Source: Leisingera aquaemixtae (lineage in GTDB: Bacteria > Pseudomonadota > Alphaproteobacteria > Rhodobacterales > Rhodobacteraceae). From it: DNA of 64,000 nucleotides. Within the stretch, counting starts at the first letter, position 1. Each line of letters opens with the position of its first letter. The position numbers were made by a program, and so were the translations under genes. Location of the stretch: positions 124,001-188,000 of the forward strand of contig NZ_CYSR01000022.1 of assembly GCF_001458395.1 (NCBI RefSeq), given 5' to 3'. The notes under the pieces are model-generated. The model made no database searches and had not been told where the DNA came from. It saw nothing but the letters and a program-made list of their open reading frames with translations. Of the stretch, positions 1 through 64,000 are shown one piece after another.

Positions 1-558
1 GGCTTTGGCTTTGTCCTGGCCCGCAAGGCGGAAATCGAGGCAGCAGAGGGCAACAGCCATTCGCTGTCCCTGGATGTGCATGCGCAATGGGCCGCGCTGG
101 AGACGACCGGCCAGTGGCGGTTCACGCCGCCGACGCATGTTGCGGCCTCCTTCCTGGAGGCGCTGCGCGCGCATGAAGCGGAGGGCGGGGTGGCGGCGCG
201 CGGCGCGCGTTATGCCAGGAACCGCGGTGTGGTGGTGGCGGGGATGCGGCAGCTGGGGTTTGAGACCCTGCTGGACAGCCGCTGGCTGAGCCCCATCATC
301 GTCACATTCTTTTGCCCTGCGGACCGTAACTTCGAGTTCAGCCGCTTTTACGATCTGATGAAGGCGAAGGGCTTTATCCTCTACCCGGGCAAGCTGACGG
401 TGGTGGACAGCTTCCGCATCGGCTGCATCGGGCAGATGGACGAACATGTGATGCGGCGGGTTGTGGCCGCCGCCAAGGAAACCCTGGCCGAAATGGGGGT
501 CGCCAGCGCGGCGCCGCCCGCTGCGGCCCTGAAAGAACGCGCCAAACTGGCCGCCTGA
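1..558 (+). CDS. phnW: 2-aminoethylphosphonate--pyruvate transaminase, C-terminal part (cut by window start)
   Basis: PLP enzyme that converts 2-aminoethylphosphonate plus pyruvate to phosphonoacetaldehyde plus alanine, the first step of the pathway completed by the next two genes. Only the last 185 residues are visible; frame 1 is open from base 1 and the start lies upstream. The segment opens GFGFVLARKAEIE, followed by SLSLDVHAQW and TGQWRFTPPTHV, the substrate-site region typical of PhnW rather than of other class V aminotransferases. The PLP lysine is outside the window. The stop is 20 bp before phnA, so the genes are probably co-transcribed. The family and the two neighbours make the call firm. 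Confidence 0.93.
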   Translation, partial: GFGFVLARKAEIEAAEGNSHSLSLDVHAQWAALETTGQWRFTPPTHVAASFLEALRAHEAEGGVAARGARYARNRGVVVAGMRQLGFETLLDSRWLSPIIVTFFCPADRNFEFSRFYDLMKAKGFILYPGKLTVVDSFRIGCIGQMDEHVMRRVVAAAKETLAEMGVASAAPPAAALKERAKLAA

Positions 559-578
559 GACACAAAGGACTTCAAGAC

Positions 579-1838
579 ATGACCACTGGAACCCCCTTTA
601 CCGGGCCTGTCACCGCCAACGGGCGCAGCTATCCGGCGCCCAAGGTTCCGGCGATTGCGATTTGCCTGGACGGCTGCGAGCCGGAGTACCTGGAGACGGC
701 CATCGCCAAGGGGCTGATGCCAACGCTGAAGCGGATCCGCGAGACTGGCACGGACCGGCTGGCGCATTCGGTGATCCCGTCCTTCACAAATCCCAACAAC
801 CTCAGCATCGCGACGGGCCGGCCGCCCGCGGTGCACGGGATCTGCGGCAACTACCTGATCGACCCGGACACAGGCGAAGAAGTGATGATGAACGACGTGC
901 GGTTTTTGCGCGCGCCCACCATCTTTTCGCAATTCTACGAGGCGGGCTGCCGGGTTGCCGTGGTCACCGCCAAGGACAAGCTGCGGGCGCTTTTGGGGGC
1001 GGGCCTCAGGTTCGACGAAAACCGGGCGGTCGCGTTCTCCTCGGAGCGGTCGGGGGAGACCACCAAGGCGGAGCACGGCATTGATAACGCCAGCGCATGG
1101 CTCGGCATGGCGGTGCCGGAGGTCTATTCGGCGGAGCTGAGCGAGTTTGTCTTTGCCGCCGGGGTAAAGCTGTTGCAGGAGTTCCGGCCGGACGTGATGT
1201 ACCTGTCGACCACCGACTACATCCAGCACAAGTTCGCCCCGGACCAGCAGGGCGCGCTGGACTTCTATGCGATGTTCGACAGGTATCTGGCGCAACTGGA
1301 TGAAACGGGCGCGGCCATCGTGGTGACTGCCGATCACGGCATGAAACCCAAGCACCACGCCGACGGGTCGCCCAATGTGGTCTACCTGCAGGATTACCTG
1401 GATGAAAGCCTGGGCGCGGGAAAGGCCCGAGTGATCCTGCCGATTACCGATCCCTACGTCGTCCACCACGGCGCGCTGGGGTCTTTTGCAACCGTGTACC
1501 TGCCCGATGGCGTGATAATGAGCGAGATCATTCCGCAGATTGAGGGCCTGGACGGGATCACCCATGTCTTGGATCAGGATGAGGCCGTGCGCCGCTTTGA
1601 GCTGCCAAAGGACCGGATCGGCCATCTGGTGGTGATCTCCGGCGAGAATGTCACGATTGGCACCTCGGCCCACCGCCACGACCTGGCCGCGCTGAAGGAG
1701 CCATTGCGCAGCCACGGCGGGCTGACGGAACAGGAGGTGCCCTTTATCGTGAACCGGGTTCTGGACCTGCCGGAGCAGCCTGAAACTTTGCGCAACTTTG
1801 ACGCTTTCTTCTACGCCTGCACCGCGGCGGCGCTGTGA
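579..1838 (+). CDS. phnA: phosphonoacetate hydrolase
   Basis: Zn-dependent alkaline-phosphatase-superfamily enzyme that splits phosphonoacetate into acetate and phosphate. It has 419 residues, the usual length. The nucleophile threonine sits in [14 protein letters not shown] near residue 64. Metal ligands are seen in CLDGCEP (near residue 30), [22 protein letters not shown] and the late RSHGG. The ATG at 579 is the first start after phnW and the upstream base run has AAGGAC. It ends 16 bp before phnY. The trio phnW-phnA-phnY is the known phosphonoacetaldehyde oxidation route described in Sinorhizobium, here in the order W-A-Y. Cytoplasmic. No regulator or transporter for it is inside the window. 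Confidence 0.93.
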
Positions 1839-1854
1839 ACCAACGGGGGACGCT

Positions 1855-3303
1855 ATGACCAGTATCGAAATCCGCAACGAGGGCATGCGCATCGGCGGCG
1901 AGGCCGTTTTTACCGAAGCAACCGTGCCGGTCCACTACCCCTACACCGGGGAACTGGTCGGCACCGTGCCCGCAGGGCAGGCGGAGCACGCCCGCATGGC
2001 GTTTGAGATTGCGGCGAACTACAGGCCCAGGCTCACCCGCTACGAGCGCAGCCAAATTCTGCAGCGGGCTGGCGAGCTGATCGGCGAGAAGCGCGGCTGG
2101 CTGGCCGAATGGCTGGTGCTGGAGCTGGGCATCAGCCGCCAGCATGCGATCTATGAGACCAAGCGGGCACAGGACGTCTTTCAGTTCGCCGCGGCGGAGG
2201 CACTGAAGGACGATGGCGAGATCTTCTCCTGCGACCTGACCCACAACGGCAAGGCGCGCAAGATCTTCACCAAGCGCGAGCCGGTCCGGGTGATCTCGGC
2301 GATCACCCCGTTCAACCATCCGCTTAACATGGTCAGCCACAAGGTCGCGCCGGCGATTGCGACCAACAACTGCATGGTCTGCAAGCCGACGGAGCTGACA
2401 CCGCTGACCTGCATCGCGCTGGCCGACATTTTGTACGAGGCGGGCCTGCCGCCGGAGATGTTCCAGGTGGTCACCGGCTGGCCGCAGGACATCGGTGACG
2501 AGATGATCACCAATGAAAACATCGACATCATCACCTTCACCGGCGGCGTGCCGGTGGGCAAGATGATCGCCGAGAAGGGCGTTTATAAGCGCCAGGCGCT
2601 GGAGCTGGGGGGCAACGACCCGCTGATCGTGCTGAATGACCTGTCCGGCGATGATCTGGACAAGGCCGCCGCCATCGCCGTCGCCGGGGCCACCGGCAAT
2701 TCCGGCCAGCGCTGCACCGCCATCAAGCGCATCCTGGTGCAGGAAAGCGTTGCGGACCGCTTCGTGCCGCTGGTGTTGGAAAAGGCCCGGAAGATCAGGT
2801 TTGGCGATCCGCAGGACCCTGAAACGGAACTGGGCTGCGTGATCCATGAACCGGCGGCCGAACTGTTCGAGAACCGGGTTTTGCAGGCGGAACGGGCGGG
2901 CGCCGAAATCCTCTATCACCCCGGCCGTCAGGGGGCGCTGCTGCCGCCGATCGTCGTGGACAAGGTGCCCCACGGCAGCGAGCTGGTGATGGAGGAGACC
3001 TTTGGCCCGATCATCCCGATCGTGCGGGTGCCGGATGATGACGCAGAGGTGATGCGGATCTCGAACTCCACCCAATTCGGCCTGTCATCGGGCGTCTGCA
3101 CCAACGATCTGAACCGGGCGATTGCCTATATCAACGGGCTGGACGTCGGCACCTGCAACATCTGGGAGCAGCCCGGCTACCGCATCGAAATGTCCCCGTT
3201 CGGCGGCATCAAGGACAGCGGCAACGGGGTCAAGGAAGGGGTCATCGAAGCGATGAAGTTCTTCACCAATGTGAAGACCTATTCGCTGCCCTGGCCGGAC
3301 TGA
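1855..3303 (+). CDS. phnY: phosphonoacetaldehyde dehydrogenase
   Basis: NAD-dependent aldehyde dehydrogenase that oxidises phosphonoacetaldehyde to phosphonoacetate, linking PhnW and PhnA. From ATG 1855 it has 482 residues, normal for the family. The catalytic cysteine is C287 in [11 protein letters not shown] and the general base is E250 in LELGGND; both lie four residues before the published S. meliloti PhnY positions, which supports this start. The frame is open further upstream but that would overlap the end of phnA. The ATG follows a purine-rich GGGGGAC. The gene ends the phn operon and converges on the photolyase gene after 36 bp of GC-rich inverted repeat without a T run. Confidence 0.93.
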
Positions 3304-3339
3304 CCCCCGGCCCGGGCGGGGCCCGCCCCGCGCCTGCGT

Positions 3340-4887
3340 TCAAAGCCGGTCCAGCACCTTCTGCGCGCTGTCTAGGTATTCCTTCTGCCGCGGCCCGGAC
3401 ATCCTGTCCCAGGTGCTGTAGGCCCGTTTCAGGCGCGGATTGTTGCGCAGCTTGTCCCGGTTGCCCACCAGGAAATCCCAGTACAGCGGGTTGAACGGGC
3501 AGGCGTCCTCGCCGGTCTTCTTGGTCACGCTGTAGCGGCAGCCTGCGCAATGGTCGGACATCTTGTTGATGTAATTGCCGCTGGCGGCATAGGGTTTCGA
3601 TCCCAGCAGGCCGCCGTCGGCATACTGGCTCATGCCGATCACATTGGGGGCCTCCACCCATTCATAGGCGTCGGCGTAGACCGCCAGATACCATTCATGC
3701 ACCTGATGCGGATCGACGCCCGCCAGCATGGCGAAATTCCCCGTCACCATCAGCCGCTGGATGTGATGGGCATAGGCCTCGTCGCGGGTTTGGCTGACCG
3801 CGGCCGCCACGCAGGCCATGTCCGTGTCAGCGGTCCAGTAGAAGCCGGGCAGGGGACGGATGGCCTCCAGAAAGTTCTTCTCGGTATAGCCCGGCATGTT
3901 GCGCCAGTAGATCCCGCGCACGTATTCGCGCCAGCCGATGATCTGGCGGATGAACCCCTCGGCCGCATTGAGGGGGGCATCGCCCTCGTAATAGGCCCGC
4001 TCCACCCGGCGGCAGACCTCCAGCGGCTCCAGCAGGCCTGCATTGATGTACTGCGACAGGACGGAGTGGTAGAGAAACTTCTCCCCCTCCAGCATCGCAT
4101 CCTGATAATCGCCGAAGTTCGGCAGCGCCTCCCCGGCGAAGCGCTCCAGGGCCGCCAGCGCATCCTCGCGGGTCACTGCGAACCAGAACGGGCGCAGGGT
4201 GCCGAAGTGATCGCCGAACTGCTCCTCCACCAGATCAAGAACCTCCTCCGTGATCTCATCCGGGGTGGTTTCCGGCGGCTTAGGCAGCGTCAGGCCGTCC
4301 TCAGCGGGCTTGCGGTTTTCGTGATCGAAGTTCCATTGGCCGCCCTCCGGCTCATCGCCGTCCATCAGCAGCCCGGTTTCGCGGCGCATCTCGCGGTAGA
4401 AATACTCCATCCGCAGCTGCTTGCGGCCCTCGGCCCACTCGCCAAACCGCTCATGGGAACACAGAAACCGGCTGTCTTGCAGCATATCGAGGGGAATATC
4501 CGCCGCCTCCGCCCAGTCCTCAAAGGCCGATTTCAGCCGGTATTCGCCGGGTTCGGTCACAACCACGCGGGCAACCGGATGCGCCTCGCGCAGCCGGGCG
4601 ACCTCGCCGGTCAGGCTGCCGGTGTTGTCCGGGTCGTCCAGCCGCACGTAATGCACCTGCCAGCCGTCGTCCTTGAGCGCCTTGGCGAAATGGCGCATGG
4701 CCGAAAACAGAAACGCGATCTTTTTCTTGTGGTGCCGGACATAACCGGCTTCCTCCGCAACTTCCGCCATCAGGACGATGTCGCGGTCAGGGTCTGCGTC
4801 CTTGAGCGCGGCGATGTTGCGGGTGAGCTGATCGCCCAGAATGAGGATGAGGCTGCGGCCGGCGGGCTGATCGTCAGAGGCGGTCAT
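3340..4887 (-). CDS. Fe-S cluster prokaryotic photolyase/cryptochrome (PhrB/CryB type)
   Basis: Flavoprotein of the FeS-BCP class, which repairs (6-4) photoproducts or acts as a light sensor. 515 residues: an N-terminal alpha/beta antenna domain from LILILGDQLTRN, then the helical FAD domain. Four cysteines expected to hold the 4Fe-4S cluster are at 359, 447, 450 and 463 (DHCAGC, DACPFN). They are offset by exactly nine from the Agrobacterium PhrB cysteines 350, 438, 441 and 454. It is the last gene of the minus-strand operon that begins with the FAD oxidoreductase and lies 18 bp behind the DUF3833 gene. Photolyase genes are known RpoE targets in Rhodobacter, which fits the RpoE promoter at the head of this operon. 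Repair versus signalling cannot be told from sequence. Confidence 0.9.
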   Translation of the reverse strand: MTASDDQPAGRSLILILGDQLTRNIAALKDADPDRDIVLMAEVAEEAGYVRHHKKKIAFLFSAMRHFAKALKDDGWQVHYVRLDDPDNTGSLTGEVARLREAHPVARVVVTEPGEYRLKSAFEDWAEAADIPLDMLQDSRFLCSHERFGEWAEGRKQLRMEYFYREMRRETGLLMDGDEPEGGQWNFDHENRKPAEDGLTLPKPPETTPDEITEEVLDLVEEQFGDHFGTLRPFWFAVTREDALAALERFAGEALPNFGDYQDAMLEGEKFLYHSVLSQYINAGLLEPLEVCRRVERAYYEGDAPLNAAEGFIRQIIGWREYVRGIYWRNMPGYTEKNFLEAIRPLPGFYWTADTDMACVAAAVSQTRDEAYAHHIQRLMVTGNFAMLAGVDPHQVHEWYLAVYADAYEWVEAPNVIGMSQYADGGLLGSKPYAASGNYINKMSDHCAGCRYSVTKKTGEDACPFNPLYWDFLVGNRDKLRNNPRLKRAYSTWDRMSGPRQKEYLDSAQKVLDRL

Positions 4888-4905
4888 CGGGTGTCACCGC
4901 CGGGC

Positions 4906-5454
4906 TCAGCTGGCAGGCCGCATGGTGGCGACCAGCTCCGCGGCCTTGAGGCCGAATTTGCGCATCTCCGATTTGTTCATGATCACCCCGTTTGCGGTGA
5001 GATACAGCCAGTCGGTGGCCTGCAGCGTGTGCCCGCCTGCGCTTTCGGGCAGGATGATCTCGTAGGTCAGCTGCACGGTGGAGCCGGACACGATGCCCTT
5101 GGCCTCTCCGGCAAGGTCATCGGCTGTGGCGGTGAACGTGTTGCCGGGCCCAAGGGTGAGAAACCATTTCCGGCTTTGGGTAACGCCGTTGGAATAGGTG
5201 AATTCCTCGCTCAGCGTGCCGGTATCGCCGTCCCATTCGCCCACCATCCTGGCGGTGAAGCTGTTGGCCATCTTGCCGGTGGGGCCGAAAATCACCCCTT
5301 CCGACAGGATCTCGCCAGAGAGGTGCTTGGTCAGGATGAACTGCGGGCCTTTGTCCGCGTAATCCTCCGGGGACTGGAAGCGGAAGCTGAACAGATAGGT
5401 TTTTGCGATCATCGCAAGCACGATGAGGGCGAGGGCGAGGGTCAGGAGTTTCAT
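4906..5454 (-). CDS. DUF3833 family protein, membrane-anchored or exported
   Basis: 182-residue protein of the DUF3833 family, whose function is not known. An N-terminal hydrophobic stretch (LLTLALALIVLAMIAKTYL) acts as a signal or anchor with no lipobox cysteine, so the rest probably faces the periplasm. The body has the family run of beta strands, with GEWDGDTGTLSEEFTYSNG and RKWFLTLGPGNTF. Its ATG overlaps the stop of the MFS gene (ATGA), indicating translational coupling. The position inside the RpoE-type operon suggests a lipid or membrane-related role in singlet-oxygen stress; that is inference. Confidence 0.85.
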   Translation of the reverse strand: MKLLTLALALIVLAMIAKTYLFSFRFQSPEDYADKGPQFILTKHLSGEILSEGVIFGPTGKMANSFTARMVGEWDGDTGTLSEEFTYSNGVTQSRKWFLTLGPGNTFTATADDLAGEAKGIVSGSTVQLTYEIILPESAGGHTLQATDWLYLTANGVIMNKSEMRKFGLKAAELVATMRPAS

Positions 5455-6680
5455 GCGGTTGCTCTTTCTGATGGCAGGGTCAGGGCAAAGGCGAAGGCGG
5501 CGGTTTTCAGAACGCAGGGCAGGACGGCATAGGCCAGGGCCAGCGCGCTCAGCGCTTGCGGGCTGTTGTCCGCCCCGGGCTGGAAGCCCTGCTGTTCGAG
5601 CAGCGGCAGCGCCAGGGCGGCGGCCAGCGCCAGCGCCAGCTTGCCGGCAAAGGACCAGATCCCGAAGGCAGCGGAGGCGTTGAGGCCCGCGCGGGTCAGC
5701 GCGATGCTGAACATGGCGGGCAGCAGCACCATGTCAGCGCCCAGGGTGGCGCCCGACACCGCGCAGATCACCGCAAAGCCCAGCAGGCTGCCCGGCCCCA
5801 GAAAGGCTGCGCCGGCAAAGCTGGCAATGGCCAGCGGCATGGCGATCAGCAAGGTCTGTTTCGCCCCGATCCGCTGGCTGAGGCGCGCCCACAGCGGCAC
5901 GCTGAGCCCGGCGCAGAGGAAAAACAGCACCAGCAGCGGCCCTGCATAGGCGGGCAGGTGCAGCCGGTCCTCGACAAAGAACAGGAACAGGGTGGAGGTC
6001 AGCGCCACCGGCAGGCTGTTGAGCACCGCCAGCGCCAGCAGGCGCACCGCGCCGGCCTGGGTCAGCGCCATCGCCGACAGCGGCTGGCCGGTGACCGCCG
6101 GGCGGCTCCACATGGGCCGGGTGGCCGCAGCGGTCAGCAGGGCAAAGCCGCCGAGGGCCAGGCCAAAGGCGGCATAGCCCTGGCCCGCGGCTCCGAGCGC
6201 CACCAGAACCGCCGGCGCGATGGCGGCAAAGATCACACCGCTCAGCATTCCCGCCTCGCGGAAGGCGGCCAGCCTCATCAGTTCGCGCGGGGTGGAATGA
6301 TTGGCTAGCGTGGCGCTGCGGCCATAGAGCAGGATCATGCCCAGGCTGTAGGCCGAAAACAGCAACAGCAGGATCAGCACCAGCTTGGGCACCGCAAGGG
6401 GGCCGGCAGAGAGGGTGAACAGCAGCGGAAACCCGATGGCCAGCCCGCCCGCAGCCGCCAGCGCGAACCAGCGCTGCGCCTGCGGCCAGCGGTCGATGGC
6501 CCAGCCGATCAGCGGGTCCTGAACCAGATCGAACAGGCGGATCGCCAAGAGGATGCCGCCAAGCACCCCCAGGCCGATCCCCAATGTCACCGAGGCAAAC
6601 TGCGGCAGGTGAATATAAAGCGGGATCCCCGCCGAGGCGAGCATCATCGCATAGAGGCTGACGCGTGGATACAGCATCAT
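5451..6680 (-). CDS. MFS transporter, GPH/MFS_2-like
   Basis: 409-residue integral membrane protein with about 12 hydrophobic segments along its whole length. After the first segment comes LFDLVQDPLIGWAIDRWP, the D-x(3)-DPxxG signature of the glycoside-pentoside-hexuronide and lysophospholipid symporter branch of the MFS. Substrate unknown. It begins within a TGATG junction with the stop of the upstream chalcone-isomerase-like gene and ends in ATGA overlap with the DUF3833 gene, so the three are coupled. Since its operon partners modify membrane lipids, a lipid-related substrate is possible, but nothing in the sequence proves it. Confidence 0.85.
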   Translation of the reverse strand: MMLYPRVSLYAMMLASAGIPLYIHLPQFASVTLGIGLGVLGGILLAIRLFDLVQDPLIGWAIDRWPQAQRWFALAAAGGLAIGFPLLFTLSAGPLAVPKLVLILLLLFSAYSLGMILLYGRSATLANHSTPRELMRLAAFREAGMLSGVIFAAIAPAVLVALGAAGQGYAAFGLALGGFALLTAAATRPMWSRPAVTGQPLSAMALTQAGAVRLLALAVLNSLPVALTSTLFLFFVEDRLHLPAYAGPLLVLFFLCAGLSVPLWARLSQRIGAKQTLLIAMPLAIASFAGAAFLGPGSLLGFAVICAVSGATLGADMVLLPAMFSIALTRAGLNASAAFGIWSFAGKLALALAAALALPLLEQQGFQPGADNSPQALSALALAYAVLPCVLKTAAFAFALTLPSERATA

Positions 6681-7171
6681 CAGCCCAGAAGCGCGCGGGT
6701 GAACCGGGCAGAGCGGGTGTTTGCGCCGACAAAGATCGACATGAAGCCGCGCTTGATGCCCGGCTGGCTCAGGGTGCAGGCGGTGCGCCCGTTGCGCAGG
6801 AACGTCACCCGGTCCGGCCCCTGGCTGACGGCCAGATAGCGGTCGCCGGGGGAGACGGCCTGGAAACAGGCCTCAAAGCGGGCGCGGGCCGGGGCGGGAT
6901 GCCCCAGGCGCCGCATCTCGCGCAGGGTGGATTCGACCAGATCCTTCTGGCTCAGCCGGCGCTGATAGGTCAGCTCGATCCCGAAATCCTGCGACCAGTC
7001 CAAAGGCGCTGCGCCCCGCGTGAACAGCCGCGCCTGATAGACCGGAGAACCAAGGAACCGGAACGTCGCCGCGCCGCGCTGTTCGGCCCCCGGCAGCAGC
7101 GACTGCACCGGAGAGGCAAACCCAGCCGCCGGAACCGCCAGCAGGCACAGGGTCAGAAGCAGCCTACGCAT
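6680..7171 (-). CDS. chalcone isomerase-like exported protein
   Basis: 163-residue protein of the bacterial chalcone-isomerase-like family. The start at 7171 is chosen because it gives a clean signal peptide (MRRLLLTLCLLAVPAAGFAS). The mature part carries FLGSPVYQARLFTRGAAPLDW and FELTYQRRLSQKDLVEST-like elements, as in periplasmic CHI-like proteins of proteobacteria. These proteins are related to fatty-acid-binding CHI folds, and a plant-type flavonoid reaction is unlikely. It overlaps the end of the Cfa-like gene by 8 bp. Context suggests binding or handling of an acyl chain or lipid product made by its neighbours; this is inference. Confidence 0.8.
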   Translation of the reverse strand: MRRLLLTLCLLAVPAAGFASPVQSLLPGAEQRGAATFRFLGSPVYQARLFTRGAAPLDWSQDFGIELTYQRRLSQKDLVESTLREMRRLGHPAPARARFEACFQAVSPGDRYLAVSQGPDRVTFLRNGRTACTLSQPGIKRGFMSIFVGANTRSARFTRALLG

Positions 7172-8321
7172 GGGCCAGCTCCACCTGCACCACATTAGTG
7201 TGGCCGATGGCAAAGGAGGCGGCGCAGATCTCCAGATAGTACTGCCAGTTGCGGAAGAACGCCTCGCCATAGCCCAGTTCCGCGATCCGGCGCTTCTGCG
7301 CGGCCAGGCGCTCTGCCCAGATCCGGCAGGTGCGGGCGTAATCCTGGCCGAAGGCGAAACTGTCCGCGACCTGCAGCCCGGCCGATTTTGCCTGCTGCGC
7401 GATCACCTGGTCGGACAGCAGCATGCCGCCGGGAAAGACATACTGGCGGATATAGTCGGAGGAGGTCCGGTAGGTCGGAAAGAAGTCGTCCCGCACGGTG
7501 ATCGCCTGCAGCAGCACCCGGCCGCCTTCGGCCAGGCTGCTTTTGAGCTTGGCGAAATAGCTGGGCCAGTACCGCTCGCCCACGGCCTCGATCATCTCGA
7601 TCGAGACGATGCTGGAGAACTTGCCCTCGATATCGCGGTAGTCGCGCAGCTGGATGTCGGCGCGCCCGTCCAGGCGGCTTTCGGCATAGCTGTGCTGGTT
7701 GCGCGAGATGGTGACGCCGGTCACATCGCGGCCCTCGGCACTGGCTTGTTCGGCAAAACCGCCCCAGCCGCAGCCGATCTCCAGCACTTGCTCGCCATCC
7801 CCCAGCCGTGACAGGATGCGGGCGTTCTTGCGGGTCTGCGCCTGCGCCAGATCATCGCCCTCCGCCGCGAACAGGCCGGAGGAATAGGTCATGCCATCGT
7901 CCAGCCACAGCTGATAGAACTCATTGCCAACATCGTAATGGGCGCGGATGTTCTTGCGCGCGCCGCGCTTGGAGTTGGCCCGCAGCAGGGTGTCGACAAT
8001 GCGGAATTTGGCGCGGTTCAGCGGGCTGGCCTGATCGTAGCTGCCCAGATGCTCGCGGTTGCGCATCGCCAGCTGCATCAGGGCATCGACCGACGGGCTG
8101 TCCCACAGGCCCTGCACATAGGTCTCGCCCAGCCCGACCTGGCCGTGCGCCGCCATCGCGGAAACCGCGGCCCAGACATTGATCTGCATTTCGGCCTCGG
8201 GACCGCTATCGCCGAATTGATAGCGCGCGCCATCCGGGGTGCGCAGCGTCAGCCGCCCCTTACGCAGTCGCGCGCAGGTGTCCAGGAATTCCGACTGAAG
8301 GGCTTTGTCCGTGAATGCCAT
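7164..8321 (-). CDS. cyclopropane-fatty-acyl-phospholipid synthase-like SAM methyltransferase
   Basis: 385-residue cytoplasmic SAM-dependent methyltransferase of the Cfa family. An N-terminal lipid-binding region is followed by the Rossmann fold with motif I VLEIGCGWGGFAEQA near residue 180, then SIEMIEAVGERYWPSYF and a C-terminal FPGGMLLSD segment. The family methylates double bonds of phospholipid acyl chains. In Rhodobacter, relatives in the RpoE regulon make methylated trans-unsaturated acyl chains that become furan fatty acids, which scavenge singlet oxygen. The start at 8321 has AAGGA upstream, but 62 bp of its 5' end also encode the tail of the FAD oxidoreductase. Cyclopropane versus methyl product cannot be decided here. 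Confidence 0.87.
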   Translation of the reverse strand: MAFTDKALQSEFLDTCARLRKGRLTLRTPDGARYQFGDSGPEAEMQINVWAAVSAMAAHGQVGLGETYVQGLWDSPSVDALMQLAMRNREHLGSYDQASPLNRAKFRIVDTLLRANSKRGARKNIRAHYDVGNEFYQLWLDDGMTYSSGLFAAEGDDLAQAQTRKNARILSRLGDGEQVLEIGCGWGGFAEQASAEGRDVTGVTISRNQHSYAESRLDGRADIQLRDYRDIEGKFSSIVSIEMIEAVGERYWPSYFAKLKSSLAEGGRVLLQAITVRDDFFPTYRTSSDYIRQYVFPGGMLLSDQVIAQQAKSAGLQVADSFAFGQDYARTCRIWAERLAAQKRRIAELGYGEAFFRNWQYYLEICAASFAIGHTNVVQVELAHA

Positions 8322-9609
8322 GATCTGTTCCTTTGACCGGAGAGGAGGGGAGAGCGTTCATCATGCGGACAATCCGCATGGCGCTGGCGATACCGTCTTC
8401 GTGAAAGCCGTGGCGGTTGTAGGCGCCGGCAAACCAGGTCCTATTCTGCCCTTGCATCGCCCGGATTTGGTGCTGCGCCCGCAGTGCTGCCTTGTCGAAA
8501 AGCGGATGCGAGAATTCCACCGTGTCATAGACTTTGTCCGCAGGAATGGGGCGGCTCGGATTCAGGGTCACGAACAGCGGATCGCTTTCGGGGATGCTTT
8601 GCAGGCGGTTCATCCAGTAGGTGACGCCAACGCCGCCGTCCTGGCTGCGGTAGGCCCAGCTGGACCAGCAGCTGCGCCGCTTAGGCATCTGGCCTTCGTC
8701 GCAATGCAGAACCGCCGTGTTCGGCTGATAGCGGATCGCCCCCAGCGCTGCGGCCTCTTCCGGTGTGGCATCGGCCCCCAGGATGGCCAGCGCCTGATCG
8801 GAATGGCAGGCAAGGATAATGTCGTCGAACAGGCGCGGGTCTGCGCCCTCTGCCTGCACCGAAACGCCGCCCGCCTGCCGGGTGACCTGCCGGATGGGGC
8901 TGCCGGTGCGGATTTCGCAGCCCCGCGCAATCAGCGCCGCCTCCAGCCGGCGGACATATTCGATGCTGCCGCCCTTGACCGTCCACCACTGGTGTTTGCC
9001 GGTGCCCGCCAGCAGCGCGTGGTTGCGGAAGAAGCGGACCAGCGACTTGGCCGGGAAGGCATCGACGTCGGTGACCGGGGTCGACCAGATCGCGCCGCAC
9101 ATCGGCATCAGGTAATGGTTGCGGAACCAGCTGCCGAGTCCCAGTTCCTCCACCAGCTCGCCAATGGTCTTGTCGTCATCGGTGGCGGCGGCCTCGGCCC
9201 GTTTTCCGAAACGCACGATGTCCGCGACCATCTTGTGAAACTGCGGGCGCACCAGGTTGCGCTTCTGCGCCGCCAGCATCCGCAGGCTGTTCAGCCCGTA
9301 TTCCAGGCGGCCGTCGTCGATGCTGGCGCAAAAGCTCATCTCGCTTTTGATCACCGGCACGTCGAGCTCGCGGAACAGCCGGGTGAGGTAAGGGTAGGTG
9401 ACATAGTTGAACACGATGAAGCCGGTATCGACCGGCTGATCGCCGTTCTTGCCCGCCAGAACCGTGCGGGCATGGCCGCCCAGCCGGGGCGCGGCCTCAA
9501 ACAAGGTGACGTCATGGCTGCCAGCCAGATAATACGCCGCGGACAGTCCGGAAATGCCGCCTCCCGCGATGGCGATCTTGCGGCGTGGCCCCTGAGTTTG
9601 ATCCAGCAT
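8260..9609 (-). CDS. FAD-dependent amine-oxidase-like oxidoreductase/desaturase (NAD(P)-binding)
   Basis: 449-residue flavoprotein. Near its N-terminus is the dinucleotide-binding motif IAIAGGGISGLSAAYYL followed by LFEAAPRLGGHARTV. The middle holds NHYLMPMCGAIWST and the C-terminus FAGAYNRHGFHEDGIASA, all typical of the COG2907 group that travels with DUF1365 and Cfa proteins. Such proteins have been linked to oxidation of methylated acyl chains in furan fatty acid formation. ATG 9609 is the first gene start after a RpoE-type promoter (-10 at 9640-9645) and has AGGGAA upstream. The last 62 bp overlap the Cfa-like gene; the tail after MMNALPSS looks non-conserved. Confidence 0.87.
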   Translation of the reverse strand: MLDQTQGPRRKIAIAGGGISGLSAAYYLAGSHDVTLFEAAPRLGGHARTVLAGKNGDQPVDTGFIVFNYVTYPYLTRLFRELDVPVIKSEMSFCASIDDGRLEYGLNSLRMLAAQKRNLVRPQFHKMVADIVRFGKRAEAAATDDDKTIGELVEELGLGSWFRNHYLMPMCGAIWSTPVTDVDAFPAKSLVRFFRNHALLAGTGKHQWWTVKGGSIEYVRRLEAALIARGCEIRTGSPIRQVTRQAGGVSVQAEGADPRLFDDIILACHSDQALAILGADATPEEAAALGAIRYQPNTAVLHCDEGQMPKRRSCWSSWAYRSQDGGVGVTYWMNRLQSIPESDPLFVTLNPSRPIPADKVYDTVEFSHPLFDKAALRAQHQIRAMQGQNRTWFAGAYNRHGFHEDGIASAMRIVRMMNALPSSPVKGTDHGIHGQSPSVGIPGHLRATA

Positions 9610-9639
9610 GCGACGGTTTTCCCTTGCTGTTGTTTGGAC

Positions 9640-9669
9640 CGGATACGCCGCAGGCAAGAAAGCGGATCA
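9640..9669 (-). promoter_or_regulatory. RpoE-type promoter of the FAD oxidoreductase-photolyase operon
   Basis: Read on the minus strand: -35 TGATCC (9669-9664), 18-bp spacer, -10 TATCCG (9645-9640). The ATG of the FAD oxidoreductase lies 30 bases further on. The same -35 and spacer recur in three other places in this island. TGATCC matches the -35 element known for Rhodobacter RpoE. Confidence 0.75.
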
Positions 9670-9699
9670 CCGCTTTCGCGATAAAACTGTGCGTGCGGG

Positions 9700-9729
9700 T
9701 GATCCGGGGCGGCGGCGCCTGCGTAACCG
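9700..9729 (+). promoter_or_regulatory. RpoE-type promoter of the DUF1365-SDR operon
   Basis: -35 TGATCC (9700-9705), 18-bp spacer, -10 TAACCG (9724-9729). It stands back to back with the promoter of the opposite operon, the two -35 elements being 30 bp apart. The ATG of the DUF1365 gene begins only five bases after the -10 element, so the mRNA may be leaderless. Confidence 0.75.
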
Positions 9730-9733
9730 GTGC

Positions 9734-10498
9734 ATGATTGAGCATGTTTCAGCACAGACGTTTCACGCCCGCCGGGGGCGCCTGAAAAACGCCTTCCGCT
9801 ATGGCGTGGACTACGTTCTGACCGATATGACCAGTGGCGCGCTGCCGCTGCTGTCGCGCAACCGCTTCAATCTGTTTTCGATCCACGACCGCCGCCACGG
9901 CGGCCCGCGCGGCTGCGGCCGCGGCATCCTGTGGTTCCGGGAGGAGCTGGAGCGGCGCGGCTTTCCTTTGGAGGGCGCCCAGCTGCTGCTGCTGACCCAG
10001 CCGAGCTTCCTGTGGTTTCACTTCAACCCGGTCAGTTTCTGGATTGCGGTCAGGGACGGCAGCCCGCGTGCCTTTATCGCGGAGGTGAACAACACCTTTG
10101 GCCACCGCCACTGCTATTTCGCGGCGCACCCGGACTTCCGCCCGATCCGGCGCAGCGATGTGATCGAAGCGGAGAAGCTCATGCATGTCTCGCCGTTTCA
10201 GCAGGTCGCGGGGCGCTACCGGTTCAATTTCGGGATGACGGACCAAGCGTTCAACATCCGGATTTTCTATACCAACGGGGCCGAGGGCGTGCTGGCCACG
10301 CTGGACGGGCCGCGCCGCCCGGTGACATCCGGCGGCCTGCTGCGCGCCGCACTGCGCAGGCCCTTCGGGGCGGCCCGCGTGGTGGCGCTGATTTACTGGC
10401 AGGCGCTCAGGCTTTGGATCAAGCGGGCGCCGTTCCTGCGCAAGCCGCCGCCGCCAAAGCCGCTGATTTCCGACAGTTCGACATTTTCCGGAGGCTGA
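9734..10498 (+). CDS. DUF1365 domain protein
   Basis: 254-residue member of the DUF1365 family, biochemical role not established. Family features seen are HARRGRLKNAFRYGVDYVLTDM near the start, NRFNLFSIHDRRHGG, LLTQPSFLWFHFNPVSFW and EVNNTFGHRHCYF. The N-terminal block begins ten residues after M1, so a later start would remove conserved sequence, and no Shine-Dalgarno run precedes ATG 9734. With the promoter -10 ending at 9729, leaderless translation is the simplest reading. DUF1365 proteins are regularly encoded beside COG2907 flavoproteins and Cfa enzymes, as here across the divergent promoter, and are counted among RpoE-regulated genes in Rhodobacter. It is followed two bases later by the SDR gene. 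Confidence 0.87.
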   Translation: MIEHVSAQTFHARRGRLKNAFRYGVDYVLTDMTSGALPLLSRNRFNLFSIHDRRHGGPRGCGRGILWFREELERRGFPLEGAQLLLLTQPSFLWFHFNPVSFWIAVRDGSPRAFIAEVNNTFGHRHCYFAAHPDFRPIRRSDVIEAEKLMHVSPFQQVAGRYRFNFGMTDQAFNIRIFYTNGAEGVLATLDGPRRPVTSGGLLRAALRRPFGAARVVALIYWQALRLWIKRAPFLRKPPPPKPLISDSSTFSGG

Positions 10499-10500
10499 GC

Positions 10501-11226
10501 GTGACAGATTTTGCAGGCAAGACGATCTGGCTGGTCGGGGCCAGTCACGGGCTGGGGCGCGCGGTGGCGCGGAAGCTCGACCGGGCCGGCGCCCGGCTGA
10601 TTCTGTCGGCGCGGTCCGAAGACGCGCTGGAGGAACTGGCAAGCGAGCTGACGCAGGCGCGGGCGGTGCCTTTGGATGTGACCGATGCGGAGTCGGTCGC
10701 AGAGGCTGCCCGCCGGGCTGGTCCGGTTGATGCGCTGCTGTATAACGCCGGCGCTTATGAGCCGATGCGGACACAGGACTGGGATGCGGACGCGGTGCTG
10801 GGGATGAGCGACGTGAACTTCACCGGTGCGCTGCGGGTTCTGGGGCAGATCGTGCCGGCGTTCGTGAAGGCCGGGCGCGGCGACATCACGCTGGTCGGGT
10901 CCTTGGCCGGATACCGGGGTCTGCCGGCCTCCATCGGCTATGGCGCCAGCAAGGCGGCGCTGATCAGCCTGGCGGAAACCATGCGGCTTGACCTGAGAGA
11001 CAGCGGCGTCACCGTCCGCGTGGTCAATCCGGGCTTTATCAAAACCCGGCTGACGGACAAGAACAGCTTTAAGATGCCGCAGCTGATGGAGCCTGAGGAG
11101 GCCGCCGGGCATGTGGTGTCCGCGATGCGCTCGCGGCGGTTCCGGACGGATTTCCCGCGTCCCTTTTCCTATGCGATCAGAGCGTTTGAGCTGCTGCCCG
11201 ACTGGCTGGTCTACCGCGGCAAGTAA
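10501..11226 (+). CDS. short-chain dehydrogenase/reductase
   Basis: 241-residue classical SDR. The cofactor motif is IWLVGASHGLGRAVA, followed by LYNAGAYEP, the catalytic serine in LVGSLAGYRG and YGASKAAL with the Y-x3-K pair, then VRVVNPGFIKTRLTD. The start is a GTG at 10501, chosen because it directly follows the DUF1365 stop and has GGAGG about eight bases upstream; the open frame further upstream lies over the DUF1365 gene. Second gene of the divergent RpoE-type operon. Substrate unknown; an acyl or aldehyde product of membrane oxidation is possible. It converges on chrR. Confidence 0.87.
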   Translation: MTDFAGKTIWLVGASHGLGRAVARKLDRAGARLILSARSEDALEELASELTQARAVPLDVTDAESVAEAARRAGPVDALLYNAGAYEPMRTQDWDADAVLGMSDVNFTGALRVLGQIVPAFVKAGRGDITLVGSLAGYRGLPASIGYGASKAALISLAETMRLDLRDSGVTVRVVNPGFIKTRLTDKNSFKMPQLMEPEEAAGHVVSAMRSRRFRTDFPRPFSYAIRAFELLPDWLVYRGK

Positions 11227-11266
11227 GCGGGGCCGCCGCACGGGCAGCGCCCCCGGCTTGCGGGCC

Positions 11267-11902
11267 TCAGATCCGGAACAGCGGCTGCAGCAGGCGCGGC
11301 ATCAGCGCCTTGAACCGCAGCGGCGCGTCGGTGGCCGCCAGGCAGATGCAGGGATCGCCGGGATCTGCAACCGGCGTATGGTCCAGGTCCTCGTCACCGA
11401 TTTCGACATCGCCCACACCAAACCGCCCGGTCTCGTCGCTGAAGCTGCCCTGCAGCACCAGCGTCAGCTCCAGCCCGTTGTGGCTGTGATCCGGCACCGC
11501 CTGGCCCGCAGGGATATACAGCAGCCGGGCGGATCCCGCCGCATCTTCGAACAGGATGTCCTGTTTCACCCCCATGCCCAGTGTCTTCCAGCGCAGCGGC
11601 CGCCCTTTCAGCGACTGCATCACCGGCCCGGGGTAGATCCCGGCGGCGTCATACACCGGCTCCGGCGCTGCGGGGGCATCCAGCTGCGCCATCAGTTTCG
11701 GCTTTGCGTCCTGCGTCAAGGCCGCGCAAGCGGACGTTTCCAGCAGCGCGCCGCCAACCGCCTGATGCGCGCCAAGCGCCGCCTGGCAGTCGCGGCAATA
11801 GGACAGGTGGCTGGCGACAACCATGGAATAGGCGTGCGGCAGGCTGCCGGACGCATAGGCCGCGATCATCGGATCGGGGATGTGATGTGTGATTGCAGGC
11901 AT
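11267..11902 (-). CDS. chrR: ChrR-type zinc anti-sigma factor
   Basis: 211-residue anti-sigma factor that holds RpoE inactive until singlet oxygen appears. The N-terminal zinc anti-sigma domain has H6, H32, C36 and C39 (ASHLSYCRDC). The C-terminal cupin has H139, H141, E145 and H175 (DHSHNGLELTLVLQG), with exactly the spacing of the zinc ligands of Rhodobacter ChrR. The ATG at 11902 directly abuts the rpoE stop with no gap, so the two are coupled and made in ratio. Cytoplasmic. Release of RpoE would turn on the four TGATCC promoters nearby, including that of this operon. Confidence 0.93.
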   Translation of the reverse strand: MPAITHHIPDPMIAAYASGSLPHAYSMVVASHLSYCRDCQAALGAHQAVGGALLETSACAALTQDAKPKLMAQLDAPAAPEPVYDAAGIYPGPVMQSLKGRPLRWKTLGMGVKQDILFEDAAGSARLLYIPAGQAVPDHSHNGLELTLVLQGSFSDETGRFGVGDVEIGDEDLDHTPVADPGDPCICLAATDAPLRFKALMPRLLQPLFRI

Positions 11903-12457
11903 TCAACGCAATCCTTTTAGTTCCTTGCGCAGCCGCCCAAGGCCAAGGCGGATACGCGACTTTACTGTTCCCAGCGGCAAGCCGGTCTGGGTGCTGATCT
12001 CCTGATGGGTCAAATCCCCGATATAGGCCTTTTCGATCATCTCCTTCTGATCGGGGTGAAGCTGCTGGATCGCCTGTTTCAGGTGCAGGGCCTCCTGCTC
12101 CAGGGCGAGGATCTGGCTGGCGTCGGGCTCGGCTCCGGGATCCTCTCCCAGTTCATCGGGCACCGGCCGGCTTTCCTTGCGGATGATATCTATATGGCGG
12201 TTGCGGGCGATCTGGTAGATCCAGGCCGACGCCTGCGCCTTGTGCGGGTCAAACATCGCCGCCTTGCGCCAGATCGTCAGCATGACGTCCTGGACGATTT
12301 CCTCGGCAAGCGCAGGCCGCGCGCCGCAGCGGATGATGAACCCCTTGAGCCGCGGGGCCAGGAAATCGAACATGTCGCCGAACGCCGCACGGTCCCGGTG
12401 GTCGCGCACAGCCAAAAGCCAGACGGTCAGCTCAGAATAGGTTTTGTCTTTTGACAC
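11903..12457 (-). CDS. rpoE: ECF sigma factor RpoE (singlet-oxygen response)
   Basis: ECF sigma factor partnered with ChrR. Region 2 contains AFGDMFDFLAPRLKGFI, QDVMLTIWRKAAMFD and SAWIYQIARNRHID. Region 4 holds QQLHPDQKEMIEKAYIGDLT and the helix-turn-helix GLPLGTVKSRIRLGLGRLR. From GTG 12457 (GAGGG upstream) it has 184 residues and begins about 13 residues before LAVRDHRD, matching the start of Rhodobacter RpoE. An in-frame ATG at 12532 would add 25 residues. It lies only five bases after the promoter -10 and would need leaderless translation. The stop abuts chrR. Autoregulation is implied by the TGATCC promoter just upstream. Confidence 0.9.
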   Translation of the reverse strand: MSKDKTYSELTVWLLAVRDHRDRAAFGDMFDFLAPRLKGFIIRCGARPALAEEIVQDVMLTIWRKAAMFDPHKAQASAWIYQIARNRHIDIIRKESRPVPDELGEDPGAEPDASQILALEQEALHLKQAIQQLHPDQKEMIEKAYIGDLTHQEISTQTGLPLGTVKSRIRLGLGRLRKELKGLR

Positions 12458-12536
12458 TACTGCTTTGCCCTCAGGGGATGCCCGAAGCACAGCGGTTTTT
12501 CCGGGCGGCCTATCCAAGTTTAGTGTCAGCATAGTC

Positions 12537-12566
12537 CGGTTACGGAGCGCTGGGAAAGTTGGATCA
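12537..12566 (-). promoter_or_regulatory. RpoE-type autoregulatory promoter of rpoE-chrR
   Basis: Read on the minus strand: -35 TGATCC (12566-12561), 18-bp spacer, -10 TAACCG (12542-12537). The distance from the -10 to the next ATG (12532) is the same four bases as at the DUF1365 gene. The preferred GTG start of rpoE is at 12457. Confidence 0.75.
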
Positions 12567-12616
12567 CGGGCTATCGCATTTTTTACGCGGGGCAGATGCC
12601 GGCAGTGCAGGCAAAC

Positions 12617-12646
12617 TGATCCGCCTGCGGCGGCGGCGCGTAACAG
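12617..12646 (+). promoter_or_regulatory. RpoE-type promoter of the SDR gene at 12678
   Basis: -35 TGATCC (12617-12622), 18-bp GC-only-like spacer, -10 TAACAG (12641-12646). It faces away from the rpoE promoter. The start codon at 12678 lies 31 bases after the -10 with AAGAAGG in between, so this mRNA has a normal leader, unlike that of the DUF1365 gene. Confidence 0.72.
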
Positions 12647-12677
12647 CAGCAAACAGCTCTCAAGAAGGTGACTGCTT

Positions 12678-13394
12678 ATGCGCAATATTGTTGTCAGCGG
12701 CGGGTCCGGGGCGATCGGGTCGGCCTTTGTTGACGCACTGGCCCGCAAGTACCCGCAGGCCCGCATCCACAGCCTGTCCCGCAGCCCGGACGCCCGTGTC
12801 CCGGAGGGCGTGCACAGGCTGCAGGTGGATTACCTGGACGAGGACAGCCTGCAAGCCGCGGCGGAACAGGCCGGCAAGGCGGGTGCGGTTGATCTGATGA
12901 TCCTGGCGGGGGGAATCCTGCATCAAGGGGATATGATGCCGGAAAAATCGCTGCGGGAGCTGAGCGCCGAAAAACTCCTGGCGCTGTTCACCGCCAACAC
13001 GGTCGTCCCGGCCCTGACCGCCAAGCATTTCCTGCCGCTGTTGCCGCGGGCCCGGCGGGGCGTTTTCGCCGCCCTGTCCGCCCGGGTCGGCAGCATCTCC
13101 GACAACCATCTGGGCGGCTGGTACTCCTACCGGGCGTCCAAGGCCGCGCTGAACATGATCATCCGCAATGCCGCGATAGAAATCCGCCGCCGCAACCCGC
13201 AGGCCATTGCCGCCGGGCTGCATCCCGGCACGGTGGAAAGCGGCCTGTCCCAGCCCTTCCTGCGCAACGTCGCCCCGGAGAAACGCTTCTCGCCGCAGTA
13301 TGCGGTGTCCCGGATGCTGGATGTGATCGCCGCCCTGACGCCTGACGACAGCGGCCAGTGTTTCGCCTGGGACGGCAGCCTTATCGAACCCTGA
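12678..13394 (+). CDS. SDR family protein, C-factor-like
   Basis: 238-residue SDR related to the CsgA/C-factor group. It has the motif IVVSGGSGAIGSAFVDAL at the N-terminus, LMILAGGIL (the NAG position), the serine in ALSARVGSISD and YRASKAALNM with Y-x3-K, then GLHPGTVESGLSQPF. It starts at ATG 12678 behind AAGAAGG and its own TGATCC promoter, so it should belong to the RpoE regulon. It is transcribed divergently from rpoE-chrR and is monocistronic. Function in stress unknown; an NAD(P)-dependent reduction of a carbonyl is what the fold allows. Confidence 0.87.
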   Translation: MRNIVVSGGSGAIGSAFVDALARKYPQARIHSLSRSPDARVPEGVHRLQVDYLDEDSLQAAAEQAGKAGAVDLMILAGGILHQGDMMPEKSLRELSAEKLLALFTANTVVPALTAKHFLPLLPRARRGVFAALSARVGSISDNHLGGWYSYRASKAALNMIIRNAAIEIRRRNPQAIAAGLHPGTVESGLSQPFLRNVAPEKRFSPQYAVSRMLDVIAALTPDDSGQCFAWDGSLIEP

Positions 13395-13771
13395 CCCGCC
13401 GCAAGCGCCAGAGCTGCCCCGAAGGTCTTTATCCGGGCTAAGGGCGGGCGCGGGATGGAAGGCTGGCGTCCCTTTCGCGGAAGCGGAGCCCAAATTTCTG
13501 GCACAATGACCCTCTCTGCCTGGCCGTATGCGGCAGGCTCCGCCGCAAATGCGCACTCTAGGTAAAAAACATTTCCGGAAAATAAAAAATGTCTTTGTGA
13601 TGCGCCTTCTTCCTCGCATCATTCTCTTGAGACCAGATGAGTCCGCACGCCGGCCCTGATCTGGTGCGCTTGACACCGGCCCGCCCCGTCTGAGGCGGCT
13701 GCGCACGCCGGGAGATAAAAGCCGAGGCAACACACTCGGCAAAATGGCAATGAACCGGGAGGAAAATTCAA
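13395..13771 (+). other. 377-bp intergenic region ahead of the Amt-like gene
   Basis: No gene is seen here. It holds a 10-bp palindrome TTTCCGGAAA at 13572-13581 in an AT-rich stretch, an inverted repeat TGATGCG/CGCATCA (13598-13604 and 13615-13621) and a strong ribosome site GGGAGG shortly before ATG 13772. These may be binding sites for control of the transporter gene; I cannot name the regulator. Confidence 0.5.
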
Positions 13772-15145
13772 ATGTCATTGGACGTGAGCACAATATTTGC
13801 TCAGCAAGTCACTCTGAACTCGCTGGTGCAGAACATTCTGTACGCATCGGGGATCGTCGGGGCAATTCTGGTGGTTGTCGGGCTTCTGCTGATCGACGCG
13901 GGCACCGCGCGCCGCAGGAACCTGTTCAACTCGACCATCGAAAAGACGCTGGGCTTCTTCCTGGGGTTTGCCACCTACTACGTCATCGGGTTCGGCCTGT
14001 GGGCCGGGCAGTATTACATCATGGAAGGCGCGACCATGATGGATTCCATCAACGACTGGTGGCTGGGCGGCGCGATGACCAACGCCATGGCGCATCACAC
14101 CGATCCGGGGACCTTTCCGGGGCTGAACACCTTCCAGATCTTCATCTTCTTCCTGGCGGTGTTTGCCGGGATCATCAACATCCTGCTGCATTTCGCGGTG
14201 TCGGAGCGGATGAAGGCCCCGGCCTATTTCATCACCTGCATCGTCGCCGCGGTAGTGTCCTCGGCACTCAGCTGGGCCACCTGGGGGTCGGTCGGGCCGC
14301 TGACCAATGCGGGTTTCCATGACTTCTTTGGCGTTGGTTTTGTGTATCTGTTCCCTGCGGGCATGGCGCTGGTGTTCACCCCGAAGCTGGGCGCGCGCCC
14401 CGGCATGATGGCACCGCACCCGCGGATCTCGGCCTATCTGGCGCCCAGCATCGGCCTGTGCGCGCCGGGCCTCCTGCTGATCTTTGCGGGGCTGCCGATG
14501 GTGATCCTGTCCTGCCTGTTCTTCTTTGATCCCGAAGCGCTGGCAGTGAGCGTCACCATGGCCGACACCAGCGTCGGTATCGCGATCAACAACTACGCGA
14601 TGGTCTGGGCCGGCGGCGCGATCACGGGCCTGCTGATTGCCTATTCGACCGGCAAATACGCCTATACTCTGCTTGGCCCGCTGGCGGGCTATGTCGCCGG
14701 GGCATCGGGTTTCGATGTCTACCTGCCCTGGCAGGCCTTCATCGTCGGCCTTGCGGCGCCGTTTGTGGCCTACGCGGTGTATGAGTTCACGCTGAAGCGC
14801 GGCATTGATGAGCACAAGCTGTTCCCGCTGTTCCTGGGCGCGGGCGTCTTCGGGATGGTCATGCTGGGGATTTTCAAGGCCGGCACCCCGCGCGGCGGCT
14901 ACTTCGGCATCGAGGAGGGCGCCTATGCGTTCCAGCACGGGGAAATCTCGCTGGTGATGCAGCTGGCGGGCACGGCTGCCTGCATCGGCACCGGCGTGGT
15001 CACGGCGCTGATCCTGTCCTTCATCCTGGAGCGCACCGTGGGCCTGCGGGTGCATGAGGACGACCAGATCGAGGGCCTGGACGGCAAGATCTGGGATCTG
15101 GAGCCTGACGTGCTCACCCACGCGGACAGCGTGCAGAACGCCTGA
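13772..15145 (+). CDS. Amt-family (ammonium transporter-like) membrane protein lacking the twin histidines
   Basis: 457-residue protein with about 11 membrane segments and Amt-like layout. In the first Amt signature the aspartate is kept (DFFGVGFVYLFPAG), but the position eight residues on, where Amt channels carry the first pore histidine, is tyrosine. The second signature, usually with an HGVGG core, reads FLGAGVFGMVMLGIF without histidine. The twin-histidine conduction site therefore seems absent and ordinary ammonium transport is doubtful. No GlnK gene is adjacent, which also differs from glnK-amtB operons. It is followed by a strong terminator and by a convergent GntR gene that may regulate it. 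ATG 13772 has GGGAGGA upstream. Confidence 0.75.
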   Translation: MSLDVSTIFAQQVTLNSLVQNILYASGIVGAILVVVGLLLIDAGTARRRNLFNSTIEKTLGFFLGFATYYVIGFGLWAGQYYIMEGATMMDSINDWWLGGAMTNAMAHHTDPGTFPGLNTFQIFIFFLAVFAGIINILLHFAVSERMKAPAYFITCIVAAVVSSALSWATWGSVGPLTNAGFHDFFGVGFVYLFPAGMALVFTPKLGARPGMMAPHPRISAYLAPSIGLCAPGLLLIFAGLPMVILSCLFFFDPEALAVSVTMADTSVGIAINNYAMVWAGGAITGLLIAYSTGKYAYTLLGPLAGYVAGASGFDVYLPWQAFIVGLAAPFVAYAVYEFTLKRGIDEHKLFPLFLGAGVFGMVMLGIFKAGTPRGGYFGIEEGAYAFQHGEISLVMQLAGTAACIGTGVVTALILSFILERTVGLRVHEDDQIEGLDGKIWDLEPDVLTHADSVQNA

Positions 15146-15161
15146 TCCCGCCCGCAACCGC

Positions 15162-15191
15162 AAAGGCCCCGGCATCTGCCGGGGCCTTTTT
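15162..15191 (+). terminator. rho-independent terminator after the Amt-like gene
   Basis: Perfect 9-bp stem GGCCCCGGC/GCCGGGGCC with a four-base loop, followed by TTTTT and preceded by AAA. It lies 20 bp after the Amt-like stop and can act in both directions between the convergent genes. Confidence 0.88.
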
Positions 15192-15220
15192 CCGTGGCCG
15201 GACCGGCTCCCGCCCGGGCA

Positions 15221-15925
15221 TCAAAGATGCGTGGTCAGCTTGTAGCCCGGCGCAAAGTACAGTTTGGCCAGCGTCACCGGGCTGCCGCGCAGCCAGGTGA
15301 TCCGTTCCGCGGTGAACACCGGATCCCCGAGCGGCGCATCCAGAAACTCCGCCACCGATTGATCCGCCTTGGTGGCCATGAAGCTCAGCTCAAGATTGGT
15401 GAACGGCACTTTCTGCACCAGCCAGTCATTCGGACCCGAGTGCGAAAAATCCGCCTCCAGCACCTCCGGGACGCTGCCAGGGATGATCCAGCGGACCTCG
15501 TACTGGAAAGGGGCGTTGTCCGCATAATGCATGCACCTGACATGCAGCACCTCCTGGCCCTGCGGCAGATCAAGCCGCGCCGACAGCCAGGCGGGCGCGG
15601 CGGCCACGCTGCGCTCCACCAGCGCATAGCGGTACTCCGCGCCGGTTCCGGCGATCTCATCGCGCACCAGCGGGATGGAGAACTGCGCCTTGCGCACCGG
15701 CGAATTCAGCACCCTTGTGCCCGCCTTGCGCTTGCGTTCCAGGAAGCCTTCCTCGGCCAGTTCCCTCAGGGCCCGGTTGACGGTGGTGCGGGTGCTGGAA
15801 AACTCCTCCGCCAGGTCGGTCTCGCTCGGCAGCAGGCTGTCGGGCGCCCAGATCCGGTTCTGGATCCGGTCAAGAACGACCTGCTTGATATCCCGGTAGC
15901 TCATGTTCTGGCGCGGTGCTGCCAT
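15221..15925 (-). CDS. GntR family regulator, HutC/UTRA type
   Basis: 234-residue DNA-binding regulator. The N-terminal winged helix has [33 protein letters not shown] near residues 30-60. The C-terminal UTRA ligand domain follows, with [22 protein letters not shown] and [22 protein letters not shown]. Start at [14 protein letters not shown] (15925) rather than the longer frame, since the first eleven codons of the frame fall outside the fold. HutC-type regulators are usually repressors that sense a small metabolite such as urocanate; the effector is unknown here. Its gene faces the Amt-like gene and the promoter region at 15926-16052 is AT-rich. Confidence 0.88.
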
Positions 15926-16052
15926 GGTGCCTCTCAGGGTCATAAAGAAATTTAACACCTATAAGAATACACATAATCCCCGGGCAGGGAAGCGGCATCC
16001 CGCCGTTTCGGCCTGGGCGCGCGGGCAGGGGCGCCTGCCGGGCGTCAGCCGC

Positions 16053-16922
16053 TCAGAACCACTGACCGGGTTCCATCAGCCCCAGATCCAGCAGCTGGCG
16101 CGAGTGCCACTCGAACGGCGCGGAATTGTGCCAGCGGAAGGTTGCGATATCAAAGGTGGAGCCGGGGTTGCGCTTCAGCGCCTTTGCGGTGCGGAAGGAG
16201 CAGACGGCAGCGGTCAGGTTGTGATGCCAGGGGCAGGCATAGGTGTTGTATTCCGGATCGTTGAAAATGTGGCCCTGCTGCAGCTTCAGCCCCGGCTTGG
16301 CCCGGAACAGCGAAATCCGGTCGATCTTGCGGCTGGCCGGGGGGATGTGCTCCTCGAACCGCCAGCGCACGCCGCCGAAAAAGTCCAGCTGCCGCTCGTG
16401 GGGTTGGCCGGATGCGGGGTCGGTGCGCGCCTGGGCGTAATAGCCGGACTTATCCAGATGGGCATTTTCCAGCGACACCGCACCGGGGCAACTGTCCAGA
16501 TCGCCCGCATAAAGGTCGATCACATAGCTGAGCATCGCATCGCGCCGCTCCTCGGTGTGAAAGGTCAGCATCTCGCCGATGCTGCGGGTCTCGCAGAACG
16601 GGTAGAACAGGTATTCCGCATTGTAGCAGTAATACAGCCAGCAGCCCGGCCGCGCCGCAGCAATGACCGCGTTGACGGCATCGGTGACCGCGCCCTCCGG
16701 CCCGCAGTCAAACGGCACCCGGTGCACCTTGGCGCGCACGTCCTGCGGCAGGTCGAAGGCATCCGGCATCAGCGCGGCCACCGCTTTGAAGCCGCATTGC
16801 AGGTGGTGGCGCAGGGTGGTGGCAATCTCCACCTCATCCTCGATGAACACCAGCGCCACCGGGCCTTTGGCCAGCAGCACCTTGCCCTGCTTCAGGAAAT
16901 CCTCCAGCGAAGAATGCATCAT
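16053..16922 (-). CDS. glycosyltransferase family 2-like hypothetical protein
   Basis: 289-residue protein, start at the double ATG 16922/16919. The N-terminus ([21 protein letters not shown]) resembles the nucleotide-sugar half of GT2-like proteins of Rhodobacteraceae, and the second half has the acidic LYAGDLDSC and many aromatic residues ([20 protein letters not shown]). No signal peptide or membrane segment. It is transcribed divergently from miaB with 126 bp between. The much longer open frame upstream is antisense to miaB and is not coding. Sugar donor and acceptor cannot be predicted, and the family assignment is only moderately certain. Confidence 0.55.
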
Positions 16923-17048
16923 GCCCGTCTGCCCCTGCCTTTCTGGCCTTTGCGGCCAAAATCGGGTAATTCCGGCGTCATTGCAAGCATCGGCATTTGC
17001 CTGTATGGCAGGCCGCTGACCCCGGATCAGGCTAAAAGGCTGAGACTC

Positions 17049-18371
17049 ATGAGCGCCCCGAAGAAGCTGTTTATCAAGACCTATGGCTGTCAGATGAATG
17101 TCTACGACAGCGAACGCATGGCCGAAGCGCTGGGCGGCGAGGGCTATGTCGAGACCAAATCCGCCGACGACGCCGACATGATCCTGCTGAACACCTGCCA
17201 CATCCGGGAAAAGGCGGCGGAGAAGGTTTATTCCGAACTGGGCCGCTTCAAGGGGCTGAAAGCGCAGAAGCCGGAACTGAAAATCGGTGTCGCGGGCTGC
17301 GTCGCCCAGGCTGAGGGCGAGGAGATCATGCGCCGCCAGCCGCTGGTTGATCTGGTGGTCGGCCCGCAAAGCTATCACCGGCTGCCGGAGATGGAAGCGA
17401 AGACCCGCGCGGGGCAGAAGGTGCTGGACACCGATTTCCCCGAAGAGGACAAATTCGAGAAGCTGAAGAACCGCCCCAAGGCCAAACGCGGCCCGACCGC
17501 GTTCCTGACCGTGCAGGAGGGCTGCGACAAATTCTGCGCCTTCTGCGTGGTGCCTTATACCCGCGGCGCTGAGGTCTCGCGCCCGGCGGACCGCATCCTG
17601 CGCGAAGCTCAGGACCTGGTGGAGCGCGGCGTACGCGAAATCACCCTGCTGGGCCAGAACGTGAACGCCTATCACGGTGCCGGTTCCAACGGCGACCTGA
17701 CCCTCGCGCAGCTGATCTGGGAGCTGGACAAGATCGACGGGCTGGAACGCATCCGCTTCACCACCTCGCACCCCAACGACATGCAGGACGACCTGATCAA
17801 AGCGCATGGCACCTGCGCCAAGCTGATGCCCTATCTGCACCTGCCGGTACAGGCAGGCTCGGACAAGATCCTAAAGCGGATGAACCGCGCGCACACGGCG
17901 GAAAGCTATATCCGCCTGATCGAGCGCATCCGCGCCGCGCGTCCCGACATCCTGATTTCCGGCGATTTCATCGTCGGCTTCCCGGAAGAGACCGAGGAGG
18001 ACTTCCAGGCCACCATGGACCTGGTGGAAGAGGTCAAATACGGCACCGCTTATTCCTTCAAATACTCCACCCGCCCGGGCACCCCGGCGGCGGAGCGTCC
18101 CCAGGTCGACCCCGCTGCGGCGGACGACCGGCTGCAGCGGCTGCAGGCCCTGCTCACCCGGCAGCAGCGCGAGGTGCAGGACAGCATGGTCGGCCGCGAG
18201 GTTGGCGTGCTGTTTGAGAAAACCGGCCGCCTGCCGGGCCAGATGGTGGGCAAGTCCGATTACCTCCACGCTGTCCACGTCGCCGATTGCAACCGGGACG
18301 CCGGAGAGCTGGCGCGGGTCCGGATTGTCTCCTCGGGCGCGAATTCGCTGGCGGGCGAGCTGATCGGCTGA
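17049..18371 (+). CDS. miaB: tRNA-2-methylthio-N6-dimethylallyladenosine synthase MiaB
   Basis: Radical SAM methylthiotransferase that adds a methylthio group to i6A37 of tRNAs. 440 residues from ATG 17049. The N-terminal domain has the auxiliary-cluster cysteines C14 (YGCQMN), C50 (NTCHIREKA) and C84 (VAGC). The radical SAM triad is C159, C163 and C166 (CDKFCAFC). A C-terminal TRAM region ends in [10 protein letters not shown]. The open frame upstream of 17049 overlaps the divergent gene and is not used. Cytoplasmic and housekeeping. A hairpin CCCGCG/CGCGGG at 18385-18406 lies just after the stop. Confidence 0.97.
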
Positions 18372-18648
18372 GCCTGCCGCGGCACCCGCGAATCTCCTGT
18401 CGCGGGCGGGTTCCCCAAGGCCCGCCGCGGCCGCCCGGCGCGAACCGGGTGTGTCCTTACTGCATCTTGCTCAGACACAATCTGTCCCGCGCGCGCCAAG
18501 TGTCCGTGGCGCGCAATCAGCGTGCGCGCTAAAAACAGAAATTTAACAGATATAGAGTATCAATTTCAGTTAATTCTGCTGTCAAGCCTGAGCGGTGGGC
18601 ACCAATGCGGCTAACACCCTGGGGAACTTAGGTGAAGGAAATCTGGTT

Positions 18649-19227
18649 GTGTCGAAATTCAAATTGAACAAGGTGATTGCGCTGGCTGCCGCTGCCTCGG
18701 CTGCGCTCAGCATCGCCGCCGCGCCGGCCGGCGCGCAGTCGCAGCAGCGGACGATCAAGGGCGAACGCTACGTTCCCACCATCTGGGTCGATCCGGACGG
18801 CTGCGAGCATTGGGTGATGGACGATGGCGCCGAGGGCTTTATGACGCCGCATGTCACCCCGGACGGCAAACCGGTCTGCCGCCGCGGCAACATTTGCGGC
18901 GTGATGCCGTCCGACCAGTTCTTTGCCACCAACAAGCATCACATCAATGCCGCTGGCCGCAAACGCCTGACCGAATTCTTCCAGAAGGCCAGGACCGACG
19001 GCGCCCGTTCCTTTGTGATCGCCGGTCACACCGACAGCCGCGCCTCGGACGAATACAACATCGGCCTGTCGCAGCGCCGCGCCAATGCGGTGGCACAGGT
19101 GGCCCGTTCGGCGGGCGCACGGGTCAATGACGTCCGTGCCTACGGCGAACGCGAACCGCGGGTGCCCAACACCAGCGCCGCCAACATGGCAACGAACCGC
19201 CGTGTCGAAATCTATTGCCTGCGCTGA
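18649..19227 (+). CDS. OmpA family peptidoglycan-binding protein
   Basis: 192-residue exported protein. GTG 18649 is chosen because GAAGGA precedes it and a signal peptide follows (VIALAAAASAALSIAAAPAGA). Residues about 43-78 form a module IWVDPDGCEHW...TPDGKPVC, also found in the lipoprotein encoded next. The C-terminal OmpA domain has FFATNKHHINAAGRKRL, VIAGHTDSRASDEYN and NRRVEIYC, the last region placing the diaminopimelate-binding arginine. It should anchor to peptidoglycan in the periplasm. 13 bp before the lipoprotein gene, so one transcription unit. Upstream is an inverted repeat at 18489-18512 in a 277-bp gap. Confidence 0.87.
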   Translation: MSKFKLNKVIALAAAASAALSIAAAPAGAQSQQRTIKGERYVPTIWVDPDGCEHWVMDDGAEGFMTPHVTPDGKPVCRRGNICGVMPSDQFFATNKHHINAAGRKRLTEFFQKARTDGARSFVIAGHTDSRASDEYNIGLSQRRANAVAQVARSAGARVNDVRAYGEREPRVPNTSAANMATNRRVEIYCLR

Positions 19228-19240
19228 GGAGAGACAGACG

Positions 19241-19546
19241 ATGACATCAATAAGAACGGCCTTCCTCCTTGCCGCCGCCGCCGCAGTTTCAGCCTGTGCT
19301 ACGGGCGCCGACAAATCCTCCGACGGGCATTTCGGCGATGGCAGCTCCTCGACCCTGTCGAACATGACCGCAGGCATCTGGGTCGACCCCAATGGCTGCG
19401 AGCATTGGATCATTGATGACGGCCTGGAGGGCTATGCCGACCTGCGCCGCACCCCCGATGGCAAGCCGGTCTGCAACAGCAACCTGCCGCGCAATGTGGC
19501 AACCGGCCCGTTCAAGAACGGCTCGACCCTCTGGGATCCGATCTGA
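19241..19546 (+). CDS. small lipoprotein sharing a module with the OmpA-like protein
   Basis: 101-residue predicted lipoprotein with signal and lipobox LLAAAAAVSACATG, cysteine at 19. Residues from about 44 read IWVDPNGCEHW...TPDGKPVC. They are identical at 23 of 33 positions to the module in the preceding OmpA-like protein, cysteines and tryptophans included. The rest is short and lacks the OmpA domain. The pair looks like a duplication of one module onto two anchors, one lipid-bound and one peptidoglycan-bound. Followed by a strong terminator. No known function. Confidence 0.8.
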   Translation: MTSIRTAFLLAAAAAVSACATGADKSSDGHFGDGSSSTLSNMTAGIWVDPNGCEHWIIDDGLEGYADLRRTPDGKPVCNSNLPRNVATGPFKNGSTLWDPI

Positions 19547-19572
19547 CCGCGGCAGACAAGCGCCGCTGCCTG

Positions 19573-19602
19573 CAGCCGCCCCTCGGGGCGGCTGATTTGT
19601 TT
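19573..19602 (+). terminator. rho-independent terminator after the OmpA/lipoprotein pair
   Basis: Stem CAGCCGCCCC/GGGGCGGCTG (19573-19594) followed by ATTTGTTT. It separates the pair from phoH. Confidence 0.82.
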
Positions 19603-19690
19603 CAATTGAGTGAATTTCCGCTGCTGATGCTTGCGCAAACGGAACAGGGGCGGCAAACTGAAAGGGCAACCTTGGAATGAGGAGATCAGC

Positions 19691-20701
19691 TTGGCCATCG
19701 GTGCCCTGAATGACGCGCAAGACCAGACCGCAACCCATGAAGTGCTTCTGGAATTTCCCGACAACCGCTTGCTGATCGACCTGTGCGGCGAATACGACCG
19801 CAATCTGGCTGACATCGAACAAAAACTGGGCGTGCAGATCGTCCGCCGGGGCAATCAGCTCTCGGTGATGGGCGAAGATTCGGCGCGCGAACAGGCGGCC
19901 GGCGTGCTGACGGCTCTCTACGACCGGCTGGAAACCGGCCGCAGCGTCGAAAGCGGCGACATCGACCGCGAATTGCGCATGGGCCCGGAAACTGACGAGG
20001 CCGAACCCGATGGCCAGCTGCAGATGTTCCGCGGCGGCCGGGTGGAGATCAAGACCCGCAAGAAACTGGTGGAGCCGCGCACCGAGGCGCAAAAGGCCTA
20101 TGTGCATTCGCTGTTTGAAAACGAGCTGGCCTTCGGGATCGGCCCGGCCGGCACCGGCAAGACCTATCTGGCCGTGGCGGTGGGGGTCTCGATGTTCATC
20201 ACCGGCCATGTCGACCGCATCATCCTGTCCCGTCCGGCGGTGGAGGCGGGCGAGAAGCTCGGCTATCTGCCCGGCGACATGAAGGACAAGGTCGATCCCT
20301 ACATGCAGCCGCTCTACGACGCGCTGAACGACTTCCTGCCGGGCAAGCAGCTGGCCAAGCTGCTCGAGGAAAAACGCATCGAGATCGCGCCCTTGGCCTT
20401 TATGCGCGGCCGCACGCTGTCGAATGCCTTCGTGGTGCTGGACGAGGCGCAGAACGCCACCACCATGCAGATGAAGATGTTCCTGACCCGCCTGGGCGAA
20501 GGCTCGCGCATGGTGATCACCGGCGACCGCAGCCAGGTCGACCTGCCGCGGGGCGTGCAATCGGGGCTTGCCGATGCCGAACGGCTGCTGAAATCGATCC
20601 CCAAGATCAGCTTCAACTACTTCACCGCCCGCGACGTGGTGCGCCACCCCCTTGTGGCGGCCATCATCGAGGCCTATGACGCAGACGCCATGCCGGCCTG
20701 A
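19691..20701 (+). CDS. phoH: PhoH family ATPase
   Basis: 336-residue PhoH-like P-loop ATPase. An N-terminal KH-like segment (LIDLCGEYDRNLADIEQKLG) is followed by Walker A GPAGTGKTYLA near residue 156 and the DEAQN Walker B with MQMKMFLTRLGEGSRMVITGD. Start at TTG 19691, with GAGGAG about six bases before it and a conserved LAIGAL beginning. A longer frame from 19631 is possible but unsupported. First gene of the phoH-ybeY-corC-lnt run, an arrangement common in alphaproteobacteria and tied to RNA metabolism and envelope maintenance. Precise function of PhoH in these bacteria is not settled. Confidence 0.92.
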   Translation: MAIGALNDAQDQTATHEVLLEFPDNRLLIDLCGEYDRNLADIEQKLGVQIVRRGNQLSVMGEDSAREQAAGVLTALYDRLETGRSVESGDIDRELRMGPETDEAEPDGQLQMFRGGRVEIKTRKKLVEPRTEAQKAYVHSLFENELAFGIGPAGTGKTYLAVAVGVSMFITGHVDRIILSRPAVEAGEKLGYLPGDMKDKVDPYMQPLYDALNDFLPGKQLAKLLEEKRIEIAPLAFMRGRTLSNAFVVLDEAQNATTMQMKMFLTRLGEGSRMVITGDRSQVDLPRGVQSGLADAERLLKSIPKISFNYFTARDVVRHPLVAAIIEAYDADAMPA

Positions 20702-20769
20702 TCCCGCAGTCCTCTTGCCCGAATGACCGCGGGGGTGCGGGGGCTGGCCCCCGTTTCCGGAAGATATCC

Positions 20770-21282
20770 ATGACGCTCGACATCACCATCGAAGACGCCC
20801 GCTGGCAGCAGGCCGGACTTGAGCTGCTGGCGGAGGAGGCCGTTGCTGCCGTCCTGGCCCATTTCGGGCTGGATGCGGAGATGTGCGAAATTTCGCTGCT
20901 GGGCTGCGACGATGCCCAGATCGCCGGGCTGAATGCGGAGTTCCGCGAAAAACCCGTGCCGACCAATGTGCTGAGCTGGCCCGCAGAGGAGCGCGCCCCG
21001 GACACGGACGGCGGCACGCCGGTGCCGCCAGAGCCTGATTTCACTGGCGAAATCCCGCTGGGCGACATCGCCATCTCCTATGGCACCTGCGCCCGCGAGG
21101 CATCGGAGGCAGGCAAGCTGCTGGCCGACCATGCCCGCCATCTGATCGTTCACGGACTGTTGCATCTTCTGGGCTATGATCACATCCGTGACCGCGATGC
21201 CGCATTAATGGAAGGGATTGAGGTGCTGATACTTGGCAAAATGGGTATCGCAAACCCATATATGACTGAGGACGCCTCTTAG
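20770..21282 (+). CDS. ybeY: endoribonuclease YbeY
   Basis: 170-residue single-strand endoribonuclease that takes part in 16S rRNA 3' maturation and 70S quality control. The zinc-binding motif HLIVHGLLHLLGYDH near residues 125-139 gives the three histidines, and the upstream block GDIAISYGTC is family-typical. ATG 20770 follows GGAAGATATCC. Second gene of the phoH operon with a 68-bp gap, and 22 bp before the CBS protein gene. Confidence 0.95.
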   Translation: MTLDITIEDARWQQAGLELLAEEAVAAVLAHFGLDAEMCEISLLGCDDAQIAGLNAEFREKPVPTNVLSWPAEERAPDTDGGTPVPPEPDFTGEIPLGDIAISYGTCAREASEAGKLLADHARHLIVHGLLHLLGYDHIRDRDAALMEGIEVLILGKMGIANPYMTEDAS

Positions 21283-21304
21283 ACGGGGCTTTTGGATAGG
21301 ACCG

Positions 21305-22204
21305 ATGGGCGACACAGAAGGAAGTTCTAACGCGGCGCAGGGCGCGCTGCAGAACATGAACGGCACGGCGCCAGAAGCGCCGGTCACCGAGAAAACCGGT
21401 TTCTGGGCACGGCTTTTCAGCGTGTTCGGCGCGGAACCGCAGGCAGAAGACGATCCAGGCAGCGATCAGCCGGCCGCCGGCTCCGGCGCGCATGGCATGA
21501 TCAATCTGCGCAGGCTGCGGGTGGAAGACGTGGCCATCCCCTCCGCCGAGATTGCTGCGGTGCCGGTCACCATCGGCAAGGACGACCTGGTCGGCATCTT
21601 CCGGCAAAGCGGCTTTACCCGGATCCCGGTGTACGAGGGCACGCTGGACACGCCGCTGGGCTTTGTCCACCTCAAGGATTTCTCGCTCACCCATGGCTTC
21701 AATGGCGGCAGCACTGAGTTCGACCTGCAGCGGATGCTGCGGCCGCTGCTGTTTGTGCCGCCGTCGATGCCGATCGGGGTGCTGCTGACCAAGATGCAGG
21801 CCGAGCGCCGCCACATGGCGCTGGTGATCGACGAATACGGCGGTGTCGACGGTCTGGTGACCATCGAGGACCTGATCGAACAGGTGGTCGGCGAGATCGA
21901 GGATGAGCACGACGCAGACGAGCTGCAGACCTGGTACCAGGAGAAGCCGGGCAGCTACATCGCCCTGGCCCGCACGCCGCTGCCGGAATTCGAGAGCGAG
22001 ATCGGCCAGTCTCTGACCAGCCATGACGCGGTCGATGAAGAAGAAATCGACACCCTGGGCGGTCTGGTCTTCATGCTGTCGGGCCGGGTGCCCGCCCGCG
22101 GCGAGGTGATCGAGCATCCTGAAGGGGCCGAGTTTGAGGTGATCGACGCCGATCCGCGCCGGATCAAGCGGCTGCGCGTGCGGCTGCCGGACGCCGCCGC
22201 ATGA
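21305..22204 (+). CDS. hemolysin/CorC family CBS-domain protein
   Basis: 299-residue cytosolic CorC-like protein without the DUF21 membrane domain. A variable N-terminus is followed by paired CBS domains (VEDVAIPSAEIAAVPVT, GFTRIPVYEGTLDTPLGFVHLKD, HMALVIDEYGGVDGLVTIEDLIEQVVGEI). A C-terminal transporter-associated domain ends in RRIKRLRVRLP. Members modulate divalent ion transport or efflux; the exact role in alphaproteobacteria is not fixed. Its stop overlaps the start of lnt (ATGA), indicating coupled translation. Confidence 0.92.
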   Translation: MGDTEGSSNAAQGALQNMNGTAPEAPVTEKTGFWARLFSVFGAEPQAEDDPGSDQPAAGSGAHGMINLRRLRVEDVAIPSAEIAAVPVTIGKDDLVGIFRQSGFTRIPVYEGTLDTPLGFVHLKDFSLTHGFNGGSTEFDLQRMLRPLLFVPPSMPIGVLLTKMQAERRHMALVIDEYGGVDGLVTIEDLIEQVVGEIEDEHDADELQTWYQEKPGSYIALARTPLPEFESEIGQSLTSHDAVDEEEIDTLGGLVFMLSGRVPARGEVIEHPEGAEFEVIDADPRRIKRLRVRLPDAAA

Positions 22205-23700
22205 TGTCACTCGGGCTGCGCCGGGCGGCCCGCGGGCTCCGGCTGGCGCCGGCCGCTCTGGCGGTTGGCGGCGGCGCGTTGCTGTCGCTGGCGCTTGCCC
22301 CCTGGCATTTCCTGTTCGGGCTGCCGGTGGCGCTGGCTGCGGCCGGCTGGCTGGTCCTGCAGGCCGCCTCGGCCCGCACGGCGGCGCTGGCGGGCTGGCT
22401 GTTCGGGCTGGGGTATTTCGCCTTTGGCCTGTCGTGGATCATCGAACCCTTTCAAATCGACCCGGAGCGGCACGCCTGGATGGCGCCGTTTGCGCTGGTG
22501 TTCCTGGCCGCGGGCCTTGCCCTGTTCTGGGGGGCGGCCTTTGGCCTCACCGCGCGGCTCAGCCGCGGCGCCTGGCGGGTGCCGGTGCTGGTGGCGGTAT
22601 GGACGCTGGCGGAATTTGCCCGGGCCTATCTGCTGACGGGGTTTCCCTGGGCGGGCTTCGGGCAGTTCTGGATCGATACGCCGGCCGCGAACCTGCTGCC
22701 CTGGATCGGGCCGCAGGGGCTGGGGCTGCTGACGCTGGCGGCCTTCCTGCCGCTGGCCCTGATCCGGCAGGCGCCCCTTGCCGCCGCCGCGCCGCTGATC
22801 CTGTCCGCGGCTGCGGCCGCCGCCGTGCCGGCCCCAGAGCAGGCCGCGCCAGCCGGCAAGACGGTGCGAATCGTTCAGCCCAACGCGCCGCAGAACCTGA
22901 AATGGCACCCGGACCACCGCTGGGAATTCGTCCGCCGCTCCGTTGCGTTTTCGGCAGGGGCGCCGCGCCCCGACCTGATCGTCTGGCCGGAAACCGCGGT
23001 GCCGCAGCTGCTGAACTATGCCGGGGACACGCTGCGGGTCATCTCGGACAGCGCGGGCGGCGTGCCGGTCCTGCTGGGCATCCAGCGGGAAGAGGCAGGC
23101 GCCTACTATAACTCCGCGGTGCTGCTGGACGCCGGCGGCATGGCCACCGCCACCTATGACAAGGCGCATCTGGTGCCGTTCGGGGAATATGTGCCGTTTG
23201 GCGACCTGCTGGCGCGGTTCGGCATCTACGGCTTTGCCTCCCAGGCGGGCGCGGGCTATGCCGCCGGGCCCGGCGCGCAGGTGATGGAGCTGCCGGTCGG
23301 CAGCGCCCTGCCGCTGATCTGCTATGAGGCTGTTTTCCCTCAGGATGTGAACGCCGCCGAAACCCGGCCGCAGATGCTGGTGCAGATCACCAATGACGCC
23401 TGGTTCGGCACCCGGTCCGGCCCTTACCAGCACCTGGTGCAGGCCCGGATGCGGGCGCTGGAGCAGGGGCTGCCGATGATCCGCGCCGCCAACACCGGCG
23501 TCTCCGCCATGATCGCGCCGGACGGGGCGCTGCTGGACAGCCTGCCGCTGGGCGAGGCCGGATACATCGACGCAAGCCTGCCGAAAGCGCTGCCGCCGAC
23601 GCTCTACAGCCGCACCGGCGACTGGCCGGTTCTGCTGCTGTGTCTTTTGGGGGCATTTGCCGCATTCTTCCGCCGCCGGCCCCTTGCGCTGCGCTCATAG
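22201..23700 (+). CDS. lnt: apolipoprotein N-acyltransferase
   Basis: Inner-membrane enzyme that adds the third acyl chain to lipoproteins. 499 residues: about eight N-terminal hydrophobic segments, then a periplasmic nitrilase-type domain with glutamate in LIVWPETAVPQ, lysine in YDKAHLVPFGEYVPFG and cysteine in PLICYEAVFPQ, and a last membrane segment. Starts within the stop of the CBS gene. It completes the phoH-ybeY-corC-lnt operon and lies before the riboswitch-controlled metK. Confidence 0.95.
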   Translation: MMSLGLRRAARGLRLAPAALAVGGGALLSLALAPWHFLFGLPVALAAAGWLVLQAASARTAALAGWLFGLGYFAFGLSWIIEPFQIDPERHAWMAPFALVFLAAGLALFWGAAFGLTARLSRGAWRVPVLVAVWTLAEFARAYLLTGFPWAGFGQFWIDTPAANLLPWIGPQGLGLLTLAAFLPLALIRQAPLAAAAPLILSAAAAAAVPAPEQAAPAGKTVRIVQPNAPQNLKWHPDHRWEFVRRSVAFSAGAPRPDLIVWPETAVPQLLNYAGDTLRVISDSAGGVPVLLGIQREEAGAYYNSAVLLDAGGMATATYDKAHLVPFGEYVPFGDLLARFGIYGFASQAGAGYAAGPGAQVMELPVGSALPLICYEAVFPQDVNAAETRPQMLVQITNDAWFGTRSGPYQHLVQARMRALEQGLPMIRAANTGVSAMIAPDGALLDSLPLGEAGYIDASLPKALPPTLYSRTGDWPVLLLCLLGAFAAFFRRRPLALRS

Positions 23701-23725
23701 CTGATTAACTCTATCCGAATATAAG

Positions 23726-23754
23726 TTGACCCGCGCGGTCTTGCCGCGTAATGC
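23726..23754 (+). promoter_or_regulatory. likely housekeeping promoter of metK
   Basis: -35 TTGACC (23726-23731), 17-bp spacer, -10 TAATGC (23749-23754). The predicted transcription start near 23761 is just upstream of the SAM/SAH riboswitch stem at 23767. Confidence 0.6.
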
Positions 23755-23766
23755 GGCCCGATACCT

Positions 23767-23811
23767 GCCACAACGGCTTCCTGGCGTGGCGGGCTGAACC
23801 TCAATGGAGCA
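23767..23811 (+). promoter_or_regulatory. SAM/SAH riboswitch controlling metK
   Basis: Short H-type pseudoknot of the SAM/SAH class. Stem GCCAC (23767-23771) pairs with GTGGC (23786-23790). Loop bases GCTTCC (23776-23781) pair with GGAGC (23806-23810) to form the pseudoknot. The conserved CACAACGGCTTCCTGGCGTG core and the TCAATGGAGCA tail match the known motif from Rhodobacterales metK leaders. The GGAG in the second strand is the ribosome-binding site of metK, so ligand binding should hide it and shut off translation. This also decides the start codon at 23819. Confidence 0.9.
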
Positions 23812-23818
23812 CTCTTTC

Positions 23819-25000
23819 ATGACCCGTATGAACTACACCTTCACTTCGGAATCGGTTTCCGAAGGCCACCCGGACAAGGTCTGCGACCGCATTTCCGATG
23901 CAGTGCTGGACGCTTTCCTGGCGGAAGAGCCCGAAGCACGTGTGGCAGCTGAAACTTTCGCCACCACGAACCGTGTCGTCATCGGGGGCGAAGTCGGCCT
24001 GTCCGATCAGGACAAGCTGCACGACTACATGGGCAAGATCGACGAGATCGCCCGCGCCTGCATCAAGGACATCGGCTACGAGCAGGAGAAATTCCACCAC
24101 GAGACGGTGGAAGTGACCAACCTGCTGCACGAGCAGTCCGCCCATATCGCGCAGGGCGTCGATGCCTCGGGCGAGAAGGACGAAGGCGCCGGCGACCAGG
24201 GCATCATGTTCGGGTTTGCCACCAATGAAACCAGCGCGCTGATGCCGGCCCCGATCCAGTATTCGCACGCCATCCTGCGCCGCCTGGCCGAGGTGCGCAA
24301 AAACGGCACCGAGCCGGCGCTGGGCCCGGATGCGAAATCGCAGCTGTCAGTGATCTATGAAGGCGGCAAGCCGGTGGGCATCAGCTCGCTGGTGCTGTCG
24401 ACCCAGCACCTCGATGAATCTCTGACCTCGAATGACATCCGCGCCATCGTCGAACCCTACATCCGCGAAACCCTGCCCGACGGCTGGCTGACCGAGAACA
24501 CCGTTTGGCACGTGAACCCGACCGGCAAGTTCGTGATCGGCGGCCCGGATGGCGACGCGGGCCTGACCGGCCGCAAGATCATCGTCGACACCTACGGCGG
24601 CGCGGCCCCGCACGGCGGCGGCGCGTTCTCCGGCAAGGATCCGACCAAGGTGGACCGCTCGGCCGCCTATGCTGCGCGCTACCTGGCCAAGAACGTGGTG
24701 GCCGCGGGGATGGCGGACAAATGCACCATCCAGCTGTCCTACGCGATCGGCGTGTCCAAGCCGCTGTCGATCTATGCCGACACCCACGGCACCGGCGAAG
24801 TTGAGCCCGCTGCCATCGAAAAGGCGATTGATCAGGTGATGGACCTGACCCCGCGCGGCATCCGCCAGCACCTGGGTCTGAACAGGCCGATCTACCAGCG
24901 CACCGCGGCCTATGGCCACTTCGGCCGCGAGCCGGAGGCTGACGGCGGCTTCAGCTGGGAACGCACCGATCTGGCCGAGGCGCTGAAAAAAGCGGTCTGA
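23819..25000 (+). CDS. metK: S-adenosylmethionine synthetase
   Basis: Makes SAM from methionine and ATP. 393 residues from ATG 23819. That start is taken because the riboswitch GGAG (23806-23809) is nine bases upstream; the earlier in-frame ATG 23804 lies inside the riboswitch itself. Motifs seen: [21 protein letters not shown] at the N-terminus, [10 protein letters not shown] (ATP site), and [19 protein letters not shown] with the loop lysines and aspartate. Product feedback through the leader is implied. A terminator follows at 25020. SAM supply also serves the methyltransferases in this window. Confidence 0.97.
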
Positions 25001-25019
25001 GGCCATTGGCACAAAGGGG

Positions 25020-25045
25020 GAGCGGGCCGCAGGGTCCGCTCTTTT
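25020..25045 (+). terminator. rho-independent terminator of metK
   Basis: Nine-pair stem GAGCGGGCC/GGTCCGCTC (25020-25041, one G-T pair) followed by TTTT, 19 bp after the metK stop. Confidence 0.82.
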
Positions 25046-25203
25046 CATGTCCGGGGTACTTTCGCCCGGACCGGCACATTCAGGCAACGCGCCGCGCCCG
25101 CCGGGCGCGGCGCACCGGCAGCCTTCCTGACGTGATCAGGCTGGAGCCGGCCGCCCGGCTGCGCCATAGTATCGGGTGGACTTCTTCAGCTTCCGGGGCT
25201 GCG

Positions 25204-25869
25204 ATGCTGCGATTGACAACTGCCTTTCTTTGCCTGGCGCTGCCGCTGTCCGCGATGGCCAGGGACACGCTGCCGCAGAAATTCAGCCTGCAGGGCCAGA
25301 CGCTTGTCTATGACACCGGAACGGATGTGGAAGGCGAGCCGGCGGAGATCACCGACGAGGATGCCGAACAGCTGAAGGAGATCCTGGCCCAGACGCCGCA
25401 GATCACCGAACTGCAGCTCAACAGCATCGGCGGCAGTGTCTTTGCGGGCGAGGAGATTGCCGCGCTGGTGCTGGATTACGGGCTGGACACCCTGATCGAC
25501 GGCGAGTGCATCAGCGCCTGCGTCGATGTCTTTCTGGCCGGCAACCGGCGGCGGATGACGCTTGGCTCCCGCATCGGGTTCCACCAGCGCAACTGGCCGG
25601 CGCAGGCGGTGCACGAATACTACCGCAGCGAACGCAAGGCGCAGCGCTGGTCGACCCCGTTTGAGTTCGGCTCGTGGATTTATGAAGACACCCAGCGCGA
25701 GATCTACGACCATCTCAGCTATATGGTGGCGCGCGGCGTCGATCCTGCCTTTGCCATCGAGACGCTGCGCACCGGCCCCGACGGGGAGTGGTATCCCAGC
25801 CGCCTGCGCCTGATCGCCGCCGGGGTTCTGCGGGAGGTTCTGCCCGGGCCGCAGCGGCAGCCGCGCTGA
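25204..25869 (+). CDS. exported Clp-fold protein (COG3904-like)
   Basis: 221-residue protein with a signal peptide from ATG 25204 (LRLTTAFLCLALPLSAMA). The longer open frame from 25006 covers the metK terminator and is not used. The body has a ClpP/crotonase-like pattern: LQLNSIGGSVFAGEEIAALVLD, then GECISACVDVFLAGNRRRM, in which the serine of ISAC is at the usual nucleophile position, and IGFHQRNWP. Such periplasmic proteins are widespread in Rhodobacteraceae and uncharacterised; protease activity is plausible, not shown. It stands alone between metK and trmB. Confidence 0.82.
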   Translation: MLRLTTAFLCLALPLSAMARDTLPQKFSLQGQTLVYDTGTDVEGEPAEITDEDAEQLKEILAQTPQITELQLNSIGGSVFAGEEIAALVLDYGLDTLIDGECISACVDVFLAGNRRRMTLGSRIGFHQRNWPAQAVHEYYRSERKAQRWSTPFEFGSWIYEDTQREIYDHLSYMVARGVDPAFAIETLRTGPDGEWYPSRLRLIAAGVLREVLPGPQRQPR

Positions 25870-25950
25870 CGCCGGCTTGACCCCAAGGCCTGCTTGCGGC
25901 ACAGGAGCGGCCAGCCTTTCAAATACCGCCTCGAACAGGAGCCCAGACGC

Positions 25951-26727
25951 ATGTCCGGCGACCAGAAGCCCCGCGACGACCAGTCCAAGGATGCCCAGCC
26001 CGCCGCCACCAATGCGGCAGAGAAACACGCCAGCGGCGCGCCCTGGCGCAATTTTTACGGCCGCTTCAAGGGCAAGACGCTGAAGGACAGCCAGAAGCGC
26101 TATCTGGATGAGGATCTGGCCCAGCTCAGCCCCGGCGCCGTCGGCTGGGAGGAAAACCCGGAGCGCACGCCGCTGGACCTCGGCGCGCTGTTTGGCGGCA
26201 GGGATGTGTGGCTGGAAGTCGGCTTTGGCGGCGGCGAGCATCTGGTGCATCAGGCCGTCAGCAATCCGGATGCCGGCATCATCGGTGCCGAACCCTTTAT
26301 CAACGGCGTGGCGATGCTGCTGGGCAAGATCCGCAACTCAGGCGCGGACAATATCGCCATCCACCCGGGCGATGCCCGCGACCTGATGGATGTGCTGCCC
26401 GCGGGGTCGGTCTCGCGCGCCTTCCTGCTGTACCCGGACCCCTGGCCGAAGAAGCGCCACCACCGCCGCCGGTTTGTGACGCAGGAGCATCTGGAGCCGC
26501 TGGCCCGCTGCCTGAAGCCCGGCGCGATCTTCCGGGTGGCGACCGATATCCCCGATTACGTGCGCCAGACGCTTGAGGAGGTGCCGAAGGCCGGGTTCGA
26601 ATGGCTGGCCGAAGGCCCCGAAGACTGGCGCCAGCCCTGGGAGGACTGGATCTCCACCCGCTATGAGCAGAAAGCCCTGCGCGAAGGCCGCACGCCGCAT
26701 TACCTGACCTTCCGCCGCCTCGGCTGA
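25951..26727 (+). CDS. trmB: tRNA (guanine-N7-)-methyltransferase
   Basis: SAM-dependent enzyme that forms m7G46 in tRNA variable loops. 258 residues from ATG 25951. A lysine-rich N-terminal part (LKDSQKRYLDEDLAQL) is followed by WLEVGFGGGEHLVHQA, the SAM motif, then IHPGDARDLMDVLP and the family signature YPDPWPKKRHHRRRFV, ending HYLTFRRLG. Spaced 81 bp after the Clp-fold gene, with its own likely promoter. Cytoplasmic. Confidence 0.95.
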   Translation: MSGDQKPRDDQSKDAQPAATNAAEKHASGAPWRNFYGRFKGKTLKDSQKRYLDEDLAQLSPGAVGWEENPERTPLDLGALFGGRDVWLEVGFGGGEHLVHQAVSNPDAGIIGAEPFINGVAMLLGKIRNSGADNIAIHPGDARDLMDVLPAGSVSRAFLLYPDPWPKKRHHRRRFVTQEHLEPLARCLKPGAIFRVATDIPDYVRQTLEEVPKAGFEWLAEGPEDWRQPWEDWISTRYEQKALREGRTPHYLTFRRLG

Positions 26728-26832
26728 CCAGGCGAGGCAGGCCGACGGGCAAATGCGCTGGACCGGCCGGCCCCGATCCGTTACCGATAGCGCAAACGAA
26801 CAGACGAACGACCGACAGACGAAGGAAGCCCC

Positions 26833-28179
26833 ATGTCCGGACACGGCACGCCCATCCCGATGACCTCGCACCGCTCTGGCCCGCTCAAGGGCGTGGCGGA
26901 GGTGCCCGGCGACAAGTCGATCTCGCACCGGTCGCTGATTCTGGGCGCGCTGTCGGTGGGGGAGACGAAGATCTCCGGCCTGCTGGAAGGCGAAGATGTG
27001 CTGGACACCGCCAAGGCGATGCAGGCTTTTGGCGCCGAGGTGGTGAACCACGGCGGCGGCAACTGGTCGGTGTTCGGCGTCGGCGTCGGCGGCTTTGCGG
27101 AGCCGGACAATGTGATCGACTGCGGCAACTCCGGCACCGGCGTGCGGCTGATCATGGGCGTTATGGCGACCTCTCCGATCACCGCGACCTTCACGGGCGA
27201 CGCCTCGCTGAACAAGCGCCCGATGGCGCGCGTCACCGACCCGCTGGCGCTGTTCGGAACCCAGTCCGTGGGCCGCTCCGGCGGGCGGCTGCCGATGACC
27301 ATCATCGGCGCGGCGGATCCGGTGCCGGTGCGCTATGAGGTGCCGGTGCCGTCGGCGCAGGTGAAATCCGCGGTGCTGTTTGCAGGCCTCAACGCGCCCG
27401 GCAAGACCGTGGTGATCGAGAAGGAAGCCACCCGCGACCACACCGAGCGGATGCTGGCCGGTTTCGGCGCCGAGATCACCACCGAGGACACCGACGAGGG
27501 CCGCGTCATCACCCTGACCGGCCGCCCGGAGCTGAAACCACAGGTGATTGCGGTGCCGCGTGATCCGTCCTCCGCGGCGTTTCCGGTTTGCGCGGCGCTG
27601 ATCACCCCCGGCTCCGACGTGCTGGTGCCGAACATCGGCCTCAATCCGACCCGCGCGGGCCTGTACTACACCCTGCAGGATATGGGCGCCGATCTGACGT
27701 TTGAGAACATGCGCGAAGAAGGCGGCGAGCCGGTGGCCGATCTGCGCGCCAAATACTCGCCCGGCATGAAGGGTATCGAAGTGCCGCCGGAGCGCGCCGC
27801 CTCGATGATCGACGAATACCCGGTGCTGTCGGTGGTGGCCGCCTTCGCCGAGGGCAAGACCATGATGGCGGGTGTGAAGGAACTGCGGGTCAAGGAAAGC
27901 GACCGGATCGACGCGATGGCCAGGGGCCTGCGCGCCAATGGCGTCGCGGTCGAGGAAGGCGAGGACTGGTGGGCGGTCACCGGCCTTGGCATTGACGGCG
28001 TGCCGGGCGGCGGCACCTGCGAAAGCTTCCTGGACCACCGCATCGCCATGTCCTTCATGGTGATGGGCATGGGCGCGCAAAACGCTGTCTCGGTCGATGA
28101 CGGCAGCCCGATCGCAACCTCCTTCCCGATCTTTGAAACCCTGATGGGCAATCTGGGGGCCAGGCTGGAACGCACATGA
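26833..28179 (+). CDS. aroA: 3-phosphoshikimate 1-carboxyvinyltransferase
   Basis: EPSP synthase of the shikimate pathway, 448 residues. The substrate loop near the N-terminus reads [19 protein letters not shown], followed by [14 protein letters not shown] and the C-terminal [14 protein letters not shown] and [12 protein letters not shown], all expected. The alanine-for-glycine state of the PEP loop cannot be graded without alignment. Its last codon overlaps the cmk start (ATGA). The 105-bp leader has a low-complexity run of CGAACAGACGAACG-type repeats ending in GAAGGAAG. Confidence 0.96.
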
Positions 28180-28799
28180 GCAAGAGCTTTACCATTGCGG
28201 TCGACGGACCGGCCGCCGCAGGCAAGGGCACCATCTCCAAGGCGGTGGCGGCCCATTACGGCTTCGGCCACCTGGATACCGGGCTGCTGTACCGGGCGGT
28301 CGGCGCCAAGATGCTGGAAGGCGTGGCGCCGGTCACGGCGGCCCAGACTCTGACGCCGCAGGATCTGGCGCGCGAGGATTTGCGCGGGCCGGAGGTGGCG
28401 CAGGCGGCCTCCAAGGTGGCGGTGATTGCCGAAGTGCGCGCGGCGCTGGTGGACTTTCAGCGCGCCTTTGCCCGCCGGGCGGGCGGCGCGGTGCTGGACG
28501 GGCGCGACATCGGCACGGTGATCTGCCCCTATGCGCAGGTGAAGCTGTTTGTCACCGCCAGCGCCGAGGTGCGCGCGCGGCGGCGGTTCCTGGAACTGGC
28601 GGCCGCCGGCAAGGTGATCACCCTGGCCGAAGTTCTGGCCGACGTGAAGGCGCGCGACGACCGCGACATGAACCGCGCCGAGGCGCCGCTGAAGCCGGCC
28701 GATGATGCGGTGCTGATTGACACCAGCGAGCTGAGCATCGAAGAAGCGCTAGCCCGGGCTTTGGCCGTGATCGAAAGCCGGATGCAGCCCGCGGACTGA
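28176..28799 (+). CDS. cmk: cytidylate kinase
   Basis: Phosphorylates CMP and dCMP. 207 residues: P-loop [31 protein letters not shown], the [16 protein letters not shown] block and an LID region with [13 protein letters not shown]. It starts within the aroA stop, so it is translationally coupled. After its stop is a hairpin GCCCGCA/TGCGGGC at 28809-28836 without a T run; the next gene faces it. Confidence 0.96.
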
Positions 28800-28885
28800 C
28801 GCGGCAGCGCCCGCAACTGAGACATCAGCTGCGGGCCAAGAGGCAGGTGGGAAAGCCTGCCCGGCGGGACACGGCCTGCGCGGGA

Positions 28886-29365
28886 TCAGAGCGCGCCGAC
28901 CGCCACGTGCTTGATTTCGCCCCACTGGCTGTCCGCGGTTTTGGCAGTACCTGTCACGTCTTCCAGGAAGGCGGCGCGGGTGGCGGCGTTCAGGAACAGG
29001 AACAGCTTGCCGTCATGCACCAGATACTGGTCCGGGTCGCCGTCGAACTTCTTGCCGACTGACACGCCGTAGGAGCAGAAGCCGCCATGCTGCGGCAGGT
29101 ATTTCGCCGGGTTGGCCTCGAACGCGGTCTTGTTTTCCTCAGACGCGAAATAATACGAAGCGCCGTCCACGGTGGCGGAATAGGAGGCCACGCCTTCCAC
29201 CGGGTTGCGGCTGTCCAGCAGCGCCACCAGATCGACGCCATGCGCGCCCAGCGGCGCGCCGCCGGCAGAGATGCCGTTGGAGACGTTGACCTCGTCGGCG
29301 GCAAAGGCGGGCGCGGCCAGCGCGGCAGTCAGCGAAATCAGGGCGGTTGTCAGAAGCGTTTTCAT
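28886..29365 (-). CDS. exported YHS domain protein
   Basis: 159-residue periplasmic protein. The ATG at 29365 has GAGGA six bases upstream and begins a signal peptide (LLTTALISLTAALAAPAFA). The YHS-like part covers DLVALLDSRNPVEGVASYSATVDGASY and YFASEENKTAFEANPAKYLPQHGGFCSYGVSVGKKF, an architecture known in proteins thought to bind a metal such as copper. A second segment FLFLNAATRAAFLEDV follows. Monocistronic, converging on cmk. Metal and role are not determined. Confidence 0.85.
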   Translation of the reverse strand: MKTLLTTALISLTAALAAPAFAADEVNVSNGISAGGAPLGAHGVDLVALLDSRNPVEGVASYSATVDGASYYFASEENKTAFEANPAKYLPQHGGFCSYGVSVGKKFDGDPDQYLVHDGKLFLFLNAATRAAFLEDVTGTAKTADSQWGEIKHVAVGAL

Positions 29366-29602
29366 GTTGGTCCTCATCGGATCTATCTGCGGTTTCAAGA
29401 TGTCCCGGGCGGCTGTGCAGCCCGGTGATCTGAAGCTAAGTCCGCAGCGCTGTACGTTTAATCTCCATCCGTCCCGGTGATCTTGCAGATCGTCCTGAAA
29501 TTCCGGGCTGATCACCTGCCGGCGCCTCACCCAACTGTGCATGGAGCCGCAGGCGGCAGCGCATTAGCCTGAAAGGCAGCGTCAAAAGGGGGAGGTGCCG
29601 TC

Positions 29603-30136
29603 ATGGCCTGGCTGTGGAGATTTGTGATTGCTTGCGTATTGGCTGCGCCCGCGTTGGCGCAGGACACAGGCGCAGAGCCGGAGCCGCCGATGACCTATGA
29701 ACGGCTGGGCCGCATCCTCTTTGCCCTGGACGGCGCGGCGCAGCCGGTGGGCCCGGGCTTTCAGCTGACCATCGCCGGGGTGCCGGTGCTGGTGATCACC
29801 GACCCGGCTGCGGACCGGATGCGGGCGATGGTGCCGCTGCGCCCGTCCGACGGGCTGACGGCGGAGGAGCTGATGCGGATGATGCAGGCCAATTTCGACA
29901 CCGCGCTGGATGCGCGCTATGCGGTGGCGCGCGGCCAGCTGTGGGCGGTGTTCATCCACCCGCTGTCCGCGCTGCAAAAGGATCAGCTGATCTCGGGCCT
30001 TGGGCAGACGGTGAATATCGCGCGCACCTATGGCACGCTCTACACCGGGGGAGCCTTGCAATTCGGAGGCGGCGACAGCCCGGGGATCCAGCGGCAGCTG
30101 ATCGAGGACCTGCTGGAAAAAGGCGAGGAAATCTAG
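29603..30136 (+). CDS. exported hypothetical protein, YbjN/chaperone-like fold possible
   Basis: 177-residue protein with a signal peptide (WLWRFVIACVLAAPALA). The mature part has the layout of T3SS-chaperone/YbjN-like domains: MTYERLGRILFALDG, FQLTIAGVPVLVITD, MRAMVPLRPSDGLTAEELMRMMQANFD and RYAVARGQLWAVFIHPL. No catalytic motif. GGGGGAGG precedes the ATG. It stands between the YHS gene and the amidohydrolase operon, 168 bp before the latter, and its link to either is unclear. Confidence 0.75.
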   Translation: MAWLWRFVIACVLAAPALAQDTGAEPEPPMTYERLGRILFALDGAAQPVGPGFQLTIAGVPVLVITDPAADRMRAMVPLRPSDGLTAEELMRMMQANFDTALDARYAVARGQLWAVFIHPLSALQKDQLISGLGQTVNIARTYGTLYTGGALQFGGGDSPGIQRQLIEDLLEKGEEI

Positions 30137-30304
30137 CGGGCTGGGCCATCCGTCAAGGACCGTTGGCGCCGCGCCGGGGCAGAGTACGAAATTCAGCCCG
30201 ATTGCCCGGCGGCTTGATCAATTTCGTCACCCTCGGGCCGGAATAATATGCGTCAAGCCGGATGCGGCGGCCTAAAGTCGCCTCAAACAGCTTGGAGAGC
30301 GCCT

Positions 30305-31450
30305 ATGACCAGCTTTCAGAACCGCCTGACAGCGCTGCGCCGGGACTTTCACCGGCACCCGGAGCTTGGCTTCCGGGAAGACCGCACCAAGGCCAGGGTG
30401 GCGGCGCATCTGCGCGCCCTGGGGCTGGAGGTGCATGAGGGCGCGGGCGTGGTCGGGCTGCTGCGGGCCGGCACCGGCAACCGCGCCATCGGGCTGCGCG
30501 CCGATATGGATGCGCTGCCGATCAGCGAAACCTCTGCCCATGACTACGTTTCCGAAACGCCGGGCGTCATGCACGCCTGCGGCCATGACGGCCACATGGC
30601 GATGCTCTTGGGGGCCGCCGAGCGGCTGGCGCAGGAGCAGGGGTTTGACGGCACCGTGGTGTTCCTGTTCCAGCCGAACGAGGAACACGGCCTGGGCGCG
30701 CAGGCAATGATTGCCGAGGGCGTGCTGGAGCGGTTCCCGATCGAGGAGGTCTATGCCATCCACAATCTGCCGGGCGCGCCGGCGGGGCAGGTCTCGACCC
30801 GGACGGGCCAGATCTGCAGCAGCGAGAGCCTGTTTGAGATCGCGATCAAGGGGCAGGGCGGCCATGCCTCGATGCCGCAGGCGGGCGTGGACGCCATCAC
30901 CGTCGGCGCCGAAATGGTGCTGGCGCTGCAAACCATCGTCTCGCGAAAGCTGGCGCCGGGGGCGGGCGCGGTTGTTTCCGTCACCGAGTTTCTGACCGAC
31001 GGCCAGCGCAACGTGCTGCCGGGCCATGCGGTGCTGAAGGGCGACGTGCGCGCCCGGGTGCCGGAGGACCGCGCCGCGGTGGAACGCTTCATGCGCCAGA
31101 TCGCTGCCGGTGTGGCTGCCACCCACGGGGTGGAGGCGGAGGTGAGCTTTAACACCGAATTTGTGGAAACCATCAACGCCCAAGGCCCGGCAGAGGCCGT
31201 CTGTCGCGCCGCAGAGGCCGCGGGCTGCGCCGTGATCCGCAACCGCCCGCCGATGAGCTTCTCGGAGGATTTTGCCCATTTCGCCAACGCGGTGCCCGGC
31301 TGCTTCCTGCTCTTGGGCAATGGCGAGGACGGGCCGCACGGCCAGCCGCTCCATGCGGCGGACTATGATTTCAACGACGCTCTGCTGCCCATCGGCGCGG
31401 AGGTCTGGGTGCAGCTGGTGCGGGACCGGCTGCCAGCGGGAAAGGACTGA
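30305..31450 (+). CDS. M20 family amidohydrolase (N-acyl amino acid/hippurate hydrolase-like)
   Basis: 381-residue metal-dependent amidohydrolase of the M20D group. Metal and catalytic motifs are FHRHPELGFRE, RADMDALPISE, HACGHDGHMAMLLG and PNEEHGLGAQAMI. Cytoplasmic. ATG 30305 follows GGAGAGCGCC. First gene of a four-gene operon, two bp before the diaminopropionate ammonia-lyase. In this context it may release an amino acid such as 2,3-diaminopropionate from an N-acyl form; the substrate is inference. Confidence 0.88.
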   Translation: MTSFQNRLTALRRDFHRHPELGFREDRTKARVAAHLRALGLEVHEGAGVVGLLRAGTGNRAIGLRADMDALPISETSAHDYVSETPGVMHACGHDGHMAMLLGAAERLAQEQGFDGTVVFLFQPNEEHGLGAQAMIAEGVLERFPIEEVYAIHNLPGAPAGQVSTRTGQICSSESLFEIAIKGQGGHASMPQAGVDAITVGAEMVLALQTIVSRKLAPGAGAVVSVTEFLTDGQRNVLPGHAVLKGDVRARVPEDRAAVERFMRQIAAGVAATHGVEAEVSFNTEFVETINAQGPAEAVCRAAEAAGCAVIRNRPPMSFSEDFAHFANAVPGCFLLLGNGEDGPHGQPLHAADYDFNDALLPIGAEVWVQLVRDRLPAGKD

Positions 31451-31452
31451 CG

Positions 31453-32643
31453 ATGCTTGAACAATTTGCTGTTGCCCTGCGCCACACGGCAGGAAACCCG
31501 AAACCCGGCGAGGCGGCCTATAGCGTGCTGTCGGAACAGGATTTTGCCAAGGCTCAGGCAGAAATCACCGCCTGGGAGGGGTATGCGGCAACGCCGCTGG
31601 TGTCCCTGTCCGGGCTGGCGTCGGAGATCGGTGTTGCCCGGATCGACTACAAGCACGAAGGCCCGCGGTTCGGCCTGGGCAGCTTCAAGGCGCTGGGCGG
31701 GTCTTACGCGGCGCTGCGGGTGCTGCAGCGGGAGCTGAGCAAGCAGCTGGGCCAGGACGTCAGCCTGGAGGAAATCCGCAAGGGCGCCCACAAGGACGCC
31801 TGCGCCGGGATCACCCTGGTCTCTGCCACCGACGGCAACCACGGCCGCTCGCTGGCCTGGGGCTGCCAGCGGTTCGGCGCGCCCTGCCGGATCTACATCC
31901 ATGCCGAGGTCAGCGAGGGTCGCGCCGCGGCGATGCGCGATCTGGGCGCCGAGGTGATCCGGATCGACGGCGACTATGATGCCTCGGTCCTGCTGGCCAA
32001 GAATGAGGCGGAGGAAAACGGCTGGTTCGTGGTTTCCGACACGTCCTGGGAAGGCTACACCGAGCCGCCGCGCGACGTGATGGCCGGCTACAGCGTGATG
32101 ACCCGCGAGGCCTGCGGCGAGCTGGAGCAGCCCCCGACCCATGTGTTCCTGCAGGGCGGGGTTGGCGGGCTGGCGGCCTCGGTCGCGGCGGCGTTGCGGC
32201 AGTTTTACGGTGCGGCATCGCCGCGGGTGGTGATTGTCGAGCCGGAACTGGCGGCCTGCCTGTTCGACAGCGCCAAGGCTGGCAAGGCAACCAATTTCGC
32301 CATCAAGGAAGAAACCATCATGGCGGGCCTCTCCTGCGGCGAGCCGTCGGAAATGGCCTGGGAGATCCTGGCCGAAGAAGCCACCGATTTCGTGACCATT
32401 CCCGACAGCATCGTGGCCCCCGCAGTGCGGCTGCTGGCCAATGGCGAAACCGGCGATCCGGTGGTGGAGGCCGGCGAAAGCGCGGTGGCGGGGCTGGCGG
32501 CGCTGATCGCGGCGTGCAAGTCGCCTGAGATGAAGAAGACACTCGGTCTGGATGAAAGCGCCCGCGTGCTGCTGATCGGTTCCGAGGGGGTCACCGATCC
32601 GGCGATCTATGCCGCGATCATGGAAGGCAAGGACCATGTCTGA
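31453..32643 (+). CDS. dpaL: diaminopropionate ammonia-lyase
   Basis: Fold-type II PLP enzyme converting 2,3-diaminopropionate to pyruvate and two ammonia. 396 residues, close to the 398 of the E. coli enzyme. The PLP lysine is in FGLGSFKALGGSYA near residue 77, the Asn loop is in SATDGNHGRSLAWG, and the phosphate-binding loop is QGGVGGLAAS. It overlaps the next gene by 8 bp and follows the amidohydrolase by 2 bp. Threonine dehydratase is a less likely reading because the whole-length motifs follow the DpaL pattern. Confidence 0.9.
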   Translation: MLEQFAVALRHTAGNPKPGEAAYSVLSEQDFAKAQAEITAWEGYAATPLVSLSGLASEIGVARIDYKHEGPRFGLGSFKALGGSYAALRVLQRELSKQLGQDVSLEEIRKGAHKDACAGITLVSATDGNHGRSLAWGCQRFGAPCRIYIHAEVSEGRAAAMRDLGAEVIRIDGDYDASVLLAKNEAEENGWFVVSDTSWEGYTEPPRDVMAGYSVMTREACGELEQPPTHVFLQGGVGGLAASVAAALRQFYGAASPRVVIVEPELAACLFDSAKAGKATNFAIKEETIMAGLSCGEPSEMAWEILAEEATDFVTIPDSIVAPAVRLLANGETGDPVVEAGESAVAGLAALIAACKSPEMKKTLGLDESARVLLIGSEGVTDPAIYAAIMEGKDHV

Positions 32644-33802
32644 CGCGCCCGCCCGCGGGTTCCCGGACGAGGAGTTTGCAGCCCGTACCGAGAAAGCACA
32701 GGCGCTGATGGCGGCGCAGGGTCTGGACGGGCTGTTGCTGCTGACGGAGCCGGAAGTGCGCTATTTCAGCGGCTTCCACACCCTGTTCTGGCAAAGCCCG
32801 ACCCGGCCCTGGTTCCTGTTTGTGCCGCCCGCGGGCAAGCCCGTTGCCATCATCCCGGAGATCGGCGCCGACCTGATGCGCCGCACCTGGATCGAGGACA
32901 TCCGCACCTGGAGCGCGCCCGCGCCGCAGGATGACGGCCTCGGCCTGCTGACGGAGCTGCTGTCGCCGATTGCGGCCCGTGGCGGTTCCATCGGTCTGAT
33001 GAAAGGTCATGAGACCTCTCTGCGGATGCCGCTGGGCGATTATGAGCGGCTGATGGCGGGGCTGCCGGGACTGAAGGTGGCGGATGCCACGCCGCTGGTG
33101 CGCAGCCTGCGGATGGTGAAATCCGCCGCCGAGATCGAGAAGCTGCGCCATATCTGCGCCATCGGCTCCCGCACGTTTGCGCGGGTTCCTGAAATCGCTC
33201 ATGAAGGCCAGCCGTTTGAGGTTCTGTTCCGCGCCTTCCGCCGCGAGGCGCTGGCGCAGGGGGCGGACGATGTGCCCTATCTGGTCGGCGGCGCCGGTCA
33301 GGGCGGCTACAGCGACGTGATCTCGCCGCCGACCGGCCGGCCCTTGCAGGCGGGCGACATCGTGATGCTGGACACCGGCGCCACCTGGGACGGCTACTTC
33401 TGCGATTTCGACCGCAACTTTGCGATTGGCCGGGCCGATGACCTGTCGCGCCAAGCTTATGACGTGCTGTGGCGGGCAACCGAGGCCGGGATTGCCGCAG
33501 CCAAACCCGGTGCCACCTGCCGCGAGCTGTTCCAGGCGATGCAGTCCGTGATCGCCGAAATGGACGATCAGGGCGGCGACGTGGGGCGGCTGGGGCATGG
33601 GCTGGGGATGCAGCTGACCGAATGGCCCTCGCACGCCGCGTTTGACGGGACGGTGATCGAGGAAAACATGGTGCTGACGCTGGAGCCCTCGCTGAGCTAT
33701 GGCGATGGCCGTATCATGGTGCATGAGGAAAACATCGTGGTGCGGGCGGAGGGTGCTGAGCTGCTGACAACCCGCGCCGCCCCCGAGCTGCCGGTAATCT
33801 GA
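32636..33802 (+). CDS. M24 family metallopeptidase-like hydrolase (Xaa-Pro peptidase/ectoine hydrolase-like)
   Basis: 388-residue pita-bread fold enzyme with a creatinase-type N-domain. The five metal ligands are present: two aspartates in LDTGATWDGYFCDFDRNF, histidine in GHGLGMQLTEWP, glutamates in LTLEPSLSYG and MVHEENIVVR. The usual second histidine (HExP) is threonine (TEWP), so the enzyme may not be a standard aminopeptidase. Start at ATG 32636 overlaps dpaL by 8 bp. In ectoine catabolism an M24 enzyme of this type opens a cyclic amino acid, and a similar role is conceivable here. Confidence 0.85.
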   Translation: MSDAPARGFPDEEFAARTEKAQALMAAQGLDGLLLLTEPEVRYFSGFHTLFWQSPTRPWFLFVPPAGKPVAIIPEIGADLMRRTWIEDIRTWSAPAPQDDGLGLLTELLSPIAARGGSIGLMKGHETSLRMPLGDYERLMAGLPGLKVADATPLVRSLRMVKSAAEIEKLRHICAIGSRTFARVPEIAHEGQPFEVLFRAFRREALAQGADDVPYLVGGAGQGGYSDVISPPTGRPLQAGDIVMLDTGATWDGYFCDFDRNFAIGRADDLSRQAYDVLWRATEAGIAAAKPGATCRELFQAMQSVIAEMDDQGGDVGRLGHGLGMQLTEWPSHAAFDGTVIEENMVLTLEPSLSYGDGRIMVHEENIVVRAEGAELLTTRAAPELPVI

Positions 33803-33817
33803 AGGAGGCCTTGGGCC

Positions 33818-34576
33818 ATGAAACTGCCCTTTGACACGGATGCAGGCATCGGCACCCGCGCCACGCTGGGTGTGATCGTGCTGGAAACCGACGAGACGCT
33901 GGAGCCTGAGTTCGCCCGGATGATGGCGCAGGACGGCGTGGCGCTCTATCACAGCCGCATTCCGATGGTGCCCGAAGTCCGCCCGGAGACGCTGGCGCGG
34001 ATGCAGGCGGATCTGCCGGACTCTGCCCGGCTGTTTCCGTCCGCACCGGATTTCGACGTGATCGGCTATGGCTGCACGTCTGCGTCAACGGTGATCGGCT
34101 CGGCTAGGGTGGCAGCGGCGGTGCAGACCGTGCTGCCCCGGGCCAAGGTCACCGACCCGCTGGCGGCGATCATCGCCGCGGGCCGGGCGCTGGGCGCGGC
34201 GCGGCTGGGGTTTGTCACGCCTTATCTGCCGGAAGTCTCGGCGCAGATGCGGCAGAAGCTGGAGGAGGCGGGGTTCGAAATCGCCGGTTTCGGCTCGTTT
34301 GAGGAAATGGACGACCGGGTGGTGGCGCGGATCACCGAGGCGGCGATTGCCGCGGCGGCGCAGCAGGTGGCCAGCGCTGCGGACTGCGACGCCATCGTGA
34401 TCTCCTGCACCAACCTGCGCTGCCTGCGGGTGATCCCGCAGATCGAGGCAGCGGCCGGGGTGCCGGTGGTCTCCAGCAATCAGGCGCTGGCCTGGCACAT
34501 GCTGCGGCTGGCCGGGATCACGGACCCCCAGCCGCACTTTGGCAGGCTGTTCGCCCGGGGTCTGGCGGCCGGATAG
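33818..34576 (+). CDS. Asp/Glu racemase superfamily protein (maleate isomerase/EutA-like)
   Basis: 252-residue enzyme with the paired cysteines of the superfamily: GYGCTSASTVIG and IVISCTNLRCL. The N-terminal ATLGVIVLETDETLEPEF resembles maleate cis-trans isomerase and the EutA proteins of ectoine operons rather than true glutamate racemases. 15 bp after the M24 gene with GAAGGAGG upstream, last gene of the operon. The reaction is not known; racemisation or isomerisation of a pathway intermediate is the family expectation. Confidence 0.83.
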   Translation: MKLPFDTDAGIGTRATLGVIVLETDETLEPEFARMMAQDGVALYHSRIPMVPEVRPETLARMQADLPDSARLFPSAPDFDVIGYGCTSASTVIGSARVAAAVQTVLPRAKVTDPLAAIIAAGRALGAARLGFVTPYLPEVSAQMRQKLEEAGFEIAGFGSFEEMDDRVVARITEAAIAAAAQQVASAADCDAIVISCTNLRCLRVIPQIEAAAGVPVVSSNQALAWHMLRLAGITDPQPHFGRLFARGLAAG

Positions 34577-34716
34577 ATACATTTTTACGGGAATTGCCAG
34601 CTGACAATTCGCGGCAGGCTGTTCCTCCGGGCCGTGCAGTCCACGCTTGAAATCCGCGCCCGGATCATCACAGTTTGACAGCCGAAACCTGACCTGTGCC
34701 GTGCAAGGACTCCCGG

Positions 34717-36288
34717 ATGCCTGCCACCCCTCCCCAGAACTGCCCCGCGACCCGCAACGTCCTGTTCATCATCATCGACCAGCTGCGGGCGGATTGCGTG
34801 TTCGGGGCGATGGCCAGGCATGTGGAGCTGCCCAGCATCCGCGCCTTCATGCAGGAGGCGGTGTCGTTCCAGCGGCATTACTCGGTGACCAACCCCTGCG
34901 GGCCGTCGCGGGCGTCGATCCTGACCGGCCAGTATGCGATGAACCACCGGTCGGTGCGCAATGGCACGCCGCTGCGCCACGACACCCCCAACATCGCCAC
35001 CGAGATGCGCAAGGCGGGCTATTTGCCGATGCTGTTCGGCTATACCGACACCGCGCAGGACCCGCGCGCCTTTGATGCCAACGACCCGGCGCTGCGCACC
35101 TATGAGTTTCCGATGAACGGCTTCCACGAGATGACCGAGATGCGGCTGGAGATGTCCTATCCCTGGCAGTCGCATCTGATGAACCGGGGCTATGAATTTG
35201 AAAACTACTGGGATGTCTACAAGCCGGTTTCGCCCGGTGGCGGTGCGCCGCGGCTGAACGATCCGGCGCTTTACGCGGCAGAGGACAGCGATACCGCGTT
35301 TCTCACCGACTCCTTCCTGGGCAAGATGGCGGCCTATCACAAGGAGAGCTGGTTCGCGCATCTGACCTATATCCGCCCGCATCCGCCGCTGGTGGCCCCG
35401 GCCCCTTATAACACCATGTATGACCCCGCCTCGCTGCCGCTGCCGCAGCGGCTGGACACACCGGAGCAGGAAGGCGCGCAGCACCCGTTCTTTGACCCGG
35501 CGCTGCGCAGCAGCACGGCGGCGGGTTTTGTCGAAGGCTTCCCGGATCTGGAGCCGACGGATGACACTATCCGCAGCCTGCGCGCGGTTTACCTGGGCCT
35601 TGCCACCGAGGTGGACCATCACGTCGGGCGGGTGATCCAATTCCTCAAGGACACTGGCCAGTATGACAGCACCATGGTGGTGATCACCGCCGACCACGGC
35701 GAGATGCTGGGCGACCGGCACGCCTGGGGCAAGATGACGGTCTATGACGCCGCCTATCACACGCCGCTGATCATCCGGATGCCGGGCAACGAGGGCAACG
35801 CCGGCGCCTGCGTCTCTCAGATCACCGAGTCGATCGACGTGACGCCGACCATTCTGGACTGGGTGGGGCAGGAGATCCCGAACGCCATGGACGGGCGGTC
35901 GCTGCTGCCGCTGTTGCGCGGGGAGGTGCCGCAGGACTGGCGGCAGTATTCCTTCTCGGAGCTGGATTTCTCAGAACCGTTGAAGCCGACGCTGTGGCAG
36001 AAGGCGCTGGGCACCACGCCAAGCGACAGCAGCCTGGGGATCCTGCGGGACGGGCGCTTTACCCTGGTGGAGTTTGCCGCCGACCTGCCGCCGATGCTGT
36101 TTGATGCCGAAGGGCAGGGGGAGCTGGAGAATGTGGCCGGGCGCCCGGAGTATGCCGCGGATCTGACCCGGCTGACCCGGCTGATGCTGCGGCACCGGAT
36201 GAAGAATATGGACCACACGCTGTCGCTGGTGTCGATCACCGCGGACGGGGCGCGGTCCGTACCGCGGTTTCAGGCGCCGCGGGGCTGA
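34717..36288 (+). CDS. phosphonate monoester hydrolase/sulfatase family enzyme
   Basis: 523-residue alkaline-phosphatase-superfamily hydrolase. The formylglycine cysteine lies in TNPCGPSRASILTGQ (C-x-P-S-R). Downstream MNHRSVRNGTPL and FGYTDTAQDPR resemble the phosphonate monoester hydrolase branch described in Rhizobium. Metal ligands are in IIIDQLRADC and ITADHGEMLGDRHAWGK. No signal peptide, so cytoplasmic. ATG 34717 follows AAGGA; a GTG at 34696 is the alternative. It should split sulfate, phosphate or phosphonate esters and needs a formylglycine-generating enzyme encoded elsewhere. 140 bp after the racemase-like gene, perhaps its own unit. Confidence 0.85.
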   Translation: MPATPPQNCPATRNVLFIIIDQLRADCVFGAMARHVELPSIRAFMQEAVSFQRHYSVTNPCGPSRASILTGQYAMNHRSVRNGTPLRHDTPNIATEMRKAGYLPMLFGYTDTAQDPRAFDANDPALRTYEFPMNGFHEMTEMRLEMSYPWQSHLMNRGYEFENYWDVYKPVSPGGGAPRLNDPALYAAEDSDTAFLTDSFLGKMAAYHKESWFAHLTYIRPHPPLVAPAPYNTMYDPASLPLPQRLDTPEQEGAQHPFFDPALRSSTAAGFVEGFPDLEPTDDTIRSLRAVYLGLATEVDHHVGRVIQFLKDTGQYDSTMVVITADHGEMLGDRHAWGKMTVYDAAYHTPLIIRMPGNEGNAGACVSQITESIDVTPTILDWVGQEIPNAMDGRSLLPLLRGEVPQDWRQYSFSELDFSEPLKPTLWQKALGTTPSDSSLGILRDGRFTLVEFAADLPPMLFDAEGQGELENVAGRPEYAADLTRLTRLMLRHRMKNMDHTLSLVSITADGARSVPRFQAPRG

Positions 36289-36311
36289 GCGCAGGCCGGG
36301 CCGCCGGCGCG

Positions 36312-36350
36312 GCGCAAGGCCCGGTCCTGTCCGGAAGCCGGGCCTTGCGC
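36312..36350 (+). terminator. bidirectional hairpin between the hydrolase and RTX protease genes
   Basis: Perfect 13-bp inverted repeat GCGCAAGGCCCGG/CCGGGCCTTGCGC with a 13-base loop, between two convergent genes. No T run on either side, so termination is inferred from position. Confidence 0.6.
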
Positions 36351-36361
36351 GGTTCACCGGG

Positions 36362-39300
36362 TCAGATGAACCAGTCTTCGGTCAGCTGATTGCTGGAGCT
36401 GATCCCTTTCAGCCAGGCGATTTGCAGCGGATCGCTGCCGCCCTCGCCGTCGGCGTCGTATTGCAGCCAGACCTCTTTGGTGCTGCTCAGGGACAGGCTG
36501 CCGCTGGACAGGGCGTCTTCCAGGCTGGTGTCCAGCTCCAGAAGCAGGCCGCTGATATCCAGGGCATCGCCGTCGCCGAGCCTGAAGTCGCGCAGGATGT
36601 CGCCTGCGTCTTCGGCAGAGGCGAAGACAAACACGTCCGCATCCGCGCCGCCTTTCAGGATATCGGCCCCGGCGCCGCCTTCCAGCCGGTCGCTGCCGGC
36701 GCTGCCGTCAATCATGTCATCGCCGCTGCCGCCGCGGATGGTGTCATTGCCGGCACCGCCATTGATCTTGTCCGCGCCGCCGCCGCCATCGGCGGTGTCA
36801 TCACCATTGCCGGCGCTGATCTTGTCGTCTCCGTCGCCGCCGATGACTTTGTCGGCGGCCGCTCCGGCCTGGATCGTATCGTTGCCTGCGCCGCCATTGA
36901 CATTGTCAGCGCCCGCGCCGGTTTCGATCAGATCGCCGCCATTGCCGCCTTTCACCTTATCACGGCCGCTGCCGCTGGTGATCACATCATTTCCGTCGCC
37001 GCCGTCCAGCTTGTTGTCGCCGCCGCCAGCCGAGAGGGTGTCATCGCCGAGGCCGCCCTTGATCCTGTCCTTGCCGCTGCCGCTGGTGATCACGTCGTCG
37101 CCATCGTCGCCGGAAACCTGGTTGTCGCCATCGCCGGCCGCAATCGTATCGTTTCCGGCGCCGCCCTTGATCCGGTCCCTGCCGCTGCCGCTGGTGATCG
37201 AGTCGTGGCCTTCGCCGCCATCGGCCCTGTTGTCGCCATCGCCTGCGGCGATCGTGTCGTTTCCGTCACCGCCGATCAACTGGTCTTTGCCGCTGCCGCT
37301 GGTGATCCAGTCGTGGCCCGCGCCGCCATCGGCCTTGTTGAAACCTTCGCCGGCTGACAGGGTGTCATTTCCGTCGCCGCCGATGAACTGGTCTTTGCCG
37401 CTGCCGCCGCTGATCGAGTCATCGCCGAGGCCGCCATCGGCCTTGTTGTAGCCGTCGCCGGCGGCAATCGTGTCATTTCCGTCGCCGCCCTTGAGCTGGT
37501 CTCTGCCGCTGCCGGTGCTGATCAGGTCATCGCCCAGGCCGCCATCGGCCTTGTTGTAGCCATCGCCGGCTGTAATAGTGTCATTTCCGTCGCCGCCGTC
37601 CAGCAGGTCCCTGCCGCTGCCGGTGACGACGGCGTCATCGCCCAGGCCGCCTTCGACCCGGTTGCTGCCGTCGCCGCCGTTGAGGCTGTCGTTTCCGGCG
37701 CCGCCGTAGATCTTGTCGCTTCCGCCGCCCGCCAGAAGGGTGTCGTCGCCGTCCTCACCGTACAGCTGGTTCCGGCCCTCACCGCCGTCCAGGCTGTCGC
37801 TGCCCAGGCCGCCATACAGTTTGTCGCTGCCGTTGCCGCCGGTCAGGGTGTCGTCGCCGTCCAGGCCGAACAGCTGGTCGTTGCCGTCACGGCCTTCGAT
37901 CAGGTTGGCGGCGCTGTTGCCGTAGCCCTTGTCAGACGCGCTGCCCAGGATCAGGTTCTCGATCTCCGAGCCCTCGCTGACCGTCAGCGTTTTGGAGCCG
38001 ATGGTTCCGGGCACGCCGCTTTGCAGGTTGATCGAGGACGTATAGGTCACGGCGCTCAGATCCAGGGTGTCGGTGCCGCCATTGGTGTCGGTGACGGTGC
38101 CCAGAACGCTGGTCCAGTTCGGCACAAAGCTGTTGGTGAAGGTATAGATGTTGTCGATGACCTCCGGCGTGGGATCCGGGTCCGGGGTTGGTTCCGGGTC
38201 CGGGGTGGGATCCGGGTCCGGGGTTGGGTCCGGGTCCGGTGTGGGCTCCGGATCGGGGTCCGGGGCGGCGGAGATGTTGATGATTTCTGCCGGATCGGCG
38301 TTTGCATCAACACCGGCCAGGAACACCAGCAGCGTGCTGCTGCCGTTGTGGGAAATCTTCAGCCAGGAGCCGCCGCTGCCGGCCTGAAGCGAGACGACGC
38401 CGTCGGCTGCCGCATCGGTGCCGGTATAGCCGATCTCCTGCAGCAGGGCGCTGACATCGACGCGGTCTCCGGCGGCGAGGCTGAAGTCGGCGATGGAGTC
38501 GCCGGACTCGCCCAACTGCCGGTAGACGAAACGGTCGGCGCCCGCGCCGCCGGTCAGGTAATCCGCGCCGGTGCCGCCGATCAGCGTGTCGTTGCCGCCG
38601 CCTGCCGAGATCTGATCGTTGCCGGCGCCGCTGTCCAGAACATTGTCCGCGGCGTTGCCGGTGATGCTGTCTATGCCGCTGCCGGTGATGGCGTTTTCGA
38701 TCACGGTTCCGCTGGCGATGGAGAAGTTGCCGGTCTTGCCATTGAGGCTGGAGAAGGTGCCCGCATTGAGGTTCAGGGTCTGATTGTAGCTGCGCAAGCC
38801 GAGGTTGATCACGTCGGTGCCGCCGCTGTCGACAATCGCCACCGCCCAGCCGCCGTTCAGATCCATGCCGAAACGGCCGGTGGTCTGGCCGTCGCCATAG
38901 GTGGTGTCGCCGGTTTCCACGTTTACAGGCGTGCCATAGAGATGGTGGACCGCAGCGATATCGGCCAGCTGCGCCGTCGCCAGATAGGCAAAGGAGGCAT
39001 CGACGGCAGTGTTTTCGGACTGGCTGAAGTAGGACATGATCGACATTTGCCAGCTGTCATTGGCAAAATGCGCGTCGGAACCGTAGCTGGCGCTGCCGTT
39101 GTAGTTGCCGGTGTGGCCCAGGCCCAGGGCGTGGCCGATCTCGTGGATGTAGGTCTGCAGGTAGTAGTTGCCGTAGGCGGACCAGCCGTCGTCCACATTG
39201 ATATGCGAGCTGAGAATGGTGCCGTTGCTGACGGTGGAGCTGGCGTAGGCGCCGGAGTTGTTGTCGTCAAAGGTGATCTTGGCGCTGCCGGTGGTCTCGG

Positions 39301-39589
39301 TAAACTCGATCCCGGTCAGCGCGGTCCAGCTTTCCAGCGCCTTGCGGGCGGTCTCCTTGCCGGTTGAATTCAGCCCGCTGAGGTTGACCGTCAGCTGCCC
39401 GCCGGTTTGCACATCAAAGGAGCGCTGGGTGCGGCCGGTATCCTGCCAGAAGCCCTGGTACAGATACTGGGCGATCTGGTCGACCGTATACGTCGGCTTG
39501 CCGCCGGCATCGCCGGTGCCGGTGCCAGAGCCGCTGCTGCCGGTGGCTTCGGGAATTCTGTGATTGGCTTGACCGCAATATTCACACAT
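36362..39589 (-). CDS. serralysin-like M10 metalloprotease with long RTX repeat region
   Basis: 1075-residue secreted protease. The N-terminus has C-x2-C (MCEYCGQAN). The catalytic zinc motif HEIGHALGLGH is at 149-159 and the Met-turn SIMSYF near 185. A first RTX block follows (GGGNDTLIGGTGADYLTGG) and ends near residue 440. A Pro/Asp linker comes next, then a second stretch and a long series of GGxGxD calcium-binding nonapeptides to near residue 1015. The C-terminus WFI-type tail is what type I secretion substrates show; no signal peptide. Ordinary serralysins have about 480 residues, so more than half is an added repeat arm. No type I secretion genes are in the window. A small exported protein is encoded 27 bp upstream. 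Confidence 0.9.
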   Translation of the reverse strand: MCEYCGQANHRIPEATGSSGSGTGTGDAGGKPTYTVDQIAQYLYQGFWQDTGRTQRSFDVQTGGQLTVNLSGLNSTGKETARKALESWTALTGIEFTETTGSAKITFDDNNSGAYASSTVSNGTILSSHINVDDGWSAYGNYYLQTYIHEIGHALGLGHTGNYNGSASYGSDAHFANDSWQMSIMSYFSQSENTAVDASFAYLATAQLADIAAVHHLYGTPVNVETGDTTYGDGQTTGRFGMDLNGGWAVAIVDSGGTDVINLGLRSYNQTLNLNAGTFSSLNGKTGNFSIASGTVIENAITGSGIDSITGNAADNVLDSGAGNDQISAGGGNDTLIGGTGADYLTGGAGADRFVYRQLGESGDSIADFSLAAGDRVDVSALLQEIGYTGTDAAADGVVSLQAGSGGSWLKISHNGSSTLLVFLAGVDANADPAEIINISAAPDPDPEPTPDPDPTPDPDPTPDPEPTPDPDPTPEVIDNIYTFTNSFVPNWTSVLGTVTDTNGGTDTLDLSAVTYTSSINLQSGVPGTIGSKTLTVSEGSEIENLILGSASDKGYGNSAANLIEGRDGNDQLFGLDGDDTLTGGNGSDKLYGGLGSDSLDGGEGRNQLYGEDGDDTLLAGGGSDKIYGGAGNDSLNGGDGSNRVEGGLGDDAVVTGSGRDLLDGGDGNDTITAGDGYNKADGGLGDDLISTGSGRDQLKGGDGNDTIAAGDGYNKADGGLGDDSISGGSGKDQFIGGDGNDTLSAGEGFNKADGGAGHDWITSGSGKDQLIGGDGNDTIAAGDGDNRADGGEGHDSITSGSGRDRIKGGAGNDTIAAGDGDNQVSGDDGDDVITSGSGKDRIKGGLGDDTLSAGGGDNKLDGGDGNDVITSGSGRDKVKGGNGGDLIETGAGADNVNGGAGNDTIQAGAAADKVIGGDGDDKISAGNGDDTADGGGGADKINGGAGNDTIRGGSGDDMIDGSAGSDRLEGGAGADILKGGADADVFVFASAEDAGDILRDFRLGDGDALDISGLLLELDTSLEDALSSGSLSLSSTKEVWLQYDADGEGGSDPLQIAWLKGISSSNQLTEDWFI
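36947..37594 (-). repeat. 108-bp tandem repeat within the RTX protease gene
   Basis: About six copies of a 36-residue unit made of four RTX nonapeptides, each beginning GDGNDTIAAGDG, continuing NKADGGLGDD and ending GSGKDQFIG-like. Copies differ at third bases and a few residues, so the array is old enough to have drifted. Expected effect is length variation of the calcium-binding arm. Confidence 0.8.
38163..38270 (-). repeat. Pro-Asp/Glu linker repeat in the RTX protease
   Basis: Reiterated codons encode TPDPDPTPDPEP-type sequence for about 34 residues between the two RTX blocks. DNA shows repeated GGGTCCGGG units. It is a flexible spacer, not a CRISPR array. Confidence 0.85.
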
Positions 39590-39616
39590 GACCGTGCTCC
39601 AAACTAGCTCCTTGGT

Positions 39617-40021
39617 TTAAAGGGGGAATTCGGTTTGCCCGACCAGGTGGCCGGCAAAGTCCGCAATGCTGTCCGCGGTCAGATGACCGTCCATGACCGA
39701 CTGTTCGATGGCCGGGCCCTGGCCGGACCGGCCATCGCGGTGCTGCCACTCCAGGTATCCAGAAATCCAGTCGGCGGTCTGGGAGTGCCCGACATAGCGC
39801 AGGGTCAGATCGGCGGGGCCGGTCTGACCGTCCGCAGCGGAGACAGCCGCGCCGGGAAATCTTTCGCTCAACGCGCCGGCCAAGGCGTCGCACAGTGGCT
39901 GCTGCAAAGCTTTGCCGCAGTGCAGCTCAATGCTTTGCACCGGGCCGCCAAGCGCGGCGGAGCCGGTGACCAGCAGCCAGATTGCGGCAGAACAGCCGGA
40001 AAGGGTCCCGGGTGAAATCAT
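39617..40021 (-). CDS. small exported hypothetical protein upstream of the RTX protease
   Basis: 134-residue protein not recognised. It has a hydrophobic segment SAAIWLLVTGSAALGG at residues 11-26, probably a signal peptide, and a mature part of about 107 residues with two cysteines close together (LHCGKALQQPLC) that could form a disulfide. Charged and polar C-terminal half (YLEWQHRDGRSGQGPA). It ends 27 bp before the protease start and is on the same strand, so co-expression is likely. Periplasmic serralysin inhibitors are of this size and placement, but I see no clear inhibitor motif, so that role is only a guess. Confidence 0.65.
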   Translation of the reverse strand: MISPGTLSGCSAAIWLLVTGSAALGGPVQSIELHCGKALQQPLCDALAGALSERFPGAAVSAADGQTGPADLTLRYVGHSQTADWISGYLEWQHRDGRSGQGPAIEQSVMDGHLTADSIADFAGHLVGQTEFPL

Positions 40022-40215
40022 GGAATCGCTCGCTCAGACGGTTGAAGGATCAGGTTCAGTCCCGCGCCGTTCTGGCTGCCCTGTCAGGTCTAGCGGCGGA
40101 TTCGGGCGAAAAGACGGCCGGGATCCGGGCAATATTTATACGGCGTTAACCGGCGTTAACCCTTTGCTACGCGGGCCTGCACGAACGCGCGTCTTGCCCG
40201 GGGTTGCGACTGTTT

Positions 40216-40261
40216 TTGCAAATCATTCTCAATTTCGTTGACAGTTGCGAATGATTTGCAA
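40216..40261 (+). promoter_or_regulatory. two Fur-family (Mur/Fur) boxes ahead of sitABCD
   Basis: Box 1 TTGCAAATCATTCTCAA (40216-40232) and box 2 TTGCGAATGATTTGCAA (40245-40261) both fit TTGnnAATnATTnnCAA, a 7-1-7 Fur-family operator pattern. Centres are 29 bp apart. The outer 13 bases of the two boxes are exact inverted repeats of each other. sitA begins at 40302. In alphaproteobacteria sit genes are usually repressed by Mur with manganese. Confidence 0.75.
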
Positions 40262-40301
40262 TAACGATGCTGCAAAGACATCTTCAAGAACGGAGAATCG
40301 A

Positions 40302-41204
40302 ATGCTTTCGAACCTGCTCAAGACGGTTTCCGCCGCCGCGATTGCGGCCGCTGCCGCCAGCGCTGCCATGGCCGAAGACAAGATGAAGGTGGTCACCACT
40401 TTCACCGTGCTGGCTGATATGGCGGCCAATGTGGCAGGCGATGCCGCAGAAGTCGTCTCGGTCACCAAGCCGGGCGCAGAGATCCACGGCTATGAGCCGA
40501 CACCGCGCGACATCGTGCGGGCGTCCGATGCCGACCTGATCCTGTGGAACGGCATGAACCTGGAGCTGTGGTTTGAACAGTTCCTGTCGAACCTGAAGGA
40601 CGTGCCGTCGGTGACCCTGACCGATGGCATCGACCCGATCCCGATCGCGGCCGGCTCTTACGAGGGCAAGCCTAACCCGCATGCCTGGATGGGTCTGGAT
40701 AACGCGCTGATCTATATCGACAACATCGTCGAAGCCTTTGCCGAGCACGACCCGGAAAACGCCGCGGTCTATGTCAAGAACGCGGGCGAATACAAGGACA
40801 GGCTGCGCGCCACCATCGAGCCGCTGCGCCGGGCCATCGCGGAGATCCCCGAGGACAAACGCTGGCTGGTGACCTGCGAAGGCGCCTTCAGCTATCTGGC
40901 GCGCGATTTCGGCATGAAGGAGCTGTACCTGTGGCCGATGAACGCCGATCAGGTCGGCACCCCGCAGCAGGTGCGTTCGGTGATCGACGGCGTGCGCGCC
41001 AACGACATCCCGGTGGTGTTCTGCGAAAGCACCGTGAACACCGCCCCGGCGGAGCAGGTGGCGCGGGAAACCGGCGTGGCCTATGGCGGGGAGCTCTATG
41101 TCGACTCCCTCAGCGAGGCGGACGGCCCGGTGCCGACCTATCTGGACCTGCTCAAGGTCACCTCTCAGACCGTGGCCCGCGGTTTGACCGAAGTGACCAA
41201 TTAA
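40302..41204 (+). CDS. sitA: manganese/iron ABC transporter substrate-binding protein
   Basis: 300-residue cluster A-I binding protein with signal peptide (AAAIAAAAASAAMA). Metal ligands expected at H in AEIHGYEPTPRD, H in NPHAWMGLDN, E in VTCEGAFSYLARDFG and an acidic residue in VVFCESTVN. The lack of a long His-rich loop argues against ZnuA. ATG 40302 is preceded by CGGAGAA and by two Fur-family boxes. First gene of sitABCD; a hairpin at 41230-41253 after it could let this periplasmic protein be made in excess over the membrane parts. Confidence 0.88.
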   Translation: MLSNLLKTVSAAAIAAAAASAAMAEDKMKVVTTFTVLADMAANVAGDAAEVVSVTKPGAEIHGYEPTPRDIVRASDADLILWNGMNLELWFEQFLSNLKDVPSVTLTDGIDPIPIAAGSYEGKPNPHAWMGLDNALIYIDNIVEAFAEHDPENAAVYVKNAGEYKDRLRATIEPLRRAIAEIPEDKRWLVTCEGAFSYLARDFGMKELYLWPMNADQVGTPQQVRSVIDGVRANDIPVVFCESTVNTAPAEQVARETGVAYGGELYVDSLSEADGPVPTYLDLLKVTSQTVARGLTEVTN

Positions 41205-41229
41205 GACCGCATTTTCGCATATCCAAAGA

Positions 41230-41262
41230 GCCCCGCAGCGCAAGTTGCGGGGCGTTTCATTT
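41230..41262 (+). terminator. intercistronic hairpin between sitA and sitB
   Basis: Stem GCCCCGCA/TGCGGGGC (41230-41253) followed by GTTTCATTT. It is weaker than a full terminator and probably gives partial read-through, lowering sitBCD relative to sitA. Confidence 0.6.
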
Positions 41263-41303
41263 CACAAAGCACAATTTCTGTGTGTAACTCTGCAGGACAG
41301 CCC

Positions 41304-42221
41304 ATGCTTGATGCCAGCGAGACCCACATCATGAACACCAGCGCCGCAGCTGCGGAGGGCGGGATTGCCGCCAAGAACGTCACGGTGACCTACCGCAACG
41401 GCCATACAGCGCTGTGGAACGCCAGCTTTGACATTCCCCGCGGCACCGTGACTGCGCTGGTCGGGGTCAATGGCGCGGGCAAATCGACCCTGTTCAAGGC
41501 GATCATGGGCTTTGTCCCGGCCGCGCAGGGCGAAATCCGCATCCTCGGCATGTCCGTGAAGGACGCGCTGCGCAAGAACCTGGTCGCCTATGTGCCGCAG
41601 TCGGAGGAGGTCGACTGGGCCTTTCCGGTGCTGGTCGAAGACGTGGTGATGATGGGCCGCTACGGCCACATGGGGTTTCTGCGCCGGCCCAAGGAGGCCG
41701 ATCATGAGGCCGTCGATCAGGCGCTGCGCCGGGTGAACATGCAGGATTTCCGCCACCGCCAGATCGGCGAGCTGTCCGGCGGCCAGCGCAAACGGGTGTT
41801 CCTGGCCCGCGCCCTGGCGCAGGACGGGCAGGTGATCCTGCTGGACGAGCCCTTTACCGGCGTGGACGTGAAGACCGAGGAGCAGATCATCGCCCTTCTG
41901 CGCGAGCTGCGCGACGAGGGCCGGGTGATGCTGGTTTCCACCCATAACCTGGGCAGCGTGCCGGAATTCTGCGACCGCACGGTGCTGGTCAAGGGCACGG
42001 TGCTGGGGTCCGGCCCGACCGAGACCACCTTTACCCGCGAAAACCTGGAACACGCCTTTGGCGGCGTGCTGCGCCATTTCACCCTGGGCGGCCAGGCGCT
42101 GCACGACGACGGCGACACCCGCGAGGTCACCATCCTGACCGATGACGAGCGCCCCTTTGTCCAGTACGGCGAAAAGACCCAGACGAGCGACAGCAAGCGC
42201 GAGGACGGGAGCCAGCAATGA
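41304..42221 (+). CDS. sitB: manganese/iron ABC transporter ATP-binding protein
   Basis: 305-residue ABC ATPase. Walker [15 protein letters not shown] near residue 55, signature [15 protein letters not shown], Walker [13 protein letters not shown] and switch STHNLG. Long C-terminal tail after the fold, rich in charged residues. Start at ATG 41304 with AGGA six bases before; 41331 is a possible later start. Stop overlaps sitC (ATGA). Confidence 0.88.
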
Positions 42222-43099
42222 TGGACTATCTGCTGGAGCCGTTCACCTACGGCTATATGACCAACGCGATGTGGGTCTCGGCGCTGGTTGGCGGCGTCTG
42301 CGCCTTCCTGTCGTCTTATCTGATGCTCAAGGGCTGGTCGCTGATCGGCGATGCGCTCTCGCATTCGGTGGTGCCGGGGGTGGCGGGGGCCTATATCCTG
42401 GGCCTGCCGTTCGCGCTGGGCGCCTTTATCGCCGGCGGGCTGGCGGCGGGGGCGATGCTGTTCCTGTCGGAACGGTCCGGATTGAAGGTCGATGTGATCA
42501 TTGGACTGATCTTCACGTCCTTCTTCGGGCTGGGCCTGTTTATCGTGTCGATCAGCCCGATGTCGGTCTCGGTGCAGACCATCACCATGGGCAATATCCT
42601 GGCGATCACGCCGGAGGACACGCTGCAGCTGGCGATCATCGGCTTTGTGTCGCTGGCGGTGCTGCTGGCCAAGTGGAAGGACCTGATGGTCACCTTCTTT
42701 GATGAAAACCACGCCCGCACCATCGGGCTGCGTCCCGGATTGCTGAAGGCGGTGTTCTTTGTGCTGCTGTCGGCCTCTGTCGTGGCGGCGATGCAGACCG
42801 TGGGGGCGTTTCTGGTGATTGCCATGGTGGTGACGCCGGGGGCGACCGCCTATCTGCTGTGCGACCGCTTTCCGCGGCTGATCATGGTTTCCGTATTCAT
42901 CGGCGCGGCCACCAGTTTCTTCGGGGCCTATGCCAGTTATTTCCTGGATGGAGCCACCGGCGGCATCATCGTGACGCTGCAGACCCTGATCTTCCTGATC
43001 GTGTTTGTCTTTGCCCCGAAACACGGGCTGCTGGCGGCCAAGCGCAGGGCGCGCGAGGCGCTGAAGCGCGGCCCCGCCGCACAACAGAGGGCCGTGTGA
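42218..43099 (+). CDS. sitC: manganese/iron ABC transporter permease
   Basis: 293-residue inner-membrane permease of the ABC-3 family with eight or nine hydrophobic segments, e.g. [27 protein letters not shown], the family pattern near the N-terminus, and [11 protein letters not shown]. Coupled to sitB by ATGA and to sitD by TGATG. One of two paralogous permeases, which is why the system is called SitABCD rather than Znu. Confidence 0.87.
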
Positions 43100-43959
43100 T
43101 GGACCTTGATACATTGCTGATGCCATTTCAGTTCGCGTTCATGCAGAACGCCTTTCTGATTTCCCTGATCGTGTCGGTCCCAACGGCGCTGCTGTCGTGC
43201 TTTCTGGTGATGAAGGGCTGGGCGCTGATGGGGGATGCGGTCAGCCACGCGGTGCTGCCGGGGATCGTGCTGGCCTATGTGCTGGGCTTCCCGCTGATCA
43301 TCGGCGCCTTTGCCGCCGGTATGCTGTGTGCGGTGGCAACCGGGTTTTTGTCCGGCAACAGCCGGGTCAAGCAGGACACGGTGATGGGGGTGGTGTTCTC
43401 GGGCATGTTCGGGCTTGGCATCGTGATGTACGTGGGGCTGGAGACCAACGCCCATCTGGATCACATCCTGTTCGGCAATATGCTGGGGGTGGAGCCGGAT
43501 GAGCTGTGGACGGCGGGCATCATCTCGCTGGCGGTGGGTGCGGCGCTGGTGCTGAAGTGGAAGGACCTGCTGCTGCACAGTTTCGACCCGGCGCAGGCGC
43601 AGGCCTGCGGCCTGCCGGTGACGGTGCTGCATTACGGGCTGCTGGCGGCCTTGTCGCTGACCATCGTGGCGACGCTGTCTGCGGCGGGGCTGATCCTGGC
43701 GATCGGGCTGCTGATCGCGCCGGGGGCGGTTGCCTTCCTGGTGGGGCGCAAGTTCAGCACGATGCTGTGGCTCTCGGTTCTGGTCTGCATGTTCTCGATG
43801 CTGGCGGGCACCTATGCCAGCTTCTTCCTCGACAGCGCGCCGGCGCCGACCATCGTGCTGATCCTGACCATTCTGTTTGTGCTGGCCTTTGTGCGGCGGC
43901 TGTACCTGACGCATCGCAGGTCGATGAAGCGCGCCATGGACTCCTCCGGCGCCGCGTGA
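43099..43959 (+). CDS. sitD: manganese/iron ABC transporter permease
   Basis: 286-residue paralogue of SitC with the same fold: CFLVMKGWALMGDAVSHAVLPGIV and LIAPGAVAFLVGRKF. Begins at ATG 43099 in a TGATG junction with sitC and ends the operon, one base before the convergent LysR stop. The acidic residues in membrane segments fit cation passage. Confidence 0.87.
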   Translation: MDLDTLLMPFQFAFMQNAFLISLIVSVPTALLSCFLVMKGWALMGDAVSHAVLPGIVLAYVLGFPLIIGAFAAGMLCAVATGFLSGNSRVKQDTVMGVVFSGMFGLGIVMYVGLETNAHLDHILFGNMLGVEPDELWTAGIISLAVGAALVLKWKDLLLHSFDPAQAQACGLPVTVLHYGLLAALSLTIVATLSAAGLILAIGLLIAPGAVAFLVGRKFSTMLWLSVLVCMFSMLAGTYASFFLDSAPAPTIVLILTILFVLAFVRRLYLTHRRSMKRAMDSSGAA

Positions 43960-43960
43960 G

Positions 43961-44875
43961 TCACGCGGTTCCGGGCTTGGCCATCTCCAACAGCCACTGC
44001 CGCACCAGTTCCGCGTTGGGAACCAGATCCTGGGTTTTGGACCACACCAGATAGAACCCTGCCCCGGTGGTCCAGGACCATTCCTTGCGGGCGGCCAGCA
44101 GGCCCTGCTTGATCAGCGGCTCGGTCACATGCTGCCAGCCAAAGGCAAAGCCCTCGCCCGCAATCGCCGCCTGCAGCACCAGCGCGTAGTCGTTGAGGCG
44201 CATGCCCGCGGCGGGCGGGCGGCCGGTGACGCCGAAATGTTCAAACCATTGCTGCCATCTGGGGCGCTCGCGGACCGGTTCCTCCAGATGGATCAGCCGT
44301 TCGTGCAGCAGGTTCGGCACCGTCGCCAGATTGACCGCCGAGGCCATCACCCGCGGGCTGGCAACGGGAAAGATCACCTCAGGCGCGATCAGGGCGGAAT
44401 GGCAGTCCGGCCAAGTGCCGTTGCCGCGGCGCACCGCCAATGAGATGCCTTCGGTATTGATGTCCGGCTCCCGGTCTGAGCTTTGCAGGCGCAGGTCGAT
44501 ATCCGGGTGCGCCTCATGCAGCCGGGTCAGTCTAGGCATCACCCAGTAGTATGCAAAAGCGGAGGAGCAGTTGAGCGTTACGTGGTCATTGCGCCCGAAC
44601 TGCCGCACCGCCTTGGCGGAGGAGAGGATGTCCTCCAGCGCTTTGGACACATCGGTGTAAAGCCGCATGCCTGCGCCGGTCAGCTCCACCTTGCGGTGGC
44701 CGCGGCGGAACAAAATAACGCCCAACGATGCTTCCATCTGCTTGATCGCGGCGCTGACGGCCGGCTGCTGGACGTTCAGTTCCTCAGCCGCGCGGGTGAA
44801 GGAGGCGTGCCGTGCGGCGGCTTCAAACACGATCAGGTGGCGGGGGCTGGTGAGGAGTTTCCACAGGTCTTGCAT
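43961..44875 (-). CDS. LysR family transcriptional regulator (GcvA-like)
   Basis: 304-residue LysR regulator. The helix-turn-helix FEAAARHASFTRAAEELNVQQPAVSAAIKQME lies at residues 18-49. The effector domain has YYWVMPRLTRLHEAHPDIDLRL and GISLAVRRGNGTWP, typical of the GcvA branch. Divergent from the MttB-family gene with 94 bp between, which contains AAATCATCAGATTT (44891-44904) as a possible binding dyad. It most likely controls that gene; the inducer is unknown. Confidence 0.88.
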   Translation of the reverse strand: MQDLWKLLTSPRHLIVFEAAARHASFTRAAEELNVQQPAVSAAIKQMEASLGVILFRRGHRKVELTGAGMRLYTDVSKALEDILSSAKAVRQFGRNDHVTLNCSSAFAYYWVMPRLTRLHEAHPDIDLRLQSSDREPDINTEGISLAVRRGNGTWPDCHSALIAPEVIFPVASPRVMASAVNLATVPNLLHERLIHLEEPVRERPRWQQWFEHFGVTGRPPAAGMRLNDYALVLQAAIAGEGFAFGWQHVTEPLIKQGLLAARKEWSWTTGAGFYLVWSKTQDLVPNAELVRQWLLEMAKPGTA

Positions 44876-44969
44876 AACTCTGAATTATCCAAATCATCAG
44901 ATTTTTCAACCGTCACAACGCAGGCCGCGGACCGTATCGTTACGCAGCTTTTGACGACTGGAGACCCCC

Positions 44970-46490
44970 ATGGCCCGACGCGCCCGCGCATCCCGCGACA
45001 GAAACACCGCCCCCGCGGGCGCTCCGGCATCGCCCTTTATCCGGCGGAGCCTGCCGTTCTTTGACGTGCTGGACGAGGAGAAGCTGGCCCGGCTGGAAGC
45101 CCAGGTTGACTGGATCTTCGAGGAGGTCGGCATTGCCTTCCGCGACGACCCGGAAGCGCTCAGGATCTGGAGAGAAGCGGGCGCCAGGATCGACGGCGAC
45201 ACGATCCGCGCGGATGCGCAGTGGATCCGCTCCCTGTGTGCCAAGGCGCCGCGGCAGTTCACCCAGCTGGCCCGCAACCCGGCGCGGTCCGTCACCATTG
45301 GCGGCACCAATCAGGTGTTTGCGCCGATCTATGGCGCGCCGTTTGTGCGCGATCTGGAGGGCGGGCGGCGCTATGGCGATATGGCGAGCTTCGAGAAGCT
45401 GGTGAAGCTCACCTATATGCATCCGAACCTGCATCACGGCGGGTTTGTGATCTGCGAACCCTGCAACGTGCCGGTGAGCAAGCGCCATTTCGACATGCTG
45501 TTTGCTCATATGACGCTGAGCGACAAACCGCATCTGGGTGCGATCACTGAGATGTCCCGGGCGCAGGACAGCGTCGACATGGCGGAGATCGTCTTTGGCA
45601 AGGACGTCATGGACGAAAACTGCGTGATCATGGGCAATGTGAACACCAATTCGCCGCTTTTGGTAGACAAGGTGGTGACCGAGGCGGTGCGCACCTATTG
45701 CGCCCGAGGGCAGGGAATTATCGTTGTGCCGTTTATCCTTACGGGCGCGATGGGGCCGGTCTCCACCGCCGCCTCAGTCGCGCAGGCGATGGCAGAGGCG
45801 ATGATGGTCTGCGCCTTTACCCAGATCGTCCGGCCCGGCGCGCCGTTTGTGCTGGGCAACTTCCTGTCGTCGATGTCGCTGAAATCCGGCGCGCCGACAT
45901 TTGGGATGCCGGAGCCGGTGGTCTCCAACTACGCCATCGGCCAACTGGCGCGCCGGGCCGGGCTGCCGTTGCGCTGCGGCGGGTCGCTGACGGCCTCCAA
46001 GATCGAGGACGCGCAGGCGGCTTACGAGAGTGCAGACTCGATGCATTCCACCATGCTGGCCGGCGCCAATTATGTGCTGCATTCGGCGGGCTGGCTGGAA
46101 GGCGGTCTGTGCACCGGGTTCGAGAAGCTGATCATGGATGCGGACCGGCTGGGGTCCTACCAGAAGGTGCTGAGCCAGGGGCTGGACACCAGCGACGAGG
46201 CGATGGCGCGCGATGCCTACGCCGAGGTGGCGCCGGGCGGGCATTTCCTGGGGTCCGGGCACACTATGCGCAACTACCAGACGGCCTTCTACGAACCGAA
46301 GCTCAGCGACAGCGAGAATGTCGAAAGCTGGGAAGAGGGCGGTTCCAAGGACATGCGCCAGCGCGCCTATGACCGCTGGAACCAGATGCTGGACCAGTAC
46401 GAGGCGCCGCCGATGGACGAGGCGGTGAAAGAGGAACTGGCCGCCTATGTCGCCCGCCGCAAAGAGGAGATCCCGGATGCGTGGTACTGA
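44970..46490 (+). CDS. MttB-family corrinoid methyltransferase homologue without pyrrolysine
   Basis: 506-residue member of the trimethylamine methyltransferase (MttB/COG5598) family. The full frame is open with no internal amber codon, so it is a non-pyrrolysine member like the glycine betaine methyltransferases. Motifs include FVRDLEGGRRYGDMASFEKLVKL and GFVICEPCNVPVSKRHFDML. No corrinoid protein or methyl-acceptor enzyme is next to it; instead a DMGDH-like flavoprotein follows after 152 bp. Substrate probably a quaternary amine or betaine. Possibly induced through the divergent LysR. Confidence 0.87.
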   Translation: MARRARASRDRNTAPAGAPASPFIRRSLPFFDVLDEEKLARLEAQVDWIFEEVGIAFRDDPEALRIWREAGARIDGDTIRADAQWIRSLCAKAPRQFTQLARNPARSVTIGGTNQVFAPIYGAPFVRDLEGGRRYGDMASFEKLVKLTYMHPNLHHGGFVICEPCNVPVSKRHFDMLFAHMTLSDKPHLGAITEMSRAQDSVDMAEIVFGKDVMDENCVIMGNVNTNSPLLVDKVVTEAVRTYCARGQGIIVVPFILTGAMGPVSTAASVAQAMAEAMMVCAFTQIVRPGAPFVLGNFLSSMSLKSGAPTFGMPEPVVSNYAIGQLARRAGLPLRCGGSLTASKIEDAQAAYESADSMHSTMLAGANYVLHSAGWLEGGLCTGFEKLIMDADRLGSYQKVLSQGLDTSDEAMARDAYAEVAPGGHFLGSGHTMRNYQTAFYEPKLSDSENVESWEEGGSKDMRQRAYDRWNQMLDQYEAPPMDEAVKEELAAYVARRKEEIPDAWY

Positions 46491-46548
46491 GGTAAGGAAT
46501 TCTTCACCCATTTCTCCAGCTTATGCAGGACGGGCCGGATTGCCCCGG

Positions 46549-46596
46549 CACCCCCTGTGCACCCCGCGTACACCCCCTGTGCACCCCCTGGGTGCC
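46549..46596 (+). repeat. direct repeat of CACCCCCTGTGCACCCC in the gap before the flavoprotein gene
   Basis: A 17-bp unit occurs at 46549-46565 (with CACCCCCTGTGCACCCC) and at 46571-46587, 22 bp apart, with a third partial CACCCCCTGGGTGCC at 46582-46596. The ends GGCACC/GGTGCC can pair. The region is non-coding between the two betaine-type genes and could be a regulator site or an RNA stem. Confidence 0.55.
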
Positions 46597-46642
46597 ATTT
46601 GCCGCAATTCCTGCGCTTTGCCCCGGACCTGAGGACAAATCC

Positions 46643-49117
46643 ATGTCAGACAATTTTGCTCAATCGACGCTCAACATCCACAAGGAGGAGAGCACCGGCG
46701 ACAAGAAGCTGCCGAGCCACGCCAAGGCGGTGATCATCGGCGGCGGTGTGGTTGGCTGCTCGATCCTGTTCCACCTGGCCAAGTTCGGCTGGAAGGACGT
46801 GGTGCTGCTGGAACGTGACGAGCTGACCTCCGGCTCCTCCTGGCACGCGGCGGGGCAGATCCATACCATCAGCTCGGACCCGAACATCTCGCGCCTGCAA
46901 TCCTACACCATTGATCTGTACAAGGAGATCGAGGAGACCTCGGGCCATTCCGTGGGTTTGCACATCACCGGCGGGTTTTATCTGGCGTCGAACAAGACCT
47001 GGTATGACTACCTCAAGCGGGAGCGGTCCAAGGCGCGTTACATGGGCCTTAACCAGGAGTTCATCAGCCCCAAGGAAGTGGCCGAGCGCCATCCGCTGAT
47101 TGATCCGAAACACTACCACGCGGCGCTTTGGGATGATCAGGATGGCGATCTGGACCCCTCAGGCGCGACCTATGCATTCGCCAAGTCGGCCAAGGTGCAT
47201 GGGGCGCAGTATTTTACCCACACGCCGGTGACTGCGACCACCCAGCGCGCCGACGGCAGCTGGGATGTGACCACGCCGCGCGGGGTGATCAATGCCGAGC
47301 ATATCGTGAACTGCGGCGGCCTGTGGGCGCGTGAGGTCGGCCACATGCAGGGCGTCAACCTGCCGGTGCAGCCGATGGAGCACCATTACCTGATCACCGA
47401 CAAGATCGATGCGGTGGCCAACCACCCGACCCGCCTGCCGGCCGGGATCGACTATGAGGCGAACATCTATTTCCGGCAGGAGCGGCAGGGGATGCTCTTG
47501 GGCACCTATGAGCCGAAGGGCACGCCCTGGAAGGTGGGCGGCACGCCGTGGGATTTCGGGCATGAGCTGCTGCAGCCGGATCTGGACCGGATTGCCGACC
47601 GTCTGGAGATGTCGTTTGAGCGCATCCCGGCCATCGGTGAGGCGGGCATCAAGGATATGATCAACGGGCCGTTCACATTCGGCCCCGATGGCAACCCGAT
47701 GATCGGGCCGGTGCCGGGCATGAAGAACTATTGGTGTGCGGTGGGCGTCATGGCGGGCTTCTGCCAAGGCGGCGGCGTGGGCCTGACTATGGCGGAGTGG
47801 ATGATCGACGGCGAGCCGTCCATCGACGTCTGGGCGATGGACGTGGCGCGGTTTGGCGAGTTTGCGACGCCCGACTGGGGTACCGTGAAATCGACCGAGA
47901 ACTATGAGCGCCGGTTTGTGATGACCTTCCCGAACGAGACGCTGCCGAAGGGGCGGATGCAGAAGACGACTGCTCTGTACGACCGGCTGGTCGCCAAGGG
48001 TGCGCGGATGGGGCAGGGGTTTGGCTTGGAGAACGCGCTGTGGTTTGCCGACGGGCCGGAGGATGCGCATGAGGAGCCGACATTCGAGCGCAACCGCTCG
48101 CATGATTACGTTGCGCGCGAGGTGAAGGCGGTGCGCGAGGCCGTGGGCGGCATCGAGGTTGCCAACTTTGCCAAGCATGAGTTCAAGGGCGCAGGCGCGC
48201 GGGCCTATCTGGACCGGGTGCTGGCGGGGTATGTGCCGAAACCGGGCCGCCTGACGCTGACGCCGATGCTGACGCCGAAGGGCAAGCTTTATGGCGATCT
48301 GACCGTGGCCTGCCTGGGTGAGGAGCATTTCATGCTGTTCGGCTCCGGCGCCATGCAGGAGGCGCACCGCCGCTGGTTCGAGAAGGATCTGCCCGAGGAT
48401 GTGTCCTATCAGAACGTCTCCGACGACTGGCACGGCATCGCGCTGTCGGGTCCGAAATCGCGGCAGCTGCTGCAGCGGATCACCCGCGAGGATGTCTCTG
48501 CCGAGGCGTTCAAGTTCCGCGACCTGCGCCAGACTTTCGTGGGCGGGGTGCCGGTGATCCTGAACCGGATCAGCTTCTCCGGCGAGCTGGGCTATGAGAT
48601 CTACTGCAAGCCGCAGTACCTGCTGCGCCTGGCGGAATCGGTGGAGGAGGCGGGCGCGGATCTGGGCTACCGCTGGTACGGGGCGCGGGCGCTGATGTCG
48701 ATGCGGCTGGAGAAGGGCTGGGGCGTGTGGACGCTGGATTTCCGCCCGGATTTCGACGCGGCGGAAAGCGGCATGGAGGCCTTCATCAACTGGAAGAAGG
48801 ATTTCGTGGGCAAGGCCGCTGCGCTGAAGGCCCGCGAGGCCGGGCCGAGCCGCAAGCTGGTCACCATGACCATCGGTGTGGACGGCATTGATGTGTCGGG
48901 CGACGAGGCGATCCTGAAGGATGGCGCGGCGGTGGGCTACATCTCCTCCGGCGGCTATGCGCATCACGCACAGGCGTCGATGGCGATGGGTTATGTCTCG
49001 GCAGAGCACGCCGCGGCCGGCACCAGGCTGCAGGTCGAGATCCTGGGCGAGATGTACGACGCCGAGGTGCTGGGCGCGCCGGTCTACGACGCCAATGGCG
49101 CCAATATGCGCGCCTGA
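46643..49117 (+). CDS. dimethylglycine/sarcosine dehydrogenase-like FAD and GcvT-domain oxidoreductase
   Basis: 824-residue two-domain enzyme. The N-terminal FAD amine-oxidase domain starts AVIIGGGVVGCSILFHLAKFGW, with the flavin-linkage region SGSSWHAAGQIHTISSD. From about residue 430 come the central domain and the C-terminal GcvT aminomethyl-folate fold (GIALSGPKSRQLLQRITRED, SFSGELGYEIYCKP, YRWYGARALMSMRLEKGW). It oxidises an N-methyl group and passes C1 to tetrahydrofolate. ATG 46643 has GAGGACAAATCC before it. Together with the MttB-type gene it suggests stepwise demethylation of a betaine. Cytoplasmic. Confidence 0.9.
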   Translation: MSDNFAQSTLNIHKEESTGDKKLPSHAKAVIIGGGVVGCSILFHLAKFGWKDVVLLERDELTSGSSWHAAGQIHTISSDPNISRLQSYTIDLYKEIEETSGHSVGLHITGGFYLASNKTWYDYLKRERSKARYMGLNQEFISPKEVAERHPLIDPKHYHAALWDDQDGDLDPSGATYAFAKSAKVHGAQYFTHTPVTATTQRADGSWDVTTPRGVINAEHIVNCGGLWAREVGHMQGVNLPVQPMEHHYLITDKIDAVANHPTRLPAGIDYEANIYFRQERQGMLLGTYEPKGTPWKVGGTPWDFGHELLQPDLDRIADRLEMSFERIPAIGEAGIKDMINGPFTFGPDGNPMIGPVPGMKNYWCAVGVMAGFCQGGGVGLTMAEWMIDGEPSIDVWAMDVARFGEFATPDWGTVKSTENYERRFVMTFPNETLPKGRMQKTTALYDRLVAKGARMGQGFGLENALWFADGPEDAHEEPTFERNRSHDYVAREVKAVREAVGGIEVANFAKHEFKGAGARAYLDRVLAGYVPKPGRLTLTPMLTPKGKLYGDLTVACLGEEHFMLFGSGAMQEAHRRWFEKDLPEDVSYQNVSDDWHGIALSGPKSRQLLQRITREDVSAEAFKFRDLRQTFVGGVPVILNRISFSGELGYEIYCKPQYLLRLAESVEEAGADLGYRWYGARALMSMRLEKGWGVWTLDFRPDFDAAESGMEAFINWKKDFVGKAAALKAREAGPSRKLVTMTIGVDGIDVSGDEAILKDGAAVGYISSGGYAHHAQASMAMGYVSAEHAAAGTRLQVEILGEMYDAEVLGAPVYDANGANMRA

Positions 49118-49137
49118 TCAAAGCGGGGGCGGATACC

Positions 49138-50121
49138 ATGACCCAATCCATGCGGACGCTCCCCGAAGCGGCCCGGGCCGTGCCGGCCTGCCGCTGCATC
49201 TTCCTGCTGCTGCCGACCTTCTCGCCGCTGGACCTGTCCAGCGCAGTGGCAGCGCTGGAGGCGGCGAACAGTTACGGCGGGACCGCGCGCTATGCCTGGC
49301 GCGTGGTCAGCGGGGACGGGCTGGCGGTCACTGCGCCCAACGGGCTGAGGGTGGCGGTGGACGGCGGCCTGCCGGAGCTGGCGCGGGGCGACATGGTGTT
49401 TGTCTGCGGCGGCCAGGGCGTGGAGCCGGGCATCCCGCTGAAGGTGCTGGGCTGGCTGCGCAAGGCGCAGCGCATGGGGCTGGTGATGGCGGCCCTGGGC
49501 GGTGGTGTCATGGCGCTGGCGCGGGCGGGCCTGCTGTCGGGGCGCCAGGCGTCCGCCCATTGGGCGCAGCGCGCCACGCTGGCCGAAATGCACCCGGATG
49601 TGGAGGTCCGGACCTCGCTGTTCACCGTGGAGGGGAAGCTGATCACCTGCGCCGGCGGCACGGCCACGGCGGACATGATGCTGGACCTGATTGCGGACCG
49701 TCACGGCGGCGATGTGGCGACGGCGGCGGCGGATCTGATGGTCTGTTCCGCCGCGCGCAAGGGCAGTCAGGACCAGACGGTGTCCGAGTTCGGGCGGACG
49801 GGCGTGCGGCATGAAAAACTGGCCGCGGCCCTGAGCCTGATGCGCAGCAATCTGGAGGAGCCGCTGACCCCGGGACGCATCGCCGGTCTGGTCGGCCTGT
49901 CGGTGCGCCAGCTGGAGCGGCTGTTCTCCAAGTATCTGCAGACCACGCCCAAGGTCTATTACACCCGGCTGCGGCTGGACTACGCGCGCAGCCTGCTGCT
50001 GCAGACCAATATGCGGATCATCGACATCGCGCTGGCGTCGGGGTTCAACAGCCAGACCCATTTCGCCAAGGTCTACCGCCGCTATTCCGGCAAGCCGCCG
50101 CATCAGGAGCGGCCGTTCTAG
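49138..50121 (+). CDS. GlxA family AraC-type regulator (GbdR-like)
   Basis: 327-residue regulator. Residues 15-200 form a DJ-1/PfpI-like amidotransferase fold (CIFLLLPTFSPLDLSSAVAALEAAN, GDMVFVCGGQGVEPG). The C-terminal AraC domain has two helix-turn-helix units, PGRIAGLVGLSVRQLERLF and IIDIALASGFNSQTHFAKVYRR. Glycine betaine regulators GbdR belong to this group. It lies 20 bp after the flavoprotein gene and so probably controls this catabolic unit. Confidence 0.88.
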   Translation: MTQSMRTLPEAARAVPACRCIFLLLPTFSPLDLSSAVAALEAANSYGGTARYAWRVVSGDGLAVTAPNGLRVAVDGGLPELARGDMVFVCGGQGVEPGIPLKVLGWLRKAQRMGLVMAALGGGVMALARAGLLSGRQASAHWAQRATLAEMHPDVEVRTSLFTVEGKLITCAGGTATADMMLDLIADRHGGDVATAAADLMVCSAARKGSQDQTVSEFGRTGVRHEKLAAALSLMRSNLEEPLTPGRIAGLVGLSVRQLERLFSKYLQTTPKVYYTRLRLDYARSLLLQTNMRIIDIALASGFNSQTHFAKVYRRYSGKPPHQERPF

Positions 50122-50184
50122 GCGGATCCGCGGCAGGCGGCCGGGCGGAAGGGCCGCCCGGCCAAGGGGGTGCGCAGGGGGCTG

Positions 50185-50658
50185 TCAGAGACCGAGGTCG
50201 CTGAGGCCGGGGTGGTCTGCCGGGCGCGGGCCCTGCGGCCAGTGAAACAGGCGCGCGTCCCCGGTGATCTTCAGATCGTTGATCGAGGCGAACCGGTGCG
50301 CCATGCGGCCATCCTCCGCAAATTCCCAGTTTTCGTTGCCGTAGGAACGGTACCACTGGCCGGATGCATCGTGCCACTCGTAGGCGTAGCGCACGGCGAT
50401 ACGGTTGCCGTCAAAGGCCCAGAGCTCCTTGATCAGCCGGTATTCCAGTTCTCGGTCCCATTTGCCGGCCAGAAACGCCTGCACCGCGTCGCGGCCCTGG
50501 GGGAAATCGGTGCGGTTGCGCCATTTGGTGTCCAGAGTATAGGCCTGGGCCACGGCCTCGGGGTTGCGGCTGTTCCAGCCATCTTCGGCGGCGCGGACCT
50601 TGGCAATGGCGGTGCTGCGCGTGAAAGGCGGCAGCGGGGGGCGGGGAGCTTCTGTCAT
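50185..50658 (-). CDS. DUF1348 family protein (NTF2-like fold)
   Basis: 157-residue cytoplasmic protein of the DUF1348/SnoaL-like group. Family features: [44 protein letters not shown] and [24 protein letters not shown]. Function not known. It is transcribed divergently from the TetR gene across a 207-bp region with repeated ACCGATCTGTT motifs, so it is probably the TetR target; one of these motifs is six bp upstream of its start. Confidence 0.88.
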
Positions 50659-50663
50659 GTTTA

Positions 50664-50711
50664 TTTACCGATCTGTTAAGTTATATGGGGCAAAGTGAAC
50701 AGATCGGTAAA
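50664..50711 (+). promoter_or_regulatory. TetR-type operator pair between DUF1348 and TetR genes
   Basis: TTTACCGATCTGTT (50664-50677) and its exact inverted copy AACAGATCGGTAAA (50698-50711) flank 20 bp. A third, near-identical half AACTGATCGGT is at 50829-50839, close to the TetR start at 50866. This fits control of both divergent genes by the TetR protein. Confidence 0.65.
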
Positions 50712-50865
50712 GGGATTCAAGGCCAAAGACAGGTTTCTGTCCGCACAGATGCGTGAGCCGTTCCAGTTCCTGGAGAAAGTTATTTTCTTTTCGTTGGTTA
50801 GCTTGACGTTTGTTGCGAAAATATTATTAACTGATCGGTGCAGAAATAGCCCCGCTGGAGGTGCA

Positions 50866-51429
50866 ATGAGGCCGAACAAACGTGGCGAGCTGGTCCGGAA
50901 AGCCTTGGATCTGTTCTATGGGAACGGCTTTCACGCCACCGGCATGGACCTGGTGGCGGCGGAGACCGGGGTGTCGAAAACCTCGATCTACAAGCACTTC
51001 CGCTCCAAGGAGGAGCTGATCCTGGCGGTTCTGAAACTGCGGGACGAGGATTTCCGCACCTGGCTTTATACACGGCTGGAGGCGCGGGCGGATACCCCGC
51101 GCGGCCAGCTGGAGGCGCTGTTTGACGTGCTGCAGGAATGGTTCGAACAGCCCGGGTTTCAGGGCTGCATGTTTATCAAGGCCAGCGCCGAGTATCAGTC
51201 GCCGGACGATCCGATCAACCTGCAGTCGGCAGACCACAAGCAGGTGCTGCAGGCGCATTTCGCGCATCTGGCGGCCGGGGCCGGGGCCAGTGATCCGGAC
51301 GCGCTGGCGCGGCAGCTGATGGTGCTGAAGGAGGGCGCGATTGTGCTTGCCGCCCTGACCCATAGCAGCGCCCCGGCCCGGGATGCCCGCGCCGCTGCTG
51401 CGGCGCTGATCGAGCAGGCAATCGGCTAG
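50866..51429 (+). CDS. TetR family transcriptional regulator
   Basis: 187-residue regulator. The N-terminal helix-turn-helix runs RGELVRKALDLFYGNGFHATGMDLVAAETGVSKTSIYKHFRSKEELI-like; the rest is a helical ligand domain with EQPGFQGCMFIKASAEY. Start at ATG 50866, which follows GGAGGTGCA; the longer frame from 50695 would read through the operator region. Likely autoregulated and repressor of the divergent DUF1348 gene through the AACAGATCGGT motifs. Ligand unknown. Confidence 0.9.
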   Translation: MRPNKRGELVRKALDLFYGNGFHATGMDLVAAETGVSKTSIYKHFRSKEELILAVLKLRDEDFRTWLYTRLEARADTPRGQLEALFDVLQEWFEQPGFQGCMFIKASAEYQSPDDPINLQSADHKQVLQAHFAHLAAGAGASDPDALARQLMVLKEGAIVLAALTHSSAPARDARAAAAALIEQAIG

Positions 51430-51560
51430 CCTTAAGGCGGTTTGCCGGCCTGCGCGCAACACTTGCCCTGTCTGCGCGTCAGCCCGCGCTGCGCGGGATG
51501 GCGGCTGCTGCGGCAATCCTGTACCATCGCGGACAGAAATGCCAACGGAGTACGGGCCGA

Positions 51561-52514
51561 ATGACCCCATTTTCCATCGCGGGCATCCAAATGCACGTGG
51601 ACGCGCTGCATTCGAATGTCGACGCAATGATACACCGGATCGACGTGCTGATGGCGCGCTTTCCCTGGACGCAGATGGCCGTGTTCAGCGAACTGGCGCC
51701 CTACGGGCCGCTGACCAAATATGCGCAGCCGCTGCACAATGAGGCGATTGAGCGGTTTTGCGCCGCGGCGGTGAAACACGGGATCTGGGTGGTGCCCGGG
51801 TCGATGTTCGAGATCACGGACGCCGGCAAGATCTACAACACCTCCTCGGTGATCAATCCGCAGGGCGAGGTGGTGGCGGTCTACCGCAAGATGTTCCCGT
51901 TCCGCCCGTATGAGCAAGGCGTGGAAGCGGGCACGGATTTCTGCGTGTTCGACATTCCCGACGTGGGCCGGTTCGGCCTGTCGATCTGCTATGACATCTG
52001 GTTCCCGGAAACCACCCGCCAGCTGACCAGCCAGGGGGTCGAGGTGCTGCTGCATCCGGTGCTGACCGGGACGGCGGACCGGGATGCCGAACTGTCCATC
52101 GCCCGGGCCACAGCGGCGCAGTTCCAGTGTTTTGTCGTCGATGTGAACGGGCTGGGCGCCGGGGGCGTGGGGCAGTCCTGCATCATTGATCCGTCGGCCA
52201 CGGTGCTGCACCAGTCGGGCCGCCATGAGGACATGTTCCCGCTGGAGCTGGATCTTGACCAGGTGCGCCGCCAGCGCGAGGTCGGCCTGAAGGGGCTGGG
52301 CCAGGTGCTGAAAAGCTTCCGCGACCGGGAGGCGGATTTCCCGGTATACGACCGCACCAGCGGGGCGGATGCTTACCTGCATACGCTGGGGCCGCTGGAG
52401 ATTCCGGTGCAGGGCTCGCAGGCGGGCCTGAATGCCCGCGCGCCGGGCGACGGCGCAAACGGGTTTGCCGAATTGCATTCGATACACTACGCTGAAAGAA
52501 AAGCAGGCGGTTGA
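51561..52514 (+). CDS. nitrilase superfamily carbon-nitrogen hydrolase
   Basis: 317-residue cytoplasmic hydrolase. The catalytic triad is E44 (FSELAPYG), K110 (VYRKMFPFRPYE) and C143 (SICYDIWFPE). This is the amidase/N-carbamoyl amidase type rather than a true nitrilase, judging by the ICYD motif. About 50 C-terminal residues follow the fold (TSGADAYLHTLGPLEIPVQG). ATG 51561 is taken because conserved sequence begins at once. It precedes the decarboxylase-like gene by 66 bp on the same strand and may belong to that pathway. Confidence 0.88.
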   Translation: MTPFSIAGIQMHVDALHSNVDAMIHRIDVLMARFPWTQMAVFSELAPYGPLTKYAQPLHNEAIERFCAAAVKHGIWVVPGSMFEITDAGKIYNTSSVINPQGEVVAVYRKMFPFRPYEQGVEAGTDFCVFDIPDVGRFGLSICYDIWFPETTRQLTSQGVEVLLHPVLTGTADRDAELSIARATAAQFQCFVVDVNGLGAGGVGQSCIIDPSATVLHQSGRHEDMFPLELDLDQVRRQREVGLKGLGQVLKSFRDREADFPVYDRTSGADAYLHTLGPLEIPVQGSQAGLNARAPGDGANGFAELHSIHYAERKAGG

Positions 52515-52580
52515 TCAGTCTCATTTCTTAGTAGCCAGAGCCTTTTGATCTCCCGCCGATAACCAGGATGGGAGGTGCAC

Positions 52581-55343
52581 ATGCAAGTAATGGGCGACTA
52601 TTACTCGGCGATCCAGCTGCGTCACGATCAGTGGACAACGCTGAGGGAAGTGACCGAAGCCCTGGCCAGTGCCCGAAAACCCAAACGTGAAGCAGCGCTC
52701 GTGACGAATGTCCGGGCGCTGTTTGATTTACTGGGTCCGATTGAGACCTATTGGGCCTTTCCCGGTGTGCAGGCCTTTGAGCAGATACGGCGCCAGTTCG
52801 AGCACGGCAATTACGCTGATGTGGCGTTTTCCGTCCAGCGCATCTGCCGGGCCTTGTCCACCGGCGCCTACCGGCGGCGGCATGTGCCGCTGGATCGCGA
52901 CTCGGCGGATGCGGACGAGCATGAGGACGAGGTCATCCAGCCGCCCGAGGCGCGGGCCTTGGCCAAGCCTTATTTCGAGGTGCTGGTGGTCGACAACGTC
53001 AACGAGCATCAGGAGCGCTGGCTGCACAGCAACTTCAAGAAGATGCGCCGCCCGGAAGATCCGTTCCATTATGAAACCGTGGTGGTGCCCAGCCTGCAGG
53101 ACGCGCTGATCGGGATCCTGTTCAACTATAACATTCAGGCGATTGTGGTGCGGCCGGGCCTCAAGTTCGACTCGAAGATGGAGATGTCGCTTCTGACCCG
53201 CTACCTGGACTGGGCCGGCGGCACCGAGGGCATCGAGGCGGTCCGTTCGCTTGACCATGGCCCGGCGCTGTGCCGGCTGGTGGCGAATGTCCGGCCGGAA
53301 CTGGATGCCTATCTGGTCACCGACCGCTCGGTCGAAGAGATCGCCGGCCATGATCTGGGGATCTGCCGCCGGGTCTTTTACAATCAGGAAGATTTCATGG
53401 AGCTGCACCTCAATATCTTGAGGGGGGTGCAGGCGCGCTACAAGACGCCGTTCTTCACGGCGCTGGTGGAGTATTCCAAACAGCCGACCGGCGTCTTTCA
53501 CGCAATGCCGATCAGCCGCGGCAAGTCGGTTTCGCGCAGCCACTGGATTCAGGACATGGGGGCGTTTTACGGCTCCAATATTTTCCTGGCCGAGACCTCT
53601 GCCACCTCCGGCGGGCTGGACAGCCTGCTGGAGCCGCACGGGCCCATCAAGCAGGCGCAGGAACAGGCCAGCCGCGCCTTCGGGTCGAAACAGACGTTCT
53701 TTGCCACCAACGGCACCTCCACCTGCAACAAGATCGTGGTGCAGGCGCTGGTGCGGCCCGGCGATATCGTGCTGGTGGACCGCGACTGCCACAAGTCGCA
53801 CCATTACGGGCTGGTGCTGGCGGGCGCGCAGGTGGTCTATCTCGACAGCTATCCGCTGAATGAATACTCGATGTATGGCGCGGTGCCGCTGCGGGAGGTC
53901 AAGCACATGCTGCTGCACCTCAAGGCGCAGGGCAAGCTGGACCGGGTGCGGATGCTGTTGCTGACCAACTGCACCTTTGACGGCATCGTCTACAACGTCG
54001 AGCGGGTGATGGAGGAATGCCTGGCGATCAAGCCGGACCTGATCTTCCTGTGGGACGAGGCCTGGTTCGCCTTTGCCCGGTTCAGCCCGCTGTACCGGCA
54101 GCGCACCGCGATGAACGCCGCCAATGTGCTGCGCGAGCGGCTGCGCAGCGACGCCCATGCCAGAGCCTGGGAGGAGCAGCAGAAGCAGCTGAAGGATGCC
54201 AGCGAGGAGGAGTGGCTGAACACCCGGCTGCTGCCGCCGCCCGACGCGCGGGTGCGGACCTATGCCACTCAGTCCACCCACAAGACGCTGACCTCGCTGC
54301 GGCAGGGGTCGATGATCCACGTGAATGACCAGGATTTCAAAGGCGAAGTGGAGGTGAGTTTCCACGAAGCCTACATGACCCATACCTCGACCTCGCCGAA
54401 TTACCAGATCATTGCCTCGCTGGACGTGGGGCGGCGGCAGGTGGAGCTGGAGGGGTTCGAATTCGTCCACCGGCAGGTGGAGGCGGCGATGGCGATGCGG
54501 CGGGCGATCATGACGCATCCGCGGCTGAGCAAGTATTTCAGGATCCTCACCGCCGCCGACATGATCCCAAGCAAGCACCGCGAAAGCGGGCTGGAAAGCT
54601 ATTACGATCCCGAGCGCGGCTGGTCGGATGTCTGGGACAGCCTGGTGCATGACGAGTTCGTGCTGGACCCGACCCGGGTGACGCTGGCGGTGGGCGGCAC
54701 CGGCTGGGACGGCGACACCTTCAAGACACAGATCCTGATGGACAAATACGGGATCCAGATCAACAAGACCTCGCGCAACACGGTGCTGTTCATGACCAAC
54801 ATCGGCACCACGCGGTCTTCGGTGGCCTATTTGATCGAGGTTCTGGTGGAAATTGCCACCGATCTGGACGAATTGCTGGATGATGCCTCGATGATGGAAA
54901 AGCGCGGCTTCGAGAAGCGGGTGTCGAACCTGATGCACGACCTGCCGCCGCTGCCCGACTTCAGCCGCTTTCACGACGCTTTCCGCTCTGCTCCGGAAAC
55001 GCCCGAGGGGGACATCCGCTCGGCGTTTTTCCTGAGCTATGAGGAAAACAATTGCGACTATCTGGAGCTGGACGGCTCGATCAAGGCGGCGATGGAAAGC
55101 GGCCAGGAGGTGGTCTCAGCCTCTTTCATCATCCCGTATCCGCCGGGATTTCCGATCCTGGTGCCGGGGCAGGTCGTAAGCCAGGAGATCCTGGCCTTCA
55201 TGCGGGCCTTGGACGTCAGCGAAATCCACGGCTACCGGGCCGACCTGGGGCTGCGCGTGTTCACCGAGGAGGCCCTGAAACAGCAGGCCAAGGCCAATCA
55301 GGCGCGGCTGAAGCTGAACGCCGCCCGGCACAAGATTTTCTGA
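52581..55343 (+). CDS. large PLP-dependent Orn/Lys/Arg decarboxylase-like protein
   Basis: 920 residues. A 300-residue N-terminal region of unusual composition is followed by the fold-type I core: ATNGTSTCNKIVVQA, VDRDCHKSHHYG, the PLP aspartate in LFLWDEAWFAF-like sequence near 492 and the PLP lysine K568 in QSTHKTLTSLRQGS. A C-terminal decarboxylase domain ends PYPPGFPILVPGQVVS. Family members decarboxylate basic amino acids, but size, N-terminal arm and the insert with many charged residues near 510-555 set it apart from biosynthetic ornithine decarboxylases (about 710-750). Start ATG 52581 follows GGGAGG. First of three genes spaced by 15 bp. Confidence 0.85.
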   Translation: MQVMGDYYSAIQLRHDQWTTLREVTEALASARKPKREAALVTNVRALFDLLGPIETYWAFPGVQAFEQIRRQFEHGNYADVAFSVQRICRALSTGAYRRRHVPLDRDSADADEHEDEVIQPPEARALAKPYFEVLVVDNVNEHQERWLHSNFKKMRRPEDPFHYETVVVPSLQDALIGILFNYNIQAIVVRPGLKFDSKMEMSLLTRYLDWAGGTEGIEAVRSLDHGPALCRLVANVRPELDAYLVTDRSVEEIAGHDLGICRRVFYNQEDFMELHLNILRGVQARYKTPFFTALVEYSKQPTGVFHAMPISRGKSVSRSHWIQDMGAFYGSNIFLAETSATSGGLDSLLEPHGPIKQAQEQASRAFGSKQTFFATNGTSTCNKIVVQALVRPGDIVLVDRDCHKSHHYGLVLAGAQVVYLDSYPLNEYSMYGAVPLREVKHMLLHLKAQGKLDRVRMLLLTNCTFDGIVYNVERVMEECLAIKPDLIFLWDEAWFAFARFSPLYRQRTAMNAANVLRERLRSDAHARAWEEQQKQLKDASEEEWLNTRLLPPPDARVRTYATQSTHKTLTSLRQGSMIHVNDQDFKGEVEVSFHEAYMTHTSTSPNYQIIASLDVGRRQVELEGFEFVHRQVEAAMAMRRAIMTHPRLSKYFRILTAADMIPSKHRESGLESYYDPERGWSDVWDSLVHDEFVLDPTRVTLAVGGTGWDGDTFKTQILMDKYGIQINKTSRNTVLFMTNIGTTRSSVAYLIEVLVEIATDLDELLDDASMMEKRGFEKRVSNLMHDLPPLPDFSRFHDAFRSAPETPEGDIRSAFFLSYEENNCDYLELDGSIKAAMESGQEVVSASFIIPYPPGFPILVPGQVVSQEILAFMRALDVSEIHGYRADLGLRVFTEEALKQQAKANQARLKLNAARHKIF

Positions 55344-55358
55344 AGGGAGAAATAAGGC

Positions 55359-56819
55359 ATGCCATCTGCAGCACTGAAAAATATCTCTGAAATACGCCGG
55401 CACTTTCACCGCAACGAAGACCCTGTGTATTTCGTCTCGGCAACCAATTTCAACCTGCTGGGGCTGGATGAATGGTGCAAGAATTTCAAATACATATGTT
55501 ACATTGACTGCTATGGCGGCAAGCACCCCAACGTGTTCTGCCCGTCCGAGCAGCCGCACGCCGAATTCCAGTCGATCGAGGATATCAACAACTACCTTCT
55601 GCAGCACAAGGAGGTGGTCGAATGGATCAAGGGGCGCGGCGGCAAGCCCAAGTTTGTGTTCCTGATGTTCGACGAGGAGACCGAGCGCCTGGCCAAGGAA
55701 CTGGGCGGCGAGGTCTGGTTCCCCAGCGCCAAGCTGCGCCAGAGCATGGACAGCAAGATCGAAACGGTCCGGATCGGCAACAAGGCAGGGGTGCCTTCGG
55801 TGCCGAACGTGCTGGCGGAGGTCAAGGATTACGAGGATCTGAAGAAGACCTGCGAAAAGGCGGGCATCGGCCATGACGTGGTGCTGCAGTCGGCCTTTGG
55901 CGACAGCGGCCACACCACCTTCTTCATCAATTCCGAGGCCGATTTCCGCCGCCACGAGCATGAGATCGTGGGCGAGGGCGAGATCAAGATCATGAAGCGG
56001 ATCGACTGCCGCGGCTCCGCCATCGAGGCCTGCGCGACCAGGGAGGGCACCATCGTCGGGCCGCTGATGACGGAACTGGTCGGCTTCAAGGAGCTGACCC
56101 CCTACCGCGGCGGCTGGTGCGGCAACGAGATTTTTTCGACCGCGTTTCCGCCCAAGACCCGCGAGCGGGCGCGCGAGCTGACCTTCAAGTTCGGCGAGCA
56201 GCTGCGCAAGGAAGGCTACCGCGGCTATTTCGAGCTGGATTTCCTGATCGACAAGAAGACCGGGGAGATCTGGCTGGGCGAATTGAACCCGCGCATCACC
56301 GGCGCGTCCTCGATGACCAACCACGCGGCCTTTGCCCATGCGGACGCGCCGCTGTTCCTGTTCCATCTGCTGGAGTTCTCCAAGAAGAAGTTCAAGCTGG
56401 ACGTGGCAGAGCTGAACGACCGCTGGGCCGATCCCAAGATGATCGACAGCTGGTCGCAGATGGTGATCAAGCACACGGATGATTCCGTCGATATCGCCAC
56501 GGAGGTGCCGGAGACCGGCATTTACCGCATGGCCGAGGACGGCACCGTCCAGTTCGACCGCTTCGACTATCACCGCCGTGCGGTCGAGAGCGAGCAGGAG
56601 GCGTTTTTCCTGCGCATCCTGCAGCCGGGCGATTACCGGTATGAAGGCGCCGATATCGGCATTCTGGTGACCCGCGGCCGGTCGATGACGCCGGGGTTCC
56701 AGCTGAATGACCGCGGCAAGCGCTGGATCGACGCCATCAAGAGCAATGTCAAAGCGCGGCCGCTGCCGATGCAGGAGGCAGGGCCGGTGGTGGCCGATCC
56801 TGCCTTCAAGATCATGTAG
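55359..56819 (+). CDS. ATP-grasp ligase (biotin-carboxylase-like)
   Basis: 486-residue ATP-grasp protein. The N-domain has NFNLLGLDEWCKNF. The nucleotide fold has VVLQSAFGDSGHTTFF (glycine-rich loop) and EIKIMKRIDC. The metal-binding LGELNPRITGASSMTNHAAFA is near residue 305. A C-terminal part of about 150 residues carries FFLRILQPGDYRYEGADIG. No biotin carboxylase partner subunits are nearby, so it is more likely an amide-forming ligase that joins a carboxylate to an amine. The amine could be the product of the decarboxylase encoded 15 bp upstream. Substrates not predictable. Confidence 0.82.
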   Translation: MPSAALKNISEIRRHFHRNEDPVYFVSATNFNLLGLDEWCKNFKYICYIDCYGGKHPNVFCPSEQPHAEFQSIEDINNYLLQHKEVVEWIKGRGGKPKFVFLMFDEETERLAKELGGEVWFPSAKLRQSMDSKIETVRIGNKAGVPSVPNVLAEVKDYEDLKKTCEKAGIGHDVVLQSAFGDSGHTTFFINSEADFRRHEHEIVGEGEIKIMKRIDCRGSAIEACATREGTIVGPLMTELVGFKELTPYRGGWCGNEIFSTAFPPKTRERARELTFKFGEQLRKEGYRGYFELDFLIDKKTGEIWLGELNPRITGASSMTNHAAFAHADAPLFLFHLLEFSKKKFKLDVAELNDRWADPKMIDSWSQMVIKHTDDSVDIATEVPETGIYRMAEDGTVQFDRFDYHRRAVESEQEAFFLRILQPGDYRYEGADIGILVTRGRSMTPGFQLNDRGKRWIDAIKSNVKARPLPMQEAGPVVADPAFKIM

Positions 56820-56834
56820 GCCTGCTGTGAGGGC

Positions 56835-57809
56835 ATGATCATCCGCTGGCGCGCCATCGACGAACCCCAGCCCGGTCCCAAGTGGGCCGGGCTGTTCCGG
56901 GAATTCTGGCCCGACTATCACAAATGGTGGGTCCGCGAAGGCCCGGAGGCGCGCCCCGGTTACCTGGACAGCGTCAACGCGCTGAAGCGGCATATGCCGG
57001 AGCTGCTGCCGCTTTATGAGGAGCTGTGCGGCCTGGCGGGCGGCGCGGATCATGCGGCGCGGTTTCTGAGCTTCTACTGCCCGCCGCCCTATCTGTCGGC
57101 CTGTTCCCAGGCGCTGTGGCCCGGGCCGGAGCCGGTTCTGGTGCGCAATTACGACTACAGCCCGCATGCCTTTGACGGGGTGGTGATGCGCACCGAATGG
57201 CTGGGCCGCGCGGTGCTGGGCACCAGCGACAGCCTGTGGGGGCTGGTGGACGGGATCAACGATGCCGGGCTGGCGGTGTCGCTGACCTTCGGCGGCCGCC
57301 GGGTGGTCGGCGAAGGCTTCGGCGTGCCGCTGATCCTGCGCTATGTGCTGCAGACCTGTGAAACCGCAGAGGAGGCCGGCGCGGCGCTGTCCCGTCTGCC
57401 GACGCATATGAGCTATAACGTCACCGTGGTCGACCGGGACCGCAAGTTCCTGACCGCCTTCATGGCGCCCGACCGCAAGGCGGTGCTGAAACATGTATCA
57501 GTCGCCACCAACCACCAGGAGAAAGTGGAGTGGGACAGCCATGCCCGCTTTACGGCGACTGTGGAGCGGGAGCGGTTTCTGCTGCAGCGGCTGACGCTGC
57601 ATGTGGAGTCGGAAGAGAAATTCATCGGCGCGTTTTTGAAGCCGCCGCTGTATTCCTCGGCTTTCAGCGAGGGTTTCGGCACGCTTTACACGGCGGTCTA
57701 CCGGCCCCGCAAGCTTGAGATGGAACTCCGCTGGCCGGGCAGTGTCTGGCATATGCCGCTGATGGCGTTTGACGAGCGCACCTTGGCCGTGCAGGTGCCG
57801 GTATTTTAG
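56835..57809 (+). CDS. C45 family Ntn-hydrolase/acyltransferase (AAT-like)
   Basis: 324-residue member of the acyl-CoA:6-aminopenicillanic acid acyltransferase/C45 group. The N-terminal nucleophile is probably C90 in YLSACSQALW, followed by VLVRNYDYSPHAFDG, the conserved arginine-asparagine-aspartate block, then GLVDGINDAGLAVSLTFGG. Residues 1-89 would be the propeptide or alpha part. Enzymes of this fold make or break amide bonds. Third gene of the decarboxylase-ligase-hydrolase unit, 15 bp after the ligase. No signal peptide. Confidence 0.82.
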   Translation: MIIRWRAIDEPQPGPKWAGLFREFWPDYHKWWVREGPEARPGYLDSVNALKRHMPELLPLYEELCGLAGGADHAARFLSFYCPPPYLSACSQALWPGPEPVLVRNYDYSPHAFDGVVMRTEWLGRAVLGTSDSLWGLVDGINDAGLAVSLTFGGRRVVGEGFGVPLILRYVLQTCETAEEAGAALSRLPTHMSYNVTVVDRDRKFLTAFMAPDRKAVLKHVSVATNHQEKVEWDSHARFTATVERERFLLQRLTLHVESEEKFIGAFLKPPLYSSAFSEGFGTLYTAVYRPRKLEMELRWPGSVWHMPLMAFDERTLAVQVPVF

Positions 57810-57933
57810 CCGCCGGGCCGGTCCGGTCTGCCGGTGGCGAACCATCCCCTGTCTGAAAGACCGCTGAGCTGCCCCGCCGCCGGCGGCCCCCCGCTTATCC
57901 CCGCATCAAAAGGCTGCACGTTCCGGGAAAATT

Positions 57934-57959
57934 GGAACTGACCGGGTGTGCTGTGAGTT
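57934..57959 (+). promoter_or_regulatory. possible EcfG-type general stress promoter
   Basis: GGAAC (57934-57938), 18 bp, GTT (57957-57959), close to the GGAAC-N17-CGTT pattern of alphaproteobacterial EcfG promoters but with A instead of C before GTT. It lies 42 bp ahead of the small membrane peptide and the stress gene cluster. Confidence 0.4.
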
Positions 57960-58001
57960 GTCCATGTATCGAACCGACCGATACAGCCCGGGGAGGAAGC
58001 C

Positions 58002-58070
58002 ATGCACAGTATCTTCTACATCATTGGCGTCGTTGTCGTCGTTCTCGCGTTGCTCAACTTTATCGCCTGA
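58002..58070 (+). CDS. 22-residue membrane peptide
   Basis: Short gene too small for usual gene finders. It encodes MHSIFYIIGVVVVVLALLNF followed by IA and a stop. ATG 58002 is preceded by GGGGAGGAAGCC, one of the best ribosome sites in the window. The peptide is a single hydrophobic helix. It lies 17 bp before the DUF883-like gene, in the same direction. Similar tiny YIIGVVVVVLA-type peptides occur in alphaproteobacteria next to such stress genes. Function unknown. Confidence 0.7.
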   Translation: MHSIFYIIGVVVVVLALLNFIA

Positions 58071-58087
58071 TCAGAGGGAGTATTCAG

Positions 58088-58594
58088 ATGTCCGGAACAG
58101 ACAAAGTGAAAGCCGCCGCAAAAAACGTTGCCGAAGAGGCCAAGTCCGCCGCGGCAACCGCTGCTGAAACCGCCAAGAAGGAGGCGCAGCTGCGCGCCGA
58201 AGCCGCCAAGGAAAGCGTCGCCGACGAGGTGAAATCCGTCGCCTCGGCCCTGCGCTCCGCCTCCAACGAAATGCGCAGCGGCTCGCCGCATGAACGCGCG
58301 ATCGGCCAGGTGGCCGGCACCCTGGCCGATGTGTCAGACTCGATCCGCAACCAGGACCTTGGCGACATGGTCCATTCGGTTTCGGATTTCGCCCGCAAGA
58401 ATCCGGTCATGTTCCTGAGCAGCGCTGCGCTGCTGGGCTTTGCCGCCGCACGCTTTGCCAAGGCGTCGGACAGCAGCCATCAGGACACACCGCAGCTCCC
58501 TGCAGCGCACCCGTCCGCGGCTGCCCCCGCCACCAGCCCCGCGCAACCAGCGGGCGCCTATCCGGTCACGCAGAACGTGGGAGATCCGAAATGA
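58088..58594 (+). CDS. DUF883/ElaB-like membrane-associated stress protein
   Basis: 168-residue protein. An alanine- and lysine-rich amphipathic region (VKAAAKNVAEEAKSAAATAAE) of coiled-coil character is followed by a C-terminal hydrophobic segment VMFLSSAALLGFAAARFAK, then a Pro/Ala tail. This is the layout of inner-membrane proteins such as ElaB/YqjD that bind ribosomes in stationary phase; homology is by pattern only. Starts at ATG 58088 and overlaps the next gene by 4 bp. Part of an operon of envelope proteins. Confidence 0.75.
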   Translation: MSGTDKVKAAAKNVAEEAKSAAATAAETAKKEAQLRAEAAKESVADEVKSVASALRSASNEMRSGSPHERAIGQVAGTLADVSDSIRNQDLGDMVHSVSDFARKNPVMFLSSAALLGFAAARFAKASDSSHQDTPQLPAAHPSAAAPATSPAQPAGAYPVTQNVGDPK

Positions 58595-59004
58595 CACAGA
58601 CGAATCCCGGACCTGGCGGATCGCCGAATGCCGCCAGCATCGTGTCCGAAGCGCTGAACAACATCAGCTCGCTGATCCGCAACGAGCTGGCGCTTGCGCG
58701 GGCCGAGATCGGCGAAAACATGAACCGCGCGGCCGTTGCCCTGGGCCTGATCGTCGGCGGCGTCGTGGTGGCGCTGACGGCGCTGAACGTCCTCGCCGCG
58801 GCGCTGTCCGCCGGGCTGACCGAAGCCGGAATGGACCCGGGCTGGGCAGCCCTTCTGGTGGGCGTGGCCTTTGCCGCCATCGCCTTTGGCATGATCGCCA
58901 AGGGCACCAGCGACCTGAAGCTGTCGAGCCTGGCCCCGACCCGCACCGCTGAAAACGTGAAGCGCGACGCGCAATCCATTAAGGAGACGTACAATGACAA
59001 ATGA
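58591..59004 (+). CDS. holin-like (superfamily III/DUF1469) membrane protein
   Basis: 137-residue protein with an N-terminal amphipathic part (ISSLIRNELALARAEIGENM) and two membrane helices (AVALGLIVGGVVVALTALNV, WAALLVGVAFAAIAFGMIAK). This is the YqjE/putative holin family found beside YqjD-like proteins; a lysis role is unlikely. It overlaps both neighbours (ATGA with the DUF883-like gene, 11 bp with the DUF3618 gene), so the three are coupled, as in yqjDEK of E. coli. Confidence 0.82.
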   Translation: MTQTNPGPGGSPNAASIVSEALNNISSLIRNELALARAEIGENMNRAAVALGLIVGGVVVALTALNVLAAALSAGLTEAGMDPGWAALLVGVAFAAIAFGMIAKGTSDLKLSSLAPTRTAENVKRDAQSIKETYNDK

Positions 59005-60139
59005 CAGCCGTTCTGTTCACGAGATTGAGCGCGAGATTGAACGGGATCGCGCGCAGCTGACCAGCAACCTTGAACACCTGCAGAACAAGTTTTCCGTCGA
59101 CGGGGTTGTGCAGCAGCTGGGCGAACAGCTGCGTGAGCACGGCGGCGAGATCGGCAATGCCATTACCCGGACCGTCAAGGAAAACCCGGCGGCGGTGGTG
59201 CTGACTGGCGTCGGGCTGGCCTGGATGATCTTCGGCCAGGGCCGTTCCGGCGCGAGCCGCAGCGGTGCCGGCCGTGACAGCGGCTGGGAAGACCGCCGGG
59301 CAGGCGGCAGCTATGGCGGGCACGCCTCCAGCGGCACGCTGGTGACGCGCCCCGATCCGCGCATGAAGGGCGGCACCGAAGGGGTTCCCGCCTGGGCGCG
59401 CGACGATGATGACGATGGCAGCAGCCTGGCTGACCGCGCTGCCGGCGCCGCCGCATCGGCGCAGGCCAAGGCGTCTGCAGCAGGATCGGCGCTGCACGAC
59501 AAGGCCTCGGCGGCGGGCTCTGCCGTCAAGGATGCTGGCGCAGCCGCGAAGGACAAGGCCGCAGCCGCCGGACAGTCGGTCCGTGACGGCGCATCCTCCG
59601 CTGCAGAAGCCGCCCGGCTCAGCGCTGCCCGCATGCGCGCCCGCCTGTCGGAAGGCACCGAGAACCTGTCCGAAGAGGCCAAGGCCCGCGTGATCGCGGC
59701 CCGCGAGGCCGCTATTGATGCCCGCCGCAAGGCCGCAGAGGCGCTGGCCTCCGGGTCGCGCCAGTCGGCGGACTTCTACAACCGCCAGCCGCTGGTTGCG
59801 GGGGCACTTGCGCTGGCGCTGGGCGCAGCCATCGGCGGCGCGCTGCCGCGCACCCGCACCGAAGATGACATGCTGGGCGCCTACAGCGACAAGATGACGG
59901 AGCGGGCCGAAGCGATCCTCCGCGAAGAGCAGGAGAAGGCCGTCGCGGTGATGCAGGCCGCCCGCAAGGAAGCTGAAACCATCGCCAGCGAGAAGCGTGA
60001 GGCGATGGACAGCGCGGCGCCGCAAGGCAAGACCGCAGCCCAGGCTGCTGCCGACGAGTTGAAGTCCGCCGGCAAGCGCATCGCCGGAGCGGCTGCCGAC
60101 AAGGCCAAGGAAAAGGATCTTGGCAAGCCTTCATCGTAA
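58994..60139 (+). CDS. DUF3618 domain protein with long Ala-rich coiled region
   Basis: 381-residue protein. DUF3618 at the N-terminus: HEIEREIERDRAQLTSNLEHLQ, then a membrane segment AAVVLTGVGLAWMIF. The middle is a long alanine/lysine-rich stretch (ASAAGSAVKDAGAAAKDKAA), likely extended coil, then a second membrane region GALALALGAAIGGALP and another coiled part. It is much longer than the usual DUF3618 protein (about 100-200). Third gene of the envelope operon, ended by the hairpin at 60149. Confidence 0.8.
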   Translation: MTNDSRSVHEIEREIERDRAQLTSNLEHLQNKFSVDGVVQQLGEQLREHGGEIGNAITRTVKENPAAVVLTGVGLAWMIFGQGRSGASRSGAGRDSGWEDRRAGGSYGGHASSGTLVTRPDPRMKGGTEGVPAWARDDDDDGSSLADRAAGAAASAQAKASAAGSALHDKASAAGSAVKDAGAAAKDKAAAAGQSVRDGASSAAEAARLSAARMRARLSEGTENLSEEAKARVIAAREAAIDARRKAAEALASGSRQSADFYNRQPLVAGALALALGAAIGGALPRTRTEDDMLGAYSDKMTERAEAILREEQEKAVAVMQAARKEAETIASEKREAMDSAAPQGKTAAQAAADELKSAGKRIAGAAADKAKEKDLGKPSS

Positions 60140-60148
60140 GACGGGCCC

Positions 60149-60175
60149 GGAGGCTGCCTCGGCAGCCTCCGCCTT
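60149..60175 (+). terminator. hairpin after the DUF3618 gene
   Basis: Ten-pair stem GGAGGCTGCC/GGCAGCCTCC with a two-base TC between the arms (so a four-base loop in practice), followed by GCCTTT. Probably a terminator or partial attenuator before the yihY-like gene. Confidence 0.7.
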
Positions 60176-60203
60176 TGCATGAAACGGACGGGGAGGACGC
60201 GCC

Positions 60204-61151
60204 ATGGCACGCGGCAGGCACGCGGAAGCACCGTACAGGATCCCGCCCAAGGGCTGGAAGGATATCGCCCTGCGGGTCAAGGACGAGGTTGCCGCGGACC
60301 ACGTGGGGCTGATCGCTGCCGGTGTGGCCTTTTACGGGCTGATGGCGCTGTTCCCGGCGATCACCGCGCTTTTGGCGATCGGCGGGCTGATGGTCGAGCC
60401 CGCCCAGATCGTCGATCAGATTTCGCAGCTGGAAGGGGTCGTGCCGGACGAGGTGATGGAGATTATCGTCGGCCAGGCGACCCAGGTCGCAGGGTCACGG
60501 GAAGGCGGCCTGGGACTGGCCGCGGTGGCGGGTATCGTGATTGCGCTCTATTCGGCCTCCAAGGGCATGAACAGCCTGATCGAAGGCATGAACGTGGCCT
60601 ATGACGAGGAGGAGAAGCGCGGCTTCTTCATGAAGACCTTTGTTACCCTTGTCCTGACGCTGTTCCTGATTGCGGGCTTGCTGATGGGCTTGCTGGCGAC
60701 GCTGGCGGTTCCGTCTGTTATCGCGCTGGTTGATGCAGGCCCCGTGACCGAAGCGCTGGGCACGCTGCTGGCCTGGGGCGTGCTGCTGGTGATGACCATG
60801 GCCGGGCTTGCGGTGCTTTACCGCTATGGCCCCTCGCGCGACAAGCCCGAGCTGCTGTGGACGTCGCCCGGCGCGGCTTCCGCCTGTGTGCTGTGGCTGG
60901 CAGGCTCTGCCGGGTTTGCGTTTTATGTCGGCAACTTCGGATCCTACAACGAAAGCTTCGGCGCGCTGGCCGGGGTTGTTGTCCTGCTGATGTGGCTGTG
61001 GATTTCCGCCTTCATCGTGCTGCTGGGGGCCGAGATCAACGCCGAAGTCGAGGCGCAGACCACCTATGACACAACCGTCGGCCCCGATGAGCCGATGGGC
61101 GAGCGCGGCGCGGTGAAGGCTGACAAGCTGGGCGCGCGGCAGGGCAGCTGA
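60204..61151 (+). CDS. YihY/BrkB family inner-membrane protein
   Basis: 315-residue protein with six membrane segments. Family motif DHVGLIAAGVAFYGLMALFPAI at the N-terminus, then YSASKGMNSLIEGMNVAYDEEEKRGF, and GSYNESFGALAGVVVLLMWLWIS late. Not a tRNA-processing RNase BN, despite old labels. Follows the DUF3618 gene by 64 bp. ATG 60204 has GGGGAGGACGCGCC. Possible role in envelope or lipid homeostasis; function uncertain. Confidence 0.9.
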   Translation: MARGRHAEAPYRIPPKGWKDIALRVKDEVAADHVGLIAAGVAFYGLMALFPAITALLAIGGLMVEPAQIVDQISQLEGVVPDEVMEIIVGQATQVAGSREGGLGLAAVAGIVIALYSASKGMNSLIEGMNVAYDEEEKRGFFMKTFVTLVLTLFLIAGLLMGLLATLAVPSVIALVDAGPVTEALGTLLAWGVLLVMTMAGLAVLYRYGPSRDKPELLWTSPGAASACVLWLAGSAGFAFYVGNFGSYNESFGALAGVVVLLMWLWISAFIVLLGAEINAEVEAQTTYDTTVGPDEPMGERGAVKADKLGARQGS

Positions 61152-61265
61152 GGCAGCCGGAGCTGCTGGCTCCTGGCAATAACGCACCGGGCGAGAGCGG
61201 CGGCGCCCAGGGACCTTACCGCTGCAGCGACAGGTTTTTCCACAGTGATTGAAGAGAGGTCTGGA

Positions 61266-62807
61266 ATGACAAGCTCCAACGACAGCAAGGGCACCCCCCC
61301 GACCACCACCGATGCGGGCCAGCGCGTTCACACCGACGAGCATTCGCTGACCGTGGGGCCGGACGGGCCGATTGTGCTCAACGATCATTACCTGATCGAA
61401 CAGATGGCAAACTTCAACCGGGAGCGCATCCCGGAGCGCCAGCCCCACGCCAAGGGCGGCGGCGCGTTCGGCTATTTCGAGACCACGCAGGACGTGTCGA
61501 AATACACCAAGGCCAAGATCTTTCAGCCCGGCGCGAAATGCGATGCCCTCGTCCGCTTCTCGACGGTGGCCGGCGAGCGGGGCAGCCCCGACACCTGGCG
61601 CGATCCGCGCGGCTTTTCGGTGAAAATGTACACCGAGGACGGCAATTTCGACATGGTGGGCAACAATACGCCCGTCTTTTTCATCCGCGATCCGATGAAA
61701 TTCCAGCATTTCATCCGCAGCCAGAAACGCCGGGCCGACAACGACCTGCGCGACCATGACATGCAGTGGGATTTCTGGACCCTGTCGCCGGAAAGCGCGC
61801 ATCAGGTGGCCTATCTGATGGGCGACCGGGGCATCCCGAAGACCTGGCGCGAGATGAACGGCTATTCCAGCCACACCTACTCGCTGGTGAATGCCGAGGG
61901 GGAGAAGTTCTGGGTCAAGTTCCACTTCCACACCGATCAGGGCGATGGCAACGCGTACCTGAGCCAGGAGGAGGCCGACAAGCTGGCCGGCAGCGACGGC
62001 GACTATCACCGGCGCGATCTGTTCAATGCGATCCGCGACGGCAATCCGCCGAGCTGGACGCTGAAATGGCAGATCATGCCATATGAGGAGGCCAAGACCT
62101 ACCGCCTCAACCCGTTCGATCTGACCAAGGTCTGGCCGCACGCGGATTATCCGCTGATCGAGGTCGGGAAACTGGTGCTGGACCGGAACCCCACCGACTT
62201 CCACACGGAAATCGAACAGGCGGCGTTCGAGCCGAACAACATGGTGCCGGGGGTTGGGCTGTCGCCGGACAAGATGCTGCTGGCCCGGGGCTTTTCCTAC
62301 GCGGACGCGCACCGGGCGCGGCTGGGCGTGAACTACAAGGAAATCCCGGTCAACAAGGCGCAATGCCCGGTCCACAGCTATTCCAAGGACGGGGCGGGAC
62401 GCACGCAGAAGGTTGCGGATCCGGTCTATGCGCCCAATTCCTATGGCGGGCCGGCGGCGCAGCCCCCCTCTGGCCCCGAGGCCGGCCTGTGGCATGCGGA
62501 CGGCGGCATGGTCCGGCAGGCCTACACGCTGCGGGAAGACGACGATGACTGGAGTCAGGCCGGCACGCTGGTGCGCGAGGTGATGGACGATGCCGCCCGC
62601 GACCGGCTGGTGTCGAATGTGGCCGGGCATCTGAGCGACGGTGTCAGCGAGACGGTGCTGCAGCGGGCGTTCGATTACTGGCGCAACATCGACGGCGAGA
62701 CCGGCGGCAGGATCGAGGCCGCTGTGCGCGAGAAGCTGGGCGGCGCGTCGGAAGCGCCGGGTCTGGCCTCGGCCGAAAGCATCAGCGGCAGCGGGACCGG
62801 CGGATAA
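61266..62807 (+). CDS. heme catalase
   Basis: 513-residue monofunctional catalase that breaks down hydrogen peroxide. The active-site histidine is in [15 protein letters not shown], the asparagine in [15 protein letters not shown] and the heme-ligand tyrosine in [16 protein letters not shown]. Length fits the small-subunit clade with a C-terminal NADPH-type tail. Start at ATG 61266, preceded by GAGAGG; the frame extends to GTG 61245. Cytoplasmic. Its place after the membrane-stress genes suggests joint expression in oxidative stress. Confidence 0.94.
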
Positions 62808-62832
62808 AAACCGCATTGCCACTGGCAGGCAG

Positions 62833-62855
62833 CGGGCCCTTAGCGGGGCCCGTTT
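62833..62855 (+). terminator. hairpin after the catalase gene
   Basis: Stem CGGGCCC/GGGCCCG with a six-base loop, followed by TTTG. Weak but well placed 25 bp after the stop. Confidence 0.6.
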
Positions 62856-63011
62856 GCACGCTGGCAGAAGCATCCGCGAGTGCGCCGGGCGCGTCAGGCA
62901 GGTGCCAGCCAGCCAGCTTCAGTGTGCGGCTGGAGCCGCTGCGCGCGGACGGCAAACGCGGGGCGCAGGCCTTGCAGGCGGTTGCTGATTTTTTGGTATT
63001 TAAGGGAAGGG

Positions 63012-63088
63012 TGGTAGCGGAGGAGGGACTTGAACCCCCGACACGCGGATTATGATTCCGCTGCTCTAACCAACTGAGCTACTCCGCC
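63012..63088 (-). tRNA. tRNA-Met (CAT), elongator
   Basis: 77 bases with encoded CCA at 63012-63014 of the plus strand. Acceptor stem GGCGGAG/CTCCGCT (first pair G-T), D-arm GTAGCTCAGTTGGTTAGAGC, anticodon arm GCGGAATCATAATCCGC with CAT, and TTCAAGT in the T-arm. The first pair and lack of a C-A start mismatch exclude initiator Met. A tRNA-Ile with modified CAU is the less likely alternative. Confidence 0.93.
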
Positions 63089-63279
63089 GCTCGCCGTGTG
63101 GACGCGATTTAAGGAATGCCGCCGGTGGGGTCAAGCAGAAAAGACCGGGAAATGCAGATTCTTCCTGATTTTTTCTGGCGACAGCGAAAAGATCTACAAA
63201 TACAGGAGCTTACCTCCACCCTGGCGGGCCGCGGCGGGGTCATGCTGCGGTGCGATTGGATTATTGCGCGGCCGGGTGG

Positions 63280-64000
63280 TCAATCGGCTTGGGTGTCCAG
63301 GGTGGACAGCTCCGGCCGGGGCAGGCGGTCGAGCAGCTGGAACACCAGGGCGCGGCAGGTTTCCCCGGACCAGTCCTCAGGGTGGAAGCTGGGCGGCAGG
63401 TCCGGGTGGCGCAGCACCACGCGGCGCCAGCGGTGCACGATCAGCGTGCGCAGGGTTCCGGTCTGCGCGGGCGTCAGGCCCGCAGGCGGCGCAGCGATCT
63501 GCTGCAGGTCGCGCTGCAGCGTGGCGCAGGCGTCCTGCAGGTGCTCTGGAAACAGCCGGGCCTTGAGCCAGCCGGGCACGCGCATGCTGTTGACGCCGGC
63601 CGCCAGCAGGTCGTCCAGGTTGCGCGGCATCGGCCCGTGGCCAAGCGCGGTGGTGCGGTTCACGGCGACGTAATTGGACAGCAGCAGCACGTCGTCCAGG
63701 GTTGCCTGCCCGGCGCCGTCTTCGGCGATCAGCAGGTGCCAGGCGCCGGGGGCGGCGGCGCGGCGCTCGTAGATCCGGGGGGTGACGGCTGCGGACTGGT
63801 TGCGGCCGTATTCGGTCAGGTAGTGGACCGAGGCGCGGCCTGCGCGGGCGCTTTCGATCCAGCCGTCCTTGCGCAGCCGGTGCAGCGCCACGCGGATCGC
63901 CTCGGGCTTGATTCCCATCGGAGTGATGATGCGGGTCAGGGCGCTGCCGCTGATGCGGGCGCCTTTGTCCTGCGCGAGATCGCCGAACAGCGATACGATC
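63280..64000 (-). CDS. PaaX family transcriptional regulator (cut by window end)
   Basis: Partial gene whose start lies beyond the window; the frame runs through the last bases. Visible part: SLFGDLAQDKGARISGSAL, ITPMGIKPEAIRVALHRLRKDGW, the winged helix of PaaX, then RASVHYLTEYGR and the C-terminal domain up to PELSTLDTQAD. PaaX represses phenylacetate catabolism and senses phenylacetyl-CoA. ATG 63918 is not the true start because conserved helix sequence precedes it. The neighbouring paa genes would be outside the window. Confidence 0.85.
   Translation of the reverse strand, partial: IVSLFGDLAQDKGARISGSALTRIITPMGIKPEAIRVALHRLRKDGWIESARAGRASVHYLTEYGRNQSAAVTPRIYERRAAAPGAWHLLIAEDGAGQATLDDVLLLSNYVAVNRTTALGHGPMPRNLDDLLAAGVNSMRVPGWLKARLFPEHLQDACATLQRDLQQIAAPPAGLTPAQTGTLRTLIVHRWRRVVLRHPDLPPSFHPEDWSGETCRALVFQLLDRLPRPELSTLDTQAD

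What the first reader, a model, noticed from the sequence alone, without database searches (positions are those of the whole stretch)
52581..57809. Three-gene unit of Orn/Lys/Arg-decarboxylase-like, ATP-grasp and C45 Ntn-hydrolase proteins with no known product
The genes are spaced by exactly 15 bp at both joins, so they act together. A PLP enzyme that could make an amine, an ATP-grasp enzyme that could join it to an acid and an Ntn-hydrolase/acyltransferase that could trim or transfer the amide form a logical path to a small amide or peptide-like amine. I recognise each family but not this combination. The decarboxylase has a 300-residue N-terminal arm and lies outside the usual length range. 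Amide-bond formation is inference.
Basis: partly seen in the sequence, partly recalled or inferred. Interest (0 to 1): 0.72.

Follow-up and report, generated by a model that had tools for sequence, protein, structure and literature searches.

The report
Four-enzyme amide module, ectoine/GABA-linked
Four enzyme genes travel together through many bacteria and often sit inside or beside known gene clusters that break down ectoine, arginine or GABA, so they probably handle a small amide made from these nitrogen-rich compounds, but the compound itself is still unknown.

Summary
The three genes and both 15-bp gaps are real, but the unit has four genes: a CN-hydrolase (51561-52514) lies directly upstream. 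In an ATP-grasp-led sample, 10 of 10 relatives besides the window's genome also carry the decarboxylase and C45 genes nearby. The long decarboxylase is a full-length relative of Rv2531c, solved but of unknown activity. New here: in family f51, 39 of 40 ATP-grasp genes lie within 12 kb of the ectoine hydrolase gene doeA, and in 15 of 16 loci read the module abuts doeC/doeD. Among 80 mostly Rhodobacterales loci, 39 have a gabT-like and 42 a PuuR-like gene; three plasmid records have ATP-grasp and C45 in an arginine-catabolism cluster. The decarboxylase lacks the glutamate (LdcI Glu526) proposed to bind lysine, and a sister clade adjoins an aspartate-antiporter gene (7 of 7 loci read), so acidic substrates are favoured. 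Best reading: making and breaking amides of omega-amino acids. Product and substrates are not identified.

The parts
51561..52514 (+).
   Evidence: Pfam PF00795 112 bits; Glu44-Lys110-Cys143 present in 105 of 105 aligned sequences, window included; found in 78 of 80 loci
52581..55343 (+). PLP-dependent OKR-fold decarboxylase of the Rv2531c type, 920 aa
   Evidence: PF01276 259 bits; full-length match to PDB 9n0n/9n0o, 837 bits; PLP lysine K568 in STHK; N728 at the LdcI/LdcC Glu526 position in 120 of 120 locus sequences, R732 in 119 of 120 (Pro in L105)
55359..56819 (+). ATP-grasp enzyme, NF005096/PRK06524 family (labelled biotin carboxylase, probably an amide ligase)
   Evidence: NF005096 755 bits against cut-off 684; E-[LI]-N-P-R motif in 112 of 112; model only moderate, pLDDT 67.5
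56835..57809 (+). C45 Ntn-hydrolase/acyltransferase with predicted nucleophile Cys90
   Evidence: NF040521 182 bits against 85; model pLDDT 86.8, best fold match isopenicillin N acyltransferase 2x1c, E 1.1e-12; Cys90 invariant in 33 of 33; the motif [AGS]C[ST]Q found in 107 of 108 sequences

Best explanation
SHOWN: a conserved four-enzyme module (CN hydrolase, Rv2531c-type PLP decarboxylase, ATP-grasp, C45 Ntn hydrolase) that recurs in or beside clusters for ectoine, arginine and GABA catabolism. INFERRED: the decarboxylase acts on an acidic amino acid (Glu or Asp), not on Arg/Lys/Orn, and yields an omega-amino acid (GABA or beta-alanine). The ATP-grasp enzyme activates a carboxylate with ATP and joins it in an amide to an omega-amino acid or to an amine of the host pathway (GABA, DABA or similar). 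The C45 enzyme, through Cys90, breaks that amide or transfers its acyl group. The CN hydrolase removes a terminal amide or carbamoyl group. GabT/GabD or DoeD/DoeC then feed the product into central metabolism. The module is therefore an accessory amide-making and amide-breaking side path of omega-amino-acid nitrogen metabolism.
For: Ectoine: in family f51, 39 of 40 ATP-grasp genes lie within 12 kb of doeA, 38 of them at 3.9-4.5 kb. In 15 of 16 f51 loci read the order is ATP-grasp-C45-PLP-doeC-doeD, with the CN hydrolase before it in 13 and doeX upstream. GABA: gabT-like in 39 and PuuR-like in 42 of 80 loci; the two gabT proteins tested score 562.7 and 542.8 against cut-off 506.65 of TIGR00700. 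DABA is described as a GABA analogue in PMC5320631 (passages). Arginine: Shinella and Roseateles sp. XES5 records place ATP-grasp and C45 between an aldehyde dehydrogenase and a D-amino-acid dehydrogenase, in a cluster with agmatinase-family and 5-guanidino-2-oxopentanoate decarboxylase genes; Sinorhizobium sp. RAC02 has a similar cluster. Acidic substrate: LdcI Glu526, proposed as lysine-binding in PMC5607190 (passages), corresponds to Asn728. The column that is Asp575 in AdiA is Arg732 here (two chained alignments). A monophyletic sister clade adjoins aspT in 7 of 7 loci read (support 1.0), once with succinate-semialdehyde dehydrogenase and aminotransferase genes. C45 best matches isopenicillin N acyltransferase by fold, an enzyme that cleaves a delta-aminoadipoyl amide (recalled).
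Against: No enzyme of the module has a tested activity, and no substrate is shown. The window copy has no gabT, PuuR or doe gene beside it. E. coli AdiA, an arginine decarboxylase, also lacks the Glu (Thr571), so loss of Glu alone does not prove an acidic substrate; 6q6i, labelled arginine decarboxylase, keeps it. Rv2531c has Ile where this family has Arg732, and one relative (L105) has Pro. Four plasmid records with ATP-grasp have no adjacent decarboxylase. In f51, 94 of 133 genomes with doeA have no ATP-grasp match, so ectoine breakdown does not need the module. The distribution is patchy: C45 orthologues (61% identity or more) in 20 of 120 genomes of the window's family, own included. The ATP-grasp fold search does not separate carboxylases from ligases.
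Confidence: 0.36

Rival explanations
1. A protecting-group route for diamines, working like the Puu pathway. The decarboxylase makes a diamine (for example 1,3-diaminopropane from DABA, or putrescine or agmatine); the ATP-grasp enzyme caps one amine (as PuuA does); a class III aminotransferase and an aldehyde dehydrogenase oxidise the other end; C45 removes the cap (as PuuD does) to release GABA or beta-alanine.
For: PuuR-like regulator in 42 of 80 loci. A class III aminotransferase ORF directly after C45 in 18 of 80 (my count, L079 with a gabT-like one left out; 3 proteins tested, 2 of them from these 18, all PRK07483 above cut-off). doeC and doeD directly follow the module in f51. ATP-grasp and C45 stay paired even where the decarboxylase is not adjacent.
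Against: The Glu proposed to bind lysine is Asn and an Arg is present, which is unlike a diamine-forming enzyme, though AdiA lacks the Glu too. The sister clade adjoins an aspartate-antiporter gene. The one PuuR-like protein tested scores 152 against cut-off 211. The CN hydrolase has no clear step.
Confidence: 0.25
2. One reading: biosynthesis and export of a small amide or peptide-like amine (signal, siderophore-like or protective product).
For: ATP-grasp plus C45 is a plausible amide-making set. One Rhizobium plasmid copy sits beside nifHDKEN, and two copies near Nif11/radical-SAM RiPP genes.
Against: The recurring linked transporters are peptide-type ABC systems with substrate-binding protein and TAXI-TRAP, which are importers; no exporter recurred among the neighbours I annotated (not all were annotated). 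The recurring contexts are catabolic.
Confidence: 0.14
3. The ATP-grasp enzyme is a biotin-independent N-carboxylase (like PurK) that makes a carbamate, which the two amidases then process.
For: NCBI label biotin carboxylase. The fold search ranks biotin carboxylases and PurK among the top hits.
Against: No BC C-terminal domain in Pfam, no carrier or transferase gene among annotated neighbours. Motif ELNPR rather than the BC signature (recalled). An L-amino-acid ligase ranks third with the same E-value as rank 2.
Confidence: 0.08

Closest known systems
Rv2531c of Mycobacterium tuberculosis (PDB 9n0n, 9n0o, 9n0p)
   Same: Full-length match including the N-terminal arm, 837 bits; Asn at the LdcI Glu526 position
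   Different: Ile in place of Arg732. Activity of Rv2531c unknown according to PMC12910592 (passages); its cryo-EM paper was not held. Its gene neighbourhood was not examined here
OKR decarboxylases AdiA, LdcI and ODC
   Same: PF01276 domain and S-x-H-K PLP motif
   Different: 920 aa against 693-758 aa for the Adi, Ldc and ODC chains listed; the proposed substrate-side Glu526 of LdcI is Asn; aspT beside the sister clade
doe/eut ectoine-degradation cluster (Halomonas elongata, PMC3187862, passages)
   Same: In f51 the module lies inside or at the edge of this cluster
   Different: In H. elongata only doeX, doeC and doeD lie between the eutDE and eutBC homologues, so no insert; up to four extra enzymes here
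Puu putrescine pathway (recalled)
   Same: Amide ligase plus amide hydrolase, PuuR-like regulator, GABA transaminase nearby
   Different: ATP-grasp instead of the glutamine-synthetase-like PuuA, C45 instead of PuuD; a decarboxylase and a CN hydrolase added
Isopenicillin N acyltransferase (C45; PDB 2x1c)
   Same: Fold, family and predicted autoproteolytic Cys
   Different: 13-15% identity in the fold matches; bacterial metabolic context

Membership tests
OKR (Orn/Lys/Arg) decarboxylase fold | PF01276 domain and PLP lysine in S-x-H-K | tested here: met
   259 bits against cut-off 27; K568 in 119 of 120 locus sequences, the other reads X
OKR decarboxylase acting on a basic amino acid | Acidic side-chain-binding residue at LdcI Glu526 | tested here: not met
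   Asn728 in 120 of 120. Caveat: AdiA has Thr there, so this feature does not define all basic-substrate members
Rv2531c-type decarboxylase | Full-length similarity including the long N-terminal arm | tested here: met
   Query residues 14-913 aligned, 837 bits
Biotin carboxylase | Score over the NF005096/PRK06524 cut-off | tested here: met
   755 bits against 684; a family name is no proof of function
Biotin carboxylase | BC C-terminal domain and a linked carrier or transferase | tested here: not met
   Only a sub-threshold CPSase_L_D2 match; no such partner gene among the neighbours annotated (not all neighbour ORFs were annotated)
ATP-grasp amide ligase | Amide product from ATP, a carboxylate and an amine | not testable with these tools
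   Motif E-[LI]-N-P-R in 112 of 112; fold search undecided
C45 acyltransferase/hydrolase | Family score, Ntn fold and invariant nucleophile Cys | tested here: met
   182 against 85 bits; best fold match 2x1c; Cys90 invariant in 33 of 33; motif found in 107 of 108
CN hydrolase (nitrilase superfamily) | Glu-Lys-Cys triad | tested here: met
   E44, K110, C143 in 105 of 105; below every NCBIfam cut-off shown, so no named substrate
Ectoine-degradation cluster | Module adjacent to doe genes | tested here: not met
   Not met in the window (the best doeA relative of this genome, 64%, is on another contig, C20). Met in 15 of 16 f51 loci read
Puu pathway | Glutamine-synthetase-like PuuA and class I hydrolase PuuD | not tested
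   No search for puuA or puuD was run; only the analogy of functions is proposed

The most novel reading that the evidence does not exclude
A previously undescribed amide cycle is grafted into ectoine, arginine and GABA catabolism: an OKR-fold decarboxylase switched from basic to acidic amino acids supplies an omega-amino acid, an ATP-grasp ligase couples it, and a C45 Ntn hydrolase releases it. This would also indicate the chemistry of the orphan enzyme Rv2531c.
Probability: 0.25. Interest if true: 0.82.

Novelty: new variant of a known kind. Interest (0 to 1): 0.6.

Why it matters
Each enzyme family is known, but the four-gene combination turned up in none of the held-library searches aimed at it, which do not cover the whole literature. 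Finding it in the well-studied ectoine-degradation cluster in part of one family suggests that pathway has an unrecognised branch. The residue and neighbourhood evidence turns an orphan decarboxylase family that includes a solved structure of unknown activity into a testable question: does it act on Glu or Asp?

Tried and rejected
Rejected: ATP-grasp as an ordinary biotin carboxylase (no BC C-terminal domain, no partner among annotated neighbours). Rejected: 15-bp spacing as a conserved signal (it varies in relatives). Rejected: the N-terminal arm as an unusual fusion (shared with Rv2531c).

Undecided: whether the product is GABA or beta-alanine. The window genome gave no match to panD (TIGR00223) nor to the GadB family (TIGR01788), which leaves room for either. 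But the module is patchy: in a 398-genome phylum sample 4 genomes of the window's family, its own included, carry the ATP-grasp gene, and C45 orthologues at 61% identity or more occur in 20 of 120 genomes of that family, with 5 further genomes matching only at 39-48%; so it is not an essential beta-alanine source. The co-divergence test also rises with plain vertical descent and is weak on its own; before it I dropped short or duplicate loci (L081-L092, L118-L136, L151-L155) and matches under 80% coverage. The tree holds 36 sequences (L098 fell out as a fragment) and is midpoint-rooted. The 20 plasmid records with an adjacent decarboxylase are largely near-identical Rhizobium leguminosarum plasmids; 8 further Sinorhizobium records hold only fragments of the ATP-grasp gene. 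Family f51 is unnamed; I did not establish its identity. Outside the phylum only the 14 control genomes were searched for the ATP-grasp family: weak matches in 8, none over the cut-off. Literature searches without a useful result.
Full report
Observation. The three ORFs are at the stated coordinates on the + strand. Pfam and NCBIfam confirm an OKR decarboxylase domain, an ATP-grasp enzyme of family NF005096 and a C45 acyltransferase/hydrolase. Both gaps are 15 bp. A fourth gene, a CN hydrolase at 51561-52514, ends 66 bp upstream and belongs to the unit. The window lies in contig C22 of a 4.6-Mb genome that holds one copy of the decarboxylase.

Conservation. Tblastn finds the CN hydrolase in 78, ATP-grasp in 76 and C45 in 74 of these 80. 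Some of the misses are contig ends (L036, L039, L048); L007, L067 and L069 keep the decarboxylase without ATP-grasp in the stretch held. To avoid choosing by the decarboxylase, 398 genomes of the phylum were searched with the ATP-grasp protein: 11 have it, the window's own included. In all 10 others the decarboxylase and C45 lie nearby, in different gene orders; the CN hydrolase is present in 7 of 10. In plasmid records, 24 hold at least 80% of the ATP-grasp, and by my reading the decarboxylase is adjacent in 20, many of them near-identical Rhizobium leguminosarum plasmids. The four without are Shinella, Roseateles sp. XES5 (which has it about 550 kb away on the same plasmid), Sinorhizobium sp. 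RAC02 and Cupriavidus necator N-1; all four keep C45 beside the ATP-grasp and a CN hydrolase relative in the stretch read (cut at the edge in XES5, several kb away in Shinella and RAC02). In the window's own family, C45 orthologues of 61% identity or more occur in 20 of 120 genomes, so the module is patchy.

Ectoine context. In the family called f51, 40 of 151 genomes have the ATP-grasp gene and 133 of 151 have doeA. In 39 of the 40 the two lie on one contig 3.9-11.5 kb apart. Of 16 f51 loci read, 15 show ATP-grasp-C45-decarboxylase-doeC-doeD, with doeA-doeB-doeX before the module in 14 and the CN hydrolase between doeX and ATP-grasp in most, often with eutB and a MocR-type regulator. The CN hydrolase is missing in L112 and L137 (13 of 15 have it), and in L141 doeX lies further off and doeA outside the stretch. 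The sixteenth, L146, has a diverged ATP-grasp and C45 and no doe gene in the stretch. In Halomonas elongata the stretch between the eutDE and eutBC homologues holds only doeX, doeC and doeD (PMC3187862, passages), so the module is an accessory insert: 94 of the 133 doeA genomes have no ATP-grasp match.

Other contexts. In the 80 loci: a gabT-like gene in 39, a PuuR-like regulator in 42, a fused TRAP permease in 47 and its TAXI binding protein in 43, a universal stress protein in 28, an FMN glutamate-synthase-like gene in 22 (representatives tested). In 18 of 80 a class III aminotransferase ORF follows C45 directly (my count; 3 proteins tested, all PRK07483; that of L077 is elsewhere in its locus). 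In Shinella and Roseateles XES5 the ATP-grasp and C45 genes sit in an arginine-catabolism cluster; RAC02 has a similar one by BLAST. In Rhizobium leguminosarum they sit on plasmids with a peptide-type ABC importer, beside nif genes in one record and near RiPP genes in two. The window copy itself has none of these neighbours.

Decarboxylase. It matches Rv2531c over its full length (837 bits). A review says the activity of Rv2531c is unknown and that cryo-EM shows a tetramer-dimer change (PMC12910592, passages). LdcI Glu526 was proposed as a lysine-binding residue (PMC5607190, passages). The alignments and residue counts place it at Asn728; Asn is present in 120 of 120 locus sequences, some of which cover the same gene twice, and Arg732 in 119 of 120. 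The same column is Asp575 in AdiA, a charge reversal (two chained alignments). Against this, AdiA itself lacks the Glu, and Rv2531c lacks the Arg. A sister clade (support 1.0) at 47-50% identity adjoins aspT, an aspartate:alanine-type antiporter gene, in 7 of 7 loci read out of the 15 records H41-H55, on both sides in 4 of them. This points to an acidic amino acid; it is inference.

ATP-grasp, C45 and CN hydrolase. The C45 model is good (pLDDT 86.8) and closest to isopenicillin N acyltransferase. The ATP-grasp model is moderate (67.5), and its matches mix biotin carboxylases, PurK and an L-amino-acid ligase, so it does not decide between carboxylase and ligase. The CN hydrolase keeps its triad in 105 of 105 but passes no named NCBIfam cut-off.

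Conclusion. The association is strong; the chemistry is open. The best reading is an amide-making and amide-breaking side path of omega-amino-acid nitrogen metabolism (0.36), with a Puu-like diamine route next (0.25). The combination was not found in the searches made of the held library, which is not the whole literature.

Noticed in passing
window 30248-34576 (+): A second eut/doe-like cluster: DoeB2-like deacylase (329 bits, below cut-off 550), diaminopropionate ammonia-lyase-like enzyme (485 above 276), a protein 26% like DoeA, and an EutA-like protein (208 below 318); substrate unknown.
   Followed up: partly
L112 9035-10051 (-) and L137 8028-9038 (-): In two f51 loci the CN hydrolase is missing and an unidentified gene on the opposite strand takes its place.
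   Followed up: no
L156, L157, L159, L160: The Rv2531c-type decarboxylase is flanked on both sides by aspT antiporter genes, which looks like a decarboxylase-antiporter system; one literature search on it found no paper.
   Followed up: partly
window 44970-46490 and 46643-49117 (+): Trimethylamine methyltransferase-like gene (225 bits, below cut-off 525) followed by a long ORF that looks like a dimethylglycine/sarcosine dehydrogenase (name recalled; no NCBIfam match at E 1e-60).
   Followed up: no
L099: A decarboxylase relative on a Sinorhizobium meliloti plasmid lies among transposases and near an ectB-annotated transaminase.
   Followed up: no
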